DNA of 64,000 bases from Pseudomonadota bacterium. GTDB taxonomy: Bacteria > Pseudomonadota > Gammaproteobacteria > Burkholderiales > JAKAFK01. Below are positions 1 to 64,000 of the stretch, one piece after another; the first letter of the stretch is position 1; each line of letters opens with the position of its first letter. The stretch covers positions 1 through 64,000 of the forward strand of contig JAJYKK010000001.1 in assembly GCA_021788645.1 (NCBI GenBank), read 5' to 3'. The notes under the pieces were generated by a model that was not told the DNA's origin, searched no databases, and saw only the letters and a list, made by a program, of their open reading frames with translations. Position numbers and translations under genes: made by a program.

Positions 1-471
1 CACTGAAGATCACCTCATCACCGAATCGAACGTGTAGTGCCACACGGAAATTTCTTAGAACGCAACCACGCGTTTTATAAAGAAGTTTTAAAACCGTCGT
101 TAAAGATCGGTTAGGCGCGGGGTCGAGCCGCCAAAAACTATCACGACCTCTACCCGCCACCTTCCGCCCCGTAGTCTCTTTCATGTCCTGGGGTGGCGGC
201 AACCACCATGATCGTTAGGCACAGTCGTTGATCGTGCCGCCCGCTCCCAGGCAATCCTGCGGCGGGGAGCGGATCCAACGGATTGCCCCGTGCCGGCGGG
301 TCGAAAATGCGCGGAGATCGGGCACAAAGCGGCGTCGGCCGTGGCCTGGGCCCAAACGGGCTTGCCCAAAATGTGCGGGCAGGCTAAAGTGACGCACTTG
401 GTCCCCCCGTCGCCTGGTCTGCCCCGTCTAAGACGTGCGTCGGGTGCCTGGTTTGCCGATGGAGAAGATGC
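1..471. other. Left-edge stretch without a confident gene
   Basis: The first ~110 bases are clearly richer in A and T than the rest. On the minus strand an open frame runs from an ATG at 184-182 off the left edge (about 61 codons), but the only Shine-Dalgarno-like AGGA sits one base from that ATG and I do not recognise the peptide. It may be the start of a gene that continues outside the window. Bases 185-471 hold nothing I can name apart from the GGAGAAG ribosome-binding site at 461-467 that serves exbB. Confidence 0.4.
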
Positions 472-1077
472 GTGTTTGATGTCATTAAAGCAGCCGGATG
501 GCCGATCTGGCCGATTCTCATTGCCTCGGTGTTCTCGCTCGCCATTATCGTGGAGCGCCTGTGGTCCCTGCGCTATGGCCTTGTGGCACCGCGTGACCTG
601 CTGCCACAGGTGGTGGCCGAGCTGAATAAGAAGGGGGCCAACGCCGAAATGGTGTCGCGTCTCGCGCAAGGTCCGCTGCTCGGGCGGATATTCGCCGCGG
701 GATTGCGCAACGTGAAGAGCTCGCGGGACGTCATGAAGGAAGCGATCGAGGAAGCCGGACGGGCGGGCGCTCATGAACTGGAACGCTTTCTCACGAGCCT
801 CGGAACGATCGCCGCCGTTGCCCCGTTGCTCGGGCTCCTGGGCACCGTCATCGGGATGGTTGAGCTCTTCGGTGCGCAAACGCCGGGAGACGCCAATCCG
901 GCCGTGATCGCGCACGGCATTTCGGTCGCGCTCTACAATACGGCTTTTGGGTTGATCGTCGCGATTCCCAGCATGATTTTCTATCGCTTCTTCCGGGGCA
1001 AGGTCGAGTCGCTGCTGATGGACATGGAGCAGCAGGCGATCAAACTGGTCGAACTCGTACACGGCGAGCGCAAGTAG
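472..1077 (+). CDS. exbB: ExbB/TolQ/MotA-family proton channel protein
   Basis: This inner-membrane protein forms, with ExbD, the proton-driven motor that energises TonB (or Tol-type) systems. The 201-residue product has the expected layout: one hydrophobic segment near residues 10-28, a long cytoplasmic stretch, then two membrane segments near 105-130 and 148-172. These carry the family's small-residue helices (APLLGLLGTVIGM and NTAFGLIVAIPSM). The start is a GTG with GGAGAAG five bases upstream. exbD follows after 12 bases, so the two are surely co-transcribed. The neighbours are lipid A genes; tonB lies about 53 kb away in this window. Membership of the family is certain. That it serves TonB rather than Tol is inferred from its pairing and its lack of tolA/tolB neighbours. 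Confidence 0.93.
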   Translation: MFDVIKAAGWPIWPILIASVFSLAIIVERLWSLRYGLVAPRDLLPQVVAELNKKGANAEMVSRLAQGPLLGRIFAAGLRNVKSSRDVMKEAIEEAGRAGAHELERFLTSLGTIAAVAPLLGLLGTVIGMVELFGAQTPGDANPAVIAHGISVALYNTAFGLIVAIPSMIFYRFFRGKVESLLMDMEQQAIKLVELVHGERK

Positions 1078-1089
1078 GGCCGCAAATCC

Positions 1090-1512
1090 ATGAATTTCCA
1101 GCGTGGAAGACGTCGCGACGAGCCTGAGATCAATCTCATCCCGATGATCGATGTCTTGCTCGTGATCCTGATTTTCCTGATGGTCACCACGACCTACTCC
1201 CGGTTCTCCCAGCTGCAGATCAACCTGCCGCAGGCTCAAGGCGAGAAGGCGATCGACAAACCGACGCAGATCAACGTCGCCATCGATCTTCAAGGACATT
1301 ATGTGATCAACAGCGTCCCTGTCGGTTTCCGTGGGGTCGACGCGCTGAGCGCCGACTTGCACCGTGCGGCCGGGCAGACGAAGGATCCGACGGTGGTCAT
1401 CAATGCCGATGCCAAAGTGCCGTACCAATCCGTGATCAATGTCATGGAGGCGTCGAGGCTCGCGGGTTATGTGCATGTCACCTTCGCGACCCAGGAAACC
1501 AAGGATCACTAG
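1090..1512 (+). CDS. exbD: ExbD/TolR-family biopolymer transport protein
   Basis: ExbD is the partner of ExbB and carries the membrane aspartate that takes part in proton flow. The 140-residue protein starts with a short basic cytoplasmic tail, then one membrane helix at about residues 16-36 containing Asp21 in the family motif LIPMID. A periplasmic domain of about 100 residues (NVAIDLQGHY, then VVINADAKVPYQSVINVMEAS) is typical of ExbD/TolR. The ATG lies 12 bases after exbB. Length and domain order are normal. Confidence 0.93.
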   Translation: MNFQRGRRRDEPEINLIPMIDVLLVILIFLMVTTTYSRFSQLQINLPQAQGEKAIDKPTQINVAIDLQGHYVINSVPVGFRGVDALSADLHRAAGQTKDPTVVINADAKVPYQSVINVMEASRLAGYVHVTFATQETKDH

Positions 1513-1609
1513 GTCGCTGCCCGGTGGCGCGGCGCTTGACGCGTTCGCGGGATAATCCGTGGCCCGCGCACCGAAGGCAGTGCCCTGGGGCGGGGCCCTG
1601 GCGGACCCG

Positions 1610-2725
1610 ATGGGTTCTTTCCTTCCTGCCCTGTGGTACCACGGCTTGCGGGATCGGCTTCATGGACGGACGGCGCGCCTCCGCGCGCGTTGGGGAAGGG
1701 TGCGCGCGCCGGCTGCCGGCGGGCGCGTGGTATGGGTTGCCGCGGGAGGCAGCCGGGAAAGCGTGGGGCTCGGCGTCGCGCTAGTCCGGGCGATTCGTTC
1801 GAGACGCCTCGATATACGCCTCGTGCTGACCTTCGAGAGGGAGTTCCCGGATCTCGTCGGCGGATTGGCCGATTCGCCCAAGACAGGGTGGGGCTATGGC
1901 GCATGTGATCATCCCCGTGCCGTCTCGCGCATGCTCGGGCGGCTGTCGCCTCTGGGCGTGATCTTCGTGCGGCTGTGCCCTCGCCCCCATCTGGCCCGCG
2001 CCGTCGGGCAAGTGCCGCATGTGCTCGTCATCGATGCGGACAGCCCCGAGGCGCCTTTGCGCGCCGAGCGCATCTATCCCTCAAGCGCACGTCAGGCGGC
2101 TTCGTGGCATGGCGGGATGCGGGCCCCGGCGGCGGATCTGGGCACCTTGCTCACCCATGCCCAGGTCGAGCCGAACTTCAAATCTTTGATCAACGGCGCG
2201 TCGTTCCGCCACCTCTGGTGGTTCCATGGCGACGACGGCAGCCGCATGGGCGCATTGCTTCAGGTGGCGCGCAGCCATTTTCCCGATGACGTGTTCTTTT
2301 TGAGCGGGCGGGCAACCGAGGATTTTGCGCCCCCCCTGTTGCCTTTGAGCCGCTGGGAGCGGGCAATGGTTCCAGGGGGCAGCGTGCTGGCCGTGGACGC
2401 GCGCCAATGGCTGCCTGCGCTTGCGGCCAGCGCCACGGGCGTTCATTTCGAGCCGCCGGAGCCGTCTCTGTTGTGGGCGGCGCTGGCGGGTGGCTGTGCC
2501 GTGAGCTGTGCGGATCCCGGATGCTTGCCGAAGCCCGCGCTTTCCGTGGCGGTCTCGTGGTTGGCGGGGCCGGACGAGCTGATGGGCGCCTGGTCCCGGT
2601 ACCGGGCCGATCCGATTCTCGTGCGCGGCCGGGGAGACGCGGCCCGGCGGGCCTTCTGGGAGGAGCGCAGGCTGGCCGGCGAGGTTAACGAGGAGCTCCT
2701 CGAAAGGATCTTCGCGTGGTCCTGA
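1610..2725 (+). CDS. Divergent KdtA/WaaA-like (GT30-type) glycosyltransferase
   Basis: The product resembles 3-deoxy-D-manno-octulosonate (Kdo) transferase but is clearly divergent. An N-terminal hydrophobic stretch is followed by VVWVAAGGSRESVG, which lines up with the KdtA segment around its catalytic glutamate (here Glu50), and then by LVLTFEREFP. The C-terminal donor-binding motif usual in KdtA (glycine pair, then HN..E) is not visible; the stretch HFEPPEPSLLWAALAGG stands where it should be. Position between exbD and lpxK, with kdsB two genes on, supports a role in Kdo/lipid A chemistry. I chose ATG 1610 because it places the membrane-anchor-like start correctly; a GTG at 1559 would add 17 residues. 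The enzyme may have altered specificity or be inactive. Confidence 0.6.
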   Translation: MGSFLPALWYHGLRDRLHGRTARLRARWGRVRAPAAGGRVVWVAAGGSRESVGLGVALVRAIRSRRLDIRLVLTFEREFPDLVGGLADSPKTGWGYGACDHPRAVSRMLGRLSPLGVIFVRLCPRPHLARAVGQVPHVLVIDADSPEAPLRAERIYPSSARQAASWHGGMRAPAADLGTLLTHAQVEPNFKSLINGASFRHLWWFHGDDGSRMGALLQVARSHFPDDVFFLSGRATEDFAPPLLPLSRWERAMVPGGSVLAVDARQWLPALAASATGVHFEPPEPSLLWAALAGGCAVSCADPGCLPKPALSVAVSWLAGPDELMGAWSRYRADPILVRGRGDAARRAFWEERRLAGEVNEELLERIFAWS

Positions 2726-2750
2726 TCCTACCGCGGCAGGCGACGGCGTC

Positions 2751-3761
2751 ATGAGCGCGGGAGGACGCGCAGGGGCTTGGCTTGCGGAGCAATGGTATGC
2801 GCGCAGGGCTTGGCTGGGGCTCCTCTTGCCCCTGGCCGGCGTTTTTCGTGTGCTCGCGGGCGTGCGTCGGGCCGGTTTTGCGATGGGCTGGTTCAAACGC
2901 GTGCGTTTGCCGGTTCCGGTCATCGTGGTAGGGAACATCACGGTCGGCGGCACCGGCAAAACGCCGTTGGTCTTGTGGCTCGTGGATGCTCTGCGGCGCG
3001 CGGGCCTGCGCCCAGGCATTGTCGCGCGTGGCTATGGCGGGGAGAATTCGCTGCAGGCGGTGGCCCCCGATGCGGATCCTGCGGCGGTAGGCGACGAACC
3101 CCTCCTGCTCGCCCGGCGCTCCGGCTGTCCCGTTTGGGTCGGCAAGGATCGCGCGGCCGCCGGCACCGCCTTGCTGGCGGCCCATCCGGAGTGCGATGTG
3201 CTGGTCGCCGACGATGGGCTGCAGCACTATCGGCTCGCCCGTGACTTCGAGATTGCGGTCCTCGACGGTGTGCGCGGATTTGGCAACCGGCTGCCCTTGC
3301 CGGCGGGCCCGCTGCGCGAGCCGGTGAGCCGCCTGAATCACTGCGATGCGGTGGTGGTGAACGGGGCTTGGGGCGCCGAAGGCCCCCCTCCTGCCGCGGC
3401 CTACCGGATGGCCGTGGTGGGCGACCGGCTGTGCAACGTGCGCGAGCCCGGCCGATGCGTCGAGGCGCGGGCCTTCGAGGGCAGGCGAGTGCGTGCGATT
3501 GCGGGGATCGGCAATCCCCAGCGGTTTTTCGATGAGTTGAGACGCCTTGGGATGAGGAATTTTGACCGGCAGGCGTTTCCCGACCATCATGCGTTCACGG
3601 CAGCCGATCTGGCCTACGATGGGTACGATGCGATCGTGATGACCGAGAAGGATGCGGTAAAATGTACGGCATTCGCGGCCGGGCACTGCTGGGCGCTGCA
3701 TGTTCGGGCCGAAGTGGATCCGGCTTTGGGTGCGCGGATCTTAACGGAACTCAAGCAATAG
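2751..3761 (+). CDS. lpxK: Tetraacyldisaccharide 4'-kinase
   Basis: LpxK phosphorylates the 4' position of the lipid A disaccharide precursor with ATP at the inner membrane. The 336-residue length is normal. The N-terminus has the usual hydrophobic helix ([17 protein letters not shown]), followed by [17 protein letters not shown], whose GGTGKTP is the family's Walker A loop. Further conserved segments are [29 protein letters not shown] and the late MTEKDAVKC. It lies 25 bases after the KdtA-like gene and 14 bases before the Trm112-like gene, so it belongs to the same run of envelope genes. Confidence 0.95.
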
Positions 3762-3775
3762 GGATGGGATGCCTT

Positions 3776-3958
3776 ATGGATGCAAAGCTGCTCGAAATTC
3801 TCGTGTGCCCGGTGTGCAAGGGTCCCCTGGCCTATCGTCGGGCCGACCAGGAGCTGATCTGCAAGCCGTGCCGTCTCGGCTATCCGATCAAGGACGGGAT
3901 TCCTGTGATGCTGGAGGAAGAGGCGCGCCGGCTCCCGCCCGAAGAGGAGGTGGGCTAG
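3776..3958 (+). CDS. Trm112-family zinc-ribbon protein (YcaR-like)
   Basis: This 60-residue protein matches the small Trm112/YcaR family that sits between lpxK and kdsB in many proteobacteria. It opens with [18 protein letters not shown], a CPxC pair, and has a second pair in CKPC followed by [14 protein letters not shown], the family's signature ending. The four cysteines suggest one zinc site, although bacterial members often lose some of them. In eukaryotes Trm112 activates methyltransferases; the bacterial role is less clear. An alternative ATG four codons upstream (3764) is possible. The gap to kdsB is 26 bases. Confidence 0.88.
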
Positions 3959-3984
3959 GCGGTGATGACGCCGGGGGCCTGCGC

Positions 3985-4755
3985 ATGACCCGCTTCAAGA
4001 TCGTCATTCCCGCCCGCTACGCCTCGACGCGCCTGCCCGGCAAGCCGCTGGCCGATATCCATGGCCGGCCGATGATCGTGCGCGTGGCCGATCGGGCGGC
4101 GCATGCGGGCGCGGAAGGCGTGTGGGTGGCGACCGACTCGCCGGAGGTTTCGCGGGCCGTGGCTGCGCATGGCTACCGGGCGGTGATGACCGACGAGCGC
4201 CACCTGTCCGGCACCGATCGCATCGCGGAGGTCGCGACCCGGTTCGGCTGGGCGGACGAGGACATCGTGGTCAACGTGCAAGGCGACGAACCCTTTGTGC
4301 CCATCGAGGCGATCCGGCGGCTGGCCGCCGCGTTGCACGAGGATCCCGCCGCGGCGATCGCCACAGGGGCCCACCGCATTCGCGACCGGGCGACGCTGTT
4401 CGATCCCAACGTGGTGAAGGTGGTGCTCGACCAGGCGGGCCGTGCGCTCTATTTTTCACGCGCGCCCATTCCGTTTGCGCGCGACGACTTTCGCGACCCC
4501 TGCGCCAGCTTGCCTGAGGGACTGCCTGCCTTGCACCATATCGGGCTCTATGCCTACCGGGTGGGGTTCCTGAAGACCTACAGCGCGCTGGCGGCACCGG
4601 AACTGGAGCGCTTCGAGGCGCTGGAGCAGCTGCGTGCGCTTTGGGCAGGCTACCGGATCCGGGTGGTGGTGTTCGAAGCGGCGCCCCCGCGCGGCGTCGA
4701 TACGCCGGACGATTTGGCCGAGGCTCGTCGCCGCGTCGCGGCCGGCGAAACGTAA
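3985..4755 (+). CDS. kdsB: 3-deoxy-manno-octulosonate cytidylyltransferase
   Basis: KdsB couples CTP to Kdo to give CMP-Kdo, the donor used by Kdo transferases during LPS core assembly in the cytoplasm. The 256-residue product begins with the nucleotidyltransferase signature [12 protein letters not shown] and contains VNVQGDEP, where the aspartate binds the metal and nucleotide, and [12 protein letters not shown] near residues 185-195. Length is normal. It follows lpxK and the Trm112-like gene in the conventional order. A long imperfect inverted repeat begins at its stop codon, which may end the transcript. Confidence 0.95.
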
Positions 4756-4818
4756 AGGGTGTTTTATACGACGATAAAAAAAATTAAATGTCCATGGGGA
4801 TGCAATTAAAATACCCTT
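4755..4818 (+). repeat. AT-rich long inverted repeat between kdsB and adk
   Basis: Arms at 4755-4766 (AAGGGTGTTTTA) and 4807-4818 (TAAAATACCCTT) pair over 12 positions, with one G-T pair that would be a wobble in RNA. They enclose about 40 AT-rich bases, including a run of eight A. The composition stands out from the GC-rich surroundings. It could shape the end of the kdsB transcript or be a regulatory site for adk. No T-run follows the second arm, so it is not a standard intrinsic terminator. Confidence 0.4.
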
Positions 4819-4826
4819 ACGCAGTT

Positions 4827-5528
<702 letters not shown>

Positions 5529-5555
5529 GATGCTTGTGCCCTGCCCGCGGCGTGG

Positions 5556-5583
5556 GTCGCAGGCGGGGCGCCTCGCCTGCGAC
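5556..5583 (+). terminator. Hairpin after adk
   Basis: A perfect 10-base-pair stem, GTCGCAGGCG (5556-5565) with CGCCTGCGAC (5574-5583), encloses an 8-base loop 28 bases after the adk stop. Only a weak T-rich stretch (GTTAATTTT) follows eight bases later, so termination may be partial. Confidence 0.45.
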
Positions 5584-5619
5584 GGAGCCTGTTAATTTTG
5601 GATAGTGTTGGGTTGCCTG

Positions 5620-5988
5620 ATGCCGATTCCTGATTTTAGCGATGCCGAGCTGTGGGTGATCAATTCCGCGCTCAAGGAGCGATACGGCCATGCGGTCGAG
5701 GTCCAGCTCGCCGACAGCGAGCTTAGGCTCTATCCCGAGGATCGGGAGCTCACCGTGTGTCCGACCGTCTATTGGAACGAGCGTGGCGCGGGGTTCGTCC
5801 TATGCAAGGTGGCCGAGTCGCGCTATCGCTGCTACTTCTTTTATTCCGTTAGGGAGCAGTTCGGCACGGGCCGGGACGATTACGACGACCTTGCCGAGTG
5901 CGTGACGACGCTCCTCCGGCTGCAAGCCGATCATGAGCAAAAGAGGGCGGGTGTGACGTCCGGCAAGACGGGCCGCGATCTGGGCTGA
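5620..5988 (+). CDS. Uncharacterised 122-residue protein
   Basis: I do not recognise this protein. It starts MPIPDFSDAELWVINSALKERYG, is soluble and moderately acidic, and has an aromatic middle part (VCPTVYWNERG, then YRCYFFYSVREQFG). It ends in a charged tail that looks disordered. I chose ATG 5620; a GTG at 5605 would add five residues, and neither has a strong ribosome-binding site. Codon use matches the neighbours. It lies between adk and the PPi-dependent phosphofructokinase on the same strand, but with gaps of 91 and 251 bases it may be transcribed alone. Confidence 0.7.
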   Translation: MPIPDFSDAELWVINSALKERYGHAVEVQLADSELRLYPEDRELTVCPTVYWNERGAGFVLCKVAESRYRCYFFYSVREQFGTGRDDYDDLAECVTTLLRLQADHEQKRAGVTSGKTGRDLG

Positions 5989-6239
5989 ATGAGGAGTCGG
6001 GGGGACCGGGACCCGGTAGGGCGCTACGCCGGGGTGGCGTAGGCGTCAAAGGCGGGTTTGCTTGTTGGCGGCCGTGTGCCGCCGATTTTACATGCGCCGT
6101 CAGCGGGCGGCTGGCGCCAGTCAGACCCCATTGGTGACATGGTTTTGGCGCCGATGCACGAGTGAATTTTGGCGATCCGGCGGGCGTGGACGGCCGGGTG
6201 GTCCGTGAGATTTCAATTAATCGAGAGGGAGTCGGGGGT

Positions 6240-7502
6240 ATGGCGAAGAAGAACGCCTTTTATGCCCAGTCGGGCGGCGTCACGGCGGTCATCAATGCGT
6301 CCGCATGCGGCGTGATTGAGACCGCGCGCGCGCACAAGGATGTGATCGGTAAGGTCTACGCCGGCCGCAACGGCATCATCGGCGCGCTGACGGAGGATCT
6401 GATCGACACCAGCAAGGAATCGGAAAAAGCGATTGCGGCACTGCGGTACACGCCGTCGGGCGCCTTCGGCTCTTGCCGCTATAAGCTCAAGGGCCTGGAG
6501 GAGAACAAGGCGCAGTATGAGCGGCTGATGGAGGTCTTCAAGGCGCACAATATCGGCTATTTCTTCTACAACGGCGGCGGCGACTCCGCCGACACCTGCC
6601 TCAAGGTCTCGCAGCTGGCGGAGAAGATGGGCTATCCCATCCAGGCGATCCACGTGCCCAAGACCGTCGACAACGACTTGCCGATCACCGATTGTTGCCC
6701 CGGTTTCGGGTCGGTGGCGAAGTACATCGCGGTGTCCACGCGCGAGGCGAGCTTCGATGTCGCGTCCATGGCAAAGACGTCCACCAAGGTGTTCGTGCTT
6801 GAGGTCATGGGGCGCCATGCCGGCTGGATCGCGGCCGCCGGCGCTCTGGCGGCGGACAAGGATCACGAGATCCCCATTGTCATCCTGTTCCCCGAGGTCA
6901 CCTTCGACCAGGACAAATTCCTCGCCAAGGTGAAGGAGAAGGTCGAGCAGTTCGGCTACTGCACGGTGGTGGTGTCGGAAGGGACCAAGTGGCCGGATGG
7001 GCGCTTCCTCGCCGAATCGGGCACCCGCGACGCCTTCGGCCATGCCCAGTTGGGCGGCGCCGCGCCCGTGGTGGCGAATCTGGTGAAGGAAAAGCTCGGC
7101 TACAAGTACCACTGGGGGGTGGCGGACTACCTGCAGCGCGCCGCACGGCATATCGCTTCCAAGACGGACGTCAAGCAAGCCTATGCGCTGGGCAAGGCGG
7201 CCGTTGAGCTGGCACTGAAGGGCTACAACTCGGTCATGCCCACGATCGTGCGCGCCTCGGAGACGCCCTACAAGTGGAAGGTCGGCATGGCGGAGCTCAA
7301 GGATGTCGCCAACAAGGAAAAATTCATGCCGATGAACTTCATTTCCAAAGACGGCTTCGGCATTACCCAGAAGTGCCGGAACTATCTGCAGCCCTTGATC
7401 CAGGGCGAGGACTATCCGCCCTACAACGAGGGCCTGCCCGATTACGTGACCCTCAAGAACGCACCGGTGGCGAAGAAATTGAAAGGAGAGTTCAAAATCT
7501 AA
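6240..7502 (+). CDS. pfp: Pyrophosphate-dependent 6-phosphofructokinase
   Basis: The enzyme interconverts fructose 6-phosphate and fructose 1,6-bisphosphate with PPi in place of ATP, so it is reversible. The 420-residue product begins AFYAQSGGVTAVINAS, the PFK phosphate-binding start, and contains NGGGDSADT and VPKTVDNDLP near residues 139-147. In this family the lysine of PKT(V/I)DND marks PPi users, whereas ATP enzymes have glycine there. EVMGRHAGWIAAAG is also diagnostic. The ATG at 6240 is preceded by GAGAGGGAG. In an autotroph it could run in the gluconeogenic or Calvin-cycle direction and yield PPi for the downstream proton pump. Specificity for PPi is inferred from the motif. Confidence 0.93.
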   Translation: MAKKNAFYAQSGGVTAVINASACGVIETARAHKDVIGKVYAGRNGIIGALTEDLIDTSKESEKAIAALRYTPSGAFGSCRYKLKGLEENKAQYERLMEVFKAHNIGYFFYNGGGDSADTCLKVSQLAEKMGYPIQAIHVPKTVDNDLPITDCCPGFGSVAKYIAVSTREASFDVASMAKTSTKVFVLEVMGRHAGWIAAAGALAADKDHEIPIVILFPEVTFDQDKFLAKVKEKVEQFGYCTVVVSEGTKWPDGRFLAESGTRDAFGHAQLGGAAPVVANLVKEKLGYKYHWGVADYLQRAARHIASKTDVKQAYALGKAAVELALKGYNSVMPTIVRASETPYKWKVGMAELKDVANKEKFMPMNFISKDGFGITQKCRNYLQPLIQGEDYPPYNEGLPDYVTLKNAPVAKKLKGEFKI

Positions 7503-7577
7503 ATGGAAGGCGTTTCGTCCGGCGACTGCGCGCCGGAAGCCGGCTGGGTGCGAAGTCAATGAACGGGGGTATCGGAG

Positions 7578-7799
7578 ATGACTCTTGGCAGAGCGCGCGA
7601 ACTGCTGGCGGTTCAGGCCGGTTTCGGCGGGTTCTACAACGGCAACTCGGCCAAGCTCATCCTATCGGAGGTCCAGAAGGAGCATGGGCAGGCAGCGGTG
7701 GATGGTCTCATCCGCGAGCTTGACCTGACACGGATCTTCGGGTTTGAGCCGGGCACGGTGTTTACGGGCGGCTTGGCGATGAAGCCCAAGGACTACTGA
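7578..7799 (+). CDS. Small 73-residue protein between pfp and hppA
   Basis: I do not recognise a named family. The protein starts MTLGRARELLAVQAGFGGFYNGNSAK, continues with a helical stretch (EVQKEHGQAAVDGLIRELDL), and ends in GFEPGTVFTGGLAMKPKDY. It has no membrane segment and no cysteine. The ATG has a GGAGATG-type site just upstream, and the codon use fits a real gene. It sits 75 bases after pfp and 99 before the proton-pumping pyrophosphatase, on the same strand, which suggests a link with pyrophosphate metabolism. That link rests on position only. Confidence 0.7.
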   Translation: MTLGRARELLAVQAGFGGFYNGNSAKLILSEVQKEHGQAAVDGLIRELDLTRIFGFEPGTVFTGGLAMKPKDY

Positions 7800-7898
7800 G
7801 CTTTCCATCGGTAGACTGAGAATAACAAAGCAAGCAAAGCAGAGCCCCCAAGCGACAATAAGTGGGTTTCACAGGCGTTTAAACCAAAGGAGGATTCC

Positions 7899-9920
7899 AT
7901 GTCGGAAGGTTTGATATTTGCACTGGGGTGCGCGGTGCTGGCTATTCTTTACGGGCTTTTCTCGTTTTCCTGGGTGGTGGCCAAGCCCACGGGCAACGAG
8001 CGCATGCGCGAGATCGCGGCGGCGGTGCAGGAAGGGGCTCAGGCCTATCTGAATCGCCAATACCGGACCATCGGCATGGTCGGCATCGTGCTCTTCGTGC
8101 TGATGTACTACTTCCTTGGCGACCTGACCGCCTTCGGCTTCGCCATTGGGGCGGTATGCTCGGCGGCGGCCGGCTATGTCGGCATGAACGTCTCGGTCCG
8201 GGCCAACGTCCGCACGGCCGAAGCGGCGCGCGGGGGGCTCAACGCGGCGCTGCAAGTCGCCTTCCGCAGCGGCGCCATTACCGGTTTTCTGGTTGTCGGC
8301 CTTGGGCTCCTCGGTGTGGCGGGCTACTATGCCATCCTCGCCCATCTCGCGCCTGCTGGGCAGGCGGTCGATCTGAAGCCGCTCGTCGGGGTGGGCTTCG
8401 GCGGCTCGCTCATTTCCATCTTCGCGCGGCTGGGCGGTGGCATCTTCACCAAGGGCGCCGATGTCGGCGCGGACCTGGTCGGTAAGGTCGAGGCCGGGAT
8501 TCCCGAGGATGACCCCCGCAATCCGGCGGTGATCGCGGACAACGTGGGCGACAACGTGGGCGACTGCGCGGGTATGGCGGCCGACCTGTTCGAAACCTAT
8601 GCGGTGACCGTGGTCGCGACCATGCTTCTGGGCGGTCTCGTGTTGCCCCAGTTCGGCAACGCCGTGCTCTATCCGCTGGTACTCGGCGGGGTGTCGATCA
8701 TTGCATCGGTCATCGGCACTTTCTTCGTCAAGGCTCGCGAGGGCGGGCGGATCATGAATGCCCTGTACCGTGGCCTCATCGTGTCCGCGGTGCTGGCGGC
8801 GGTCGCCTTCTACTTCGTGACCAAGATGTTCATGAGCGGCAATGGCACCTATCCGGTCATGAATCTGTACTATGCGTCGCTGATCGGCATTGCGCTGACT
8901 GCCGCCATGGTGGTGATCACCGAGTACTACACGGCGACTGAATATGCGCCGGTTCAGCATATCGCCCAGGCGTCCACGACGGGCCATGGCACCAACGTCA
9001 TCGCGGGTCTTGGCGTTTCCATGAAATCCACCGCGTTGCCGGTGCTGGCGGTGTGCCTGAGCATCTGGGGGGCTTACCAGTTGGCGGACCTTTATGGGAT
9101 CGCCATCGCAGCCACCGCCATGCTGTCCATGACGGGCATGATCGTGGCGCTCGACGCCTACGGGCCGGTCACCGACAACGCAGGGGGAATCGCGGAGATG
9201 GCGGAGCTGCCGGAGAGCGTGCGCAACGTCACCGATCCCCTGGATGCGGTGGGCAACACGACCAAGGCGGTGACCAAGGGTTACGCGATCGGCTCGGCCG
9301 GTCTGGCAGCCCTGGTGCTGTTTGCGGACTATACCCATGAGCTGCAGCTGCACCTGGGGACGACCACGACCTTCGACCTTTCCAATCATCTCGTGATCAT
9401 CGGGCTTCTGATCGGCGGCTTGGTGCCCTACTTCTTCGGCGCCATGGCGATGGAGGCGGTCGGCCGCGCGGCGGGTTCGGTGGTGGTCGAAGTGCGGCGC
9501 CAGTTCAAGGAAATTCCGGGGATCATGGAGGGGAAGGCCAAGCCTGACTACTCCAAGGCCGTCGACATGCTCACGAAGGCGGCCATTCGCGAGATGATGA
9601 TCCCCTCGCTCTTTCCCGTCCTGGTACCGATTCTCGTCGGCAAGATCCTCGGGCCGCAGGCGCTGGGCGGCGTGCTGATGGGCACCATCGTGACCGGCAT
9701 CTTCGTCGCGATTTCCATGACCACCGGTGGCGGCGCGTGGGATAACGCGAAGAAGTATATTGAAGACAACCACTTTGGCGGCAAGGGGAGCGATGCCCAC
9801 AAGGCAGCGGTCACCGGCGACACCGTCGGCGATCCTTACAAGGATACCGCGGGTCCTGCCATCAACCCGCTGATCAAGATCATCAACATCGTGGCGCTCT
9901 TGATCGTCGTGCTGTTGTAA
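7899..9920 (+). CDS. hppA: K+-independent proton-translocating pyrophosphatase
   Basis: This membrane enzyme hydrolyses PPi and pumps protons. The 673-residue protein has about 16 hydrophobic segments and the family's catalytic core: [18 protein letters not shown], then [21 protein letters not shown] with its aspartates, and the C-terminal [15 protein letters not shown]. The segment GNTTKA carries lysine at residue 456, where K+-dependent enzymes have alanine, so it should not need potassium. A strong AAAGGAGG site precedes the ATG. It follows pfp and the 73-residue gene and precedes ppa. It may run as a PPi synthase if the proton gradient is high, which is known for the family but not shown here. 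Confidence 0.96.
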
Positions 9921-9955
9921 TCGCCCGCAGCATCGGAGGCCCCGGCCTCCTGGCG

Positions 9956-9996
9956 AACAAGCCCGCGGACATCCGTCGCGGGCTTGTTTGCCTTTT
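9956..9996 (+). terminator. Intrinsic terminator after hppA
   Basis: A perfect 12-base-pair stem, AACAAGCCCGCG (9956-9967) with CGCGGGCTTGTT (9977-9988), has a 9-base loop and is followed by TGCCTTTT. It separates hppA from the soluble pyrophosphatase gene. Confidence 0.75.
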
Positions 9997-10083
9997 GGAT
10001 GCATGGAAAAGGGGGCGCCGGCGAGCCGTGCGGCCTCCGGGCGAGGGCCGCGCGATCATCGTGCGCGCCGATTGGGGGTATTT

Positions 10084-10632
10084 ATGAACCTGGACCGTGT
10101 CGATTCCGGGCGCAACCTGCCCGATGAGTTCAATGTCATCGTCGAGATCCCGATGCGCGGGGATCCCATAAAGTACGAGGTGGACAAGGCGACCGGCGCG
10201 ATGTTCGTCGATCGCTTCATGAGCACCGCCATGCACTACCCTTGCAACTATGGCTACATTCCCCACACCCTGTCCGAGGACGGCGATCCGGTGGACGTGC
10301 TGGCAGTGACCCCGGTCCCGCTTCACACTGGCGTGGTGGTCCGGTGCCGGCCGATTGGACTCCTTAAAATGGAAGACGAGGCGGGCTTCGATGCCAAGTT
10401 GCTGGCGGTCCCCGTCGAAGCGGCGACCGCACTGTACCGACATGTGGCGCGGCCGGAGGATCTGGGGTCCGGGTTGCTCGCCCAGATCGCGCATTTTTTC
10501 GAACACTATAAGGATCTGGAGCCCGGCAAGTGGGTGAAGGTGCAAGGCTTCGGCCCCGCCGAGGAGGCGCGGCGGACGATCCTCGAAGGGGTTTCCCGCT
10601 ATCAGAATGCGGCGCCCAAGCCGATGTTCTGA
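10084..10632 (+). CDS. ppa: Soluble family I inorganic pyrophosphatase
   Basis: The cytoplasmic enzyme hydrolyses PPi to phosphate with Mg2+. The 182-residue product has EIPMRGDPIKYEVDK, then MHYPCNYGYIPHTLSEDGDPVDVL, whose acidic residues form the metal sites (family motif DGDPVDV), followed by KMEDEAGFDAKLLAVP. The ATG at 10084 has GGGGG upstream. Because hppA also uses PPi, the two would compete unless regulated; the terminator between them allows separate expression. Length is as expected for bacterial family I enzymes. Confidence 0.95.
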   Translation: MNLDRVDSGRNLPDEFNVIVEIPMRGDPIKYEVDKATGAMFVDRFMSTAMHYPCNYGYIPHTLSEDGDPVDVLAVTPVPLHTGVVVRCRPIGLLKMEDEAGFDAKLLAVPVEAATALYRHVARPEDLGSGLLAQIAHFFEHYKDLEPGKWVKVQGFGPAEEARRTILEGVSRYQNAAPKPMF

Positions 10633-10664
10633 CCCGTTCGCTGTTTCCGTCGAGATGACTGATC

Positions 10665-11219
10665 ATGCAGATATGTATCCTTTCCGATAGCCACGACAAC
10701 CGGCGCCTGATGGAGGCGGCCGTGCGCGAGGCCAAAGTGCGCGGTGCCGAGGCGGTCCTGCACTGTGGCGATGTGGTCGCGCCGAGTTCGCTGCTCGGCT
10801 TGAAGAAGATTGGGTTGCCGGTCCATGTGATCCACGGCAACAACGTGGGCGACTTGTTTACGATGCACCGCATCGTGCAGGAGTCCGGTGGCTTGCTCCA
10901 CTACTATGGACAAGACGCCGGCATCGTCTTGCATGGGCGGAACATCTTCCTTGTGCATTATCCGCACTATGCGAAGGCCATGGCGTGCACCGGCGAGTGG
11001 GACCTGGTGTGCTGCGGCCATGACCACCGATCGGAGATTCAGTCCGTGCCCAACGCCAAAGGCGGCCGAACCCTGCTCGTGAATCCCGGGACCGTGGCGG
11101 GCCTCGGTGCGCCCGCGACGTATGTCCTGGGCGACCTTGAGCGCATGGAGTTCGCGGTCTACGATGTGCCGATCGATGCGCCCCCAACCCCCCAGGAAAC
11201 CCCCGTTCACGACCCGTGA
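10665..11219 (+). CDS. YfcE/MJ0936-type metallophosphoesterase
   Basis: This 184-residue protein belongs to the small calcineurin-like phosphoesterases. Metal ligands are seen in order: SDSHDN near residue 7, HCGDV near 38, HGNN near 53, and later VHYPH, CCGHDH and LVNPGT. Members usually hydrolyse phosphodiesters or nucleotide-derived compounds in the cytoplasm; the substrate here is unknown. It starts 32 bases after ppa on the same strand, so it may share its transcript. A role in phosphate or nucleotide turnover is an inference. Confidence 0.85.
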   Translation: MQICILSDSHDNRRLMEAAVREAKVRGAEAVLHCGDVVAPSSLLGLKKIGLPVHVIHGNNVGDLFTMHRIVQESGGLLHYYGQDAGIVLHGRNIFLVHYPHYAKAMACTGEWDLVCCGHDHRSEIQSVPNAKGGRTLLVNPGTVAGLGAPATYVLGDLERMEFAVYDVPIDAPPTPQETPVHDP

Positions 11220-11612
11220 GCCAGGGATTCGGCAAATCTATTACTCGATAAGAATATTCAATTAGTAGGGCTCCTCTTTCCGGTGGATCGGCGGGCATTT
11301 TGAGAGTAACATCTGTCCGTTGCGCAGGGAGGGGCAAGATCCCTGAGCGCCTGAGTGAACGTCACCTGACTGCGAAGGGGCCCGCGGGCGCCGACTTGCG
11401 GGAGGGTTTGGCGGTGCTGGACGTGAAACGAAACAAGAACACGCGACTCACGCGTATCCCGGATGGATCCCTATCGCACGCGCCACGCCAGGATGGCCAT
11501 GCCTGGCCTGGGCCATGGCGCCGCTCGGCGCGCGACAGAACAAATTAAGCGCGAGTGTTGTTGAAGGGCGGGCTCGGCCTGCCGGAAGACCGTACACACG
11601 GAGGAAATCTTA
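11220..11612. other. Intergenic region before the qmo-hdr cluster
   Basis: No gene is visible in this 393-base gap. It contains an AT-rich patch at about 11237-11267 with the 8-base palindrome GAATATTC, and ends with the strong GGAGGAAAT ribosome-binding site of qmoA. Promoter and control sites for the sulfur-energy operon should lie here, but I could not single out a convincing -35/-10 pair. Confidence 0.5.
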
Positions 11613-12899
11613 ATGACGGAGATCGTGGCAACCAACCAGACCATTCTGGTCGTAGGGGGCGGCATCAGCGGCATGACGGCGGCCCTGGAGGCTGCCGAGT
11701 GTGGCAAGCAGGTGGTGTTGGTCGAAAAGGAGGCCTCCCTGGGCGGGCGCGTCTCGCAGCTCTATCGCTACTTTCCGAAGCTGTGCCATCCGACCTGCGG
11801 TCTGGAGATCAACCTGCGCAGGCTGAAGAGCAACCCGCGCATCCGTGTGGTGACGCTCGCCGAGGTGACCGGCCTGACGGGCAAGGCCGGGGATTACACG
11901 GCGACGGTTCGCGTTTCTCCGCGCTATGTGAACGAGAACTGCACGGCGTGCGGCGCGTGCGGGGATGCCGTGAGCAGCGAGGTGGCCAATACCTTCAATT
12001 ACAGCCTGAACAAGAGCAAGGCGGCCTATCTGCCGCATGCGATGGCTTTCCCGCAGCGCTATGTGCTCGATCCCTCGATCATCGGCACGGCCGAAGCGGA
12101 GAAGGCGAAGGCGGCCTGCAAGTATGACGCCGTCGATCTCGGCATGCAGGAAGAAACACTCTCGCTCAAGGTCGGTGCCGTGGTGTGGGCGACCGGCTGG
12201 AAGCCCTATGATGCCAACCGCATCCAGCCTTATGGCTACGATCGCTTCGCCAACGTGATTACCAGCGTCGAATTCGAGCGCCTGGCCGACCCGCACGGAC
12301 CGACCGGCGGCAAGCTGCTGCGTCCCTCGGACGGCAAGGAAGCCAAGAACGTCGCCTTCATCCAGTGCGCCGGTTCCCGCGACGAGAACCACCTGCGCCA
12401 CTGCTCGCGCATCTGCTGCATGGCCTCCCTCAAACAGACCAACTATGTCCGCGAGAAGGGCGGGGAGAACGCGCGCTCGACGGTCTACTACATCGACATC
12501 CGGGCGATCGACCGCTTCGAGGATTTCTACCAGAAGGTGCTGGCCGATCCCCAGGTGAAATTCGTCAAGTCGAAGGTGGCCAAGATCGTCGAAGATGCCA
12601 AGACCGGCGATGTAGTGCTTCATGGCGTGGACACCGAAGGCTATCACCGCTATGCCAATGCCCATGACCTGTGCGTGCTGGCGGTGGGCATGGAACCCTC
12701 GGTCAAGGGGATGGACATTCCGGCGGAAATCATCGCCGACTCGAGCGGCTTCTTGGAGATCAACTCGGCAACCGCAGGCGTGTTCGGAGCGGGCTGCGCA
12801 ACCAATGCGCTGGACGTCAACCGTGCGGTGCAAGGCGCGACCGCCGCGGCATTGCGTGCAATCCAGGTTGTCAACCGTGTAGCAAGGGCGGAGGGTTAA
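11613..12899 (+). CDS. qmoA: QmoA/HdrA-like FAD protein
   Basis: The 428-residue protein is an HdrA-type flavoprotein of the quinone-interacting membrane-bound oxidoreductase, which exchanges electrons between APS reductase and the quinone pool. It starts with the FAD-binding segment VVGGGISGMTAALEAAE and then EKEASLGGR. CTACGAC near residue 110 retains part of a cysteine motif, and CSRICCMASLKQ near 265 matches HdrA. A second nucleotide-fold region ends GVFGAGCATNALDVNRAVQGATAAAL. Four genes follow with gaps of 3, 9 and 103 bases for the first three, so it opens an operon. No aprAB or sat gene is in this window. QmoA, not methanogen HdrA, is inferred from size and pairing with a QmoB-like partner. 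Confidence 0.9.
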   Translation: MTEIVATNQTILVVGGGISGMTAALEAAECGKQVVLVEKEASLGGRVSQLYRYFPKLCHPTCGLEINLRRLKSNPRIRVVTLAEVTGLTGKAGDYTATVRVSPRYVNENCTACGACGDAVSSEVANTFNYSLNKSKAAYLPHAMAFPQRYVLDPSIIGTAEAEKAKAACKYDAVDLGMQEETLSLKVGAVVWATGWKPYDANRIQPYGYDRFANVITSVEFERLADPHGPTGGKLLRPSDGKEAKNVAFIQCAGSRDENHLRHCSRICCMASLKQTNYVREKGGENARSTVYYIDIRAIDRFEDFYQKVLADPQVKFVKSKVAKIVEDAKTGDVVLHGVDTEGYHRYANAHDLCVLAVGMEPSVKGMDIPAEIIADSSGFLEINSATAGVFGAGCATNALDVNRAVQGATAAALRAIQVVNRVARAEG

Positions 12900-12902
12900 G
12901 GA

Positions 12903-15134
12903 ATGGCAGAAGAGAAGAAGGTCGCAGCGTATATTTGCCAGGGCTGCGGCATTGGCGAACGCCTGGACACGGCCAATCTGGCCAAAGTGGCTCAGAAGGA
13001 AGGGCGCGTGAACCTCGTGCGCGAGCACGCGATCTTGTGCAATGCCGAAGGCGTGAAGATGATTCGCGATGACATCGCCAACGAGGGGGTGACCCATGTC
13101 GCGGTGGTTGCCTGCTCGCGCCGCGCCAAGACCGAGGCCTTCAGCTTTCCCGAGGTGGCCCTCGCCCGTGCCAATATTCGCGAAGGTGTGATCTGGGTGC
13201 GTCCCGATACCGACGAGGCGCGCGAGACGACGCAAGAGATGGCCGACGACTACGTGCGCATGGTATGTGCCGAGCTCAAGGCGATGAAGTTGCCCGCCGG
13301 CAATCCTGATGCGGGGCACTCCCGCACCCTTCTCGTGGTGGGGGGGGGCGTGAGCGGCATGACCTCGGCACTGGCCGCCTCCCAGGCGGGCTACTCCGTG
13401 GTTCTCGTCGAGAAGACCGGTCAGTTGGGCGGTTGGGCGGCGAACCTGCACAAGCGCATGCCCGCCCACGAGCCGTTCAAGGATCCGCAAGATACCGGCG
13501 TGTCGGACATGATCGAGGCGATTGCGGCGGCCTCCGACATCAAGGTGTACCTCAACGCCACGGTCGCGCAGACGAGCGGTGCTCCCGGGCGCTTCAAGGT
13601 CTCGATCGCGACCGAGTCGGGAGCCACGACCGAGGAGGACATCGGTGCTATCGTGCAGGCAACCGGCTTCAGCCTTTACGATGCCTCCAAGCTGTCCGAC
13701 CTGGGCGTGGGCAGCAGCGCCAACGTGGTCGATCAGGCAGGCCTCGAGAAACTGGCCAAGGCCGCCGCCGCCGCCAACGCGCCGATCCGCCGCCCGTCGG
13801 ACGGGGCGCCGGTGAAGAACGTCGTGTTCGTCCAATGCGCCGGCCAACGGGATGCCAGCGGCACCCACCTGCCTTACTGTTCCGGCCACTGCTGCAATAC
13901 CAGCATCAAGCAGGCCATGTATTTCAAGGACGCCAACCCGGAGATCGACACCACCGTGATCTTCACGGACCTGCGGACCCCGGGCAACGGCGAGGACTTC
14001 TACCGCAGCGCCCAGCGCAAGGAAGTGACGTTTACCAAGGGACGCGTGAGCCGCGTCGAGGCGACGGGGAACACCTGCAAGGTGAACTTCCACGACCTCA
14101 TCCTCGATGACCAGAACGCCTCCATCGCCGACGTCGATCTCGTGGTGCTGGCGACCGGGCAGGTGCCCAATTCGGGCGTCAACATCGATTTGCCGGCGGA
14201 GGCCGGGGCGGACGAGGAAGGGCAGAAGGTTGTCTCCATCCTCAACCTTAGCTATCGGCAAGGCAAGGACCTGCCGCAACTCAAGTGGGGCTTCACCGAT
14301 TCGCACTTCATCTGCTTCCCGTACGAGACGCGCCGCACCGGCATCTATGCGTGCGGACCGGTGCGTCGTCCGATGGACATCGTTCAGGCGATGGAGGATG
14401 CCACCGGCGCGACCATGAAGGCGATCCAGGCGATCGAAAACGCCGCCCTCGGCCGCGCCGCGCATCCGCGTGCCGGTGACCTGAGCTTCCCCCGGGTGCG
14501 GATCGAAGGCTGCACCCAATGCAAGCGCTGTACGGTGGAATGCCCGTTCGGCGCCATCGACGAGGACGAGAAGCGCTACCCCGTATTCAACGAGGGCCGC
14601 TGTCGCCGCTGCGGCACCTGCATGGGCGCCTGCCCCGTTCGGGTCATCTCCTTCGAGAACTATTCGGTCGACACGGTTGGGCAGCAGATCAAGGCGGTCG
14701 ATGTCCCCGACGAATTCTCGGAAAAGCCGCGCATCCTGCTGCTGGCGTGCGAGAACGACGCCTATCCGGCGCTCGACATGGCCGCGCTCAACCGCATTCA
14801 GTCGAGCGCGTTCGTGCGCGCGGTTCCCGTGCGCTGCCTGGGCTCGGTCAACACCATTTGGGTTACCGATGCGCTCAACTCAGGCTATGACGGCGTGATG
14901 CTGATGGGCTGCAAGCACGGCGACGACTACCAGTGCCACTTCGTGAAGGGCTCCGAGCTTGCCACTTACCGGATGAGCAAGATCGACGACACCCTGAAGC
15001 AACTCGGCCTCGAGCCCGAGCGGGTGGCGACCTACGAGGTTGCGATCACGGACATCGAGCGGGTTCCCCAACTGATCAACGACTACGCGGCCAAGATCGA
15101 AGAGATCGGATTGAGCCCGATGAAAGGCTTCTAG
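12903..15134 (+). CDS. qmoB: QmoB/HdrA-MvhD-like iron-sulfur flavoprotein
   Basis: This 743-residue partner of QmoA has three parts. Residues 1-140 hold the HdrA-type N-terminal domain with cysteines in YICQGCGIG and VVACSRR. A FAD domain starts with VVGGGVSGMTSALAASQ near 142. Near 534-590 are two ferredoxin-type motifs (CTQCKRCTVECP and CRRCGTCMGACP) for two [4Fe-4S] clusters. The last ~135 residues, with ACENDAYPA and MGCKHGDDYQC, match MvhD, the electron-delivering subunit of hydrogenase-Hdr complexes. Length and domain order match QmoB. The gene starts three bases after qmoA. A run of nine G (13340-13348) lies in the FAD motif. Confidence 0.9.
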   Translation: MAEEKKVAAYICQGCGIGERLDTANLAKVAQKEGRVNLVREHAILCNAEGVKMIRDDIANEGVTHVAVVACSRRAKTEAFSFPEVALARANIREGVIWVRPDTDEARETTQEMADDYVRMVCAELKAMKLPAGNPDAGHSRTLLVVGGGVSGMTSALAASQAGYSVVLVEKTGQLGGWAANLHKRMPAHEPFKDPQDTGVSDMIEAIAAASDIKVYLNATVAQTSGAPGRFKVSIATESGATTEEDIGAIVQATGFSLYDASKLSDLGVGSSANVVDQAGLEKLAKAAAAANAPIRRPSDGAPVKNVVFVQCAGQRDASGTHLPYCSGHCCNTSIKQAMYFKDANPEIDTTVIFTDLRTPGNGEDFYRSAQRKEVTFTKGRVSRVEATGNTCKVNFHDLILDDQNASIADVDLVVLATGQVPNSGVNIDLPAEAGADEEGQKVVSILNLSYRQGKDLPQLKWGFTDSHFICFPYETRRTGIYACGPVRRPMDIVQAMEDATGATMKAIQAIENAALGRAAHPRAGDLSFPRVRIEGCTQCKRCTVECPFGAIDEDEKRYPVFNEGRCRRCGTCMGACPVRVISFENYSVDTVGQQIKAVDVPDEFSEKPRILLLACENDAYPALDMAALNRIQSSAFVRAVPVRCLGSVNTIWVTDALNSGYDGVMLMGCKHGDDYQCHFVKGSELATYRMSKIDDTLKQLGLEPERVATYEVAITDIERVPQLINDYAAKIEEIGLSPMKGF

Positions 15135-15143
15135 GAGGCAGGC

Positions 15144-15767
15144 ATGAGTGATCTCAACGCACAGGCGGTGGCCAAGTACCGTACCAACTTCCTGAAGGAA
15201 GTCGAGGAGCGGGTCGAGGAAGGCGAATGGGTGAAGATGTGCATGCAGTGCGGGGTGTGCTCCGGCTCGTGCCCGCTCGGCCCCTACTGGGCACATCCGC
15301 CGCAGGAAATCTTCATGATGATTCGGGCGGGCCGGCGCGACGAGGTGCTGACCTCGGATTCGATGTGGATGTGCACCTCCTGCTACAACTGCATCGTGCG
15401 CTGCCCGCGCAAGCTTCCCATCACACACATCATGCATGGGCTCGCGAACTACGCGCACCGGTTGGGCCTGGCGCCGAAGAACCAGCCGACCCGCGTGTTC
15501 GCCACCCTGTTCTGGAATAACCTGATCAGGACCGGCAGGGTGAACGAGCTGAAACTCTCGCTCGCGCTGTATTTCAAGGATGGCTTCAAGCAGGGGATCC
15601 AGAACGCTCTCAACATGCAGAAGACCGGCTTGGGGCTGATGAAGGCGAAGCGGCTGAATCCGTTCGAACTCTTCTCCGGACACGGATGCAAGGACAAGAA
15701 GGGCATCGCGGCCATGCTCAAGAAGGCGCGCGAGATCGAGGCGAGTCGCAAACATTTTGCGAATTAA
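15144..15767 (+). CDS. hdrC: HdrC-like [4Fe-4S] subunit
   Basis: The 207-residue soluble protein has two ferredoxin-like cysteine motifs, CMQCGVCSGSCP near residue 32 and CTSCYNCIVRCP near 76, as in HdrC. No haem-binding membrane part follows, so it is not the fused QmoC of many sulfate reducers. In Gram-positive sulfate reducers and some sulfur oxidisers QmoC is known to be replaced by separate HdrC and HdrB proteins, and this arrangement matches. It is expected to pass electrons between QmoAB and HdrB. The gap to qmoB is nine bases, with GGAGG as ribosome-binding site. Confidence 0.88.
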   Translation: MSDLNAQAVAKYRTNFLKEVEERVEEGEWVKMCMQCGVCSGSCPLGPYWAHPPQEIFMMIRAGRRDEVLTSDSMWMCTSCYNCIVRCPRKLPITHIMHGLANYAHRLGLAPKNQPTRVFATLFWNNLIRTGRVNELKLSLALYFKDGFKQGIQNALNMQKTGLGLMKAKRLNPFELFSGHGCKDKKGIAAMLKKAREIEASRKHFAN

Positions 15768-15870
15768 GGGGCGCATGCAAGACCGTCGCGCCGCCATGGG
15801 CGGACCCGGGGAAAGGGCGATGTGGCGAGCGCGGTCTTGTGCATTTTCCTGTTAAGTGGAGTCAAGGCAT

Positions 15871-16770
15871 ATGGCCAAGAAGGAATACGCGTTTTATCCG
15901 GGTTGCTCATCCCAGTCGAAGGCCTCGGCGTCCAATTATCTGACGTCGGTCAATTCCATGTGCAAGACGCTGGACATCAAGCTGACCGAGATCCCGGACT
16001 GGAACTGTTGCGGTGCGTCCATTGGCTATGCCGAGGGCGGCGAGCTCCCGCGGCACGTGATGAACGCGCGCAACTTCGCGCTCGCCGAACAGCACCTGCC
16101 AGGGCAGCAGGTAGTGGCGACCTGTGCCGCCTGCTGGCTGGGGGCGCGGGAAACCAAGGAGCGCCTCGACGCCAGCGCTCAGTTGATGGCGGACACCAAC
16201 GAGGCGCTCAAGGAGGCCGGGCTCCACTACAAGGCCGAGGTCGAGATTCGGCACATGGTGGAGGTTCTCATCGAGGACTTCGGCTACGACGCGCTGGGCA
16301 AGCCGGTGGTGAAACCGCTCGGCGGACTCAAGATTGCGGGCTACGTCGGTTGCCAGACCAACCGTCCCTTCGGCATCGCCGGGGAGTCGTTCGAGAACCC
16401 CATGTACCTCGACAAGCTGGTCGAGACCCTTGGCGCCGAGCCGGTCGCCAACTATGAGCAGAAGGTGACCTGCTGCGGCGGAGCGTTGGCGTTCTCGGAG
16501 ACCGAGAAGAGCCAGGCACAGATCAAGAACATCGTGGAGTCCGCCTACGACCAAGGCGCCGACCTGATCGTGACGCCCTGTCCGCTGTGCCAGGCCAACG
16601 TCGAGATCTACCAGGAGCAGATCAACAAGCGCTACGGCACCAAATTCAATATGCCTGTGACGTATTACAGCCAGTTGATGTCGGTGGCCTATGGCGGCTC
16701 CACCAAGGACGCAGGCCTCGACGGGCAGTTGATCCGCGCGCCGAAGCTGGAAGAGATCGCCAAGAAATAG
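15871..16770 (+). CDS. hdrB: HdrB-like CCG-domain subunit
   Basis: The 299-residue protein has two cysteine-rich CCG domains. The first runs through YPGCSSQ, NCCGAS and CAACW. The second runs through GYVGCQT, TCCGG and CPLCQ. In HdrB such domains bind unusual non-cubane [4Fe-4S] clusters, the site of disulfide chemistry in methanogens. In Qmo-type complexes the true substrate of HdrB is not settled; quinone reduction through it has been proposed. ATG 15871 is chosen over GTG 15856 because MAKKEYAFYPGCSS is the usual start. A 103-base gap from hdrC contains no obvious terminator. Confidence 0.88.
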   Translation: MAKKEYAFYPGCSSQSKASASNYLTSVNSMCKTLDIKLTEIPDWNCCGASIGYAEGGELPRHVMNARNFALAEQHLPGQQVVATCAACWLGARETKERLDASAQLMADTNEALKEAGLHYKAEVEIRHMVEVLIEDFGYDALGKPVVKPLGGLKIAGYVGCQTNRPFGIAGESFENPMYLDKLVETLGAEPVANYEQKVTCCGGALAFSETEKSQAQIKNIVESAYDQGADLIVTPCPLCQANVEIYQEQINKRYGTKFNMPVTYYSQLMSVAYGGSTKDAGLDGQLIRAPKLEEIAKK

Positions 16771-16802
16771 GGGCGTCGCCCCCAGGAAGAGGGGCGTGCC
16801 CC
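16770..16802 (+). repeat. Two small tandem hairpins after hdrB
   Basis: Two short GC palindromes follow directly on the hdrB stop: GGGGC-GTC-GCCCC beginning at 16770 and GGGGC-GT-GCCCC ending at 16802. The spacer between them carries AGGAAGA. No T-run follows. They might stabilise the upstream mRNA end or lower read-through into the next gene. Confidence 0.4.
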
Positions 16803-16828
16803 GGTTGCGCCGAGAGGTGTAGGGGACC

Positions 16829-17134
16829 ATGCAGGCCATTACGAGTTTCGACGAATATCAGGATCTGGTTCACCAGGCCGTCTACGAGGTGGACGAGTTG
16901 CGTGCCTGCATCGAGGACGACCTCGAGGAGATGGAGCGATACATGCCCTTCATCGACCAGATGGACGCGCAGCTGCGCGCGCTGTACGCGGACATGGTCG
17001 AAGGCCGCTACCTGTTCGCGGACGCGGATCTGCCCTTTATGACGCTCGTCAAGAGCCATGGTCAGCACATTCCCTTCCGGCGCCTCCTGGAGACGATCAA
17101 CACGGTCCACCGGAAGGGCCTGAGCGCGCGCTGA
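16829..17134 (+). CDS. Uncharacterised 101-residue protein after hdrB
   Basis: I do not recognise the family. The protein begins MQAITSFDEYQDLVHQAVYEVDE, is acidic and mostly helical (IEDDLEEMERYMPFIDQMDAQL), and ends in a basic stretch (LLETINTVHRKGLSAR). It has no cysteine, so it is not an electron carrier itself. It lies 58 bases after hdrB on the same strand with a GAGAGGTG site upstream. Its position suggests an assembly or regulatory partner of the QmoAB-HdrCB complex. Codon use matches its neighbours. Confidence 0.75.
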   Translation: MQAITSFDEYQDLVHQAVYEVDELRACIEDDLEEMERYMPFIDQMDAQLRALYADMVEGRYLFADADLPFMTLVKSHGQHIPFRRLLETINTVHRKGLSAR

Positions 17135-17186
17135 CGGACCGCGGGGTCGGCGCAGCCGCTTTTTTCCCGTTACCTCGGATTCGGCT

Positions 17187-17912
17187 TTGCACTGGAGTCT
17201 CGCGCATTCGGCGGCGGTCGGCGCGCTGTTCGTCTGGACGGGGTTCGTGCGCTCCGGCCTCGGCTTCGGCGGCGCTGCCTTAGGCCTACCCCTGCTGCTG
17301 TTCCTCGATCCGCATCCGCTCGCCTGGCTGCCTATCATCGGCTTCCACCTGCTGTTCTTTTCGGCGCTGACTTTGCGCAGCCGGCTGTCCAATGTCGATT
17401 GGGCCTACCTGGGCGCATCGACGCGCTTCATCATCCCGGCCGCCCTCGTGGGCGTAGTGGGGCTCGTGCATTTGCCGATCGCCTGGCTCGACCGCTTCAT
17501 TTACGGCGTAAGCCTTTTCTATGGCGCGCTCTGGTTCCTCAACTGGACGATCGGCAGCCGGCGCGCATGGGCGGACAAGCTGCTGCTGCTCGCAGGGGGC
17601 TACGTGGCGGGCACGTCGCTCACGGGTGCGCCGCTCATGGTGGCGGTGTTCATGCGCAACGTGGCGAAGGAGCGGCTGCGCGATACGCTGTTTGTCCTTT
17701 GGTTCGTTCTGGTGGCGCTCAAGATGGCGACCTTGAGCGCGCTTGGGGTCGATCTCCACATGAAGACGGCAGTCCTCCTGTTGCCGGTCGCCGCGGTCGG
17801 CCACTGGCTCGGACTGAAGGTTCATCATCGGATTGCGCGCGACGAACGCCAGTTCAGGCGCCTGATCGGGGCGGGGCTCTTGGTGGTGAGCCTGCTCGGG
17901 CTTCTCGCCTGA
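17187..17912 (+). CDS. TSUP (TauE/SafE)-family membrane permease
   Basis: The 241-residue protein has seven or eight hydrophobic segments and the two-fold TauE/SafE pattern, with GFVRSGLGFGGAALGLPLLL in the first half and AGGYVAGTSLTGAPLMVAV in the second. Members export sulfite, sulfonates or related anions. Next to a Qmo-Hdr locus, sulfite export to relieve toxicity, or sulfur-anion movement, is a reasonable inference. The start is a TTG with little ribosome-binding signal (CCTCGGA). It is the only start that keeps the first membrane helix whole, so it may be weakly translated. Confidence 0.85.
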   Translation: MHWSLAHSAAVGALFVWTGFVRSGLGFGGAALGLPLLLFLDPHPLAWLPIIGFHLLFFSALTLRSRLSNVDWAYLGASTRFIIPAALVGVVGLVHLPIAWLDRFIYGVSLFYGALWFLNWTIGSRRAWADKLLLLAGGYVAGTSLTGAPLMVAVFMRNVAKERLRDTLFVLWFVLVALKMATLSALGVDLHMKTAVLLLPVAAVGHWLGLKVHHRIARDERQFRRLIGAGLLVVSLLGLLA

Positions 17913-18039
17913 GCCAAGGGGGCGAGCGTCCCCGGCGTCATGGGGGGGCTCCCCGGGGCGGGCATAGGCCGACGCGCCGTGCAGGAGGCGCGCGGAGCGC
18001 CAGGGACGCCTAGCGCGGCGCGTCCGTGCCGAGGGGCGG

Positions 18040-18612
18040 TTACGGGCGTCGGTCTCGCCCGAAGGACAGCAGGGAACGGCCGAGATAGGACGCCAGGACA
18101 CCCAGCAGGGCACCGCCCACGATGTCGGCCGGGAAGTGGGCGCCGACAACGACGCGCGACAGGGCCACGCCGCATGCGAAGCACCACAGCACGATACGCA
18201 CAGGCGCGCGGGTGCCGGGCGAAAGGCTCGCAGCCAACAAGAAAGCGAACGCGCTGTGGCCGGAAGGGAAGCTATAGCGGTACTCGGGGGCACCGATCAC
18301 ATGAACGAGCGCACCGAGTACGGCCAGCGGACGGGGGAAGTCCAAGGATACCTTGAGCAGCCCAACGGCCCAGGCGCCCAGGCCGAAGCCCACCCCGAAT
18401 GCGGCGACATTTCCGCGCGGCAGCCAACGGGGCCGCCAAGCCGAAAGGAGCCAAGCCGCCAGCAGGTACACGGGGAACGTGTCAGGGCTTCCGACGCGGG
18501 TCAGCACGGCCGCCGCCGCATCCACCGCGGGTAGGCGCACGCCGTTGATCCACTGGAACAGCGTTAGGTTGAGGCCCCCCCAGCTATACAGCGGATTGGC
18601 GGGCGTGAGCAT
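18040..18612 (-). CDS. PAP2-superfamily membrane phosphatase
   Basis: This 190-residue integral membrane protein carries the three motifs of type 2 phosphatidic-acid phosphatases: KVSLDFPRP (K-x6-RP), PSGH, and SRVVVGAHFPAD (SR-x5-H-x3-D), with the catalytic histidines present. Substrates in the family include undecaprenyl pyrophosphate, phosphatidic acid and lipid A phosphates; which one applies is not visible. I start it at ATG 18612, which overlaps the stop of the upstream DUF4337-like gene by one base (TGATG), so translation is probably coupled. Confidence 0.85.
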   Translation of the reverse strand: MLTPANPLYSWGGLNLTLFQWINGVRLPAVDAAAAVLTRVGSPDTFPVYLLAAWLLSAWRPRWLPRGNVAAFGVGFGLGAWAVGLLKVSLDFPRPLAVLGALVHVIGAPEYRYSFPSGHSAFAFLLAASLSPGTRAPVRIVLWCFACGVALSRVVVGAHFPADIVGGALLGVLASYLGRSLLSFGRDRRP

Positions 18613-19172
18613 CAGACGAGCGAGAACCCAGTGGCCCACAGCACGATTCCGGCGGCGGCGCTCGCCCCCGCAACGGCGAAAAGCCATGCGCGCCCGGTCA
18701 ATGCCGTGATGCTCGCCAGAGAAATGGCGATTTGCAGGAAGATCATGGCGAGCGCCATGCTGGTATAGGGGCGGTCCAGGCGGTCGCTCTCCGCGTCGGC
18801 ATGTTCGCTGGCGGCCTCGAAGGCATCCGCCTTCGTTTTTACCTGATCCTTCTGCGCGCGGTACTTCTCGATCTTCGCGGCGAACGGCTTCGCCCGCTCA
18901 GGGGGCAAGAGCTCCAATGCCAGTTCCATCACGTGCTCCTTCGTGCTGATGGCTTGGTAGTAGTTCCACTGGTCGGTCGCTTGCGCCTTCTTGAGGACCG
19001 ACTCATTCTTGTAGAGCAGCACCTCATGCATTAAGCGGCTACCCTGATAGCCAACGATGGCGCCCAGCGTGGCGAGCAGCGCCGTAAAAATGGCGACCCA
19101 TTGGGCGAGGTTGTGGCTGTGGGCGCCATGCGGAATGTCATGGCTGGGGTCGTGCAGCGTTGCGTGACTCAT
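18612..19172 (-). CDS. DUF4337-like membrane protein
   Basis: The 186-residue protein has a histidine-rich N-terminus (MSHATLHDPSHDIPHGAHSHN), a membrane helix (VAIFTALLATLGAIVGYQG), a charged central region that may form a coiled coil (AAKIEKYRAQKDQVKTKADAFE), and two C-terminal helices. The motif ATDQWNYYQAISTKEHVMEL is typical of DUF4337 proteins, whose function is unknown. It is transcribed with the PAP2 phosphatase gene. The histidine-rich tail might bind metal, but nothing further supports that. Confidence 0.8.
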   Translation of the reverse strand: MSHATLHDPSHDIPHGAHSHNLAQWVAIFTALLATLGAIVGYQGSRLMHEVLLYKNESVLKKAQATDQWNYYQAISTKEHVMELALELLPPERAKPFAAKIEKYRAQKDQVKTKADAFEAASEHADAESDRLDRPYTSMALAMIFLQIAISLASITALTGRAWLFAVAGASAAAGIVLWATGFSLV

Positions 19173-19555
19173 GTGCGCTCCGAGAGAAATGTCTGGGATC
19201 TCCTGGAATGATAATGGAAGAAAGGCACGGCAGGGGAGGGGGCCGGCCACGCCTCAGCGGCTTCGAGCGTTTCAGCGCTGCCAACACGCCGCGCGCGCGG
19301 GGCCGGCATTCCAGCTGACCCGTGTTCCCGATCGCTTCTTTTCGATGCGCCGTGCACCGGGTGCGACGCCGCCCAATGCTGCCGGCGAACAGCTCATAAA
19401 GGTATAATAGGGTCGCAAGATCCGATGATATGATGCCCTGAGGCATGGCCACAGGGGACAGGCACGGGCCAACGGCCCGCGCGTGTTGGTTGGGAACGCA
19501 TGCGGTGCGGTGCCGGCGGGCGGCGCCGGCCCGTCGCGGAGGCTCGACAGTCAAA
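19173..19555. other. Divergent intergenic region before the HD-GYP gene
   Basis: This 383-base gap between a minus-strand and a plus-strand gene shows no gene I can support. A TATAAT hexamer lies at 19403-19408 facing right, but no matching -35 is visible at the right distance. GGAGG at 19538-19542 precedes the HD-GYP start. An upstream in-frame ATG at 19445 would extend the HD-GYP protein by 37 residues of low-complexity sequence, which I judge unlikely. Confidence 0.4.
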
Positions 19556-20572
19556 GTGGTGAAAAGAAACGTTCCGATAGACGAGTTGCGTGTGGGCCAC
19601 GTCGTCGATCTGTCCAATGCTTGGCTGGATCATCCGTTTTTGCGCAGCAGGTTCCGCGTGAGCTCGCAGGAGCAGATCGCAAAGATGCGCCGGCACGGCA
19701 TGCGCCAGGTCCTCGTCGACTTCGACAAAAGCGACGTGCGACAGCCCGGTTCTATCGCGGAACTGGCCTACGTCAGCCACAACGATGCCACGCCCGATCC
19801 CAAGGACCAGTCGCCGCCGCCGGCATGGAACCCGGACAACCTAGTGCCGCAGGAGCTGGGGGCGGTGCTGGGCGATCGGCGCATCTCGGGGGAAGGCAAG
19901 GCACGCGCCGTATACCGCCACAGCGTGAAGATGATGGAGCGATTGCTGGAGGCGCCGACCGCGGAGAATATCAAGGCGGGCAAGTCGGCCATCTTTTCGG
20001 TGACCGATATGATCCTCACCGACGATCAAACGGCATCCGCCCTGCTGCGGATCACGCAGCACGACTTCTATACCTATACGCACTCGGTCAACGTCGGCGT
20101 CAGCAGCTTGATGCTGGCGAAAGCCCTTTTCGGCCAGTCCGACGCGCACAACCTGCATGAGTTGGGGGCGGGATTCTTCCTGCACGATCTCGGCAAGGTC
20201 AAAGTGGATCCGGAAATCATCAACAAACCGGCGAAGCTCACGGAGGAGGAGATGCGGCGCATGCGCATCCATCCGTACCAGGGCTGTAAGCTCCTGCAGG
20301 GCGCCGATGCGCTTTCCGAGGAGTGCCGCGTCGTCGTGATGGAGCACCACGAACTGATGGACGGCAACGGCTATCCGAGACGTTTGGCGGGAGAGGAAAT
20401 CCACATCTACAGCCGAATCTGCTGCATCGCCGACGTGTTTGACGCGCTCACGGCGGAGCGTTCCTACAAGAAGGCCATGGCGCCTTTTGACGCCCTGACT
20501 TTGATGCGCGACCGGATGGGGGCGCATTTCGATCGGCGGTTGTTCGGCGCCTTCGTGCGGCTGTACGCCTGA
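19556..20572 (+). CDS. HD-GYP domain protein (cyclic-di-GMP phosphodiesterase type)
   Basis: The 338-residue protein starts with a DUF3391-like domain (KRNVPIDELRVGHVVDL, then FRVSSQEQIAKMRRHGMRQVLVD). The HD-GYP domain follows with FFLHDLGKVKVDPEIINK, HHELMDGNGYPRRL and the metal-binding IADVFDALTAERSYKKAM. The HD pair and the GYP motif are intact, so it is likely an active c-di-GMP phosphodiesterase. It would affect motility or biofilm state. The start is uncertain: GTG 19556 has a GGAGG 13 bases upstream, and GTG 19559 or ATG 19445 are alternatives. Confidence 0.88.
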   Translation: MVKRNVPIDELRVGHVVDLSNAWLDHPFLRSRFRVSSQEQIAKMRRHGMRQVLVDFDKSDVRQPGSIAELAYVSHNDATPDPKDQSPPPAWNPDNLVPQELGAVLGDRRISGEGKARAVYRHSVKMMERLLEAPTAENIKAGKSAIFSVTDMILTDDQTASALLRITQHDFYTYTHSVNVGVSSLMLAKALFGQSDAHNLHELGAGFFLHDLGKVKVDPEIINKPAKLTEEEMRRMRIHPYQGCKLLQGADALSEECRVVVMEHHELMDGNGYPRRLAGEEIHIYSRICCIADVFDALTAERSYKKAMAPFDALTLMRDRMGAHFDRRLFGAFVRLYA

Positions 20573-21040
20573 GGCGTGCCTTGTTGGTCCACGCGTCGCG
20601 GGCCTGGATTGGCTTCCCCGCGAGAGGCCGTGGTTGGTGATCGGCCTTTGCTTGTCGGACGAATTCGCGACGACAACGAGATGGGCGGGGCCGTGTGCGG
20701 GCTCGCGACCGCGGCTCACCGGCAAGTCCTGGACCTCAGCAAGGCTTTCGAGAACACCGGCGACCGGCACGACGACGACTCATCGGCGGCGCGGGCTACA
20801 CGTCCCTATGGTGTCATGCGGTTCGCGGTTCGGCCCTCGCCTGACATGGTGTGGGGACGCCTCGTGAACGCGGCAAGGAGACTGGGGCTGCCCCGCCGTT
20901 CTTTCTTTGACACCCGCCCGCGTGTTTCATAAAGTGGGAGATAGTGGTGGGAGCGTCATCTTGTTGGCGCATATCGCAAGTAGGATGGGCGCCATGTTTG
21001 ATCACCTTGGCTCCCACAATCGTAGCGTCAGGAGGGCGGA
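20573..21040. other. Intergenic region before phosphoketolase
   Basis: No gene can be supported in this 468-base gap. A possible weak terminator follows the HD-GYP gene: AGGCCG (20625-20630) with CGGCCT (20642-20647), then TTGCTTG. The last ~100 bases have lower GC and end with AGGAGGG, the phosphoketolase ribosome-binding site. Confidence 0.4.
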
Positions 21041-23416
21041 ATGGAAAGATCAGCGGGGACGGGCGCGGTGCCCCTTTCACCGGAGGAACTCCACGCCGTC
21101 GATGCCTATTGGCGCGCGGCCAATTACCTCTCAATCGGCCAGATCTACCTGCTCGACAATCCCCTTCTTCGCGAGCCCCTCAAGCTCGAGCATGTCAAGC
21201 CCCGTTTGCTCGGACATTGGGGCACGACGCCCGGCCTCAATTTCCTTTACGTGCACCTCAATCGGGTGATCAAGGCGCATGACGCCAACATGATTTTCGT
21301 GGCGGGGACCGGGCATGGCGGACCGGCCTTGGTGGCCAACACCTGGCTGGAGGGGAGCTACAGCGAGCTCTATCCCAACATCGCGCAAGACGAAGACGGC
21401 ATGAGACGCCTCTTCAGGCAGTTTTCGTTTCCCGGCGGCGTGGGAAGCCACGCCACGCCCGAGACGCCGGGCTCCATCCATGAAGGGGGCGAGCTTGGGT
21501 ATTCGATGTCCCACGCGTTCGGGGCGGTCTTCGACAACCCGGATCTCGTGGTCGCCTGCGTGGTCGGCGACGGGGAGGCCGAGACCGGTCCGCTCGCGAC
21601 GTCCTGGCATTCCAACAAATTCTTGAATCCCGTCCGGGACGGGGCCGTGCTCCCCATTCTCCACCTGAACGGCTACAAGATCGCCAATCCCACGCTGCTG
21701 GCACGGGTGCCGCGCGCGCAGCTCATCAGCCTGTTCGAGGGGTACGGCTATCGTCCTTACCTCGTGGAGGGCTCGGACCCGCGCCAGATGCACCAGAAAA
21801 TGGCCGCCACGCTCGACGAGGTCATGGGCGAGATCCGCTCGATTCAGCGCGTGGCGAGAGAGACTGGGCATCTCGCCCGGCCCGCCTGGCCGATGATCAT
21901 TTTGATCTCCCCCAAGGGATGGACCGGCCCCAAGGAGGTCGACGGGAAGAAGGCGGAAGGATTCTGGCGTTCGCATCAGGTGCCCTTCGCCAACATGACG
22001 CCCGAGCACCTTGCGCTGCTCGATGGCTGGATGAAGAGTTATCGGCCCGAGGAGCTGTTCGATGCGAACGGCGCCCCGATCGAGATGTTGCGTGCGCTTC
22101 CGCCGGCTGGAACGCGCCGCATGGGGCTCAATCCCCACGCCAATGGGGGGCTCATGCTGCGTGAGCTGCGCCTTCCCGAGTTCCGTGAGTATGCCGTCGA
22201 TATCCCGGGGCCGGGGAGCATCGATGCGGAAGGGACCCGCGTGATGGGACGGTTCCTGCGCGATGTCATGCGATTGAACGAAGCGCGGGGAAATTTCCGG
22301 GTGTTCGGGCCTGATGAGACGGCCTCCAACCGCCTCGACGCGCTGTTTGAGGTCACCGAGCGGGCCTGGATGGCGGAGCGCTTGCCGGAGGACGAGCATC
22401 TGGCGCCGGAGGGCCGGGTGATGGAGATCCTCTCCGAGCATACCTGCCAAGGCTGGCTCGAGGGCTATCTGCTGACCGGGCGCCATGGCTTGTTTTCCTG
22501 TTATGAGGCGTTCATCCACATCGTCGATTCCATGTTCAACCAGCATGCGAAGTGGCTCAAGATCAGCAAGGAGATCCCCTGGCGCCACTCGATTGCCTCC
22601 TTGAACTATCTTTTGACCTCCCATGTCTGGCGCCAGGATCACAACGGCTTCTCGCATCAGGATCCCGGGTTCGTCGACCACGTCGTCAATAAGAAAGCGG
22701 ACATCATCCGCGTCTATCTGCCGCCCGATGCCAATACGCTGCTCTATGTGACCGACCGGTGCCTGCGCTCGCGTGACCGCATCAACGTGGTCGTGGCCGG
22801 GAAACAGCCGGAACTGCAGTGGCTGGACATGGAGCAGGCGATCAAGCATTGCACGGCCGGCGTCGGAATATGGGATTGGGCGAGCAATGACCAGGACAGC
22901 GAGCCCGACGTGGTGATGGCGGCGGCCGGCGACGTGGCGACGCTGGAGACGTTGGCCGCCGTCAAGATCCTGCGCGAGCATCTGCCGGAGCTCAAGGTGC
23001 GCGTCATCAACGTGGTCGACCTGATGACCCTCCAGCCGCGCGAGGAGCATCCGCACGGTCTGTCGGACCGGGAATTCGAGATCTTGTTCACCAGCGACAA
23101 GCCGATCATTTTCGCCTATCACGGCTATCCCTGGCTGATCCACCGCCTGACCTACCGGCGTCCCAACCACGATGCCATGCATGTGCGCGGCTATAAGGAG
23201 GAGGGCACGACGACGACGCCATTCGACATGTGCGTGCGCAACGACCTGGACCGCTTCCATCTGGTGGCCGACGTGATTGATCGGGTGCCGCGGCTCGGCT
23301 ACCGCGCCGCCTATCTCAAGCTGTACGTGCGGGACAAGCTGATTGAGCACAAGGAATATATCGCGCGCCACGGCGAGGACATGCCGGAGATCAGCCAGTG
23401 GCGCTGGCCTGGGTGA
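21041..23416 (+). CDS. xfp: Xylulose-5-phosphate/fructose-6-phosphate phosphoketolase
   Basis: Phosphoketolase uses thiamine diphosphate to split xylulose 5-phosphate (or fructose 6-phosphate) with phosphate, giving acetyl phosphate. The 791-residue length is normal. Signature segments are [63 protein letters not shown] and [20 protein letters not shown], where GDGEAETG-x-LA is the cofactor-binding motif. Near the middle come [19 protein letters not shown] and [10 protein letters not shown]. The gene stands alone with a perfect AGGAGG site. In an autotroph it could supply acetyl units from Calvin-cycle sugars, which is inferred. Confidence 0.97.
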
Positions 23417-23471
23417 CGCGCGTTCGCGTCGCGCTGGGGCGGCATGCGGCCGGTCGCCGGGCGGGGCTGGG

Positions 23472-24845
23472 TCAGCCTCGCCCGGCGGGGCCGGTTGTCA
23501 TCACGGGGCCCGCTGGGCCGGGGGCCCCAGTCAGGCGGACGACGAGTCCATCCTCAAGCGGGCCATCGAGGGGAATCCGGACGCGATATCCGCTTCCGGG
23601 CGCTTCCGAGACCGGCGAGCCGCCCTCGTCAACCATGTGGGTGAGCCGGAGGCGCCGGTTGCCGGATGGATGCATGATCTCCAGCCAGTCGCCCACCCGG
23701 AAGCGATTCTTGACGCAAACCAGGCTCAAGCCGGTCGCCGTGTCGTGAGCGAGAATGTCGCCGACGTATTGGGCCCGTTTGCTTTCTGAGTGGCCCTGGC
23801 GATAATTCTGGTGGCTCTCCGGCGCGTGCCGGTCGAAGAATCCCGCCGTATAGCCGCGTGACGCCAGGCTTTCGAGGTCGTTGAGGCAGGCGGGATCGAA
23901 AGGACGCCCTTGGGCGCCGTCGTCGATGGCCTTGCGATAGACTTGGGCGGTGCGCGCCACGTAGTAGGTCGACTTGGTGCGGCCTTCGATCTTGAGCGAG
24001 TCGATGCCCAGCTGCACCAGCCGCTCCACATGTTCGGCGCCCCGCAGATCCTTCGAATTCAGAATATAGGTTCCATGCTCGTCCTCCAGAATGGGCATGA
24101 ATTGCTGCGGGCGGGCGGACTCTTCGAGGAGGTATAGGCCGTCTGCGAGGGGGTGGCGAACGGTGCCGTCGCTGCCCATCGCGATCGCGGGGCGCAGGCC
24201 GACGTTGCCCGACGCGTCTTCTTGCGCGGGATGCAGCGCATATTCCCAGCGGCACGAGTTGGTGCAGGTGCCCTGGTTTGCATCGCGGTGGTTGAAATAG
24301 CCGGACAGCAGGCAGCGTCCGGAATAGGCGATGCACAGGGCGCCATGGATGAACACTTCCAGTTCCATGTCCGGGCACTGTTGCCGGATTTCCTCGATCT
24401 CGCTCAAGGACAGCTCGCGCGAGAGGATCACGCGCGCGAGCCCGACCGCTTTCCAGAATTTCACCGCCGCATGGTTGACCGTGTTCGCCTGCACGGACAG
24501 ATGGATCGGCATCTCCGGCCAGCGTTCCCGAACGAGCCCGATGAGGCCCGGATCGGCCATGATGAGGGCATCGGGGCCGCACGCGATGACCGCTGCCATG
24601 TCGCGAGCGTAGGTCTTGACCTTCGCGTTGTGCGCCATCAGGTTGCTCGCGACGTAAAACTTCTTGCCCAGGGCGTGGGCATGCTCGATGCCGGTGGCCA
24701 GTTGTTCGAGCTGGAATTCGTTGTTGCGCGCCCGCAGGGAGTAGCGGGGCTGCCCGGCATAGACCGCGTCGGCGCCGAAAAGGAAGGCGTAGCGCAGCTT
24801 CTCGAGATTGCCGGCCGGCAGCAGGAGTTCAGGCTTGTGTCGCAT
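23472..24845 (-). CDS. trhP: Peptidase U32-family tRNA hydroxylation protein TrhP (YegQ-like)
   Basis: The 457-residue protein closely resembles E. coli YegQ/TrhP: PELLLPAGNLEKLRYAF, DAVYAGQPRYSLRARNNEF, HALGKKFYVASN, HLSVQANTVN, VILSRELSLSEIEEIR and FIHGALCIAYSGRCLLSGY. CTNSCRWEY follows, the conserved cysteines expected to bind an iron-sulfur cluster. TrhP makes 5-hydroxyuridine at the wobble position of certain tRNAs in a prephenate-dependent reaction. It lies 77 bases from the divergent dnaE gene. Despite the family name, peptidase activity is not expected. Confidence 0.92.
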   Translation of the reverse strand: MRHKPELLLPAGNLEKLRYAFLFGADAVYAGQPRYSLRARNNEFQLEQLATGIEHAHALGKKFYVASNLMAHNAKVKTYARDMAAVIACGPDALIMADPGLIGLVRERWPEMPIHLSVQANTVNHAAVKFWKAVGLARVILSRELSLSEIEEIRQQCPDMELEVFIHGALCIAYSGRCLLSGYFNHRDANQGTCTNSCRWEYALHPAQEDASGNVGLRPAIAMGSDGTVRHPLADGLYLLEESARPQQFMPILEDEHGTYILNSKDLRGAEHVERLVQLGIDSLKIEGRTKSTYYVARTAQVYRKAIDDGAQGRPFDPACLNDLESLASRGYTAGFFDRHAPESHQNYRQGHSESKRAQYVGDILAHDTATGLSLVCVKNRFRVGDWLEIMHPSGNRRLRLTHMVDEGGSPVSEAPGSGYRVRIPLDGPLEDGLVVRLTGAPGPAGPVMTTGPAGRG

Positions 24846-24922
24846 GATGGTAAACTGTGCGGGTGGCTCGCTGAAATCCGCGCGCGGCCGCGTCCATCCC
24901 CAAAAACCGCCATCATAACATC

Positions 24923-27900
24923 ATGCCGCGCCCCTCCTTCGTGCACTTGAGGCTTCACAGCGAATATTCCGTCGTCGACGGCATCGTGCGCATTCACGAT
25001 GCGGTGGCGCGCGCGAAGGACGACGGGATGCCGGCGCTTGCGCTCACCGACTTGGGCAATCTGTTCGGCATGGTGAAGTTCTATCAGGCGGCTCGCTCGC
25101 AGGGCATCAAGCCCATCATCGGCTGCGATGCGTGGATCGATGAGGAGGGGGGCAGAGATTCGCGCGCGCGGGTGTTGCTCCTATGCCAGTCGCGTGACGG
25201 CTACCGGCGGTTGTGCGAGCTCCTCTCGCGCGCCTACCGAAGCAATCAGCGGCACGGCCGCGCGTACATCCGCAAGGGCTGGTTGCGCGAAGGAGGGACC
25301 GAGGGGTTGATTGCCCTGTCCGGCGCACATATGGGCGATATCGGCATCGCCTTGGCGGCCGACCACGGGGATGAGGCGATGCGCCTGGCGGAGGGCTGGC
25401 GCACGCTTTTCCCCGGCCGCTTCTACATTGAGCTGCAGCGTCCGGGGGGGGGGCAGGCGGAGGCCTATCTACGCCAGGCGGTGCGGCTTGCCAGCGAAGC
25501 GGGGCTTCCCGTCGTGGCGACGCAGCCGATCCAGTTTCTCAATCGCGATGATCACAAGGCGCACGAGGCGCGGGTGTGCATCGCGGAAGGGGCGATCCTC
25601 GGGGATCCGCGCAGGCCCCGTGCGTTCACCGAAGAACAATATTTCAAGAGCGCGCAGGAGATGGCGGTGCTGTTCCAGGACCTTCCCCAGGCCCTGGAAA
25701 ACAGCGTGGAGATTGCCAAGCGGTGCAATCTGACGGTGCAGCTCGGCAAGAGCAAGTTGCCGCAGTTTCCCACCCCGGACGGCGTCGGTCTTGACGACTA
25801 CCTGTGCCTGCGTGCGCACGAGGGGTTGATTCGGCGGCTCGAGGCGCTGTACCCCAACGCCTCGGTACGGGAGGAGCAACGGCCGATCTACGAGGAAAGG
25901 CTCAAGTTTGAGACCGACACCATCTTGCAAATGGGCTTCTCCGGCTACTTTCTGATCGTCGCGGATTTCATCAACTGGGCCAAGAACAATGGCGTTCCGG
26001 TAGGGCCGGGACGGGGATCCGGCGCGGGATCCCTGGTCGCTTATTCCATCGGGATCACCGATCTCGATCCTTTGCGCTACGACTTGCTGTTCGAGCGGTT
26101 TCTCAATCCCGAGCGGGTATCGATGCCCGACTTTGACGTCGATTTCTGCCAGGATGGGCGCGAGCGCGTCATCGACTATGTGAAGGAGGCCTATGGGGCG
26201 GAGAGCGTGTCCCAGATCGCCACCTTCGGTACCCTCGGGTCGAAGTCGGTGATCCGGGATGTGGGGCGCGTTCTCGACATGCCCTACAGCTTTTGCGACC
26301 TGCTGTCCAAGCTCGTGCCCATGGAAGGGGTGAAGCCGGTTTCGCTCCAGAAGGCGCTGGAACTCGAACCGCAGCTCAGGGAGCGCTACGAGCGCGAGGA
26401 GGAGGTTCGGGAGCTTTTCGACCTTGCCGAGAAGCTTGAGGAATTGACCCGCAATATCGGCATGCATGCGGGCGGCGTCCTGATCGCGCCGGGGAAGATC
26501 ACGGACTTCTGTCCGGTCTACTGCGCCCAGGGCACGGACTCGGTGGTCAGCCAGTTCGACAAGGACGACGTCGAGCAGGCCGGTCTGGTGAAGTTCGACT
26601 TCCTCGGCTTGCGTACGCTCACGATCATCGACTGGGCCGTCCGCCATGTCCGCGACCTCGAGCATGCGGCGACGGGTGCCGAGTCGGCGTTCGGCATCGA
26701 TCATCTGCCGCTGGACGACGTCAGGACCTACGATCTGCTAAAGGCATGCAACACCACGGCCGTCTTCCAGCTGGAATCGCGCGGCATGAAAGATCTCATC
26801 CGGCGCTTGCAGCCGGATTGCTTCGACGACATCGTGGCGCTGGTCGCGCTTTTTCGTCCCGGCCCACTCGGCTCCGGCATGGTGGACGACTTCATCAACC
26901 GGAAGCACGGCAAGGCGCGGGTGGACTATCTGCACCCCAAGCTCGAGGCGGTCCTGAAACCGACCTACGGTGTGATCGTCTACCAGGAACAGGTGATGCA
27001 GATCGCGCAGATCCTGGGAGGCTACTCGCTGGGGGGCGCCGATCTGCTGCGGCGCGCGATGGGCAAGAAGAAGGCGGAGGAAATGGCCAAGCACCGTGGC
27101 ATCTTCGTCGAGGGCGCGGTGAAGGGGGGCGTGGAGGCGAAGCAGGCCGAGCACCTGTTCGACCTGATGGAGAAATTCGCGGAATACGGCTTCAACAAGT
27201 CGCACTCGGCGGCCTACGCCCTCGTGGCCTATCAGACGGCCTATCTCAAGGCGCACCATCCGGCGGCATTCATGGCCGCTACGCTGTCGTCCGACATGGA
27301 TGACACGGACAAGGTGCAGGTGGCGTACGAGGACTGCGTTGCGCATGGCCTGACCCTGCTCGCGCCCGATGTCAACGTCAGCGGCTACCGGTTCGTGCCC
27401 GTCGGGCCCAAGGACATCCGCTATGGGCTGGGCGCCGTCAAGGGGACGGGGGAGGCGGCGATCGAGGCGATCGTCAAGGCGCGAGAGTCAGGCGGTCCCT
27501 TCCGCGACCTGTTCGATCTGTGTCGGCGGGTAGACAAGCGCTTGGTGAACCGGCGTGTGCTGGAATCCTTGATTCGCGCCGGCGCCCTGGATGGACTTGA
27601 TGATCATCGGGCGCGCCTGCTGGCGTCCGTTGGCCTGGCCTTGGAGTATGCCGAACAGGACAGCCGAAACGCCAATCAGGCGAGCCTGTTCAATTTGCTC
27701 GGGGACGAGGACGTCGGTAAGGTCACGCTGGTCGAGGTGCCGCGCTGGTCGGAAAAGGATCGCCTGCTCTACGAGAAGCTGAGCCTGGGCTTCTATTTCA
27801 GCGGGCATCCCTTTACGGTGTATGGCGAGGAGCTTCGCCCCTTCGTGAGGACACGCCTCAATGCTATTGTTCCCCAATCGCAGCCCGTAGTGCTCGCGGG

Positions 27901-28375
27901 CGTGATCTATGGGATCCGGACCCAGATGACGCGCCGGGGAAAGATGGCGTTCGTCGCGCTCGACGATGCCTCCGCGCAAGTGGAAGTCGCCGTGTTCAGG
28001 GAACTGTTCGAGGCCCACCGGGACTGCCTCAAGGAGGACCAGCTCCTGGTCGTGGAGGGGAAGGTGTCGAAGGACGACTATTCGGGCGGGTTGCGCGTCA
28101 CGGCGGATAAGCTGTACGACTTGGCCGGCGCACGCAGCCGCTTCGCCAAAGCGGTGCGCCTGACGTGCAACGGCGGGTCCAGAGGGGACAAGCTCCAGGA
28201 GATCCTGGCGCCGTTTCGCAACGGGCCCTGTCCGGTCGTGGTCGCATACCGCAACGGCCGGGCGCGTTGCGAGATTGAACTGGGCGAGTCCTGGCGCGTG
28301 CATGTGCACGACGACCTGCTCAGGTCCCTGCAGGACTGGCTGTCTACCGACAATGTCGCCATCGACTACCCTTGA
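24923..28375 (+). CDS. dnaE: DNA polymerase III subunit alpha
   Basis: This 1150-residue protein is the replicative polymerase catalytic subunit. It starts with a PHP domain (FVHLRLHSEYSVVDG). The polymerase core has GPGRGSGAGSLVAY near residue 360 and MPDFDVDF near 400, with the two catalytic aspartates at positions close to those of E. coli DnaE. Further on come NIGMHAGGVLIAP, GLVKFDFLGLRTL, EYGFNKSHSAAYALVAYQTAYLK, a helix-hairpin-helix region and a C-terminal OB fold (GRMAFVALDD-like). A run of ten G (25444-25453) lies in the coding sequence. Length is close to the E. coli protein. Confidence 0.97.
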   Translation: MPRPSFVHLRLHSEYSVVDGIVRIHDAVARAKDDGMPALALTDLGNLFGMVKFYQAARSQGIKPIIGCDAWIDEEGGRDSRARVLLLCQSRDGYRRLCELLSRAYRSNQRHGRAYIRKGWLREGGTEGLIALSGAHMGDIGIALAADHGDEAMRLAEGWRTLFPGRFYIELQRPGGGQAEAYLRQAVRLASEAGLPVVATQPIQFLNRDDHKAHEARVCIAEGAILGDPRRPRAFTEEQYFKSAQEMAVLFQDLPQALENSVEIAKRCNLTVQLGKSKLPQFPTPDGVGLDDYLCLRAHEGLIRRLEALYPNASVREEQRPIYEERLKFETDTILQMGFSGYFLIVADFINWAKNNGVPVGPGRGSGAGSLVAYSIGITDLDPLRYDLLFERFLNPERVSMPDFDVDFCQDGRERVIDYVKEAYGAESVSQIATFGTLGSKSVIRDVGRVLDMPYSFCDLLSKLVPMEGVKPVSLQKALELEPQLRERYEREEEVRELFDLAEKLEELTRNIGMHAGGVLIAPGKITDFCPVYCAQGTDSVVSQFDKDDVEQAGLVKFDFLGLRTLTIIDWAVRHVRDLEHAATGAESAFGIDHLPLDDVRTYDLLKACNTTAVFQLESRGMKDLIRRLQPDCFDDIVALVALFRPGPLGSGMVDDFINRKHGKARVDYLHPKLEAVLKPTYGVIVYQEQVMQIAQILGGYSLGGADLLRRAMGKKKAEEMAKHRGIFVEGAVKGGVEAKQAEHLFDLMEKFAEYGFNKSHSAAYALVAYQTAYLKAHHPAAFMAATLSSDMDDTDKVQVAYEDCVAHGLTLLAPDVNVSGYRFVPVGPKDIRYGLGAVKGTGEAAIEAIVKARESGGPFRDLFDLCRRVDKRLVNRRVLESLIRAGALDGLDDHRARLLASVGLALEYAEQDSRNANQASLFNLLGDEDVGKVTLVEVPRWSEKDRLLYEKLSLGFYFSGHPFTVYGEELRPFVRTRLNAIVPQSQPVVLAGVIYGIRTQMTRRGKMAFVALDDASAQVEVAVFRELFEAHRDCLKEDQLLVVEGKVSKDDYSGGLRVTADKLYDLAGARSRFAKAVRLTCNGGSRGDKLQEILAPFRNGPCPVVVAYRNGRARCEIELGESWRVHVHDDLLRSLQDWLSTDNVAIDYP

Positions 28376-28444
28376 CGCCCGCCCCGCGGGCCGCCCGGTC
28401 TGCCGGCTTTCGCCATGCCGCGAGGCACGGGATGCAAAAAATAT

Positions 28445-28471
28445 TTGCACATTCAATTACTATATTATAAG
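28445..28471 (+). promoter_or_regulatory. Promoter-like pair upstream of the RNA candidate
   Basis: TTGCAC (28445-28450, four of six) and TATAAG (28466-28471, five of six) lie 15 bases apart; TAAGAT at 28468-28473 gives the standard 17-base spacing with a weaker match. The patch is far more AT-rich than its surroundings. Initiation near 28478 would fit the hairpin and terminator downstream. Confidence 0.4.
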
Positions 28472-28477
28472 ATGCTA

Positions 28478-28588
28478 ATTGTGTTCGGTACCTCATTCCT
28501 TTCCCAAGGAATTATCGGGCACAGTCTCCTCCATCCTCCTATTTAGGTGGAATTCGGCGCGGTCATTTTTGAACCGCGCTTTTTTTTT
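28478..28588 (+). ncRNA. Candidate small RNA with anti-Shine-Dalgarno repeats
   Basis: About 110 bases downstream of a promoter-like AT-rich patch fold into a recognisable small-RNA layout. A perfect 7-base-pair hairpin, ATTCCTT (28495-28501) with AAGGAAT (28506-28512), is followed by CTCCTCC (28526-28532) and CCTCCT (28535-28540), then by an intrinsic terminator. The C/U-rich pair can base-pair with AGGAGG-type ribosome-binding sites. CCTCCT could also fold loosely with AGGTGG just downstream. No open frame with a ribosome-binding site overlaps it convincingly. Expression and function are inferred from structure only. Confidence 0.45.
28557..28588 (+). terminator. Intrinsic terminator of the RNA candidate
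   Basis: GCGCGGT (28557-28563) pairs with ACCGCGC (28573-28579) around a 9-base loop, directly followed by nine T (28580-28588). This is a strong factor-independent terminator on the plus strand, about 190 bases after dnaE. Confidence 0.8.
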
Positions 28589-28899
28589 GCGCGTTGCGAA
28601 GCCAAGGCGCGGGCGGGGTCCGCGCGGTCAAGGCGTTGGTCGCGCGATACGCACGACAAGTATGGCGCGATTGACGCCGCCATCGTACGATCGCCTGCGG
28701 AGCCGGAAATCGCCAAATCGCGCCGGATCCTCCCGCGGAGCGCTTGCGCGCCCCCCGCATTCACGAACGGCCGATCGTCCCCGGCGCTTCGTGTCGACCT
28801 GTCCTCTTCAGGGGGAGGGCGGCCTGCCGGTCAAGCACTTGGCCGTAGACACGGCATTTTTGCGCGTCGGTTTCGGAGGGCTGTCGGAAGATTGGTATC

Positions 28900-29409
28900 A
28901 TGAGCGATGCGTTGCCATCCGGAGCGAGCGAAATGAGGCACCCTGAACTGATCGACCAGTCCCTGCTGGACCGTGTGATCGCGGCCGCGGAACAGGCGGT
29001 ACGTCGCCGAAAGAACTACAATTTTCACAAAACGGACGAGGCGGCCTGCCACCGGCTGCTGAATGCGCTGGAAATGGACTCTTATATTCGACCCCATCGC
29101 CATTGCGCCCCCTCCAAGGACGAAACCATGGTGGCCCTGCGCGGGCGTCTGGGCATCGTGTTCTTCGACGACGAGGGGAATGTTGTTTCCAGCGCGGTCC
29201 TTGAACCGCTGGGGACGCACCTCGGCGTGAATATCCCGTGCGGCGCATGGCACACGATGGTGGCCTTGGCTCCCGGCAGTGTTTTCTTCGAGGCCAAGGC
29301 CGGCCCCTATGTCCCGCTCGCGGACGGGGAGAAGGCGCCTTGGGCGCCCGCCGAGGGGAACGGCGAGGCGGGCGCGTATCTACGAAATCTGAGGGCGCTT
29401 TTTTCCTGA
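28900..29409 (+). CDS. WbuC-like cupin-fold metalloprotein
   Basis: The 169-residue protein matches the WbuC cupin family, often found near O-antigen genes. It contains ARRRKNYNFH-like sequence (RRRKNYNFH), then DSYIRPHRHCAPSKDETMVALRG, where two histidines and the glutamate form the cupin metal site, and NIPCGAWHTMVAL with a third histidine. Its reaction is not known. It stands alone here, without O-antigen genes. I use ATG 28900; a later ATG (MRHPELID, 12 codons in) is possible. Confidence 0.8.
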   Translation: MSDALPSGASEMRHPELIDQSLLDRVIAAAEQAVRRRKNYNFHKTDEAACHRLLNALEMDSYIRPHRHCAPSKDETMVALRGRLGIVFFDDEGNVVSSAVLEPLGTHLGVNIPCGAWHTMVALAPGSVFFEAKAGPYVPLADGEKAPWAPAEGNGEAGAYLRNLRALFS

Positions 29410-29434
29410 TGAGCGACTGCGCGGCCCCCTGGGA

Positions 29435-29710
29435 TCAGCCGGTTGGCTCGCGGGTGAAGGCAGCATATTCGCCTTCGCCGGGAGCGAGTTCGATGCGTTC
29501 GACCCGAGCACCCGCAGGGCCCCGGCGGGCCCAATCGACGAGCGCCGCGACGCGTTCCGCGGATCCCTGAACCATGGCTTCGAGCGAGCCGTCCTTGCGG
29601 TTGCGAACCCAGCCGGTGACCCCTAACCCTTGCGCCTGGATCCGCATGGATTCGCGGAAAAAGACGCCCTGTACGCGTCCGTAAATTCTGATGCGCTGGG
29701 TCTGCCGCAT
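29435..29710 (-). CDS. acyP: Acylphosphatase
   Basis: The 91-residue enzyme hydrolyses acyl phosphates such as acetyl phosphate or carbamoyl phosphate. [18 protein letters not shown] holds the phosphate loop with the catalytic arginine, and [17 protein letters not shown] holds the catalytic asparagine. Length is normal. It converges with the WbuC-like gene, 25 bases apart. Given the phosphoketolase encoded upstream, acetyl phosphate could be a natural substrate, but this is an inference. Confidence 0.9.
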
Positions 29711-30399
29711 GGATGGCCGCGCCCCCGAAATCGGATTGCAAAAGTGCCGCACCGGGATTAGAGTATCGCTGTTCGCTGGGTTCCGCGCCCATGATGTCCC
29801 GCATGGACGAGAAGCGCCTCCGGCAGATTGGATTATAGCCCGAGCGGCTGCTGGGTCGCCGGAGGCTGTCCGTCGAACCTGAGGGAGCGGGCCCGGCGGC
29901 GGGCACACGCCGGCCCTGTTTGGTCTCGGGCCGCAGCCAGGGAATTAGGGACCCAAGAGGGGGAGGAGCGCCCGAAGTTGAGCGCTCAGCGTCTCCGGCG
30001 CGGCAGTCCGCGGCGATAAGCGGTTGGGAGGATGCCGCGCCGGATGGGCGCATGTGCAATTTTCATACGGTATGCGCGTGAAGGTCCCCGGGTACGGAAA
30101 GGGGAACAGCGCGCCGACCGTGTGCTCCGAAGGACGTCCCCGCGGGGGACGGCTGAGGCCTTCGGGGCTTCGCCTTTCGCCGACATGATCGTCTGCCTTG
30201 TCCGGGACAAGGCGGCACCCCGGCGTGCGTCGTGTCGACCGGTCTGTCCACATCGCACCTCCTTGCACGGCAATGGGCTCCGACTTGAAGCCGGCGGAAG
30301 GGCCGAGGATGGGCAACATGGTTTGCTTCGGGCTCCCTGAAGCGGCGCGGGGCGGTCCGCTGTCTCGCGCGGGTTTCCGTGGATCGCCTCCAGATTCCG
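29711..30399. other. Gene-free stretch between acyP and metG
   Basis: In this 689-base gap no frame shows a plausible ribosome-binding site, known motif or sensible protein composition. It includes a perfect 19-base palindrome at 30195-30213, listed separately. It lies upstream of acyP and downstream of metG, so any acyP promoter would be at its left end. Confidence 0.45.
30195..30213. repeat. 19-base perfect palindrome
   Basis: GCCTTGTCC (30195-30203) and GGACAAGGC (30205-30213) are exact inverted copies around a single G. The form suits a dimeric regulator's operator, though no regulated gene is evident beside it. Confidence 0.35.
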
Positions 30400-32451
30400 C
30401 TACTTGACCCGCATGCCGGGTCGCGCGCCTGGGTCGGGCGTGAGCAGGAAAGGCCCTGCGCCATCGGATGCGGCAAGCACCATGCCTTGCGATTCGCCGA
30501 AGCGCATCTTGCGCGCCGCGAGATTGGCAACCATGAGGGTTAGCCGCCCGACCAGATCCTCTGGCGTATAGCTCGCCTTGATGCCGGCGAAGACCGTTCG
30601 CTGTTCCGACCCGATGTCGAGGGTAAGCTTGAGCAGTTTGTCCGCACCCGCCACCGCCTCGGCCGCGACGATGCGCGCAACCCGCAAGTCGATCTTGTTG
30701 AAGTCCTCAATGCCGACCGTGGGCTGCAGGGGTTGGGTCGCATGCTGCTGGGCCTGTCCATGGCGCGCTTGGGAATGCGGCGCCGGCGCCTCGGCGCTCT
30801 TGAGGCTGTCCGCGCTCGCCGCAAGCAAGGCGGCAATCTGTTGGGGCTCCACGCGCACCATGAGATGCTGGTATTCCCCGATGATGTGCCCGGGCGACAG
30901 CAATTCGGCGGCATCGCTCCATGCCAAGGGAGGGATGCGCAGGAATGTCTCCACGGCTTGGGCCAAGTGGGGTAGGCAGGGCTTGAGAAATAAAGTCAGC
31001 AGGCGGAAGACCTGGATCGCGGTGCTGGCGACCTCGTGCAGGGCATCCGCGTGCGACGGATCCTTCGCGAGTTCCCAGGGCTTCTGGGCATCCACGTAGG
31101 CGTTGACCCGGTCGGCGGCGGCCATGATCTCGCGAACGGCCTTGCCGTAGGCGCGCTGCTCATAATGTTCGGCGATCTGAGGCGCCGCCTTTTGCAGCGA
31201 TTCGACGAGCAGCAGGCTGTCCTCGCCGCGCAGCGTGCCGATCCGGCCGGCGAAGCGCTTGGTGAGGAATCCGGCGGCGCGGCTGGCGATGTTCACGTAC
31301 TTGCCGACCAGGTCGCTGTTCACTCGCTGCATGAAATCCTCGAGGTTGAGATCGAGATCTTCCGCGTGGGGCGTCAGTTTGGCGGCGAAATAATAGCGCA
31401 GGTACTCGGGATCGAGGTGGCGCAGATAATTCTCGGCGGTGATGAATGTCCCCCGCGACTTGGACATCTTCTGGCCGTTCACGGTCAGGAATCCATGTGC
31501 GAAGATGGCCGTCGGCGTTCGATAGCCGGAGAATCGCAGCATGGCAGGCCAGAAGAGCGCATGGAAGTAGAGGATGTCCTTGCCGATGAAGTGGTAAAGT
31601 TCAGTTTGGGCTTCCGGTTTCCAGAAGGCATCGAAGTCGAGCTTCCGCTGCTCGGCCAGATGCGCGAAGGCGGCCATGTAGCCGATGGGGGCGTCCAGCC
31701 ATACATAGAAATACTTGCCGGGCGCATCCGGGATTTCAAATCCGAAATAGGGCGCATCGCGCGAGATGTCCCAGTCTTGCAGGCCGGCCTGCAGCCACTC
31801 GGCCATCTTGTTGGCTGCTTCGTCCTGCAGATGGCCGGCCCGCGTCCAGCTCTTGAGAAATGAATCGCATGCCCCCAGCTTGAAGAAGTAGTGCTCAGAC
31901 TGCTTCCGGATCGGTGCGCTTCCCGACACGGCGGAGACCGGGTTGATCAGCTCGGTCGGGGCGTACGCGCTGCCGCACACTTCACAGCTGTCGCCATATT
32001 GATTCTGGGCGTGGCACTTGGGACACTCGCCGCGGATGAAGCGATCAGGCAGGAACATCTCCCGTTCCGGATCGTACATCTGCTCGATAGTGCGGACCGC
32101 GATCAGTCCCGCGTCCTTGAGGCGAAGGTAAATTTGTTGCGAGAGCTCCCGGTTTTCCGCGGAGTTGGTGGAATAGTAGCTGTCGAAAGCAACATGAAAA
32201 CCCGTGAAGTCCCGCAGATGTTCCTCGTGCACGCGCGCGATCAAGGTCTCCGGGCTGATGCCTTCCTGCTGGGCCCTGAGCATGATCGGCGTGCCATGCG
32301 TGTCGTCGGCGCACACATAGTAGCAATCGGCGCCGCGCATCTTCTGGAAGCGGACCCAGATATCCGTCTGGATATACTCCACGAGGTGCCCGAGATGGAT
32401 GCTGCCGTTGGCATACGGGAGGGCGGAAGTGACGAGTATTTTTCGGGTCAT
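30400..32451 (-). CDS. metG: Methionyl-tRNA synthetase
   Basis: MetG charges tRNA-Met. The 683-residue protein starts [22 protein letters not shown], with the HIGH-type motif HLGH. A zinc knuckle [18 protein letters not shown] lies near residue 146, and KMSKSRGTF near 330 is the KMSKS loop. An anticodon-binding domain ([19 protein letters not shown]) follows. The last ~110 residues ([17 protein letters not shown]) form the tRNA-binding domain that makes the enzyme dimeric. I start at ATG 32451 because [16 protein letters not shown] is the conserved opening. It diverges from mrp. Confidence 0.97.
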
Positions 32452-32629
32452 GGTGGCCGCGCCGGGTCCTGAGGAAACGCTCATTTTAGCCGCAGGCGAC
32501 CGGGAATGCACTCCCGGCCGCGTACGAGGGACCGCAACCCCCCCCAAAAGGGGTGGTATCCCGGTGCCCAAATATTGTTTAAACTCTCTCGTCAAATCAT
32601 GTTGTGATTAAAGGATAAAGGAGTCCTAC

Positions 32630-33718
32630 ATGGCAATTTCGGAACTGCAGGTCCAGACGGCGCTCAAGGAGGTCATCGACCCGCACACGCAGAAGGACAT
32701 GGTGGCAGAGAAAGCCGTACGCAACCTCAAGGTCGACGGAAACGACATCGCCTTGGACATTGTCCTGAGCTATCCGGCAAAAAGCGTGGCCGACGGCGTC
32801 CGCACGCTGGTGGCGGACAAGCTGAAGAGCCTTCCCGGCGTGGGCCGGGTGGAGGTCAATGTCAGCTGGAAGATCGTCTCGCACAGCGTGCAGCGGGGCG
32901 TCAAGCTCATTCCGAATGTGAAAAACATCATCGCGGTTGCTTCTGGCAAGGGGGGCGTCGGGAAATCCACCACCGCCGTCAATTTGGCTCTCGCGCTTTC
33001 GGCGGAAGGCGCCTCCGTCGGCATTCTGGATGCCGACATCTACGGGCCGTCGCAGCCCACCATGCTTGGCATCGAAGGGCGGCCCGAGTCGCGTGACGGG
33101 AAGAGCCTGGAACCGATGGAGGGGCATGGGGTGCAGGCGATGTCGATCGGCTTTCTCATCGATGTCGAAACGCCCATGGTGTGGCGCGGCCCGATGGTCA
33201 CGCAGGCCCTGGAGCAGCTGCTCAACGATACCCGCTGGCGTGATCTCGACTACCTGGTCATCGACCTTCCGCCCGGTACCGGCGATATCCAGCTGACGCT
33301 CGCCCAGCGCGTTCCCGTCACCGGCGCGGTCATCGTGACCACGCCGCAGGATATTGCCCTCATCGACGCGCGCAAAGGACTCAAGATGTTTGAGAAGGTC
33401 GGCATACCGATCATCGGCATCGTTGAGAACATGAGCATTCACATCTGCTCGAACTGCGGCCATGAGGAGCGGATCTTCGGCGAGGGCGGGGGGGAGCGGA
33501 TGTGCAAGGATTATGGCGTGGAGTTCCTGGGTGCGCTGCCGCTCGACATTCATATTCGCGAGCAGGCCGACTCGGGGCATCCGACCGTCGCGGTCGATCC
33601 CGACAGCCGGATCAGTCAGATCTACCGCGAGATTGCCCGTCGCGTCGCGATCAAGATCGCCGAACAGGGGGTCGACCACAGCGCGAAGTTTCCCAGCATC
33701 GTCATTCAAAACACTTGA
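32630..33718 (+). CDS. apbC: Mrp/ApbC iron-sulfur cluster carrier ATPase
   Basis: The 362-residue P-loop protein carries and transfers iron-sulfur clusters to apo-proteins. An N-terminal DUF59/MIP18 domain (LKEVIDPHTQKDMV) precedes the deviant Walker A GKGGVGKST near residue 107. Later motifs are DADIYGPSQPTMLG, YLVIDLPPGTGD and ENMSIHICSNCGHEERIFGEGGG, whose CxxC is the cluster ligand pair. AAGGAG lies seven bases before the ATG. With the iron-sulfur load of QmoAB-HdrCB and HiPIP, demand for such a carrier is understandable. Confidence 0.95.
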   Translation: MAISELQVQTALKEVIDPHTQKDMVAEKAVRNLKVDGNDIALDIVLSYPAKSVADGVRTLVADKLKSLPGVGRVEVNVSWKIVSHSVQRGVKLIPNVKNIIAVASGKGGVGKSTTAVNLALALSAEGASVGILDADIYGPSQPTMLGIEGRPESRDGKSLEPMEGHGVQAMSIGFLIDVETPMVWRGPMVTQALEQLLNDTRWRDLDYLVIDLPPGTGDIQLTLAQRVPVTGAVIVTTPQDIALIDARKGLKMFEKVGIPIIGIVENMSIHICSNCGHEERIFGEGGGERMCKDYGVEFLGALPLDIHIREQADSGHPTVAVDPDSRISQIYREIARRVAIKIAEQGVDHSAKFPSIVIQNT

Positions 33719-33781
33719 GCGGCCTCAAGGGGCACGTGAGGTGCCCCGGGACCGCTTTTCCGCCATCGCCTGAGTGTACGC

Positions 33782-34348
33782 ATGAGCATAAAATCGGACA
33801 GCTGGATCCGCCGCATGGCGGAGGAACACGGCATGATCGAGCCGTATGAACCGCACCAGGTCAAGGAAGTGGGCGGACAACGGGTGGTCTCCTTCGGGAC
33901 CTCGAGCTACGGGTACGATATTCGCTGCTCGGACGAATTCAAACTCTTCACCAATTTGAACAGCTGCATCGTCGACCCCAAGAATTTCGATCCCAATTCG
34001 TTCGTCGATGTGAAAGGCGATGTCTGCATCATCCCCCCCAATTCGTTTGCCCTGGCGCGGACGGTGGAATACTTCCGGATCCCGCGCAACGTCCTGACGG
34101 TGTGCCTGGGCAAATCGACCTACGCCCGCTGCGGCATCATCGTGAACGTGACGCCCTTCGAGCCGGAGTGGGAAGGCTACGTGACGCTGGAGTTCTCCAA
34201 TACCACGCCCCTGCCGGCGAAGATCTATGCCAATGAGGGTGTGGCCCAGGTGCTCTTCTTCGAGTCCGACGAGGTGTGCGAGACGTCCTACCGCGACCGG
34301 GGCGGCAAATACCAGGGCCAGCGCGGTGTCACCTTGCCCAAGATCTGA
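33782..34348 (+). CDS. dcd: dCTP deaminase
   Basis: Dcd deaminates dCTP to dUTP, the first step of the usual thymidylate route in proteobacteria. The 188-residue product has [33 protein letters not shown] and the C-terminal QVLFFESDE and [18 protein letters not shown], all typical of the trimeric enzyme. Gap to apbC is 63 bases. thyA and folA lie 2-3 kb on, so three genes of dTMP synthesis are close together. Confidence 0.96.
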
Positions 34349-34464
34349 ACATCGGACAGCCAGCGGGTGATGCCTGCGGATCGGCCGGCTGTTCTGCAAT
34401 AGGGGCCGGGCGCGACGCCGTCTGCCTGGTATCGGGTCCCGAGAATGACCCGTTGGCTCCCGGC

Positions 34465-34929
34465 TCAGGGCATGTTGGCGAGGTTTCCCAGGAGCGCCTG
34501 CATGAAGTCCTTGGCTTCGAGGGACACCCACGCGATGAGCGGCGTGAGGGCGATGGCGCTGACCAGGGAATAGGTGATCATGCGGCGTTTGTTCGTGCCG
34601 AGCGACTGGAAAATGATCACCACCGTGAACGTCCCAAGCAGAAGCGGGCCGAGGAATACGGCATAGAAAAGCCCTTTCCCCTGGATGAACCGCGTCATCT
34701 TCTTGCCGCGCTTCCTCTCGATGAACCGTCGGATCGCGGGGATATGGTCCACCCGGTCGATGGCGAGGACGAGCGCCGCTGCCAGAAGGAAGTTGCTGAT
34801 GGCCGCGACGATGCAGACGGGCAGCCAGGGAAGGCCTCCGTCGATACCCAGGAGAATGGCGCCCGCTCTGCCGGTCAACGGGTTGACCGTCGCGACGACG
34901 ACTGTAATCCATTTCTCCCAGGCATCCAT
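34465..34929 (-). CDS. Uncharacterised membrane protein, about 4 helices
   Basis: I start this 154-residue protein at ATG 34929, preceded by GAGAGCC. It has hydrophobic segments ITVVVATVNPLTGRAGAILLG, LPVCIVAAISNFLLAAALVLA, GLFYAVFLGPLLLGTFTVVII and YSLVSAIALTPLIAWVSL. A basic stretch (RFIERKRGKKMTRFIQGKG) divides the pairs, giving a likely cytoplasmic loop. The pattern is reminiscent of small multidrug-export-like (Sm_multidrug_ex) proteins, but I would not claim it. It is convergent with dcd. Confidence 0.65.
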   Translation of the reverse strand: MDAWEKWITVVVATVNPLTGRAGAILLGIDGGLPWLPVCIVAAISNFLLAAALVLAIDRVDHIPAIRRFIERKRGKKMTRFIQGKGLFYAVFLGPLLLGTFTVVIIFQSLGTNKRRMITYSLVSAIALTPLIAWVSLEAKDFMQALLGNLANMP

Positions 34930-35582
34930 TCGAGGCTCTCCTTGATCGTTTTTCCTGCGGGCTGGACGGGCGCCTCCCAGGGGTGGCCCGGCGCGCGGGA
35001 GGACTTCCCGTGCCAGGCCCACTGTGCCCGTCCAAGAGCCCCCCTTATTGTAATGCAAGCCGCCTCACTTCCCCATGCCCTGTGGCCGGTGCACGCGCTG
35101 TGCCCAGAAGGCCGCGAGCCGGCGGTGGAATCTACCTGCGCTCCGGGAAGCGGTTGCTTGAGCGGACTCGGCCAGGGGGATGCAAGACGCCATCCGATCC
35201 GAAAGGCGCGCGCTGCCGGTTCTTGACAACGAGGAAAACGGACGGGTTGGGCATGAGTCCCCCGGTGTCGCGTCGCCGCCCGATGGCGCTCTGTCGGCAA
35301 TCAGTGCGCGATGGCGAACACCGACGGCTCGAGGGCCTTTTTTGGCGCACCCCGGGGCGGGATTTTTTCCCCGCGAACGGACCGGCATCCCGGTTCCGGC
35401 CACGGGGGCGGGCGTGGACGCTCAGGCCTCGGGTGCAAGCGGTTCGGCCCTAGACTGTCGCTATGGGCTAGAATGAGACTGCTGGCAATATGGGACCGGC
35501 GCCCGTCGTCCGGCCGAAGGGATGCCTGCGGTCGGCCACGGCTGGCAGAGGAACGGGTGAATGCGGGGGGGGGGGGGCGGTT
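34930..35582. other. Intergenic region between the membrane protein and mscS
   Basis: Within 653 bases I see no supportable gene. The sequence is GC-rich with several C- and G-runs. Its right end holds the 13-G tract and competing start codons of mscS. GCGGG-ATTTTTTC-CCCGC near 35360 is a small hairpin of unknown role. Confidence 0.4.
35565..35577 (+). repeat. 13-base poly-G tract at the mscS start
   Basis: An uninterrupted run of 13 G lies between ATG 35561, which has GAGGAA at an ideal distance, and ATG 35583. At this length the first ATG is out of frame with mscS; with 12 G it would be in frame. Such tracts are prone to slippage in vivo and to miscounting in sequencing. Confidence 0.85.
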
Positions 35583-36380
35583 ATGACCGTCAGCACATCG
35601 GAAATCGTGCAATCGGGGTTGCGGATTGTCTTGATCGTGATCATGGCCTGGCTCGCCTTGCACGGCGTCGAGCGGGGCCTGCGGGGTGCCCGGCGCCACC
35701 TGGTGAAGCGGGCCGGGCCGGACGCCCCGCCGGGAGACGCGCAGCGCATCGAGACCCTGGCGCGCGTCCTGCGGTACACGTTTACCGTGGTCTTGCTGGT
35801 CGTCGCCCTCCTGATGATCATGGGGGCCTTAGGGATCTCCTTGGCGCCGTTGATTGCCACGGCCAGCGTGGCCGGCATTGCCGTGGGGTTCGGCGCGCAG
35901 AGCCTGGTGAAGGATTATTTCACGGGATTCTTCCTGCTTGTGGAGAACCAGTTGCGGATCAATGACATCGTCGAAGTCGCCGGCAAGACGGGGGTGGTCG
36001 AAGAAATCACGCTGCGCCATGTTCGCCTGAGGGACGAGGAGGGTAAGGTTCATTTCGTGCCCAATGGCCTGATCGGGACCGTCACCAATATGACGCGCGA
36101 ATTCGCCTGGTCGGTCGTGGACCTGCAGCTTCCCTATGCGTGCGACCTGGATCGCGTGTTCCAGATGATTCGTGGGGTTGCCGCCCAGATGCGGAAAGAT
36201 CCCGATTTCGCGAAGATCATTCTCGCCGAGGCGGAAATCGACGGCGTCGAGCGTTTTGACGCTTCGACGGTGGTGGTGCGTACCCGCTTGCGCGTGACGG
36301 CGGTGGAGCAGGGGACGATTCGCCGGGAGTTTCTGCGCCGCATGAAGGGCGCCTTGGATCAGGCGGCGCAAACCGACTGA
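35583..36380 (+). CDS. MscS-family mechanosensitive channel
   Basis: The 265-residue inner-membrane protein matches the small-conductance mechanosensitive channel family. TM helices lie near residues 8-28 and 62-84, followed by the pore helix LIATASVAGIAVGFGAQSLVKDYFTGFF, the glycine/alanine-rich TM3 signature. The beta domain contains RINDIVEVAGKTGVVEEITLRHVRLRDEEGKVHFVPNG, as in MscS. Start is taken as ATG 35583, but its only Shine-Dalgarno-like sequence is the poly-G run itself. If the run were 12 G, ATG 35561 with GAGGAA seven bases upstream would give seven extra residues. See the poly-G finding. Confidence 0.88.
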   Translation: MTVSTSEIVQSGLRIVLIVIMAWLALHGVERGLRGARRHLVKRAGPDAPPGDAQRIETLARVLRYTFTVVLLVVALLMIMGALGISLAPLIATASVAGIAVGFGAQSLVKDYFTGFFLLVENQLRINDIVEVAGKTGVVEEITLRHVRLRDEEGKVHFVPNGLIGTVTNMTREFAWSVVDLQLPYACDLDRVFQMIRGVAAQMRKDPDFAKIILAEAEIDGVERFDASTVVVRTRLRVTAVEQGTIRREFLRRMKGALDQAAQTD

Positions 36381-36408
36381 CGGCGGTGCGCCCCGCCGGT
36401 CGGCAAAG

Positions 36409-36969
36409 TCAGCCTGGGGTGCGCCGGTAGATCACGAAATCGTAGGTGAGCCCGGCCGCGGGCTCGCTGTGGCGAGTGCGCTCGGTCTCCCGCCACTGGC
36501 TGCGGTCGAAGGCGGGAAAGCAAGCGTCTCCGGTAATGTCGGCCTGGATTTCGGTGAGATAGAGGCGGCTGGCATAGGGCAATGCCTGGGCATAGAGTTC
36601 CGCGCCCCCGACAAAGAAAATTTCCTCGTCCGCCCGGCTGGCCTGCAGGGCCTCCTCGAGGGAGTGCACCGTCAAGCAGCCGGACGCTTGATAGTCCGGC
36701 TGCCGTGTGATGATGACGGTGGTCCGGCCGGGCAACGCGCGCCCGATCGATTCGAAGGTCCTTCTTCCCATCAGGATGTGGTGTCCCAGGGTCAGCGTCT
36801 TGAAACGCTTGAGATCCTCGGGCAGGCGCCAAGGCAGCGCGTTGTTTGCGCCGATCGTGCGGTTGCGGGCGAGAGCGGCGATGATCGAGATGCGGTGCGC
36901 GGCGCCGCCGGGGAGCTGCGTCGCGGGCGCCGCGGTATTGCTTGGCATGGTTTTGTCCTGGACTGGCAT
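36409..36969 (-). CDS. folA: Dihydrofolate reductase
   Basis: FolA reduces dihydrofolate with NADPH, restoring the cofactor spent by ThyA. The product contains ISIIAALARNRTIGANNALPWRLPEDLKRFK, with the conserved tryptophan and acidic residue of the active site, then HHILMGRRTFESIGRALPGR and EIFFVGGAELYAQALP. The first 26 residues precede the conserved core and look unstructured, so a start at 36948 is also possible. It follows thyA after 28 bases on the minus strand, so the two are likely co-transcribed. Confidence 0.93.
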   Translation of the reverse strand: MPVQDKTMPSNTAAPATQLPGGAAHRISIIAALARNRTIGANNALPWRLPEDLKRFKTLTLGHHILMGRRTFESIGRALPGRTTVIITRQPDYQASGCLTVHSLEEALQASRADEEIFFVGGAELYAQALPYASRLYLTEIQADITGDACFPAFDRSQWRETERTRHSEPAAGLTYDFVIYRRTPG

Positions 36970-36997
36970 GCGTTTATCGGGCCTCCGGGGAGAAGCC

Positions 36998-37792
36998 TCA
37001 GACCGCGACGGGTGCCTTGATCGGTGGGTGCGGGTCGTATCCTTCCAAGGTAAAATCCTCGTAGCGGAAGTGGAAGAGGTCGGCGACAGACGGATTGAGT
37101 GTCATCCTCGGCAAGGTGCGCGGTTCGCGCGCGAGCTGTTCGCGGGCCTGGGCGAGATGGTTGCGATAGAGGTGCGCATCGCCCAGCGTGTGGACGAATT
37201 CGCCTGGCCGCAGCCCGCAGACCTGCGCGATCATCAGGGTGAGAAGCGCATAGGAGGCGATGTTGAACGGCACGCCCAAGAAAACGTCCGCGCTGCGTTG
37301 GTAAAGCTGGCAGGAGAGTCTTCCGTCGGCGACATAGAATTGAAACAGCGCATGGCAGGGCGGCAGCTTCATGTGTTCAATCTCGCCGACATTCCAAGCG
37401 CTGACCACCATGCGCCGGGAGTCCGGCGTCTCGCGGATCTGCCCAAGGATTTGGGCGAGCTGGTCCACCGAGCGGCCGTCGCGGGTCGGCCAGGCCCGCC
37501 ACTGCTTGCCATAGACCGGCCCCAGCTCACCGTTCGCGTCGGCCCACTCGTCCCAGATGCTGACGCCGTGCTCCTTGAGGAAGGCGATGTTGGTGTCCCC
37601 CTTGAGAAACCACAGGAGTTCGTAAATGATCGATCTCAGGTGGACTTTTTTGGTGGTGAGCAGCGGAAAGCCTGCCGCGAGATTGAAACGCATCTGGTAG
37701 CCGAACACGCTGAGCGTGCCGGTGCCTGTCCGATCGGTTTTCTGATGGCCGTCGGCCAGGATGTGTTGCATGAGATCGAGGTACTGGCGCAT
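36998..37792 (-). CDS. thyA: Thymidylate synthase
   Basis: ThyA makes dTMP from dUMP with methylene-tetrahydrofolate. The 264-residue protein has [35 protein letters not shown]-like [24 protein letters not shown] with the catalytic cysteine, [22 protein letters not shown] and the ending [13 protein letters not shown]. Every family hallmark is present. It lies between the AsmA-like gene and folA on the minus strand; dcd is nearby. Confidence 0.97.
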
Positions 37793-37822
37793 GGACCGTT
37801 CCCAAGGCGATAGCGGGGCGCG

Positions 37823-39742
37823 TCAATTGTAACCGAGTTTGCCAGGCCCTTGCGAGACGCCGCCTTTTTGCACCTTGGGAATCCATCGGCGGCAGAAATG
37901 TGCTCCCTTGGCCTCGTTGACGTCGATCAGCGGGGCGAGCGCGGCCGCTGGGGTGAGGAGGGCGCCCAGGGCAACGCTCGCGGCACCGCGGGCGAGGATC
38001 GAACGCGCGCTGAGCGAAACGGTCGGATGCCTGAAGTTGCCTCCGATACGGACCGGGGACCGGAAACTGATGAGTCCGATGTGCTTGGGAAGCGCCCGCA
38101 AGACGAGGGCGAGGCGTTCGTCGCGCATGTCGACGTGCCCATCGAGAAGAAAGGTCGCATCCGGCGTGTCGATGCCGAAGGCCTTGGTCGCGACCACGCC
38201 GTTGCGGATCGACAGGTCGGCGACTGCGCAATCGATGGGTTCCTTCTTGTCACCCTCCAGATAGGCGATCAACGCCTCCCAGCCGTGCAGTTGGCCAAGC
38301 GCCACCAGCAGCGAGCTGATTTCCCCTCCCGAGGAGGCGATGCCGATGCGGCCATTGGCGTGGGCGGCCATGTCGGCGAAGCTGTCGCCGCGGGTCGTGA
38401 TGTGGGCTTTGCCGCCGAACTCTCCGGCGCTCCTGCGGGTGAGCTTGAAGCGCGGAAACAGCCGCCGCAGCCGAATGCTTCGTAGGGTACTGGTGACCGA
38501 GACTGCGAGCGGATGTTGCCGCCCATTGACGGCAATGGTGGAGGCGATGTGTCCGCCCGCCACGCCCAGATCCAGGGGGCTGAAGGTGAGATGTCCGTCT
38601 TGCAAGATGAGATGGGTGGTCAGGTCGTCGAGGGGAAGGTCGCGGGTCACGATGTGCGCCCCACGGAAGGTGACGTTTGCGTCAGCCGCCTTCAGGCGGC
38701 GGATACTGAAGGGCTGGCGCGGGAATATCCGGGGGCCGCGAAGGTGGAGGCCGGGCTTGGTCGGGGCCCCGATGAATCCCGCGAGGTCGCGGTAGTCCAG
38801 GTCATGCGAGAAGAGATGTCCGCGAATGACCGGTCGTGCGCCTGACGTATCGATGCTGAGCCGTCCGGACAGGTCGCTGCGGCCGACCGTTCCGCGGAAC
38901 GGTCCAAAGGACCACAAGCCGGCGTGCCGTATGAGGTGGCCGGACAAGCGGTAGGGAGGCACCGAAGGTGCCGGCAAACCGAGGATCTCATAAAGGCTCG
39001 CCAGGTTGTCGCCACGCAAATCAAGCTCGACATTGACGCCTCCAAGGCGCATGGGGTCCGTCAGGGTGCCGCGCACCTTCGCCTGCGTGCCGCCGATGCG
39101 GGCGGCCAGCGCGAGAGGGTAGGGGCGTCCGGAAACGCGCCAGGAGACAATGGAGCCTGCGTGTCCGTGCAGGGAGAAAGGCGCGCCTTTGAAGCGCCCT
39201 CGACCGTTCACGGACAGCCAAGGTTCGGCGTGTCCGGGGGCAAGCGGCAGCGTATGGGCATCGAGGGTGATGGCCGTGCGGGTGCGCGGGTCGCGATACT
39301 GGATGACGCCGCTCTCTATCGTCAGGAGGCCGATGCTCGGCAGTTCGGCGGGCCGGCCCGGGAACGCCCAGTTGGCCGTCCCGGCGGCGTTTCTTTCGAG
39401 GAGGATGTCGGGATCCAGGAGGTCGAGCCGGCGCAGCACGAGACGTCCTTTGAAGAGATCCCGGAGGCTCAGGCGCGCCGTGATCCTTAGGAAGGTTGCC
39501 ATATTGGGACGCGAGCCCCAGGCCACATTGGCCACGGTGACATCGCCGGCGCGCAAGGTGGGCGTCATGGACAGCGTGAAACCGACATTTCCGCCGATCG
39601 CGACGCGGCGTCCGAGCCTGGCGCTCAGGAGCCCGGCGGCGGGGCCGCGCAGGAGATTGGGGTCCAGATAGACGGTGACGGCGAAGGTGATGATTGCCGC
39701 GAGCAGCACGCCCGCCCACCGAGTTCCTGCGCTGAGGGCCAT
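37823..39742 (-). CDS. AsmA-family protein
   Basis: The 639-residue protein has a single N-terminal membrane helix (WAGVLLAAIITFAVTVYL) and a long beta-rich periplasmic part, as in AsmA/TamB-like proteins. GRRVAIGGNVGFTLSMTPTLRAGDVTVANVAWG is the typical AsmA N-terminal signature, and the late IRNGVVATKAFGIDTPDATFLLDGHVDMRDERLAL is equally characteristic. AsmA-like proteins are thought to help lipid movement to, or assembly of, the outer membrane. It starts 30 bases upstream of thyA on the same strand and probably shares a transcript with it. Confidence 0.88.
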   Translation of the reverse strand: MALSAGTRWAGVLLAAIITFAVTVYLDPNLLRGPAAGLLSARLGRRVAIGGNVGFTLSMTPTLRAGDVTVANVAWGSRPNMATFLRITARLSLRDLFKGRLVLRRLDLLDPDILLERNAAGTANWAFPGRPAELPSIGLLTIESGVIQYRDPRTRTAITLDAHTLPLAPGHAEPWLSVNGRGRFKGAPFSLHGHAGSIVSWRVSGRPYPLALAARIGGTQAKVRGTLTDPMRLGGVNVELDLRGDNLASLYEILGLPAPSVPPYRLSGHLIRHAGLWSFGPFRGTVGRSDLSGRLSIDTSGARPVIRGHLFSHDLDYRDLAGFIGAPTKPGLHLRGPRIFPRQPFSIRRLKAADANVTFRGAHIVTRDLPLDDLTTHLILQDGHLTFSPLDLGVAGGHIASTIAVNGRQHPLAVSVTSTLRSIRLRRLFPRFKLTRRSAGEFGGKAHITTRGDSFADMAAHANGRIGIASSGGEISSLLVALGQLHGWEALIAYLEGDKKEPIDCAVADLSIRNGVVATKAFGIDTPDATFLLDGHVDMRDERLALVLRALPKHIGLISFRSPVRIGGNFRHPTVSLSARSILARGAASVALGALLTPAAALAPLIDVNEAKGAHFCRRWIPKVQKGGVSQGPGKLGYN

Positions 39743-39855
39743 GCCTTGCTCCCGGTTGGCCTGGCCTGTCGTGGCCCCGCATGGGACGGCGCAAGATGGG
39801 CATCGGCGCCCGCGTGCGTCTGGGCGGCGGGCTGGGTTCCTGGCCGATGCGCGCT

Positions 39856-40230
39856 TCAGAAGCGCAGCGCGTGTCTCATGTTGGCACCAATGGCGGCAGC
39901 CATTTGCAGCCAGGGTTGTGCGAGCTCTGGAGGGAGCTCCTCGAAAAGGGCCTCGCGGAAAAGCGCGAGCCAGACCGTCATCACCTCGGGGGTGAGGTGC
40001 AGGGGCGCGTGTTGCCCCATCATGTCAAAAGGCCGCCGGGAGGCGATGCGCCCCCCCATGGCGACCCACCAGAAGTCGGCCACGTGCGCCTCATGGGCCG
40101 CGGCATCCGTGAGCTGGCCGAAGAACGGCGCGATGCGGGCGTCACGGTAGATCTTTTGGTAAAACGCATGCACTACGCGTTCGACCGCCACGCGGCCGAT
40201 TTGCGTGGCGAGGGGCTCAAGCGTGCGCAT
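39856..40230 (-). CDS. Group III truncated haemoglobin
   Basis: The 124-residue protein matches group III truncated globins: [22 protein letters not shown], then [38 protein letters not shown]. The histidine in the MGQH...HL stretch is the likely proximal haem ligand, and the tryptophan/phenylalanine pair is typical. Such globins bind O2, NO or peroxide; the role here is unknown. It overlaps the end of bpt by 14 bases, so the two are translated from one message. Confidence 0.85.
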
Positions 40231-40948
40231 CCAGGGGCTGCCAGCGGCCGTTGATGAGGCCGTGCAGAGGGCGGAATTTGATTTTGTAGGCCATTTTTCG
40301 GCTTTCTGCAATCCAGTAGCCCAGATACAAGAACGGCAGCCCTAGCCTCCGACACAGCGCGGCCTGCCACACCACGTTGTAAGTCCCGAAGCTGGATTTC
40401 AGGATATCGGGATCGTAAAAAGTATAGACGGAGGACAACCCGTCGTCCAGCTCGTCAATCACGCTGACCATGCGAAGCTTGCCGTCTTCCCGGAACTCGA
40501 CGAGTCTCGTCGCGACGTTGCTTTGCAGGAGGAAGTGACTGAACTGCTCCCGGCTGTCCTGGTCCATCCCGCCGCCCGGGTGGCGCTGCAGCTGGTAGCG
40601 CCGGTACAGCGCGTATTGCTCTGGGCTGAATTGAAGGTCCCGGAAGGCGGCGGTGAGGTGGCCGTGATCCTTGAGGGCGCGCCGTTGCGATCGCGTGGGG
40701 AGAAACTCGTCGACCAGGAGTCGGACGGGCACGCAGGCGTGGCATTGATCGCAATGCGGCCGATAGGTGTAAAGGCCGCTACGGCGGAACCCGAACCGGA
40801 TCAGCTCGCTGTAGGTTTTGGTGTCGATCAGGTAGGCAGGAGTGGCTACCTTGGAGCGGGCACGCTTCGGGGCAAGATAGCTGCAGGGGTAGGAAGAGGT
40901 CACGTAGAACTGGAGATGCTGCGCGAAGCCATCATGGAACATGTTCAT
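40217..40948 (-). CDS. bpt: Aspartate/glutamate leucyltransferase (Bpt/ATE family)
   Basis: Bpt transfers leucine from tRNA-Leu to proteins with N-terminal Asp or Glu, marking them for ClpAP degradation through the N-end rule. The 243-residue protein has [21 protein letters not shown], then [24 protein letters not shown] with the family's cysteine cluster, and late [18 protein letters not shown]-like sequence ([15 protein letters not shown]). It lies between aat and the globin gene on the minus strand. Pairing with aat is a known arrangement. Confidence 0.95.
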
Positions 40949-41004
40949 CGGGGGCGGTCCTCCGGTATCCGATGCGCGGGTAGCGACGGGTCAGGTGCCG
41001 TGGC

Positions 41005-41760
41005 CTATGCTTCCCTGACATGGGGCTGCGCGGCGCGCGGTTCGGCGGCATCGGGTCCGCTCGCCCACACGGCCGCCGGCGCAAGCCGCCAATCCGCTGG
41101 CGCCGGCGGATGCGTTGCCGACGCTCGCAGCTGGCGCGCAAACTCGGCACGAGGGATTTCCCGGGCGCCCAAAGACGCGAGATGGTGCGTGCTCATTTGA
41201 CAGTCGATTAATTCAAACCCCCATCGCTCGAGGTTCTTGGCGAGGTGCACAAATGCAATTTTCGACGCGTCGGGCAGGCGGGAGAACATCGATTCCCCAA
41301 AAAACACCGTTCCCAGCGCCAGCCCATAGAGTCCGCCGGCCAACTGCCCGTCGACCCAGGTTTCCACGGAATGGGCGATGCCGAGTTCGTGCAAGCGAGA
41401 ATACGCCCGAACCATGCGCGGCGTGATCCAAGTGCTGCTCTGGCCGGCGCGTGGCGCTGCGCAGCCCAGCATGACTTGGTGAAACGCGGTATCGCAGCGG
41501 ACCTCGTAGCGAGGTTTCCTCAAGGTCTTGCGCAACGAGCGCGAGACGCGAAGTTCGGCCGGGTAAAGCACCATTCGCGGGTCCGGGCTCCACCACAAAA
41601 TGGGATCCCCGGCATTGAACCAGGGAAAAATCCCGCGGGAGTAGGCGTCGACCAACCGTTCCGGGGACAGGTCCGCACCGGCCGCGAGCAAGCCATTGGG
41701 TTCGGTCAGCGCCTGTCCGAGGGGCGGGAACGGGTCGTGTGCGCCAAGCCAGGGGATCAT
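41005..41760 (-). CDS. aat: Leucyl/phenylalanyl-tRNA-protein transferase
   Basis: Aat adds Leu or Phe to proteins with N-terminal Lys or Arg, again feeding the ClpS-ClpAP N-end rule route. The 251-residue product contains [48 protein letters not shown], and [27 protein letters not shown], all signatures. It is followed by bpt after 56 bases. clpS and clpA are not in this window. Confidence 0.96.
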
Positions 41761-41837
41761 GATTTTTCATTCTAGCCCACTTTGGGCGACCCCAAGCGTT
41801 TCTCGTCGACGACGCGGGTGGTCGGCTTCTGGCGGCG

Positions 41838-41866
41838 TTGTGAAAGAACACAACAAAAGATATACT
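41838..41866 (+). promoter_or_regulatory. Sigma-70-like promoter facing right
   Basis: TTGTGA (41838-41843) and TATACT (41861-41866) are separated by exactly 17 bases, a good sigma-70-type pair in an AT-rich patch. No plus-strand gene starts until 42608. A transcript from here would first run antisense to the SHOCT gene. It may drive an unrecognised RNA. Confidence 0.45.
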
Positions 41867-41963
41867 GATCCATTGATCCGGTGACAACGATTTGCCCGGG
41901 ACGAGACGGGCATCGCGAGCGAGAACATGGCCTTAAGGCCGTGGATGTGGGAGACGATGGCGA

Positions 41964-42006
41964 GAACAAGAAGAAAACAGCCGGGGCCGCCTGCTGGGGG
42001 CCCCGG
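41964..42006 (-). terminator. Terminator for the SHOCT gene
   Basis: Reading the minus strand, CCGGGGCC (42006-41999) pairs with GGCCCCGG (41988-41981) and is followed by a T-rich tail (TGTTTTCTTCTTG). It lies 44 bases after the SHOCT gene stop. Confidence 0.55.
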
Positions 42007-42049
42007 TACTCCAACGGACTATTCCTGCCGCACGCCCCGCCGAGGCCTT

Positions 42050-42319
42050 TCAATCCTTCCGTTCCAGGTCGGCACGTTTTCTGAGGTAGTCGTCGCGCGC
42101 CAGCTCCCCTCGCGCGTACGCTTCGTCCAGCAAGTCCAGCGCTTTGGAGCGCGGTTTGGCCTCCCGCCGGCCGGCCGACAGCAAATACTTGAGCAGCGCG
42201 GCGAGCAGAAGAATCGGGACAAGCCACATGAATGCCATCCAGAGCCACGCCAGCACGCTCCAAAGGCCGCCTTGCAGCATCCACGCATGGCCGAATCCGT
42301 ACATATGTCCATAATACAT
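42050..42319 (-). CDS. Small SHOCT-domain membrane protein
   Basis: This 89-residue protein starts MYYGHMYGFGHAWMLQ, has a hydrophobic segment LAWLWMAFMWLVPILLLAALLKYLL, and ends in a SHOCT domain (ALDLLDEAYARGELARDDYLRKRADL). SHOCT domains are short helical pieces that may mediate oligomerisation. The His/Met/Trp-rich start could suggest metal contact, which is speculation. It is divergent from the EAL-HDOD gene. Confidence 0.85.
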   Translation of the reverse strand: MYYGHMYGFGHAWMLQGGLWSVLAWLWMAFMWLVPILLLAALLKYLLSAGRREAKPRSKALDLLDEAYARGELARDDYLRKRADLERKD

Positions 42320-42607
42320 GGTCGAATGCTCAAGCTCCTGACGGATCTGCCGTAAATCAGTCCATGGGGTATTCTGTGCGCATGACTTGGGACGTGTGTC
42401 CCCGTCCGTCTCGGGAAATGGAGGGCTTCTCCATCACCTCGCCTTGGCGCCGCCGGTCTTCGCGGATCCGCACGCGGATCGACAGGCCCGGGCATGTGCG
42501 GCGCCGGCCAATCCTCTGTGCGAAATGCTACGCGCTTTCATTGCCGTGCTCAAGCCCATGCGCGGTACGCCTCAAGCGCGTGCGGCAGTCGCTCTGAGGC
42601 GCCGACG

Positions 42608-44065
42608 ATGGGAATTCTCGGAACGTTTTTCAAGAGGGCCCCCGGGCCAGGCGGGGCGGATCAGGACGGCGGCCGCCATGCGCCTGACACCCAGCCCCTC
42701 GAAGGATCGCCACCGGGCCGGGATGCCCAGGGGGACGCACCGGAAGGGGCGAATCGCGCGGAGGTCGATACAGACGCGTTGCCCGAGCGCGAGTCCGTCG
42801 CCGCGGTCTTGCCCGTCGCCACGCATGGCGAACGCACCAGCGCACGCGCCTTGCGGCAACGGGTCCTGGGACGTCGCCCGATCCTTGACGGTGAGCAGCA
42901 TCTCATCGGCTACGAATTGGCCCTGCGCACGCACGCGCCGCCTGAAGACAACCCCGCCTTGGCGCAGATGTACGACGACCTGCTCTTGCGCAGCTTGGCG
43001 ACGCTGCCGCTCGTCCGCTTGGCGAAGGGCATGCGGACATGGGTCAGCCTGTCGCTCGCGAGCCTCGACCATCCCGCGCTTCGTATCCTGCCGCAAGAGG
43101 GCATCACGCTGGTGTTGCGGGTCTTGCCCGGGGAGGAGGGAGAGGCCGTCTCGCACATCGGCCGATTGGCGGCGGAAGGCTACGCGGTGGCGCTCGACGA
43201 TGCACCGTTCGACCCGGGTTTCGTGGCGCGCTGCGTGCATCAGCTTGCTTTCGTCAGGCTCGATCTTGGCCGCCGCGATGCGCTGGCACTGGATCAGCGG
43301 ATTCGCGCCCTAGGGGTCCGGAGCACGACGCCGCTGGTGGTGCAGGGGGTCGATACCGACGATGGCTTCGAGGCCTGCCGCAACCTCGCCTTCCAATGGT
43401 TCCAGGGGTATTATTTTGCCCAGCGGCAGCCTGCAAAGCCCGCGCGCATCGACAGCGAGCGCATGCGCGTGATCGAGCTTCTCAACAAGGTCGCCTCGCG
43501 GGCGGACATCAAGGAACTCGAGGCGCAGATCAAACGCGACGCCGCGCTCTCGTATAAGTTGATGCGCTACATCAATTCCCCGGGCTGCGGGCTGACGCAG
43601 AAGGTGCGCTCGATCGGGCATGCCTTGGTGGCCTTGGGATATGGCCCGCTCTACCGGTGGCTGACGCTGCTGCTCTTTACCAGTGCGCAGCTGGATGTGC
43701 GCGCCCAGGCGCTGCTGCGCGATGCGACGGTCCGCGGACGGCTGATGGAAACTCTGGGCCTGCAGCGCCTGCCACCGCTGGAGGCCGACGGACTCTTCAT
43801 CACCGGCATTTTTTCCTTGCTTGACGTGCTTCTCAACATGCCGATGGAACAGGCGCTGGCGCGCATCAGCTTGCCCGAGCCGGTCGCCGAGGCGTTGCTC
43901 AAGCGGCAGGGCCCCTATGCGTCCTTGCTGGCGCTCGCCGTCGCCTGCGGTTCCGACGACCGGGAGCGCACCGAAGAGTATGCGGCAGCGTGCCTGCTCG
44001 ATGCCGAAACCGTCAATGCGGCCCACGTCGATGCCATGATCTGGGCGGAAGAATTGGAAGGCTGA
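42608..44065 (+). CDS. Degenerate EAL plus HDOD domain regulator (YuxH-like)
   Basis: The 485-residue protein has a poorly conserved first 80 residues, then an EAL-type domain starting LGRRPILDGEQHLIGYELALR. Several catalytic positions are altered, so it is probably not an active phosphodiesterase. An HDOD domain follows from about residue 290 (VIELLNKVASRADIKELEAQIKRDAALSYKLMRYINSPG). This is the architecture of YuxH/CdgJ-like signalling proteins that influence motility. A YjfB-like putative motility protein gene faces it. ATG 42608 has CTGAGG upstream. Confidence 0.85.
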   Translation: MGILGTFFKRAPGPGGADQDGGRHAPDTQPLEGSPPGRDAQGDAPEGANRAEVDTDALPERESVAAVLPVATHGERTSARALRQRVLGRRPILDGEQHLIGYELALRTHAPPEDNPALAQMYDDLLLRSLATLPLVRLAKGMRTWVSLSLASLDHPALRILPQEGITLVLRVLPGEEGEAVSHIGRLAAEGYAVALDDAPFDPGFVARCVHQLAFVRLDLGRRDALALDQRIRALGVRSTTPLVVQGVDTDDGFEACRNLAFQWFQGYYFAQRQPAKPARIDSERMRVIELLNKVASRADIKELEAQIKRDAALSYKLMRYINSPGCGLTQKVRSIGHALVALGYGPLYRWLTLLLFTSAQLDVRAQALLRDATVRGRLMETLGLQRLPPLEADGLFITGIFSLLDVLLNMPMEQALARISLPEPVAEALLKRQGPYASLLALAVACGSDDRERTEEYAAACLLDAETVNAAHVDAMIWAEELEG

Positions 44066-44111
44066 TGCGCGGGCTCCGCGACCTAATGAAGAGGGGCTCT
44101 CGTCAGGCGGG

Positions 44112-44132
44112 GCGCCCGTCCGGGACGGGCGC
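44112..44132. terminator. GC hairpin between convergent genes
   Basis: GCGCCCGTCC (44112-44121) and GGACGGGCGC (44123-44132) are exact inverted copies around one G, between the convergent ends of the EAL-HDOD gene and the YjfB-like gene. It lacks T-runs, so it is at best a pause or stabiliser for both messages. Confidence 0.35.
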
Positions 44133-44172
44133 TGAAGCGCGGGCCTTGTGCGGCGAAGGGCGCCGCGCGTCC

Positions 44173-44376
44173 TCACGCCGCGGTGTTGATGTTCTGGCCC
44201 AGGTGGGGCGGAAGGTTCTGGGGGGAGGTCGGACGCGGCAACGCATTGATCAGCGTAGCGGCGCTTTGGGCCTCGAGGTTGAGTGCCTTTCGCAGGACGG
44301 CGACCGAAGTCGCGCTGGGGTTTGCCTGAGCGGTGACCTGGGATGCGAGAGCGTTTGACAGGCTGGCAATATCCAT
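44173..44376 (-). CDS. YjfB-like putative motility protein
   Basis: The 67-residue protein begins MDIASLSNALASQVTAQANPSATSVAVLRKALNLEAQSAATLINAL, which matches the YjfB family of small proteins annotated as putative motility factors. The rest is a proline-rich tail. No signal peptide or membrane helix is present. AAAGGGGAAAC precedes the ATG. The biochemical role is unknown. Confidence 0.75.
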   Translation of the reverse strand: MDIASLSNALASQVTAQANPSATSVAVLRKALNLEAQSAATLINALPRPTSPQNLPPHLGQNINTAA

Positions 44377-44583
44377 AATGTTTCCCCTTTCGGTAAAGCG
44401 GCACAGCCGTTCCGGCTGCTGAACACGGAGGTCCCGAATTCTTTAACGGTTGCCGGTGGGGAAGACTTTAGGGCGCCCCCCAGTTCGCGTGTCTGGTGGT
44501 TCGGCGCCCCAGAGAAAGCCGGGGCGCCGAGCAGCGAGGGGCGCATTGGCGCACGGCCCTCCGGTCGCTTTAGCGACCCCGCA

Positions 44584-44871
44584 CTATGCCTTGGGAGAGA
44601 AGGCGACGCACCAGCCGTTGGGGCTGATCGACCCGGCTACGACCTTGCAGGTCCCATTGGCCGCGGGCGACCCGCCAGGGATGAACTGGATGCACTTGGA
44701 GCAGTGATTGGCACCGTTCGGATGGTCGCGATACTGCATGGCCGCCTTGGGTACCTTTGCGGCCTCCGCGGTGCGGCTCGCGATCAGTCCGGGAACCACG
44801 CTGAGTCCTGCCAGCGCGGCCGCGCCCTTGAGAATCGAACGGCGGCTCATTTTCTTTCCGTTGTCTTCCAT
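44584..44871 (-). CDS. High-potential iron-sulfur protein (HiPIP) with Tat signal
   Basis: The 95-residue precursor has a twin-arginine signal, MSRRSILKGAAALAGLSVVPG, cleaved near the AEA at residues 35-37. The mature part has four cysteines, Cys57, Cys60, Cys75 and Cys88 (C-x2-C-x14-C-x12-C), for one [4Fe-4S] cluster of the high-potential type. HiPIPs are periplasmic carriers that link the bc1 complex to terminal oxidases or to iron/sulfur oxidation. The bc1 genes lie about 2 kb away. AAGGAGAG is the ribosome-binding site. Confidence 0.93.
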   Translation of the reverse strand: MEDNGKKMSRRSILKGAAALAGLSVVPGLIASRTAEAAKVPKAAMQYRDHPNGANHCSKCIQFIPGGSPAANGTCKVVAGSISPNGWCVAFSPKA

Positions 44872-45010
44872 TTGCTTACTCTCCTTATAGTTTGGTAAAA
44901 AGACCGGTTTACACGGATGGATGTGCTCCGTTGGGAACCGCTCTCATTTATACACCGCATGATCCGTGGTGGCAATATGGCGCGAGGCCGCAGGCCCGCA
45001 GGAACGGGGC

Positions 45011-46396
45011 ATGACCATGCCGCAGGCAGACCGACGGGCGCAGGCGCCCGGCACGACGCGAACCGCTTCACTGGTGCGCGCGCTCAAGCATCGCAATTAT
45101 CGCCTTTTCTTCGGCGGGCAGATCATTTCCCTCACCGGGACCTGGATGCAGTCGGTCGCGCAGTCCTGGCTCGTCTATCGCCTTTCCGGCTCCAGCGTGT
45201 TGCTTGGCTTGGTGGGGTTTTCCACGCAGATCCCCGTGTTTGCCCTGGCGGCGGTTGGGGGCATGGTCGCAGACCGGCATTCGCGCCACCGCATTCTGAT
45301 CTTCACGCAGAGCACCGCGATGCTGCTGGCGTTCGTGCTGGCGGCGCTGACCCTCTCGGCGCGCGTCGCCATCTGGGAGATCTTTGTGCTCGCCACGTTG
45401 CTCGGTGTGGTGAACGCGTTCGATATCCCCGCCCGGCAAGCATTTGCCGTCGATATGGTGGGCAAGGCGGATCTCATCAATGCGATCGCACTGAATTCAT
45501 CGATGGTCAATGGGGCGCGGGTGCTCGGTCCTGCGCTCGCCGGGATTCTGGTGGCCTCGGTGGGGGAGGGCTGGTGCTTCCTCTTGAATGGCGTGAGTTA
45601 CCTCGCCGTCATTGCCGGGTTGTTGGCCATGCGTCTCGCGCCCCGCAAGCCGGCGGCACGTCATCCGCCGGCGCTTGCCCACATGGGGGAGGGCTTTCGT
45701 TACGTGGGGCGGACTCGCCCGGTGAAGGCGCTGCTCCTCTTGCTCGGGCTGATCAGTCTGTCCGGGATGCCCTACGCCGTCCTCATGCCGATATTCGCCG
45801 GGCGCATTCTGCACGGTGGTGCGCGCGGGCTGGGGATCCTGATGGCGATGGCGGGTGCGGGCGCGCTTGTCGGCGCACTCAGCCTGGCGGCCCGCCGCCA
45901 TGTTCACGGGCTTGGAGGCTGGATCGCCGGCGCCGCCGCCGGATTCGGCGCGAGCCTGACTCTGTTCTCCCTCTCCCATTGGTTCTGGGTGTCGGCGTTT
46001 CTCTTGCTGCCCGTCGGCTTCTTCGTGATGGTCCAGATGGCCGCAAGCAATACGCTGATTCAGGTCATGGTGCCTGATGCCCTGCGCGGCCGCGTGATGG
46101 CGGTGTATTCGATGATGTTCATGGGCATGGCCCCTTTCGGCGCCCTGACGGCGGGCATGGTGGCGGCCCGTTTCGGGGCGCCACGGACGGTGGCGGCAGG
46201 CGGCATCATCTGCCTGATCGGTGCCATGGCCTTCGCGCTTTTCCTGCCTCGGCTTCGGGGTGAGGTACAGGATTTGATCGTGGCACAGGAAATGACCGGC
46301 GGCGAGCCTGCGGAAGAGATGACGGGCCGAGGCTTGGGCGCGGAGTTCGACAGGCGCCGTCTCTCCTTGCAGGCTCAAGACACCTCGCGCCAATAG
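45011..46396 (+). CDS. MFS permease (EntS/MFS_3-like)
   Basis: This 461-residue protein has twelve hydrophobic segments. LVRALKHRNYRLFFGGQIISLTGTWMQSVAQSWLVYRL is the usual start of the MFS_3 exporter family (enterobactin exporter relatives), followed by GGMVADRHSRHRIL, the MFS loop motif. The substrate is unknown. ATG 45011 has AGGAACGG upstream; 45017 is also possible. It diverges from HiPIP and its 3' end overlaps petC by 22 bases in the opposite direction. Confidence 0.88.
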   Translation: MTMPQADRRAQAPGTTRTASLVRALKHRNYRLFFGGQIISLTGTWMQSVAQSWLVYRLSGSSVLLGLVGFSTQIPVFALAAVGGMVADRHSRHRILIFTQSTAMLLAFVLAALTLSARVAIWEIFVLATLLGVVNAFDIPARQAFAVDMVGKADLINAIALNSSMVNGARVLGPALAGILVASVGEGWCFLLNGVSYLAVIAGLLAMRLAPRKPAARHPPALAHMGEGFRYVGRTRPVKALLLLLGLISLSGMPYAVLMPIFAGRILHGGARGLGILMAMAGAGALVGALSLAARRHVHGLGGWIAGAAAGFGASLTLFSLSHWFWVSAFLLLPVGFFVMVQMAASNTLIQVMVPDALRGRVMAVYSMMFMGMAPFGALTAGMVAARFGAPRTVAAGGIICLIGAMAFALFLPRLRGEVQDLIVAQEMTGGEPAEEMTGRGLGAEFDRRRLSLQAQDTSRQ

Positions 46397-47064
46397 GCGC
46401 GCTTCATGAGATAGGCGACAACGGACAGCAGGAGCGCGAATCCAATGACATATGGGCCGAGGCGTTCGCGCTCGAGCTTGGACGGATCCGAGGTGTACTC
46501 AAGCCATACGGTGATGGCGCCGATGACTTGGTTCACCTGCCTGGGGGTCAGGCGACCGCGCTGGATGAGCCGGCCCTTCGCGTCCCGTATGCCGCTGATG
46601 GGCGCCAGGACATTGGGCATGGCGGCGTCGGGAAAGAGGTGGTTGTTCCATCCGCTCGGCCGTGTCGGATCGAAATAGAAGCTTCGCAGGTAGGTATATA
46701 TCCAGGCGCCTCCGCGCAAGCGAGCTTCGAGGGTGAGATCCGGAGGGGCCACCCCGAACCAGGCCGCGGCGTCCCGGGCGGACAGGGTGGGCACCATCCC
46801 CTGCGCGAAGTGCGCGCCGCCGGGAAACATCAACTCCTGCCGGACGGCGTCTTTCGAGAAGCCGAGATCCCGGGTGAGCCTGTCGTAGCGTATCCATTTC
46901 ACGCTGTGGCAGGAGAGGCAGTACTGTGCGAACCACTGCGCGCCGCGGCGGATCGTGGCTCGGTCGAAGGCGGCCGGCGGGGAGAGGAGCGGCGTGGTCT
47001 GCGCGGCGGCATGCGCCGCGACGACGGCCAGGGCCAGGAAGAGAACTGAGAGGCGTGCGATCAT
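46375..47064 (-). CDS. petC: Cytochrome c1 subunit of the bc1 complex
   Basis: The 229-residue protein has a signal peptide (ARLSVLFLALAVVAAHAAAQ), the haem c motif CLSCH near residue 50, a downstream DAAMPNVLAP segment whose methionine can be the sixth ligand, and a C-terminal membrane anchor (LGPYVIGFALLLSVVAYLMKRAYWREV). This is the classic cytochrome c1 layout. Its start overlaps the petB stop by four bases, so translation is coupled. Confidence 0.95.
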   Translation of the reverse strand: MIARLSVLFLALAVVAAHAAAQTTPLLSPPAAFDRATIRRGAQWFAQYCLSCHSVKWIRYDRLTRDLGFSKDAVRQELMFPGGAHFAQGMVPTLSARDAAAWFGVAPPDLTLEARLRGGAWIYTYLRSFYFDPTRPSGWNNHLFPDAAMPNVLAPISGIRDAKGRLIQRGRLTPRQVNQVIGAITVWLEYTSDPSKLERERLGPYVIGFALLLSVVAYLMKRAYWREVS

Positions 47065-48272
47065 GAGGCGGAAATCCTTTGCGGCACCGGGCGGGTGGGT
47101 TCGAGCCGGCTGACGAGGGGCAGGCTCAGGAAGAACAGAAAATAGAGCGCCAGGAAGATCCGGGCGGGCAGCAGCAGCGCAGGGGTGGCGGGCTGCATGC
47201 CGATCCACCCCAAGGCGAGCAGGGTGAGGGCGAAAGCGATTACCATCCACCGGTAGACCGGGCGGTAACGCGATGACTTGACCGGGCTGTAATCGAGCCA
47301 GGGCAGCAGGAAAGGCGCGATAATCGCGGCAAACAGAATACCGATGCCGACTGCTTTGTTCGGGACCGCGCGCAGCATGGCGTAATAGGGGGCCAAGTAC
47401 CAGGCAGGCGTGACATCCGGCGGGGTCTTCAGGGGATTGGCGGGGCTAAAATTGTAAGTTTCGATGAATAACCCATGGAAGGTCGGTGCATAGAACACGA
47501 TCGCGCAGAAGACGACCAGAAAGACGCCCACGCCGAACATGTCCTTGACGGTGTAATAGGGATGAAACGGAATGCCGTCCACCGGCCGTCCGCGAGCGTC
47601 CAAATGTTCCCGAATCTCCACGCCGTCCGGATTGTTGGAGCCGACCTCGTGCAGCGCCAGCAAGTGCGTGAGGATCAGGACGGCAAGGAGCGCGGGCAGC
47701 AGCACGGCATGGAAGGCCACGAAGCGCGTCAAGGTCGGCGTGCCGACCCCGAAGCTTCCGCGCAGCACGGATGCGAGCCAGTCGCCCAGGTAGGGAATGG
47801 CGGCAATGATAGAGGTGATGACCTCCCCGCCCCAGTAAGACATGTTGCCGAACGGGAGCACATAGCCGAAGTAGGCTTCGCCCATGAGGCAAACGTACAA
47901 TGCGACGCCCACCAGCCAGAGGAGCTCGCGCGGCCGCTTGAACGATCCGTAGAGATAGCCGCGCAGCATGTGCAGGTAGATGACGATGAAGAACAGGGAG
48001 GCTCCCGTGGTGTGGATGTAGCGGACCAGCCACCCCCACTTCACGTCGTACATGATGGTCTGGACGGAATTGAACGCCGCCTTTGCGCTCGGCTGATAGT
48101 GGGCGAGGAGCAAGATCCCGGAAATGATTTGTGCGGCGAACACGAACAGGGCGAGGGATCCGAAGAAATACCAGAAGTTGAAGTTCTTGGGCGCGTAATA
48201 TTCGGTCATGCTCGTGCGCACAAGGGCGCTGAAAGGAAACCGTCGGTCCACCCACGCGGTCAGTCGGCCCAT
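47061..48272 (-). CDS. petB: Cytochrome b subunit of the bc1 complex
   Basis: The 403-residue protein has eight membrane helices. The haem-binding histidines are in YIHTTGASLFFIVIYLHML and FHAVLLPALLAVLILTHLLALH. Other landmarks are YVLPFGNMSYWGGEVIT and the Qo-site loop. The Qo motif reads PAWY at residues 289-292, where PEWY or PVWY is more usual. The protein exchanges electrons between quinol and the Rieske and c1 subunits. It lies in the order petA, petB, petC on the minus strand. Confidence 0.96.
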   Translation of the reverse strand: MGRLTAWVDRRFPFSALVRTSMTEYYAPKNFNFWYFFGSLALFVFAAQIISGILLLAHYQPSAKAAFNSVQTIMYDVKWGWLVRYIHTTGASLFFIVIYLHMLRGYLYGSFKRPRELLWLVGVALYVCLMGEAYFGYVLPFGNMSYWGGEVITSIIAAIPYLGDWLASVLRGSFGVGTPTLTRFVAFHAVLLPALLAVLILTHLLALHEVGSNNPDGVEIREHLDARGRPVDGIPFHPYYTVKDMFGVGVFLVVFCAIVFYAPTFHGLFIETYNFSPANPLKTPPDVTPAWYLAPYYAMLRAVPNKAVGIGILFAAIIAPFLLPWLDYSPVKSSRYRPVYRWMVIAFALTLLALGWIGMQPATPALLLPARIFLALYFLFFLSLPLVSRLEPTRPVPQRISAS

Positions 48273-48336
48273 GTCTTGGTGTTCCTCCGCAAAAGCCCGA
48301 GTCCTTTCGCCACCCGGGCGGTCCTCGGCGCGTGCC

Positions 48337-48972
48337 TCAACACAGTTTGCTTTCGGGATACATGGCGGTCACGGTGATCTGCTTCTCGTCCTCGCTGAAG
48401 TGATAGACCGGAATCGCCATGTTTCGGGGTGCCGGCACGCCCTTGAATACCCGTCCCGACAGGTCGTAGAGCGAGCCGTGGCAGGGGCAGTGGAAGCCGC
48501 CGAGCCAGCGGGGTCCGACCGAACCTTTGCGGGGCTTGTACAAGGGGGTGCAGCACAGATGGGTGCACACCCGAACCATGACGAGCCACTGCGGCTTGAG
48601 GGACCGGAATCTATTCCTGCATGCCGGGGGCTGTTGCGGCACCGCGCAGCTCGGGTCGCGCAGCAGCGGTTCCACCGCCGGCAAGGTGGCCAGCATCTCC
48701 GGCGTTCGGTTCACCACGATCAGCGGCTTGTCTTGCCACGGTACGGTGACCTGCATGCCGGGCTCAATGGGGACCAAGGCGACGGTTGTTGCCGCTGCCG
48801 CTTTGACGCTTGCATCCGGTTCCAGGGTTTCGACCAGAGGCACGATCACGTAGGCCGTGCCGACGGCCCCGAGAATGGCCGTCGCGAGCGTCAGGAAGCG
48901 GCGTCTCCCGGCATGGGCGGCGAGGGGGTGGGCCTGCGCGGTCATGGCGTCGGGTCCGGTGGGTCGATCCAT
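48337..48972 (-). CDS. petA: Rieske iron-sulfur subunit of the bc1 complex
   Basis: The 211-residue protein has a twin-arginine-like start (AGRRRFLTLATAILGAVGTAYV), which serves as both Tat signal and membrane anchor. The [2Fe-2S] ligand motifs CTHLCC and CPCHGS are both present, with the conserved cysteines for the disulfide. It follows petA-first order and is 64 bases from petB. I start at ATG 48972; ATG 48945 (MTAQAHP) is an alternative, and neither has a clear ribosome-binding site. Confidence 0.94.
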   Translation of the reverse strand: MDRPTGPDAMTAQAHPLAAHAGRRRFLTLATAILGAVGTAYVIVPLVETLEPDASVKAAAATTVALVPIEPGMQVTVPWQDKPLIVVNRTPEMLATLPAVEPLLRDPSCAVPQQPPACRNRFRSLKPQWLVMVRVCTHLCCTPLYKPRKGSVGPRWLGGFHCPCHGSLYDLSGRVFKGVPAPRNMAIPVYHFSEDEKQITVTAMYPESKLC

Positions 48973-48985
48973 GGACCGTGCATTG

Positions 48986-49588
48986 TCAGAGCGACTGACT
49001 GTGCTGCGCGAGATATTCGGAGAGGGACTGGGCGTTTGCCTGGATGCCCGTTTCGCCCTTCTGCCAGCCAGCTGGGCAGACTTCCCCATGTTCCTCGTGA
49101 AATTGCAGCGCGTCGACCATGCGCAGCGCTTCGTCCACGTTGCGCCCGAGGGGCAGGTCGTTCACCAGTTGATGGCGGACGATCGCTTGGCGATCCAGAA
49201 GGAAGGTCGCGCGCAGCGCGACCGCATCATCGAGGAGGACGTCATAGGCGCGTGAGATGGCGCGGGTCGTGTCGGCCACCATGGGAAATCCGAGCGGGCC
49301 GACACCGCCCTGGGCAACAGGGGTCTTCCGCCAGGCCAGATGGGTATACTCGGAGTCCCCGCTCACCGATACCACAAGCGTGTGGCGTGCGCGGAACGCC
49401 TGAAGTCGGTGGTTAAAGGCGATGATTTCCGTGGGACACACGAAGGTGAAGTCCATCGGGTAGAAGAAAACGATCGCATGCCGGCCCGCGATGTAGCGGT
49501 AAAGATTGAAATCCGCGACGAGCGAGTCGTCGCCCATCACGGCTGCCGCGGTGAAGTCCGGTGCGCGTCGGGCAACAAGTACGGACAT
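48986..49588 (-). CDS. 2-Cys peroxiredoxin (AhpC/Prx1 type)
   Basis: This 200-residue enzyme reduces peroxides. The peroxidatic cysteine is Cys51 in FYPMDFTFVCPTE, and a resolving cysteine lies in GEVCPAGWQKGE near residue 173, so it is a typical 2-Cys enzyme. It ends 14 bases upstream of petA on the same strand. This may be chance, or it may connect peroxide defence to bc1 activity. Confidence 0.92.
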   Translation of the reverse strand: MSVLVARRAPDFTAAAVMGDDSLVADFNLYRYIAGRHAIVFFYPMDFTFVCPTEIIAFNHRLQAFRARHTLVVSVSGDSEYTHLAWRKTPVAQGGVGPLGFPMVADTTRAISRAYDVLLDDAVALRATFLLDRQAIVRHQLVNDLPLGRNVDEALRMVDALQFHEEHGEVCPAGWQKGETGIQANAQSLSEYLAQHSQSL

Positions 49589-49663
49589 GGCTTGTTCCGT
49601 CCTCAGTGAGGGGATTGAATCGAGTCGCCGTTGCGGCGCCTGGCGGCTTCGCGCGGCGGTCCT

Positions 49664-49921
49664 TCAGGCGGCGTAGCGGGGCATCACCGGGTCGCTGGGG
49701 TCGCGCTTGCGCTCGCAATGCAAACGCCCATGCCGCCAGGAGCCGGCCGTGCGTTGCCCGGGCCGGGGGATGCACGCATGTTGCCGCAACCAGGCCAACT
49801 CCCTGCGCGTCTGAAGGTTCACGCGATAATTCACGACCGTGAACGAGCCCAGCAGCACCGCCTCGATCGCCAAGGCGGCGATCACCAATTTCGCGGAGAG
49901 AGGCGGCTTGAGACCGGGCAT
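49664..49921 (-). CDS. Small membrane protein (doubtful)
   Basis: The 85-residue frame starts MPGLKPPLSAKLVIAALAIEAVLLGSFTVVNYRV, one likely membrane helix, and ends in a basic, cysteine-containing tail (HACIPRPGQRT, LHCERKRDPSD). No clear ribosome-binding site precedes ATG 49921, so translation is uncertain. It lies 75 bases upstream of the peroxiredoxin gene on the same strand. The function is unknown. Confidence 0.45.
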   Translation of the reverse strand: MPGLKPPLSAKLVIAALAIEAVLLGSFTVVNYRVNLQTRRELAWLRQHACIPRPGQRTAGSWRHGRLHCERKRDPSDPVMPRYAA

Positions 49922-50195
49922 CAGGGATCGCGCTCGGAGAAAATGTGAAAATGCGTTCCACGGCCCTGCCTCTTGCCGGGACTCGCTACGCGAGGCGCAT
50001 CGGTCGGCTTGACCCGGGGCGATTTCCGCTGCTTTCTGTATAGGCGGCATTTCCCAGCGGCGCAACTTAGAACTTAAGATCTGCCGCGACGGTCGTGCGC
50101 TTCAGGCGGGGAGGACGGGGAGGAAAAGGCTTGCGCGGTGCGGCGAGAGGGCGGCAGCGCCAGGGTCCTGAACCGGACCCCGGTATCGCGGCCGG

Positions 50196-50375
50196 CTAGT
50201 CCCCGGGACGATCCGGATCTTCTGACGGAAAACTTGCCACTACGCGCGGCAGGACGGCCGCCAGGACAAGAATCCCGACATAGGCGGCGGTATTTCGGAT
50301 GTCCCCGACCGCCGCGCTGTAAGCCGCGAGCGCGATGCTGGAGACAATGGCGAGAGGGTACAGGAATCGGCCCAT
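50196..50375 (-). CDS. Small two-helix membrane protein
   Basis: The 59-residue frame starts MGRFLYPLAIVSSIALAAYSAAVG and has a second hydrophobic stretch NTAAYVGILVLAAVLPRVVASF, then an acidic tail. GGAG lies 11 bases before the ATG. The two clear helices make it a plausible small membrane protein, but no family is recognised. It is next to the DnaA-box cluster. Confidence 0.5.
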   Translation of the reverse strand: MGRFLYPLAIVSSIALAAYSAAVGDIRNTAAYVGILVLAAVLPRVVASFPSEDPDRPGD

Positions 50376-50785
50376 TTGATGCGATGCTCCACTAACGTCA
50401 TTTCCTAGGCGCCAAGCGATGGGCTGAATCCCATGCGGCTCGAAATACTTGGCTTGACACAAGATTTAAATATAGCAAGAATGACGGGGCCAATGCAAAC
50501 CAACAAATATAACCAGCGCCCGCATCGCATGCCGGGTGCGCTATCCCCCTAATGGTGTTGGCCTTTCGCCTTTATGCACAATTCAAGATGTAACGGCGGC
50601 TTGCCCATATTGGGGACATGCATATCTTGTTATAGTGCATAGATGCGGCATGTTATCAATACGTTGGTTGTTCTGAGAACGCGGTACTGCCTTCAACAAA
50701 CACACTTCGCGGTAAAAATCAAGCCGATATTTGGGCGGCTATGCACAAAGTTATCAACAGAAATTGTGTATAAGCCGAATTTCCT
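50376..50785. other. AT-rich intergenic region with DnaA-box-like sites
   Basis: This 410-base gap between a small membrane protein gene and the sensor-kinase gene is noticeably richer in A and T than its surroundings (for example 50463-50485). It holds two exact and several near matches to the DnaA box, described in the next entry. No gene is visible. Confidence 0.5.
50572..50773. promoter_or_regulatory. DnaA-box cluster
   Basis: Exact matches to TTATNCACA occur at 50572-50580 (plus, TTATGCACA) and 50765-50773 (minus, TTATACACA). One-mismatch copies are CTATGCACA at 50739-50747 and TTATCAACA at 50751-50759. A weaker copy, reading TAGTGCATA around 50633-50641, lies between. Three of the sites fall within 35 bases. 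The cluster might be an origin-like or DnaA-titrating element, or regulate the adjacent genes. No dnaA, dnaN or gidA gene is nearby. Confidence 0.5.
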
Positions 50786-52192
50786 TTAACGGCTGAGCAG
50801 CTTATTGCGAATGCGCTGGATGATCTTCCGCTTCCCGATGGCGCCTTTGCTGTTCCGGTCGGGCTTGCGGGCGCGAGAGAGCGTCAGACTCACTTCAAGT
50901 CCTTGTTCCGCCCGGTTGCGCAGCGTGAGGTCCCCGCCATGGGCGCGGGCGATGTTGCGGGCAATCGTCAAGCCGAGCCCGGTGCCCCCGCTTGCCCGGT
51001 TGCGCGAAACCTCGAGCCGGTAGAAGGGATCGAAGACCTTCTCCATCTCCGTTTCCGGAATCCCCGGACCCTGGTCCTGCACCCGGATGGCGAGCCGCTC
51101 CGGGCTGTCCTCGACGAAGAAGGCGGCTTCCCTGCCGTAGTTCACCGCGTTGTCGAGGATGTTGGCCAGACAGCGTTTGAGGGCTTGCGGATTGCCCAGG
51201 TACGGGGCCTCGACGCGCCCGGATATCGAGACATGGTGTCCCATCTCTTCGGCATCGCGCTGCAGGCTTTCGAGCAGCGCCATCACATCGACCGGTTGCA
51301 CGGTCTCTTCCGTGCCGATGCCGCGAATGAAGTCCAGGGTTGCGGCGACCATTGATTCCATCTCGGCCAAATCGTTCACGAACTTGCTCTTCAGTTCGGG
51401 GTCGTCGAGGACCTCCACGCGCAGGCGCAGGCGCGTGATGGGCGTCTTGAGGTCATGCGAGACGGCCGCGAGAATGCGCGTGCGCTCGCGGATATACCCG
51501 ACCAGCTGCGCCTGCATGGTGTTGAAGGCGTGCGCCGCGCGCCGGACCTCCACGGGGCCTTCTTCCGCCAGCGGGTGGCGGTGGATGTCGCGCCCCAAGG
51601 CTTCGGCGGCCGAGGCCAGAGCGCGTAGCGGGCTGGTCACCCAGCGCACGGCAATGAGGGAAAACAGGATGACGGTGGCCAGAAGGATCAGTATCTTGGG
51701 CAGCAGCCGATTGATTTCCTTGCCGGTCTCGTCCGGCAGGTCGGAGCGGAATGACACCCATGTCTGATCCCTCAGGCGGACCTGAACCTGAAACGTCAAG
51801 CCGTCGGGCGTGACCCGCGACGCCAGGACGTCAATGGGCCAACGGTTTCCGAGATAGCCACGCAGGATCACGTCGAACACCGCCGCATGGCTGCGCTGCC
51901 TGAAGTGCAGGCTATCCGGTTCCACGGGCGCCTTGTTCAGCCGGATGGACAGGGACGGCGTGCTCAGCATGGCCACGAGCTTGGGGCGCTCCGCGGGGCT
52001 CACGGCGTCCAGCACCTTCACGGTATCGGCGATATGCCGCGCGGTCTCGATGGTGTGCGTTTCATAGAAAAAATCCTCGCGATTGCCCTGTCGAATGGCG
52101 AGGCTGATGAATTGAGCGAGCACCAGAACGCTCATGAGGATCAGTATCATGCGCCCGAACAGGGATTGCGGGAGCGGAAACCAACGAATCAT
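50786..52192 (-). CDS. EnvZ-like sensor histidine kinase
   Basis: The 468-residue kinase has a membrane helix (LFGRMILILMSVLVLAQFISLA), a periplasmic domain of about 130 residues, a second helix (ILLATVILFSLIAV), a HAMP-like region (RWVTSPLRALASAAEALG), the phospho-acceptor motif AVSHDLKTPITRLRLRVE, and the ATP-binding boxes NILDNAVNYG, DQGPGIPETEMEKVFDPFYRLE and GGTGLGLTIARNIA. Its ATG overlaps the response-regulator stop by four bases. It senses an unknown envelope signal; the EnvZ class is inferred from order and layout. Confidence 0.93.
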   Translation of the reverse strand: MIRWFPLPQSLFGRMILILMSVLVLAQFISLAIRQGNREDFFYETHTIETARHIADTVKVLDAVSPAERPKLVAMLSTPSLSIRLNKAPVEPDSLHFRQRSHAAVFDVILRGYLGNRWPIDVLASRVTPDGLTFQVQVRLRDQTWVSFRSDLPDETGKEINRLLPKILILLATVILFSLIAVRWVTSPLRALASAAEALGRDIHRHPLAEEGPVEVRRAAHAFNTMQAQLVGYIRERTRILAAVSHDLKTPITRLRLRVEVLDDPELKSKFVNDLAEMESMVAATLDFIRGIGTEETVQPVDVMALLESLQRDAEEMGHHVSISGRVEAPYLGNPQALKRCLANILDNAVNYGREAAFFVEDSPERLAIRVQDQGPGIPETEMEKVFDPFYRLEVSRNRASGGTGLGLTIARNIARAHGGDLTLRNRAEQGLEVSLTLSRARKPDRNSKGAIGKRKIIQRIRNKLLSR

Positions 52193-52908
52193 CGTTCTTT
52201 CTCGACCCGCGCGGCCAGTACGTAGCCTTGGCCGCGCACCGTCTTGATGATCGCGGATTCCTTGGGATCCTCGCGTAGGCGCTGGCGCAGACGGCTGACC
52301 TGCACATCGATGCTGCGGTCGAAGGGGAGCGCTTCCCGGCCCTGTCCGAGATCCATCAGCTGGTCGCGCGTGAGTACCCGATTGGGATGCTGCAGGAAGA
52401 TCATGAGCAGGCGATACTCGGCCCCGCTCAAGGGTACAACCAGTCCATCCGGCGCAACCAGGTGGCGCGCGGCGGTGTCGAGCGCCCAGCCGGCGAAGCG
52501 GATGGTGCGCGCTTCGTCGGCCTGGATGGACTCGGGGATCGCCTTGGCGCGGCGGAGGATGCTCTTGATGCGGGCGAGCAGTTCGCGAGGATTGAATGGT
52601 TTGGCGAGATAATCGTCCGCACCCATTTCGAGGCCGACGATGCGATCCATGTCCTCGCCGCGCGCCGTCAGCATGATGACGGGGATTGCCGATGTCGCGC
52701 GCAGATTGCGGCACAAGACCAGGCCGTCGTCTCCCGGGAGCATCACGTCCAAAACGATCAGATCGACATGCGACTTGTCGAGCGCGGCCCACATGCCCCG
52801 ACCATCCGCCACAGTCGTGATGCGATAGCCGTTCTTGCGCAAATAGTCCGCCAAAAGGTCGCGAATGTCGGCATCATCGTCGACGATGAGCAAATGGTCT
52901 TGGGTCAT
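52189..52908 (-). CDS. OmpR-family response regulator
   Basis: The 239-residue regulator has a receiver domain (IVDDDADIRD at the start, phosphorylation aspartate in LIVLDVMLPGDD, and LAKPFNPRELLAR) followed by a winged-helix DNA-binding domain (LSGAEYRLLMIFLQHPNRVLTRDQL, then RSIDVQVSRLRQRL). Its upstream region carries OmpR-type GTTACA repeats, which suggests autoregulation. The kinase gene follows with a four-base overlap. Confidence 0.95.
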   Translation of the reverse strand: MTQDHLLIVDDDADIRDLLADYLRKNGYRITTVADGRGMWAALDKSHVDLIVLDVMLPGDDGLVLCRNLRATSAIPVIMLTARGEDMDRIVGLEMGADDYLAKPFNPRELLARIKSILRRAKAIPESIQADEARTIRFAGWALDTAARHLVAPDGLVVPLSGAEYRLLMIFLQHPNRVLTRDQLMDLGQGREALPFDRSIDVQVSRLRQRLREDPKESAIIKTVRGQGYVLAARVEKER

Positions 52909-52954
52909 GGAGGCTCAATTTACACAGATTTCAGCCGGTACACGGCTGCCGAAT

Positions 52955-52970
52955 TGTAACGCACTGTAAC
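52955..52970 (-). promoter_or_regulatory. OmpR-type binding site 1
   Basis: On the minus strand this reads GTTACA-GTGC-GTTACA, an exact match to the direct-repeat form GTTACANNNNGTTACA known for OmpR-class sites. It overlaps a TACAAT (-10-like, plus coordinates 52953-52958) 45 bases upstream of the response-regulator start. It would suit autoregulation. Confidence 0.55.
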
Positions 52971-52983
52971 GGATTCCGGGGCT

Positions 52984-52999
52984 GTCACATTATGTTACA
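52984..52999 (+). promoter_or_regulatory. OmpR-type binding site 2
   Basis: GTCACA-TTAT-GTTACA on the plus strand matches the same repeat pattern with one difference, 13 bases from site 1 in the opposite orientation. A further single GTTACA lies at 53026-53031. The arrangement between two divergent genes could serve both. Confidence 0.5.
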
Positions 53000-53200
53000 A
53001 AAATCACGGCCCTTGACATATACGCGTTACACGCCGGTGTTGTAATCTTGTCCGCTGACGCTTTGTCCGTCGCCCCTCCATCGATTGGCCGCACGTCGGT
53101 CAGTCGCGCCCCGGGGGCCTTTCTCCGGCTGGGGAGGGGCCCGAATAGGAGCGGAGGGCGAATTGTGCCCGGTGTATCGTTAACCTCGAAAGGAAAAGCA

Positions 53201-53446
53201 ATGAAATACTCCGTATTGGCTGCCGCGTTGCTGGCCGTTGCCCTGACCGCTTGCCAGAAGAAAGAAGCCGCTCCCGCCGCTGGTCCCGCGACCGCGCCTT
53301 CCACTGCTGCGGCCCCTGCCGCTCCCTCGACGGCCGCTCCCGCCGCTGCCGCTCCTTCGACGGCTGCTCCGGCTGCTCCCTCGACCGCTGCTCCCGCTGC
53401 CGGCACGGCTCCTGCCATGCCGGCCGCCGGTACCGCTGCCAAGTAA
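53201..53446 (+). CDS. Small Ala/Pro-rich lipoprotein
   Basis: The 81-residue protein starts MKYSVLAAALLAVALTAC, a lipoprotein signal with cysteine as the lipid-attachment residue, then a charged QKKE and about 60 residues of Ala, Pro, Ser and Thr in AAPSTAAP-like repeats. It has no folded domain and could act as a flexible envelope spacer or surface lipoprotein. AAAGGA is the ribosome-binding site, and a very strong terminator follows. OmpR-type sites lie upstream, so it may be under the OmpR-like regulator, by inference. Confidence 0.85.
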   Translation: MKYSVLAAALLAVALTACQKKEAAPAAGPATAPSTAAAPAAPSTAAPAAAAPSTAAPAAPSTAAPAAGTAPAMPAAGTAAK

Positions 53447-53460
53447 TCGGCCGCAGTAAG

Positions 53461-53507
53461 AGCCCCGCCGCCCGGGAATGTTCCCGGGCGGCGGGGCTTT
53501 TTTTTTT
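53461..53507 (+). terminator. Strong intrinsic terminator after the lipoprotein gene
   Basis: A perfect 18-base-pair stem joins 53461-53478 to 53481-53498 around a two-base loop (in practice four with strain), followed by nine T. This is the strongest terminator in the window and suggests a highly expressed short transcript. Confidence 0.92.
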
Positions 53508-53670
53508 GCGCATTCCTGATTTCTCCGTCGGCGCGCGATCTTTTGCCTTGGATTTCCCTTATCCTGCCCGCCCTGCGCAGGCCGTTCGCCGCCATTGCCG
53601 GGCCCCTGGACTACAATAGAGGGGCCTGAGGCACGCCGAGGGGCGCCGCCGTGATCCTGGGGAATTGGCG

Positions 53671-54303
53671 ATGGCCGATGTGCAAGAGATCCTGCGTCTG
53701 CTGTTCACCCGCTATCCTGAGCCGCACATTGCGCTTCGTTTCTCAACGCCGCTCGAGCTTCTGGTGGCTACCATCTTGTCGGCCCAGTCGACCGACGTGC
53801 GCGTGAATGAAGTGACCCGGGAATTGTTCAGGAAATATCGCACCGCCAAAGATTATGCCGAGGCGCAACCCGAGGCTTTGGAACAGGAGATCCGGTCAAC
53901 CGGTTTCTACCGCCAGAAGGCGCGGGCGCTGATCGGCTGCGGACGGCGCCTGGCGTGCGACTTCGAGGGGCGGGTGCCGGCCTCCCGGGAGGCACTGGTT
54001 CGGCTGCCCGGTGTCGGCCGCAAGACCGCGAACGTGGTTCTTGGCAGCGCCTTCGGGGTGCCGGCGGTTGCCGTCGACACGCACGTCCTGCGCGTGTCCG
54101 CGCGCCTGGGGCTCGCCCATGCAAACGCACCCGAGCAGGTTGAAGCGCAACTGATGGCGTGCGTGCCTGAGGACAGGTGGACGGCGCTTGGCCTCGCGCT
54201 GATGCTGCACGGCCGTGAAACGTGTACGGCGCGGCGTCCCCGGTGCTGCGAGTGCGTGCTCTATGCGCCCTGCGAGTGGGCGCAAAAGCCGCCCTGCGCA
54301 TGA
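53671..54303 (+). CDS. nth: Endonuclease III
   Basis: Nth is a DNA glycosylase/AP lyase that removes oxidised pyrimidines. The 210-residue protein has ILSAQSTDVRVNEVT, the helix-hairpin-helix LPGVGRKTANVVL with the catalytic lysine, VAVDTHVLRVSARLGL with the catalytic aspartate, and the C-terminal [4Fe-4S] ligands in C-x6-C-x2-C-x5-C. I use ATG 53671, with GGGGA upstream; TTG 53665 adds two residues. Confidence 0.96.
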   Translation: MADVQEILRLLFTRYPEPHIALRFSTPLELLVATILSAQSTDVRVNEVTRELFRKYRTAKDYAEAQPEALEQEIRSTGFYRQKARALIGCGRRLACDFEGRVPASREALVRLPGVGRKTANVVLGSAFGVPAVAVDTHVLRVSARLGLAHANAPEQVEAQLMACVPEDRWTALGLALMLHGRETCTARRPRCCECVLYAPCEWAQKPPCA

Positions 54304-54366
54304 TGCGCCGGCGGCGCGCGCGACGCGGCGGCACATGCTTTCCGTTGAGAGGGTCCGAACGGCACG

Positions 54367-54924
54367 ATGAACGTCTATTTCATGCGGCATGGGCAGACCA
54401 ACTACAACGTGCGCGGATTGTGCAATGATGATCCGTCCCGGGATGTCCATCTGACGGCCCAGGGGGTCCAGCAGGCCGAGGGGGCGGCACAGGCCCTGCG
54501 CGAGGTTCCGATCGAGGCGATCCTCGTGTCGCGGCTTCCAAGGACGCGGCAGACGGCGGAAATCGTCAATCGCTACCATGGCGTGCCCATCACGGCGGTG
54601 GCGGCCCTCGACGATGTGCACACCGGTTGCGAAGGCAGGCCCGTGGCGATGCATCGCGAGGCCTTGCGATGCGACCCGATGCACGCGCGCGTCGACGGCG
54701 GGGAGACCCTTGCGGAACATAAGCGGCGCGTCTTCCAGTTCATCGATCGCCTCAAGGCGAGACCGGAACATACCATCCTCGTCGTTGCGCACGAGGAAAC
54801 CCTGCGCGTGGCGACGGCGTATTTTCGCGGCGTTCCTGATGAAGCGATGTGGCGGCTGCATTTCGACAACGCCGACGTCGTGCCTTTCGAGCTTGAGGCG
54901 CATCGCGGTACCCGCTGCGGCTAG
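54367..54924 (+). CDS. Histidine phosphatase superfamily protein
   Basis: The 185-residue protein belongs to the phosphoglycerate mutase-like histidine phosphatases. NVYFMRHGQTNYN is the RHG motif with the phospho-accepting histidine, SRLPRTRQTAEI carries the next conserved arginine, and VVAHEETLRV the second histidine. The substrate is not predictable. It follows nth after 63 bases. Confidence 0.88.
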   Translation: MNVYFMRHGQTNYNVRGLCNDDPSRDVHLTAQGVQQAEGAAQALREVPIEAILVSRLPRTRQTAEIVNRYHGVPITAVAALDDVHTGCEGRPVAMHREALRCDPMHARVDGGETLAEHKRRVFQFIDRLKARPEHTILVVAHEETLRVATAYFRGVPDEAMWRLHFDNADVVPFELEAHRGTRCG

Positions 54925-54943
54925 ACGGTCTCGGTTGCGCGAC

Positions 54944-55777
54944 TTATTGCTCGTAGAACTGATCCCCCTCGACGAACGACCAGACCCGCGAAATCCGCAG
55001 GATGCTGTGCTGTTCGGCATACTTGGGGGGCAGCGGGGCATAGGGGGCGGCCAGTTTGGCGATCCGGATGGCGGCCCGGTCGAGCACTTCCGAGCCGGAG
55101 GGCTGTTCGATCTCGATCCGCGCGAGGCTGCCGTCGGCCCGAATGAAGACGGCGACCCGCAAGCTTCCATACAGGTGGAGACGTTTGGCTTCTGCCGGAT
55201 AGTTCAGGTTGCCGATGCGCTCGACTTTCTGTACCCAGCTGGCTTCATATTGTTCCAGGGCATAATCGCGCGGGCTCGGCTCGATGATACGGGTGCGCGC
55301 ATCGAAGCCGTCGTTGGCACCGAGCGCTTGCGCCATGGCGAGGCTCGCGGCCGCAAGGTCTGCCGGCGCGGCGGGCCGGGAGGCCGATTCGCCGGGGACT
55401 GAATGAAATGGCGCAACGCCGGCGCGTCGGCGCATGCGCTCCGGCGAGCCGGCGTGAACCGTCCGGTGTGCGCTCGGGGTGGATGCGGAGCGCCTCCGGC
55501 GGTGCGGCGCAAGACGGCGCGGCGGCTTGGCGATGGTACGGTGGGCCGGAACGAGCGGCGGCGCGGGCGATTGCGGCGTGACGGCGGCCAATGGGGGAGA
55601 GGGCGGCGCGAGAGTCGCCTCCAGCGTCGTGGGCACATTGGCCGACGTCTGCCCATGGCCCGCGGAAACCGGGGAACGGTGGTGCGTCCAGAACAGGAGC
55701 AGCAGGTGCACGCAGACGGACAAGCCCAGGGCCGTCGCGAGCCGCTTCGCGGGCGCGTCATCAAATATCAAACCCAC
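54944..55777 (-). CDS. tonB: TonB-family energy transducer
   Basis: This 277-residue protein has a short N-terminal tail, a membrane helix (LATALGLSVCVHLLLLFW) containing the conserved Ser/His contact to ExbBD, a long Pro-rich linker, and a C-terminal TonB domain (YPAEAKRLHLYGSLRVAVFIRADGSLARIEIEQPSGSEVLDRAA). It transmits the proton-driven motion of ExbBD to outer-membrane receptors. exbBD are 53 kb away in this window. The tandem small-RNA candidates are encoded just upstream on the same strand. Confidence 0.92.
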   Translation of the reverse strand: MGLIFDDAPAKRLATALGLSVCVHLLLLFWTHHRSPVSAGHGQTSANVPTTLEATLAPPSPPLAAVTPQSPAPPLVPAHRTIAKPPRRLAPHRRRRSASTPSAHRTVHAGSPERMRRRAGVAPFHSVPGESASRPAAPADLAAASLAMAQALGANDGFDARTRIIEPSPRDYALEQYEASWVQKVERIGNLNYPAEAKRLHLYGSLRVAVFIRADGSLARIEIEQPSGSEVLDRAAIRIAKLAAPYAPLPPKYAEQHSILRISRVWSFVEGDQFYEQ

Positions 55778-55855
55778 TCTCCTCGCGGGGGTACGTTCCG
55801 GGAGGACATTATAGCGACATCTCGTCCCGCGGCGGACTGCGGACCGGCCGGGCAG

Positions 55856-55893
55856 AAAAAAAAGAACCCCGGTTAAAGGGGAAAAACCGGGGT
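55856..55893 (-). terminator. Terminator hairpin of unit A
   Basis: ACCCCGGTT (55866-55874) pairs with AACCGGGGT (55885-55893) around a 10-base loop. On the minus strand the stem is followed by TC and eight T (55863-55856). It also insulates tonB, whose start is 79 bases farther along that strand. Confidence 0.75.
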
Positions 55894-55950
55894 CCGAAGG
55901 ACCTTAACGTAGATGTCAAGGTTGCCCGCCTAGGGAGGAAGGCGGGGAAC
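55856..55950 (-). ncRNA. Candidate small RNA, unit A (anti-Shine-Dalgarno loops)
   Basis: Read on the minus strand, unit A has a GC stem-loop at 55946-55925 (6 pairs, loop TTCCTCCCTA), then a weak small stem at 55922-55901, then a 9-pair stem-loop at 55893-55866 (loop TTTCCCCTTT) followed by a run of eight T, a standard intrinsic terminator. Both strong loops expose C/U-rich sequence complementary to ribosome-binding sites. Unit B, 178 bases away, repeats the same order with paired base changes that keep the stems. A transcript of about 95-100 bases is inferred; a convincing promoter was not found. Confidence 0.55.
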
Positions 55951-56037
55951 GAACAACTCGCTCGTAAATTAAGACAAGAAAAGATCCGAATTGGTTCCGG
56001 CAATTTTCTATGCGGCGTGCACAGCGAGGATGAACAT

Positions 56038-56075
56038 AAAAATGCCCCGGTTTAAAGGGGAGGAAAACCGGGGCA
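56038..56075 (-). terminator. Terminator-like hairpin of unit B
   Basis: GCCCCGGTTT (56044-56053) and AAACCGGGGC (56065-56074) form a perfect stem, extended by a T-A pair, around an 11-base loop. On the minus strand five T follow (56042-56038), weaker than in unit A. Confidence 0.6.
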
Positions 56076-56127
56076 AAATGCCTTAATTGGGTTAAGGCTA
56101 CCCGCTCAGGGAGGGGGAGCGGGGAGC
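56038..56127 (-). ncRNA. Candidate small RNA, unit B (anti-Shine-Dalgarno loops)
   Basis: Unit B repeats unit A: a 6-pair stem at 56123-56101 (loop CCCCCTCCCTG), a perfect 7-pair stem at 56098-56080 with a five-base loop, and a 10-11-pair stem at 56075-56043 (loop TCCTCCCCTTT) followed by five T. Compared with unit A, stem pairs change together: C-G to T-A in the first stem and A-T to G-C in the last. Such covariation argues that the RNA fold is what is conserved. Orientation is set by the T-runs. Function as a ribosome-binding-site blocker is inferred. Confidence 0.55.
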
Positions 56128-56454
56128 AGCGTTGGCCGCTCACATCATCAGACTGCGGGGTTTGCTCGAAGTTCCTGAGAGATTAAAAATCGCGGTGAAG
56201 ATTCCCTCGGTCTTCGGGCGACGCGACACGTCGGCCTGGGGCGGGCGTGCGGCGTTGCCTGCCGATGGCATGGTCTAGACTTCCCATTAGGGAATGCCTT
56301 GCTTTAAATGCGCCTGCGCCTGGTGTCGGCCGATGCCGGGGGAGGCAGTGGGGCGCGCTCGCGAGACGCCGAAAATGGGTCGGGCGGCGGGCGCCCCGGC
56401 GGGGGGATCCCATGGCGCAGGTTGTCGACCATCTTTATAGCCAGGAAATACGTC

Positions 56455-56868
56455 ATGTCCTCGCGGGACCCTGGGTCGTGGATGTGGGCGCAAGCATTGG
56501 CGCTGCTGGAGGAGGCCGAGGGACTGCATCGGCGGTTCTTCCGCTTGGCGGTGGGCGAGGCGCATACCCCCGTCTGGGAACTTCCCGTCGACATTTTCGA
56601 GGACCAGGGAGGGCTCACCATCGTGGCGGCCTTGCCGGGGGTCTCGCCGGAGGCGGTCCGCATCGAGATCGGCTCCGGGATCGTGAGCATCGCTGCCGTA
56701 CGTCCCATGCCGGTAGGGCCTGGGGCCACGGCGATCCACCGCCTCGAAATTCCGTACGGGCGCTTCGAGCGGCGGGTGGAGCTTCCTCCTGGGCGGTACC
56801 GGCTCGAGCATGAGCAGGTCGCCAACGGATGCCTGCTCCTGCGTCTGGGCAGACTGTCCGAATTTTGA
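56455..56868 (+). CDS. Hsp20/alpha-crystallin family protein
   Basis: The 137-residue protein has an alpha-crystallin domain: WELPVDIFEDQGGLTIVAALPGVSPEAVRIEIGSG, with the usual LPG...PE segment, then a second half with RLEIPYGRFERRVELPPGRY matching the conserved beta strands. It is expected to hold unfolded proteins. AGGAAA is seven bases before the ATG. lon follows after 17 bases, so the chaperone and the protease are co-transcribed. A heat-shock promoter was not identified. Confidence 0.88.
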   Translation: MSSRDPGSWMWAQALALLEEAEGLHRRFFRLAVGEAHTPVWELPVDIFEDQGGLTIVAALPGVSPEAVRIEIGSGIVSIAAVRPMPVGPGATAIHRLEIPYGRFERRVELPPGRYRLEHEQVANGCLLLRLGRLSEF

Positions 56869-56885
56869 CGCGAGGTCTTGCAGCC

Positions 56886-59261
56886 ATGCACGACGAACCC
56901 AGCCTTCACCCGGCCCCCAAGTCCGACGTGCCGAGCGAGTTGCCCGAGGATGCTACCATCATCCTTCCGGTGCGCAGCACAGTGCTCTTCCCGAACATGG
57001 TGATCCCATTGTCGGTAGGGCGCCAGCGCTCGATTTCAGCCGCCCAGGAGGCTGCGCGGCGGGAGGTGCCGCTCGGCATCATCCAGCAGCGCGATCCCTC
57101 GGTCGACCTGCCCAATGCCGCCGATCTTTATACCGTGGGCACGCTTGCGGCCATCCTGCGCTATGTGACTGCTCCGGACGGATCGCATCATGTCATTTGC
57201 CAAGGGCAGCAACGCTTCAGAGTCGTCGAGTTCATCGAGGGCTACCCCTTCTTTGCCGCGCGCATCGAGCGCGTGGCGCAGGAGGAGGCGCCCTCGCCCG
57301 CGCTCGAGGCGCGCCTTTTGCACCTGCGCCGTCAGGCGCTGGAAGCCCTCGAGCTGATGCCGCAGGCACCCGCTGAGCTGGCGGGGGCCATCGAGGCCGC
57401 CGGGTCGGGCGACGCATTGGCCGATCTCGTGGCCAGTTTCATGGACATCAAGCCCGCCGAGAAGCAGGAGGTGTTGGAGACCTTCGATCCCGTCGCGCGC
57501 GTGGAGAGAGTCAGCGCCTTCCTCGCCCATCGTCTGGCCGTGCTTCGCCTGTCGCAGGAAATCGACCAGCAGACCAAGGAAAGCATGGACAAGCGGCAGC
57601 GCGAATACCTGCTGCGTGAGCAACTCAAGACCATCCAGCGTGAACTCGGCGAGAGCGAGCCCGGCACCCTGGAGGTGGAGGAACTCACCCGGGCCGTGGC
57701 GGCTGCGCAAATGCCGGAGGAGGCGGCGGAACAAGCCAAGCGCGAACTTGCTCGCCTGGAGCGCATGCCGGAAGGCGCCATGGAATATTCGATGATTCGT
57801 GCCTACCTGGACTGGCTCGTCGCCCTGCCCTGGGCGAAACTCGGCGAGGAGCGGATCGACATTGCCGAGGCGCGCAGGATATTGGACGAAGATCACTACG
57901 GGCTGGAACGGATCAAGCGGCGCATCCTCGAGCATTTGGCGGTGCGCAAGCTCAATCCGTCCGGCAAGAGCCCCATATTGTGCTTCGTCGGACCGCCTGG
58001 CGTGGGCAAGACCTCGCTCGGCCGCTCGATCGCGCGCGCGACGGGACGCGCGTTCATCCGCGTCGCGCTGGGCGGCGTGCACGACGAGGCGGAAATCCGG
58101 GGCCACCGCCGCACCTATGTCGGCGCCCTGCCGGGGAATATCATCCAGGCCATCCGAAAGGCCGATACGCGCAACCCCGTCTTCATGCTGGACGAGCTGG
58201 ACAAGCTGGGTGCCAGCTTTCAGGGGGATCCGTCGGCGGCGCTGCTCGAAGTCCTCGATCCGGAACAGAACGGCACCTTCCGCGATACCTATCTGGCCGT
58301 GCCTTTCGATCTGAGCAAGGTGATGTTCATCGGCACCGCGAACGTCCTTGACACGATCCCCGGACCCTTGCGTGACCGGATGGAAGTCATCGACCTGCCC
58401 GGATACACGGAGGACGAGAAGGTCGAGATCGCCCGCCGCTATCTCGTCCGGCGTGAACTTGAGGCAAGCGGCCTGACGCCTTCGCAATGCCAGATCGACG
58501 ACGGGGCCTTGCGGGTCATCGTGCAGGACTATACCCGTGAGGCGGGGGTGCGCAATCTCGAGCGCGAGATCGGACGGGCGTTTCGGCACGTGGCCGTGCG
58601 CATTGCAGAGGGCGCCGAGCAGTCGATGCGCATCGCGGCCGACGATCTCGCAAGGATTCTCGGGCCCCGGCGCTTCGAAAGCGAGGTGGCCTTGCGCACC
58701 GCCATGCCGGGAGTTGCCACCGGGCTCGCGTGGACGCCGGTGGGCGGCGATATCCTATTCATTGAGGCGACCCGGATTCCCGGGGGCGGCCGGCTCATCC
58801 TGACGGGGCAATTGGGCGAAGTCATGAAGGAAAGCGCACAGGCGGCGCTGTCCCTGGTGAAATCGCGGATGGAGCGGTTGCGGCTCGCGCCGGACCTGTT
58901 CGAGAAGAGCGACATCCACATTCACATCCCTGCCGGCGCTATCCCCAAGGATGGGCCCAGCGCAGGCGTCGCCCTCTTCATTGCGCTCGTCTCCCTACTG
59001 ACTGGGCAGACCGTGAGGGCGACGACGGCGATGACCGGAGAGATCAGCCTGCGCGGCCTCGTGATGCCGGTGGGCGGCATCAAGGAGAAAATGGTCGCCG
59101 CCGCCCGCGCCGGGATCTCGACCGTCTTGCTGCCGGCCCGCAATCACAAGGATTTCGAAGAGATCCCGCAGTCGGCTCGCGACCGGCTGTCCTTCGTCTG
59201 GCTCGAGTCGGTGGACGATGCGATAGGCGCTGCGTTCGAATCATCCGTTATTTCCGGGTAG
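56886..59261 (+). CDS. lon: ATP-dependent Lon protease
   Basis: The 791-residue protein has the N-terminal LON substrate-binding domain (ILPVRSTVLFPNMVIPLSVGR), an AAA module with Walker A GPPGVGKTSLG near residue 370 and a DELDKLG Walker B, and the C-terminal protease with the Ser-Lys dyad in PKDGPSAGVALF (Ser near 692) and GGIKEKMVAA (Lys near 735). Sequence and order are canonical; length fits the Lon A type. It is linked to hsp20. Confidence 0.97.
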   Translation: MHDEPSLHPAPKSDVPSELPEDATIILPVRSTVLFPNMVIPLSVGRQRSISAAQEAARREVPLGIIQQRDPSVDLPNAADLYTVGTLAAILRYVTAPDGSHHVICQGQQRFRVVEFIEGYPFFAARIERVAQEEAPSPALEARLLHLRRQALEALELMPQAPAELAGAIEAAGSGDALADLVASFMDIKPAEKQEVLETFDPVARVERVSAFLAHRLAVLRLSQEIDQQTKESMDKRQREYLLREQLKTIQRELGESEPGTLEVEELTRAVAAAQMPEEAAEQAKRELARLERMPEGAMEYSMIRAYLDWLVALPWAKLGEERIDIAEARRILDEDHYGLERIKRRILEHLAVRKLNPSGKSPILCFVGPPGVGKTSLGRSIARATGRAFIRVALGGVHDEAEIRGHRRTYVGALPGNIIQAIRKADTRNPVFMLDELDKLGASFQGDPSAALLEVLDPEQNGTFRDTYLAVPFDLSKVMFIGTANVLDTIPGPLRDRMEVIDLPGYTEDEKVEIARRYLVRRELEASGLTPSQCQIDDGALRVIVQDYTREAGVRNLEREIGRAFRHVAVRIAEGAEQSMRIAADDLARILGPRRFESEVALRTAMPGVATGLAWTPVGGDILFIEATRIPGGGRLILTGQLGEVMKESAQAALSLVKSRMERLRLAPDLFEKSDIHIHIPAGAIPKDGPSAGVALFIALVSLLTGQTVRATTAMTGEISLRGLVMPVGGIKEKMVAAARAGISTVLLPARNHKDFEEIPQSARDRLSFVWLESVDDAIGAAFESSVISG

Positions 59262-59403
59262 AATCCCCTGAGCTCTCCGGAGCGTCGCCGCGTCAGGCGG
59301 CTCCTGATTTTGCGTCGCACGGGCGGCGCCTGCCGATGGCGCGGCCCAAGGAGAGGTTCGGGGCACGCCGTGCCCGCGACGCTTGCATGAGGATTTCACG
59401 CGC

Positions 59404-60324
59404 GTGGTGAGGATAGGCGTCGATCTTGGCGGCACCAAGATTGAGATCATCGCTCTCGACGAGACGGGGCATGAATTGTTTCGGCGACGCGTCGCGACGC
59501 CCCATGGGGATTACCGGGGGACGTTGGGCGCGATAGCCGATCTCGTGGAGGCGGCGGCGTCCTCGCTGGGGACCTCCGCGAGCATCGGTATCGGCACGCC
59601 GGGCACGTGCTCCCGAGCCACTGGCCTGCTCAAGAATTCCAACTCGACCGCGCTCAACGGCATGCCCCTTCAGGATGACCTGGAAGCGCTTCTCGGCGTT
59701 CCCGTGCGCATGGCCAATGATGCCAACTGCTTTGCCCTGTCCGAGGCGGTCGACGGTGCCGGGGTGGGCGCGCGCGTCGTGTTTGGTGTCATCCTGGGCA
59801 CCGGTGTCGGCGGCGGCATCGTCGTCGATGGGCGGGTGCTGGTGGGACCCAACGGCATCGCGGGCGAGTGGGGACACAATCCTATGCCCTGGCCGGGATC
59901 GGACGAGATCCCTGGACCGCCCTGCTATTGCGGGAAGACCGGCTGCATCGAGACTTACCTTTCAGGCCCCGGGATGTCCTGGGACCATCGCAATGCCTGC
60001 GGTCAGACGCTCTCCCCCGCGGTCATCGCGCGCCATGCCGCGGCTGGCGACGAGGCCTGCGAGGCGACCCTGCGGCGCTATGAAAATCGGCTCGCGCGCG
60101 CCTTGGCGCAGGTTGTCAATGTGCTCGATCCGGACCGGATCGTGCTCGGCGGCGGGCTTTCCAACCTCGACCGCTGGTATGAGACGGTGCCGCGCCTGTG
60201 GGGGCCCTATGTATTCTCCGATCGCATCGATACGAAGTTGGTGCGCAACCGACACGGGGACTCGAGCGGGGTGCGGGGCGCGGCTTGGTTGTGGAGCGAT
60301 CCTGGCACCATCGCCGGACCGTGA
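59404..60324 (+). CDS. ROK-family sugar kinase
   Basis: The 306-residue protein starts VRIGVDLGGTKIEI, the phosphate loop, and has NDANCFALSEA, VILGTGVGGGIVVDG and the ROK zinc-binding region GEWGHNPMPW, CYCGKTGCIETYLSG. The family includes fructokinase (Mak), glucokinase and N-acetylglucosamine kinase; Mak-like length and sequence suggest a hexose. I chose GTG 59404, ten bases after GAGGA; a TTG at 59383 is an alternative. Confidence 0.9.
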   Translation: MVRIGVDLGGTKIEIIALDETGHELFRRRVATPHGDYRGTLGAIADLVEAAASSLGTSASIGIGTPGTCSRATGLLKNSNSTALNGMPLQDDLEALLGVPVRMANDANCFALSEAVDGAGVGARVVFGVILGTGVGGGIVVDGRVLVGPNGIAGEWGHNPMPWPGSDEIPGPPCYCGKTGCIETYLSGPGMSWDHRNACGQTLSPAVIARHAAAGDEACEATLRRYENRLARALAQVVNVLDPDRIVLGGGLSNLDRWYETVPRLWGPYVFSDRIDTKLVRNRHGDSSGVRGAAWLWSDPGTIAGP

Positions 60325-60423
60325 TCTCGCACGCCCTGACGGGGCGTCTTCAATTGCCGCGCGGCGCGGACAGGCGTAGCATGGCAACAGGGACAGGGGC
60401 CAGCAGAGGGGGGATAGGGCAAT

Positions 60424-61344
60424 TTGGAGGTCGGGCAGCGGCGGAGGTTTCCGCTGAAAAATCTGGCATGGCGCCTCACCGGCTGGCTGGTCGTCCTCCT
60501 GGCGGCGGCGTTCACTGTCGCTGCGTCCGCAGAGCCGGTGCCCGATACCTGCAAGATCCACTATCCGAGCGACGCCGCAGTCCCGTGGACATGCTATCGC
60601 ATTCGTCCCCACGACACGCTGCCCCACCTTTTCGGGGCCGAGTGGGAGGACGTGCTGCGCTTCAACCGCATCGACCGGCGCCATATCTATCCCGGGGTGC
60701 GCCTCAAGGTTCCCGACGATCTGCGGCAGGTCGACGATTTTAGCCCCATGCCGAAGACCTACCCGTCCGCGCTCCGCGATCCCAAATTCATTCTCGTGAA
60801 CCTCGCGGAACAATTCCTGGGCGCGTATGCCTATGGCAAGCTGGCTATGTCCTTTCCCATTACGTCGGGCATGAACGCGATTCCTGCGCGGCGCACCCCG
60901 GACGGCCTCTTCCGGGTGAGCGCCTATGACCGTCTGCATACCTCGTCGCTCTATGACTTGGCGGATAGCAGCAAACCTTATCCCATGCATTACGCCTTGC
61001 GGTTCTTCATCACGCCCCAGTGGGTGGCCGTCTGGATTCACGGGCGCGACGTGCCGGGCTATGCCGCATCGCATGGATGCATCGGACTCTACGACGAGCA
61101 GATGCAGAAGGAATATTACGGCTATCCCCGCCATCCGCTCCTGGAAGACGCCCGGGCGCTCTACGAGTGGGTGATCGCGGGGCATCCGGATGACGGGCAT
61201 TTTCATGATCTGGCCGGCGGACCGCCGGTTCAGATCGTCGGCCAGGCGCCGGACTTTCCGCCACATCGCATCAAGGGCGCACGCAAGCTCCCGGCGCCGC
61301 AGACGAAGGGTCTACGCCCGGCCGGCGTTGGCGTCGTGCGGTGA
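60424..61344 (+). CDS. L,D-transpeptidase (YkuD) with LysM-like domain
   Basis: This 306-residue precursor has a signal peptide ending near ASAEPV, a LysM-like region (CYRIRPHDTLPHLFG), then the YkuD domain. The catalytic motif HGRDVPGYAASHGCIGL has the SHGC signature with Cys219. It would make 3-3 peptidoglycan crosslinks or attach proteins to peptidoglycan in the periplasm. The apparent start is a TTG, and the best Shine-Dalgarno-like GGAGG lies just after it, so the true start could be slightly downstream. It converges with the next gene with a 33-base overlap. Confidence 0.9.
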   Translation: MEVGQRRRFPLKNLAWRLTGWLVVLLAAAFTVAASAEPVPDTCKIHYPSDAAVPWTCYRIRPHDTLPHLFGAEWEDVLRFNRIDRRHIYPGVRLKVPDDLRQVDDFSPMPKTYPSALRDPKFILVNLAEQFLGAYAYGKLAMSFPITSGMNAIPARRTPDGLFRVSAYDRLHTSSLYDLADSSKPYPMHYALRFFITPQWVAVWIHGRDVPGYAASHGCIGLYDEQMQKEYYGYPRHPLLEDARALYEWVIAGHPDDGHFHDLAGGPPVQIVGQAPDFPPHRIKGARKLPAPQTKGLRPAGVGVVR

Positions 61345-61623
61345 ATGAAAATATTCGCTCTCCTGCGCGAATTGCCGGACTTCGTCCAGCAGCAGGCGAA
61401 GGCGCTGGTCGGCCGTATTTGTCTCGCTGCAGGATTCGCAGAGCGGATCGCCGCAGGGTTGGTGCGAGTAAAGCCAGAAATGGACTATGCCCGCCAACAT
61501 GCCGGAGGCGACGTCGAACGGGTCCGCGTCCTCATCCTGGTCGGCGAGCTGGTTGCCCAGTTCCACGACCTGCGCGGCGGCCTGATCGAACAATGAATCC
61601 TGGTCAGGAAAGCTTTTCTTCAT
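61312..61623 (-). CDS. Uncharacterised 103-residue protein with a Cys cluster
   Basis: The protein starts MKKSFPDQDSLFDQAAAQVVELGNQLADQDEDADPFDVASGMLAGIVHFWLYSHQPCGDPLCESCSETNT. The cysteines in CGDPLCESC could bind a metal. It is acidic and probably helical. AGAGG precedes ATG 61623. I do not recognise the family. Confidence 0.75.
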   Translation of the reverse strand: MKKSFPDQDSLFDQAAAQVVELGNQLADQDEDADPFDVASGMLAGIVHFWLYSHQPCGDPLCESCSETNTADQRLRLLLDEVRQFAQESEYFHSPHDANAGRA

Positions 61624-61876
61624 AGAACCTCTGCTAAGGAAACGCTTGGTGGCCGCCGAGGGAGCAATGGTGGCCGGGTTGGGGCATGACGCCCGGCGGT
61701 CAATCACCGCCTGATGTCCCGTAATGATGATGGGCCATGGGGTGCGTGTCAAAGGCTGCCGACGTTGGCCGGGCGTTGGGGTGGACGGAGTGGCATGCGC
61801 GTGCGCATCCAGACGCGATTCTACCGCGACTCGGTCATATCCCCAACCGGGACGGGTGCAGGCGTGAACCGCCCGC

Positions 61877-63013
61877 TCAACGCGCACGAGCGCTCAGCGT
61901 GTGATCGGGATTGAGCCCCACCTGCGTCCCGAAAGGCTGGCTTTCCCGGTCCAGACGGGTGGCAAGCCACTGCGCATCTTGCGCCGCGGCCTGGCGCAGC
62001 CTGAAGCGCCGGATCGCGAAAGGAACCGCGGTGAGCGCCGAAAGCCGCCGAGATGCCAGATCCAGCACCACGCGATACATGAGCACAAGGTCCGGACGGA
62101 AGGCTTCGTGGCCACCGATGCCTTCATAATCGTTCATAAAGTCTCCGCATCCATAAAATATGGGACACCCCCGGAATATTTCAATGCCCTTCGCATGATG
62201 GGAAGAATGTCCGTGCACGACCTGCACGCCCGCGTCTGCGACCAGTCGTTGCGCGAACCTGCGTTGCTGATCCTCGACTCCATAGCCCCAGTTGGATCCC
62301 CAGTGGATCGAGGCGATGGTGATGTCGCTCGGTTGCGCCACGGCGAGGATCTGAGCCGTGGCGTTCAGCAGGCTCCGCTCGGACAGGTCGGCCAGCCAAT
62401 TGACACCTGGAACGTCCGGGCGCGCGGCCCATCGGCCCGGAATGCCGCTGTCTTCGCAGCCGAATCCGAAAATCAAGACGCGCCCCTTGGCGCCGAGGTC
62501 GAGGATCGCCGGTGCCGTTGCATCATGAAGGGTCCGGCCGGCCCCGGCCGTCGCGATATGCATGCCGTGTAGCGCCTCGAGCGTTTCCACGAGCCCTTCG
62601 CGTCCGAAGTCCAGCACATGATTGTTGGCCAGCATGCAGCAGTCGATGCCGGCCGCGGCGAGGCACGCGCTGTTGGCGGGATGCATGCGGTAGTGGATGC
62701 CCTTGTTCTCCCACGCTTGGCTGCGCGTAATGCTTGTTTCCAGATTGATGACGCGCACATCCGGCGCCCACGATCGGAGGCGTCCCAGGGCCTCTCCCCA
62801 GATGTAGGACGCGTCAGCCGGCTTGGCGATCGGGCCATGGGCCCTTTCTGCGAGGGTGACGTACGCTCTCGCGTCCGTCACGTAAAACTCGCGCAACCCA
62901 GGATCGCTCGGATGCGCAAGGATCTGATCGATGCCGCGCCCGGTCATCACGTCGCCGCACAGGAGGATCGTGAGAGTGGGCGCGGGCTCGTTGGAAGAAG
63001 ACAACGCCGCCAT
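61877..63013 (-). CDS. CapA (PGA_cap) family metallophosphoesterase-like protein
   Basis: The 378-residue protein matches the CapA family linked to poly-gamma-glutamate capsule assembly, whose fold is calcineurin-like. Key segments are TILLCGDVMTGRGID, VINLETSIT, MLANNHVLDFGREG, VQVVHGHSSHHAKGIEIF and IFYGCGDFMNDYEG. No capBC genes are nearby, so its role here is open. It has no clear signal peptide. The first ~15 residues are uncertain. Confidence 0.88.
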   Translation of the reverse strand: MAALSSSNEPAPTLTILLCGDVMTGRGIDQILAHPSDPGLREFYVTDARAYVTLAERAHGPIAKPADASYIWGEALGRLRSWAPDVRVINLETSITRSQAWENKGIHYRMHPANSACLAAAGIDCCMLANNHVLDFGREGLVETLEALHGMHIATAGAGRTLHDATAPAILDLGAKGRVLIFGFGCEDSGIPGRWAARPDVPGVNWLADLSERSLLNATAQILAVAQPSDITIASIHWGSNWGYGVEDQQRRFAQRLVADAGVQVVHGHSSHHAKGIEIFRGCPIFYGCGDFMNDYEGIGGHEAFRPDLVLMYRVVLDLASRRLSALTAVPFAIRRFRLRQAAAQDAQWLATRLDRESQPFGTQVGLNPDHTLSARAR

Positions 63014-63171
63014 GAGGGCCGCCGCAATGGGGGGTACTTGAAGTATAAGCCGGATGTGCGCGCCGGAGCGCGGCGGCGCATGATAGCGTCATTGCACCTC
63101 CCGGGGAAGTCTCGCTAAAATGCGCAGTTGCGGATTTCCGCCTTTGCAACATTCGTCAGGGATAATAAACA

Positions 63172-64000
63172 ATGAAGAACAACAAACGGCTTTTCTTCTC
63201 GATGGCGGCCTTTCTTGTTGCGCCTGGCGCGGCGGTTGCGGCGAGCCAGACCCCGCCAAGCGCCATCCTTCGGCTCAACAATTCAATCGAGGCGTCCTAT
63301 CAGCTGAGCCAGTTGCATTATGGGGAGACGAAAAATAACGCGTACCTTGATACGGAGAACGGCAAGGTTCACGGGGAGGCGCTCGGCATTTCCTGGATGG
63401 GGAACATCGGCGCTCGCGACGATGGCGGCGATGCGGATGCGTCGTGGGAATTGAAGAACGTTTATTTGAGCCTGTCGTACGGCTATGTCACGGGCGACGT
63501 GAGCTATCAGGGAGGCATCCAGGACTGCAGCACGAATCCGTGCACGATTACCTCCTATGCGGGCACCTCGCATGCGAGGATCAAGGACTGGTCGGCGAAG
63601 GTGGGCAAAGGATTTGTTCTGTCCAATGATTTCATGGCGACACCCTACCTGGGGTTCGGTACCCACGAATGGGATCGGGATCTCCTCGGAACGTATGGCT
63701 ATAGCGAGACCTATCAGAATGACTTCTACGATTTGGGCGGCCTGTTCCAGTATGCTTTGAGCAAGCGTTGCGTGGTTTCGGCGGATCTCGCGGTGGGCGC
63801 CACAGGTCACGGCAGCGTGACTTCTCCCGACGCGAGCATGGAACTGGGATCATCGGCCTATTATGATGCGGGCTTGGCCGTTGACGTCGCGCTGGCCTCG
63901 CGCCTTCACGCGTTTGCGGAGGCGCGGTACAAGCGCTTTAAATATGGTTACAGTAACTGGTACCCCATCCCCGGGACCAATCTTGCGGCCATGGAACCTA
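63172..64000 (+). CDS. Outer-membrane beta-barrel protein, cut at the window end
   Basis: A 276-codon frame runs from ATG 63172 off the right edge without a stop. A signal peptide (KRLFFSMAAFLVAPGAAVAA) is followed by alternating aromatic and polar strands (IEASYQLSQLHYG, VYLSLSYGYVTGDVSYQ, YLGFGTHEWDRD), typical of a beta barrel. There are two cysteines (CSTNPC) in one loop. AGGGATAA is the likely ribosome-binding site. I cannot name the family; the remaining sequence is outside the window. Confidence 0.8.
   Translation, partial: MKNNKRLFFSMAAFLVAPGAAVAASQTPPSAILRLNNSIEASYQLSQLHYGETKNNAYLDTENGKVHGEALGISWMGNIGARDDGGDADASWELKNVYLSLSYGYVTGDVSYQGGIQDCSTNPCTITSYAGTSHARIKDWSAKVGKGFVLSNDFMATPYLGFGTHEWDRDLLGTYGYSETYQNDFYDLGGLFQYALSKRCVVSADLAVGATGHGSVTSPDASMELGSSAYYDAGLAVDVALASRLHAFAEARYKRFKYGYSNWYPIPGTNLAAMEP

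Follow-up and report, generated by a model that had tools for sequence, protein, structure and literature searches.

Tandem small RNA genes of the anti-hemB family with sigma-E-type promoter motifs, located between tonB and hsp20-lon in a bacterium of the order Burkholderiales

The anti-hemB family of small RNAs (Rfam RF02837) was first found in Burkholderia as Burkholderia RNA 7, and one of its members is ncS04 of B. cenocepacia (PMC5688073), a 105-nt RNA whose 3' end was confirmed by RACE, which was among the Northern-blotted sRNAs and for which co-purification with Hfq has been reported (PMC5688073). The level of ncS04 was constant over seven conditions, and its Rfam match gave no functional clue (PMC5688073; PMC4603805). 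In the open-licence literature, neither a function for anti-hemB nor a paper naming the accession RF02837 or tying the family to sigma-E was found. Tandem sibling sRNAs are also known from Neisseria, where NmsRA and NmsRB carry anti-Shine-Dalgarno (anti-SD) motifs in the linker between SL1 and SL2 and in the SL2 loop, and have lrp as a neighbour (PMC5362039).

The DNA analysed here (referred to as the window) is a stretch of 64,000 nt from a member of the Burkholderiales. Between tonB and hsp20-lon it contains two hairpin RNA units of ~110 nt, both on the minus strand and with starts 177 nt apart. The features of the locus, compared where possible with a sister genome (the single other genome compared of the same family-level group), are as follows.

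54944-55777, minus: TonB-like protein, downstream neighbour (Pfam TonB_C, 1.1e-12)
55859-55948, minus: sRNA body of unit 2, with hairpin 1 (loop UCCUCCCU), hairpin 2, terminator hairpin (CCCC in loop) and U-run; RF02837 match of 56.2 bits, fold, covariation; 88/90 identical to the sister genome
55947-55963, minus: 5' hairpin (leader) of unit 2, from the fold; leader 17/17 identical to the sister genome
55970-55974, minus: putative -10 element of unit 2, TCTTA, identical in the sister genome
55993-55998, minus: putative -35 element of unit 2, GGAACC, identical in the sister genome
56036-56125, minus: sRNA body of unit 1, with hairpin 1 (loop CCCCUCCCU), hairpin 2, terminator hairpin (loop UCCUCCCCUUU) and U-run; RF02837 match of 71.4 bits, fold, covariation; 90/90 identical to the sister genome
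56124-56141, minus: 5' hairpin (leader) of unit 1, from the fold; leader 17/17 identical to the sister genome
56148-56152, minus: putative -10 element of unit 1, TCTGA (TCTCA in the sister genome)
56169-56175, minus: putative -35 element of unit 1, GGAACTT (sigma-E type), intact in the sister genome; a family-wide motif
56413-56868, plus: HSP20-like protein, divergent neighbour overlapping the 5' end of lon (Pfam HSP20, 1.5e-4)
56829-59261, plus: Lon protease, divergent neighbour (Pfam Lon_C, 2.3e-81)

The 3' end of the HSP20-like gene overlaps the start of lon by ~40 bases, an arrangement that is the same in the sister genome.

The tandem elements are genuine small-RNA genes and members of the catalogued family RF02837. 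The covariance model (Rfam 15) matched both units over its full length (model 1-81) with 71.4 bits for unit 1 and 56.2 bits for unit 2, the gathering score being 49.5 bits, and both units display the traits of the family, namely three conserved, covarying hairpins with a CCUCCCU loop. A preliminary description of this DNA had recognised no named family in the units, a view which has to be corrected, and the kinship to the families with which they were compared was not borne out: the ar14/cuckoo RNAs (RF02344) scored 30.5 and 21.8 against a gathering threshold of 58.8, and sX13 (RF02232) reached 26.7 against a threshold of 50. These two families, as well as LhrC, NsiR1 and rnk, were dropped as their scores lay under the respective cut-offs, and the toxic sRNA RF02278 had no match in the window, nor, with the limit relaxed to E<=1, in the sRNA region. 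Elsewhere in the window, a small lipoprotein-like ORF with Ala/Pro/Ser/Thr repeats (53048-53446, plus) matched the sRNA model weakly and by chance. While the anti-hemB family as such is already known, what is new is its second, tandem site, together with sigma-E-type promoters and a second anti-SD loop common to most of the order.

The stems, the loops, their order and the T-runs on the minus strand had been described correctly, and so had the compensated stem changes quoted between the two copies. Missing from that account were a further 5' hairpin ahead of hairpin 1 and a promoter-like sequence of its own at each unit; once the leader is counted, each RNA comprises four hairpins (5' hairpin, hairpin 1, middle hairpin and terminator). 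The hairpin part is far more stable than its shuffled counterparts (z = -5.95 and -5.96, with no shuffle equally stable), and with the 5' leader included the z-scores are -6.8 and -6.9. In an alignment of 48 copies 90.3% of the cells pair, and two-sided changes are found in 15 of the 22 pairs (8.2 +/- 1.4 when shuffled), counts which represent non-independent events, the aligned rows being related. The covariation score was 0.275 versus 0.138 in shuffled alignments, none of the 500 shuffles reaching either this score or the number of two-sided pairs, and pairing fell to 28-57% in slid controls. Every helix is backed by covariation, the middle one most. The earlier proposal of a tandem of sRNAs with a conserved structure and anti-SD loops is well supported.

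The best conserved part of the RNA is its loops. The loop of hairpin 1 contains CUCCCU in 56 out of 56 Rfam-retrieved loci, and its invariance rests on these loci because the copies selected by regular expression had been pre-filtered on CTCCCT. The terminator loop, which reads CCUCCCC in unit 1 and CCCC in unit 2 (UUUUUCCCCUUU), contains CCCC or UCCC in 60 of the 72 copies. Comparison with the sister genome reveals a footprint: the units are 100% and 97.8% identical, the leaders 100% and the promoters 89% and 94%, as against 68% in the spacer and 60% upstream of the elements.

A generic sigma-70 promoter scan found none at the units, and ECF-type boxes were therefore examined. Unit 1 is preceded by GGAACTT-N16-TCTGA (56175-56148), a perfect motif and the only exact GGAACTT-N16/17-TCTNA match in the window, where 0.03 would be expected, while the motif of unit 2, GGAACC-N18-TCTTA (55998-55970), is good. 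With transcription predicted to start 6-8 nt past the -10 box, the RNAs would begin at about 56141-56143 (unit 1) and 55963-55965 (unit 2) and have lengths of ~105-110 nt, close to that of ncS04 (105 nt). In the same genome, the hemB-side copy (L002:1430-1500) has a weak, degraded motif, GGAAGT-N19-TTTAA, and hence it is the tandem pair which appears to carry the sigma-E-type control in this genome.

A sigma-E-type motif is located 21-31 nt ahead of hairpin 1 across the order. It scores at least 9/10 in 54 of the 73 copies, versus 1.0% of dinucleotide shuffles of the same regions, and in a larger set GGAACT-N17/18-TCTNA, which corresponds to the consensus of RpoE (sigma-E, the envelope-stress ECF sigma factor), precedes 67 of 90 copies from 33 of 37 families, whereas windows placed at random in the same loci have it in 0.25% of cases. 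Two of the genomes (G001 and G027) have a similar sequence, TGAACT-N17/18-TCT, ahead of rpoE itself. RseA is present in 62 of the 68 genomes checked, and the sister genome has both RpoE and RseA, the latter adjoining rpoE. The draft genome of the window, which is 92.9% complete, yielded no RseA and no full RpoE, ECF matches being partial or weak only, and three genomes of family f21 possess the motif with no RseA match. The motif was absent from the examined copies of groups f32 (Burkholderia; L012, L013, L039, L165) and f49 (L112, L118, L133, L148, L164), and the folded copies of both groups had no second C-rich (terminator) loop. At several f32 and f49 loci, TATGAT/CATAAT-like boxes stand in place of the sigma-E-type motif. 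In the complete f49 genome G233, where no RseA was found and no RpoE match exceeded the cut-off, the copies have no sigma-E-type motif and most of them have CATAAT-like boxes. We strongly infer that the promoters preceding the copies of this family across most of the order are of the sigma-E type.

The genome from which the window derives (107 contigs) harbours three anti-hemB copies, and the sister genome has the same tandem as well as the same hemB copy. The typical place of RF02837 beside hemB, which is outside the Rfam definition, is occupied by the third copy (C65:94787-94880), whereas the tandem pair is found at tonB/lon instead. This third copy is divergent from hemB (93627-94589, minus): the start codon of hemB is ~170 nt away from the model start of the copy and ~150 nt away from the point where its RNA is predicted to begin. 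An antisense role against hemB was rejected, as the copy, despite the name of the family, does not overlap the coding region of that gene. The order is the one containing Burkholderia (the f32 genome G284 is 86.6% matched to a replicon of B. cenocepacia), and at E<=1e-4 the family is present in 282 of 399 sampled genomes of the order (~70%), mostly in a single copy and usually beside hemB. Among the sampled genomes, the tonB/hsp20/lon site was seen in the group of the window only, and relatives of the TonB locus from named genomes had no copy nearby; the site is therefore lineage-specific as far as seen. Tandem copies also occur in G233, which has a pair 184 nt apart (L132:5993-6258) and six anti-hemB-like copies in all (see also L148), and in G057, where an independent pair is located at hemB (L197:1541-1777), its second copy being degenerate (38 bits, under the Rfam cut-off). 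In several genomes of family f25 (L182-L194), sRNA paralogues away from hemB are found at scattered loci, most with a GGAAC-type promoter of their own; the sRNA forms a multicopy family there.

The sigma-E-type promoters suggest that these sRNAs act under stress to shut down the translation of other genes. We favour the explanation, with a probability of roughly 0.6, that the tandem anti-hemB paralogues are sigma-E-controlled, trans-acting anti-SD repressors. Each unit would be transcribed separately from its own RpoE promoter into an RNA of ~105-110 nt, consisting of the 5' hairpin, hairpin 1 with the invariant CUCCCU loop, the covarying middle hairpin and a rho-independent terminator with the second C-rich loop. 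Both RNAs would accumulate when RpoE is active, be bound by Hfq at their U-tails and pair in trans, by way of the C-rich loops, with the Shine-Dalgarno sequences of selected mRNAs, thereby blocking the translation of these mRNAs. The bases flanking CCUCCC differ between the two tandem copies (CCCCUCCC against UUCCUCCC) and from those of the hemB-side copy (UUCUCCUCCC), so that a shifted set of targets is possible; the two copies would also provide an extra dose. The sequences show that the units are paralogues within the family, that they are structured and conserved, and that the promoter-like motif recurs throughout the order; that RpoE is the sigma factor concerned, that the RNAs depend on Hfq in this organism and that they repress by anti-SD pairing are the parts that we infer. 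The earlier suggestion that the loops can pair with ribosome-binding sites holds as far as the fit to Shine-Dalgarno sequences is concerned, but in a small test on the ribosome-binding sites of 40 genes of the window the 7-nt loop complements showed no consistent excess. In the hemB-side copies, loop 1 fits the ribosome-binding sites of porin genes, but their AGGAGA is an ordinary Shine-Dalgarno sequence. Against the explanation also stand the failure to find RseA or a full RpoE in the window's own draft genome, the f21 genomes that have the motif but no RseA match, and the flat ncS04 levels in the tested conditions in Burkholderia, which is the sole place with measured expression and one where the motif is absent.

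The same sRNAs could instead respond to another stress (heat, oxidative or nutrient) if GGAACT-N17-TCTNA were recognised by an ECF sigma factor other than RpoE. GGAAC-like -35 boxes are indeed common among ECF sigma factors, and both the neighbouring hsp20 and lon, which hint at heat stress, and the ECF matches of the window's own genome and the f21 genomes with no RseA match mentioned above would be in line with such a reading. We nevertheless consider it rather unlikely, given that RpoE is the best fit to the motif, that rpoE itself is preceded by a similar sequence in the same genomes and that RseA is so widespread in the genomes checked. In a metabolic switch of the Neisseria type, the units would answer to growth rate or to stringent control, sigma-E being a side input, and would act as general repressors of TCA-cycle genes by anti-SD pairing. 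NmsRA and NmsRB are likewise tandem, ~70% identical to each other, of similar size and C/U-rich, with anti-SD pairing on TCA genes (PMC5362039), and may well be functional analogues of the units; yet their anti-SD motifs occupy the linker and the SL2 loop rather than the loops of SL1 and the terminator, their neighbour is lrp and not tonB or lon, and a sigma-E-type promoter differs from a stringent-response one, which renders this switch improbable.

Is mRNA pairing involved at all? An RNA that binds and sequesters a protein or Hfq could be expected to be as repetitive and fully structured as this one, to be multi-copy in some genomes and to bind Hfq, as reported for ncS04. Since its best conserved parts are loops whose match is to Shine-Dalgarno sequences and not to a known protein motif, such a mode of action seems decidedly improbable. 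That the units are merely terminators or dispersed repeats devoid of trans function is hardly tenable: although each of them ends in a terminator-like hairpin, covariation extends over all three stems, leader and promoter are conserved, and the homologue ncS04 has been confirmed experimentally.

As for the other C/U-rich sRNAs, the cuckoo-type RNAs ar14/NfeR1 (RF02344) and CcsR1-4 of Rhodobacter likewise form hairpins with CCUCC loops and are multicopy. The CcsRs resemble the units in being driven by a stress sigma promoter (RpoHI/HII), but they are processed from a single operon with DUF1127, whereas the two units described here are each provided with a separate promoter and terminator; the flanking genes identified by Pfam are those for TonB and HSP20/Lon. 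NfeR1, unlike the units, is sigma-70 driven. The toxic sRNA RF02278 of Betaproteobacteria (the double-hairpin ncS03/05/27/62) shares CU-rich loops, multiple copies and the bacterial group with the units, but, as stated above, its model had no match there. The proposed logic is the same as that of RybB, MicA and MicL of enterobacteria, which are sigma-E-driven, Hfq-associated sRNAs repressing translation. We know of no sequence or structural kinship between these and the units, and the enterobacterial sRNAs pair mostly by 5' seeds, while pairing by loops is proposed here.

The units have the same three stems, CCUCCCU loop and terminator as RF02837 in general, and differ from the Burkholderia-family (f32) copies read in their tandem arrangement, their location at tonB/lon, the sigma-E-type promoters and the C-rich loop of the terminator. 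It is tempting, albeit with slightly worse than even odds, to extend sigma-E control from the tandem paralogues to the anti-hemB family as a whole, which would then be the sigma-E envelope-stress sRNA arm in most Burkholderiales, a betaproteobacterial counterpart of RybB/MicA with two anti-SD loops. Burkholderia would have lost the sigma-E control and the second loop, and the lineage of the window would have duplicated a copy into a tandem with altered loops by tonB and lon. Burkholderia, the case that has been studied, would accordingly be atypical for anti-hemB. The conserved sigma-E-type promoter provides the first regulatory context for this widespread family and makes an orphan family directly testable; if the proposal is true, Betaproteobacteria possess sigma-E-driven repressor sRNAs without known kinship to RybB and MicA.
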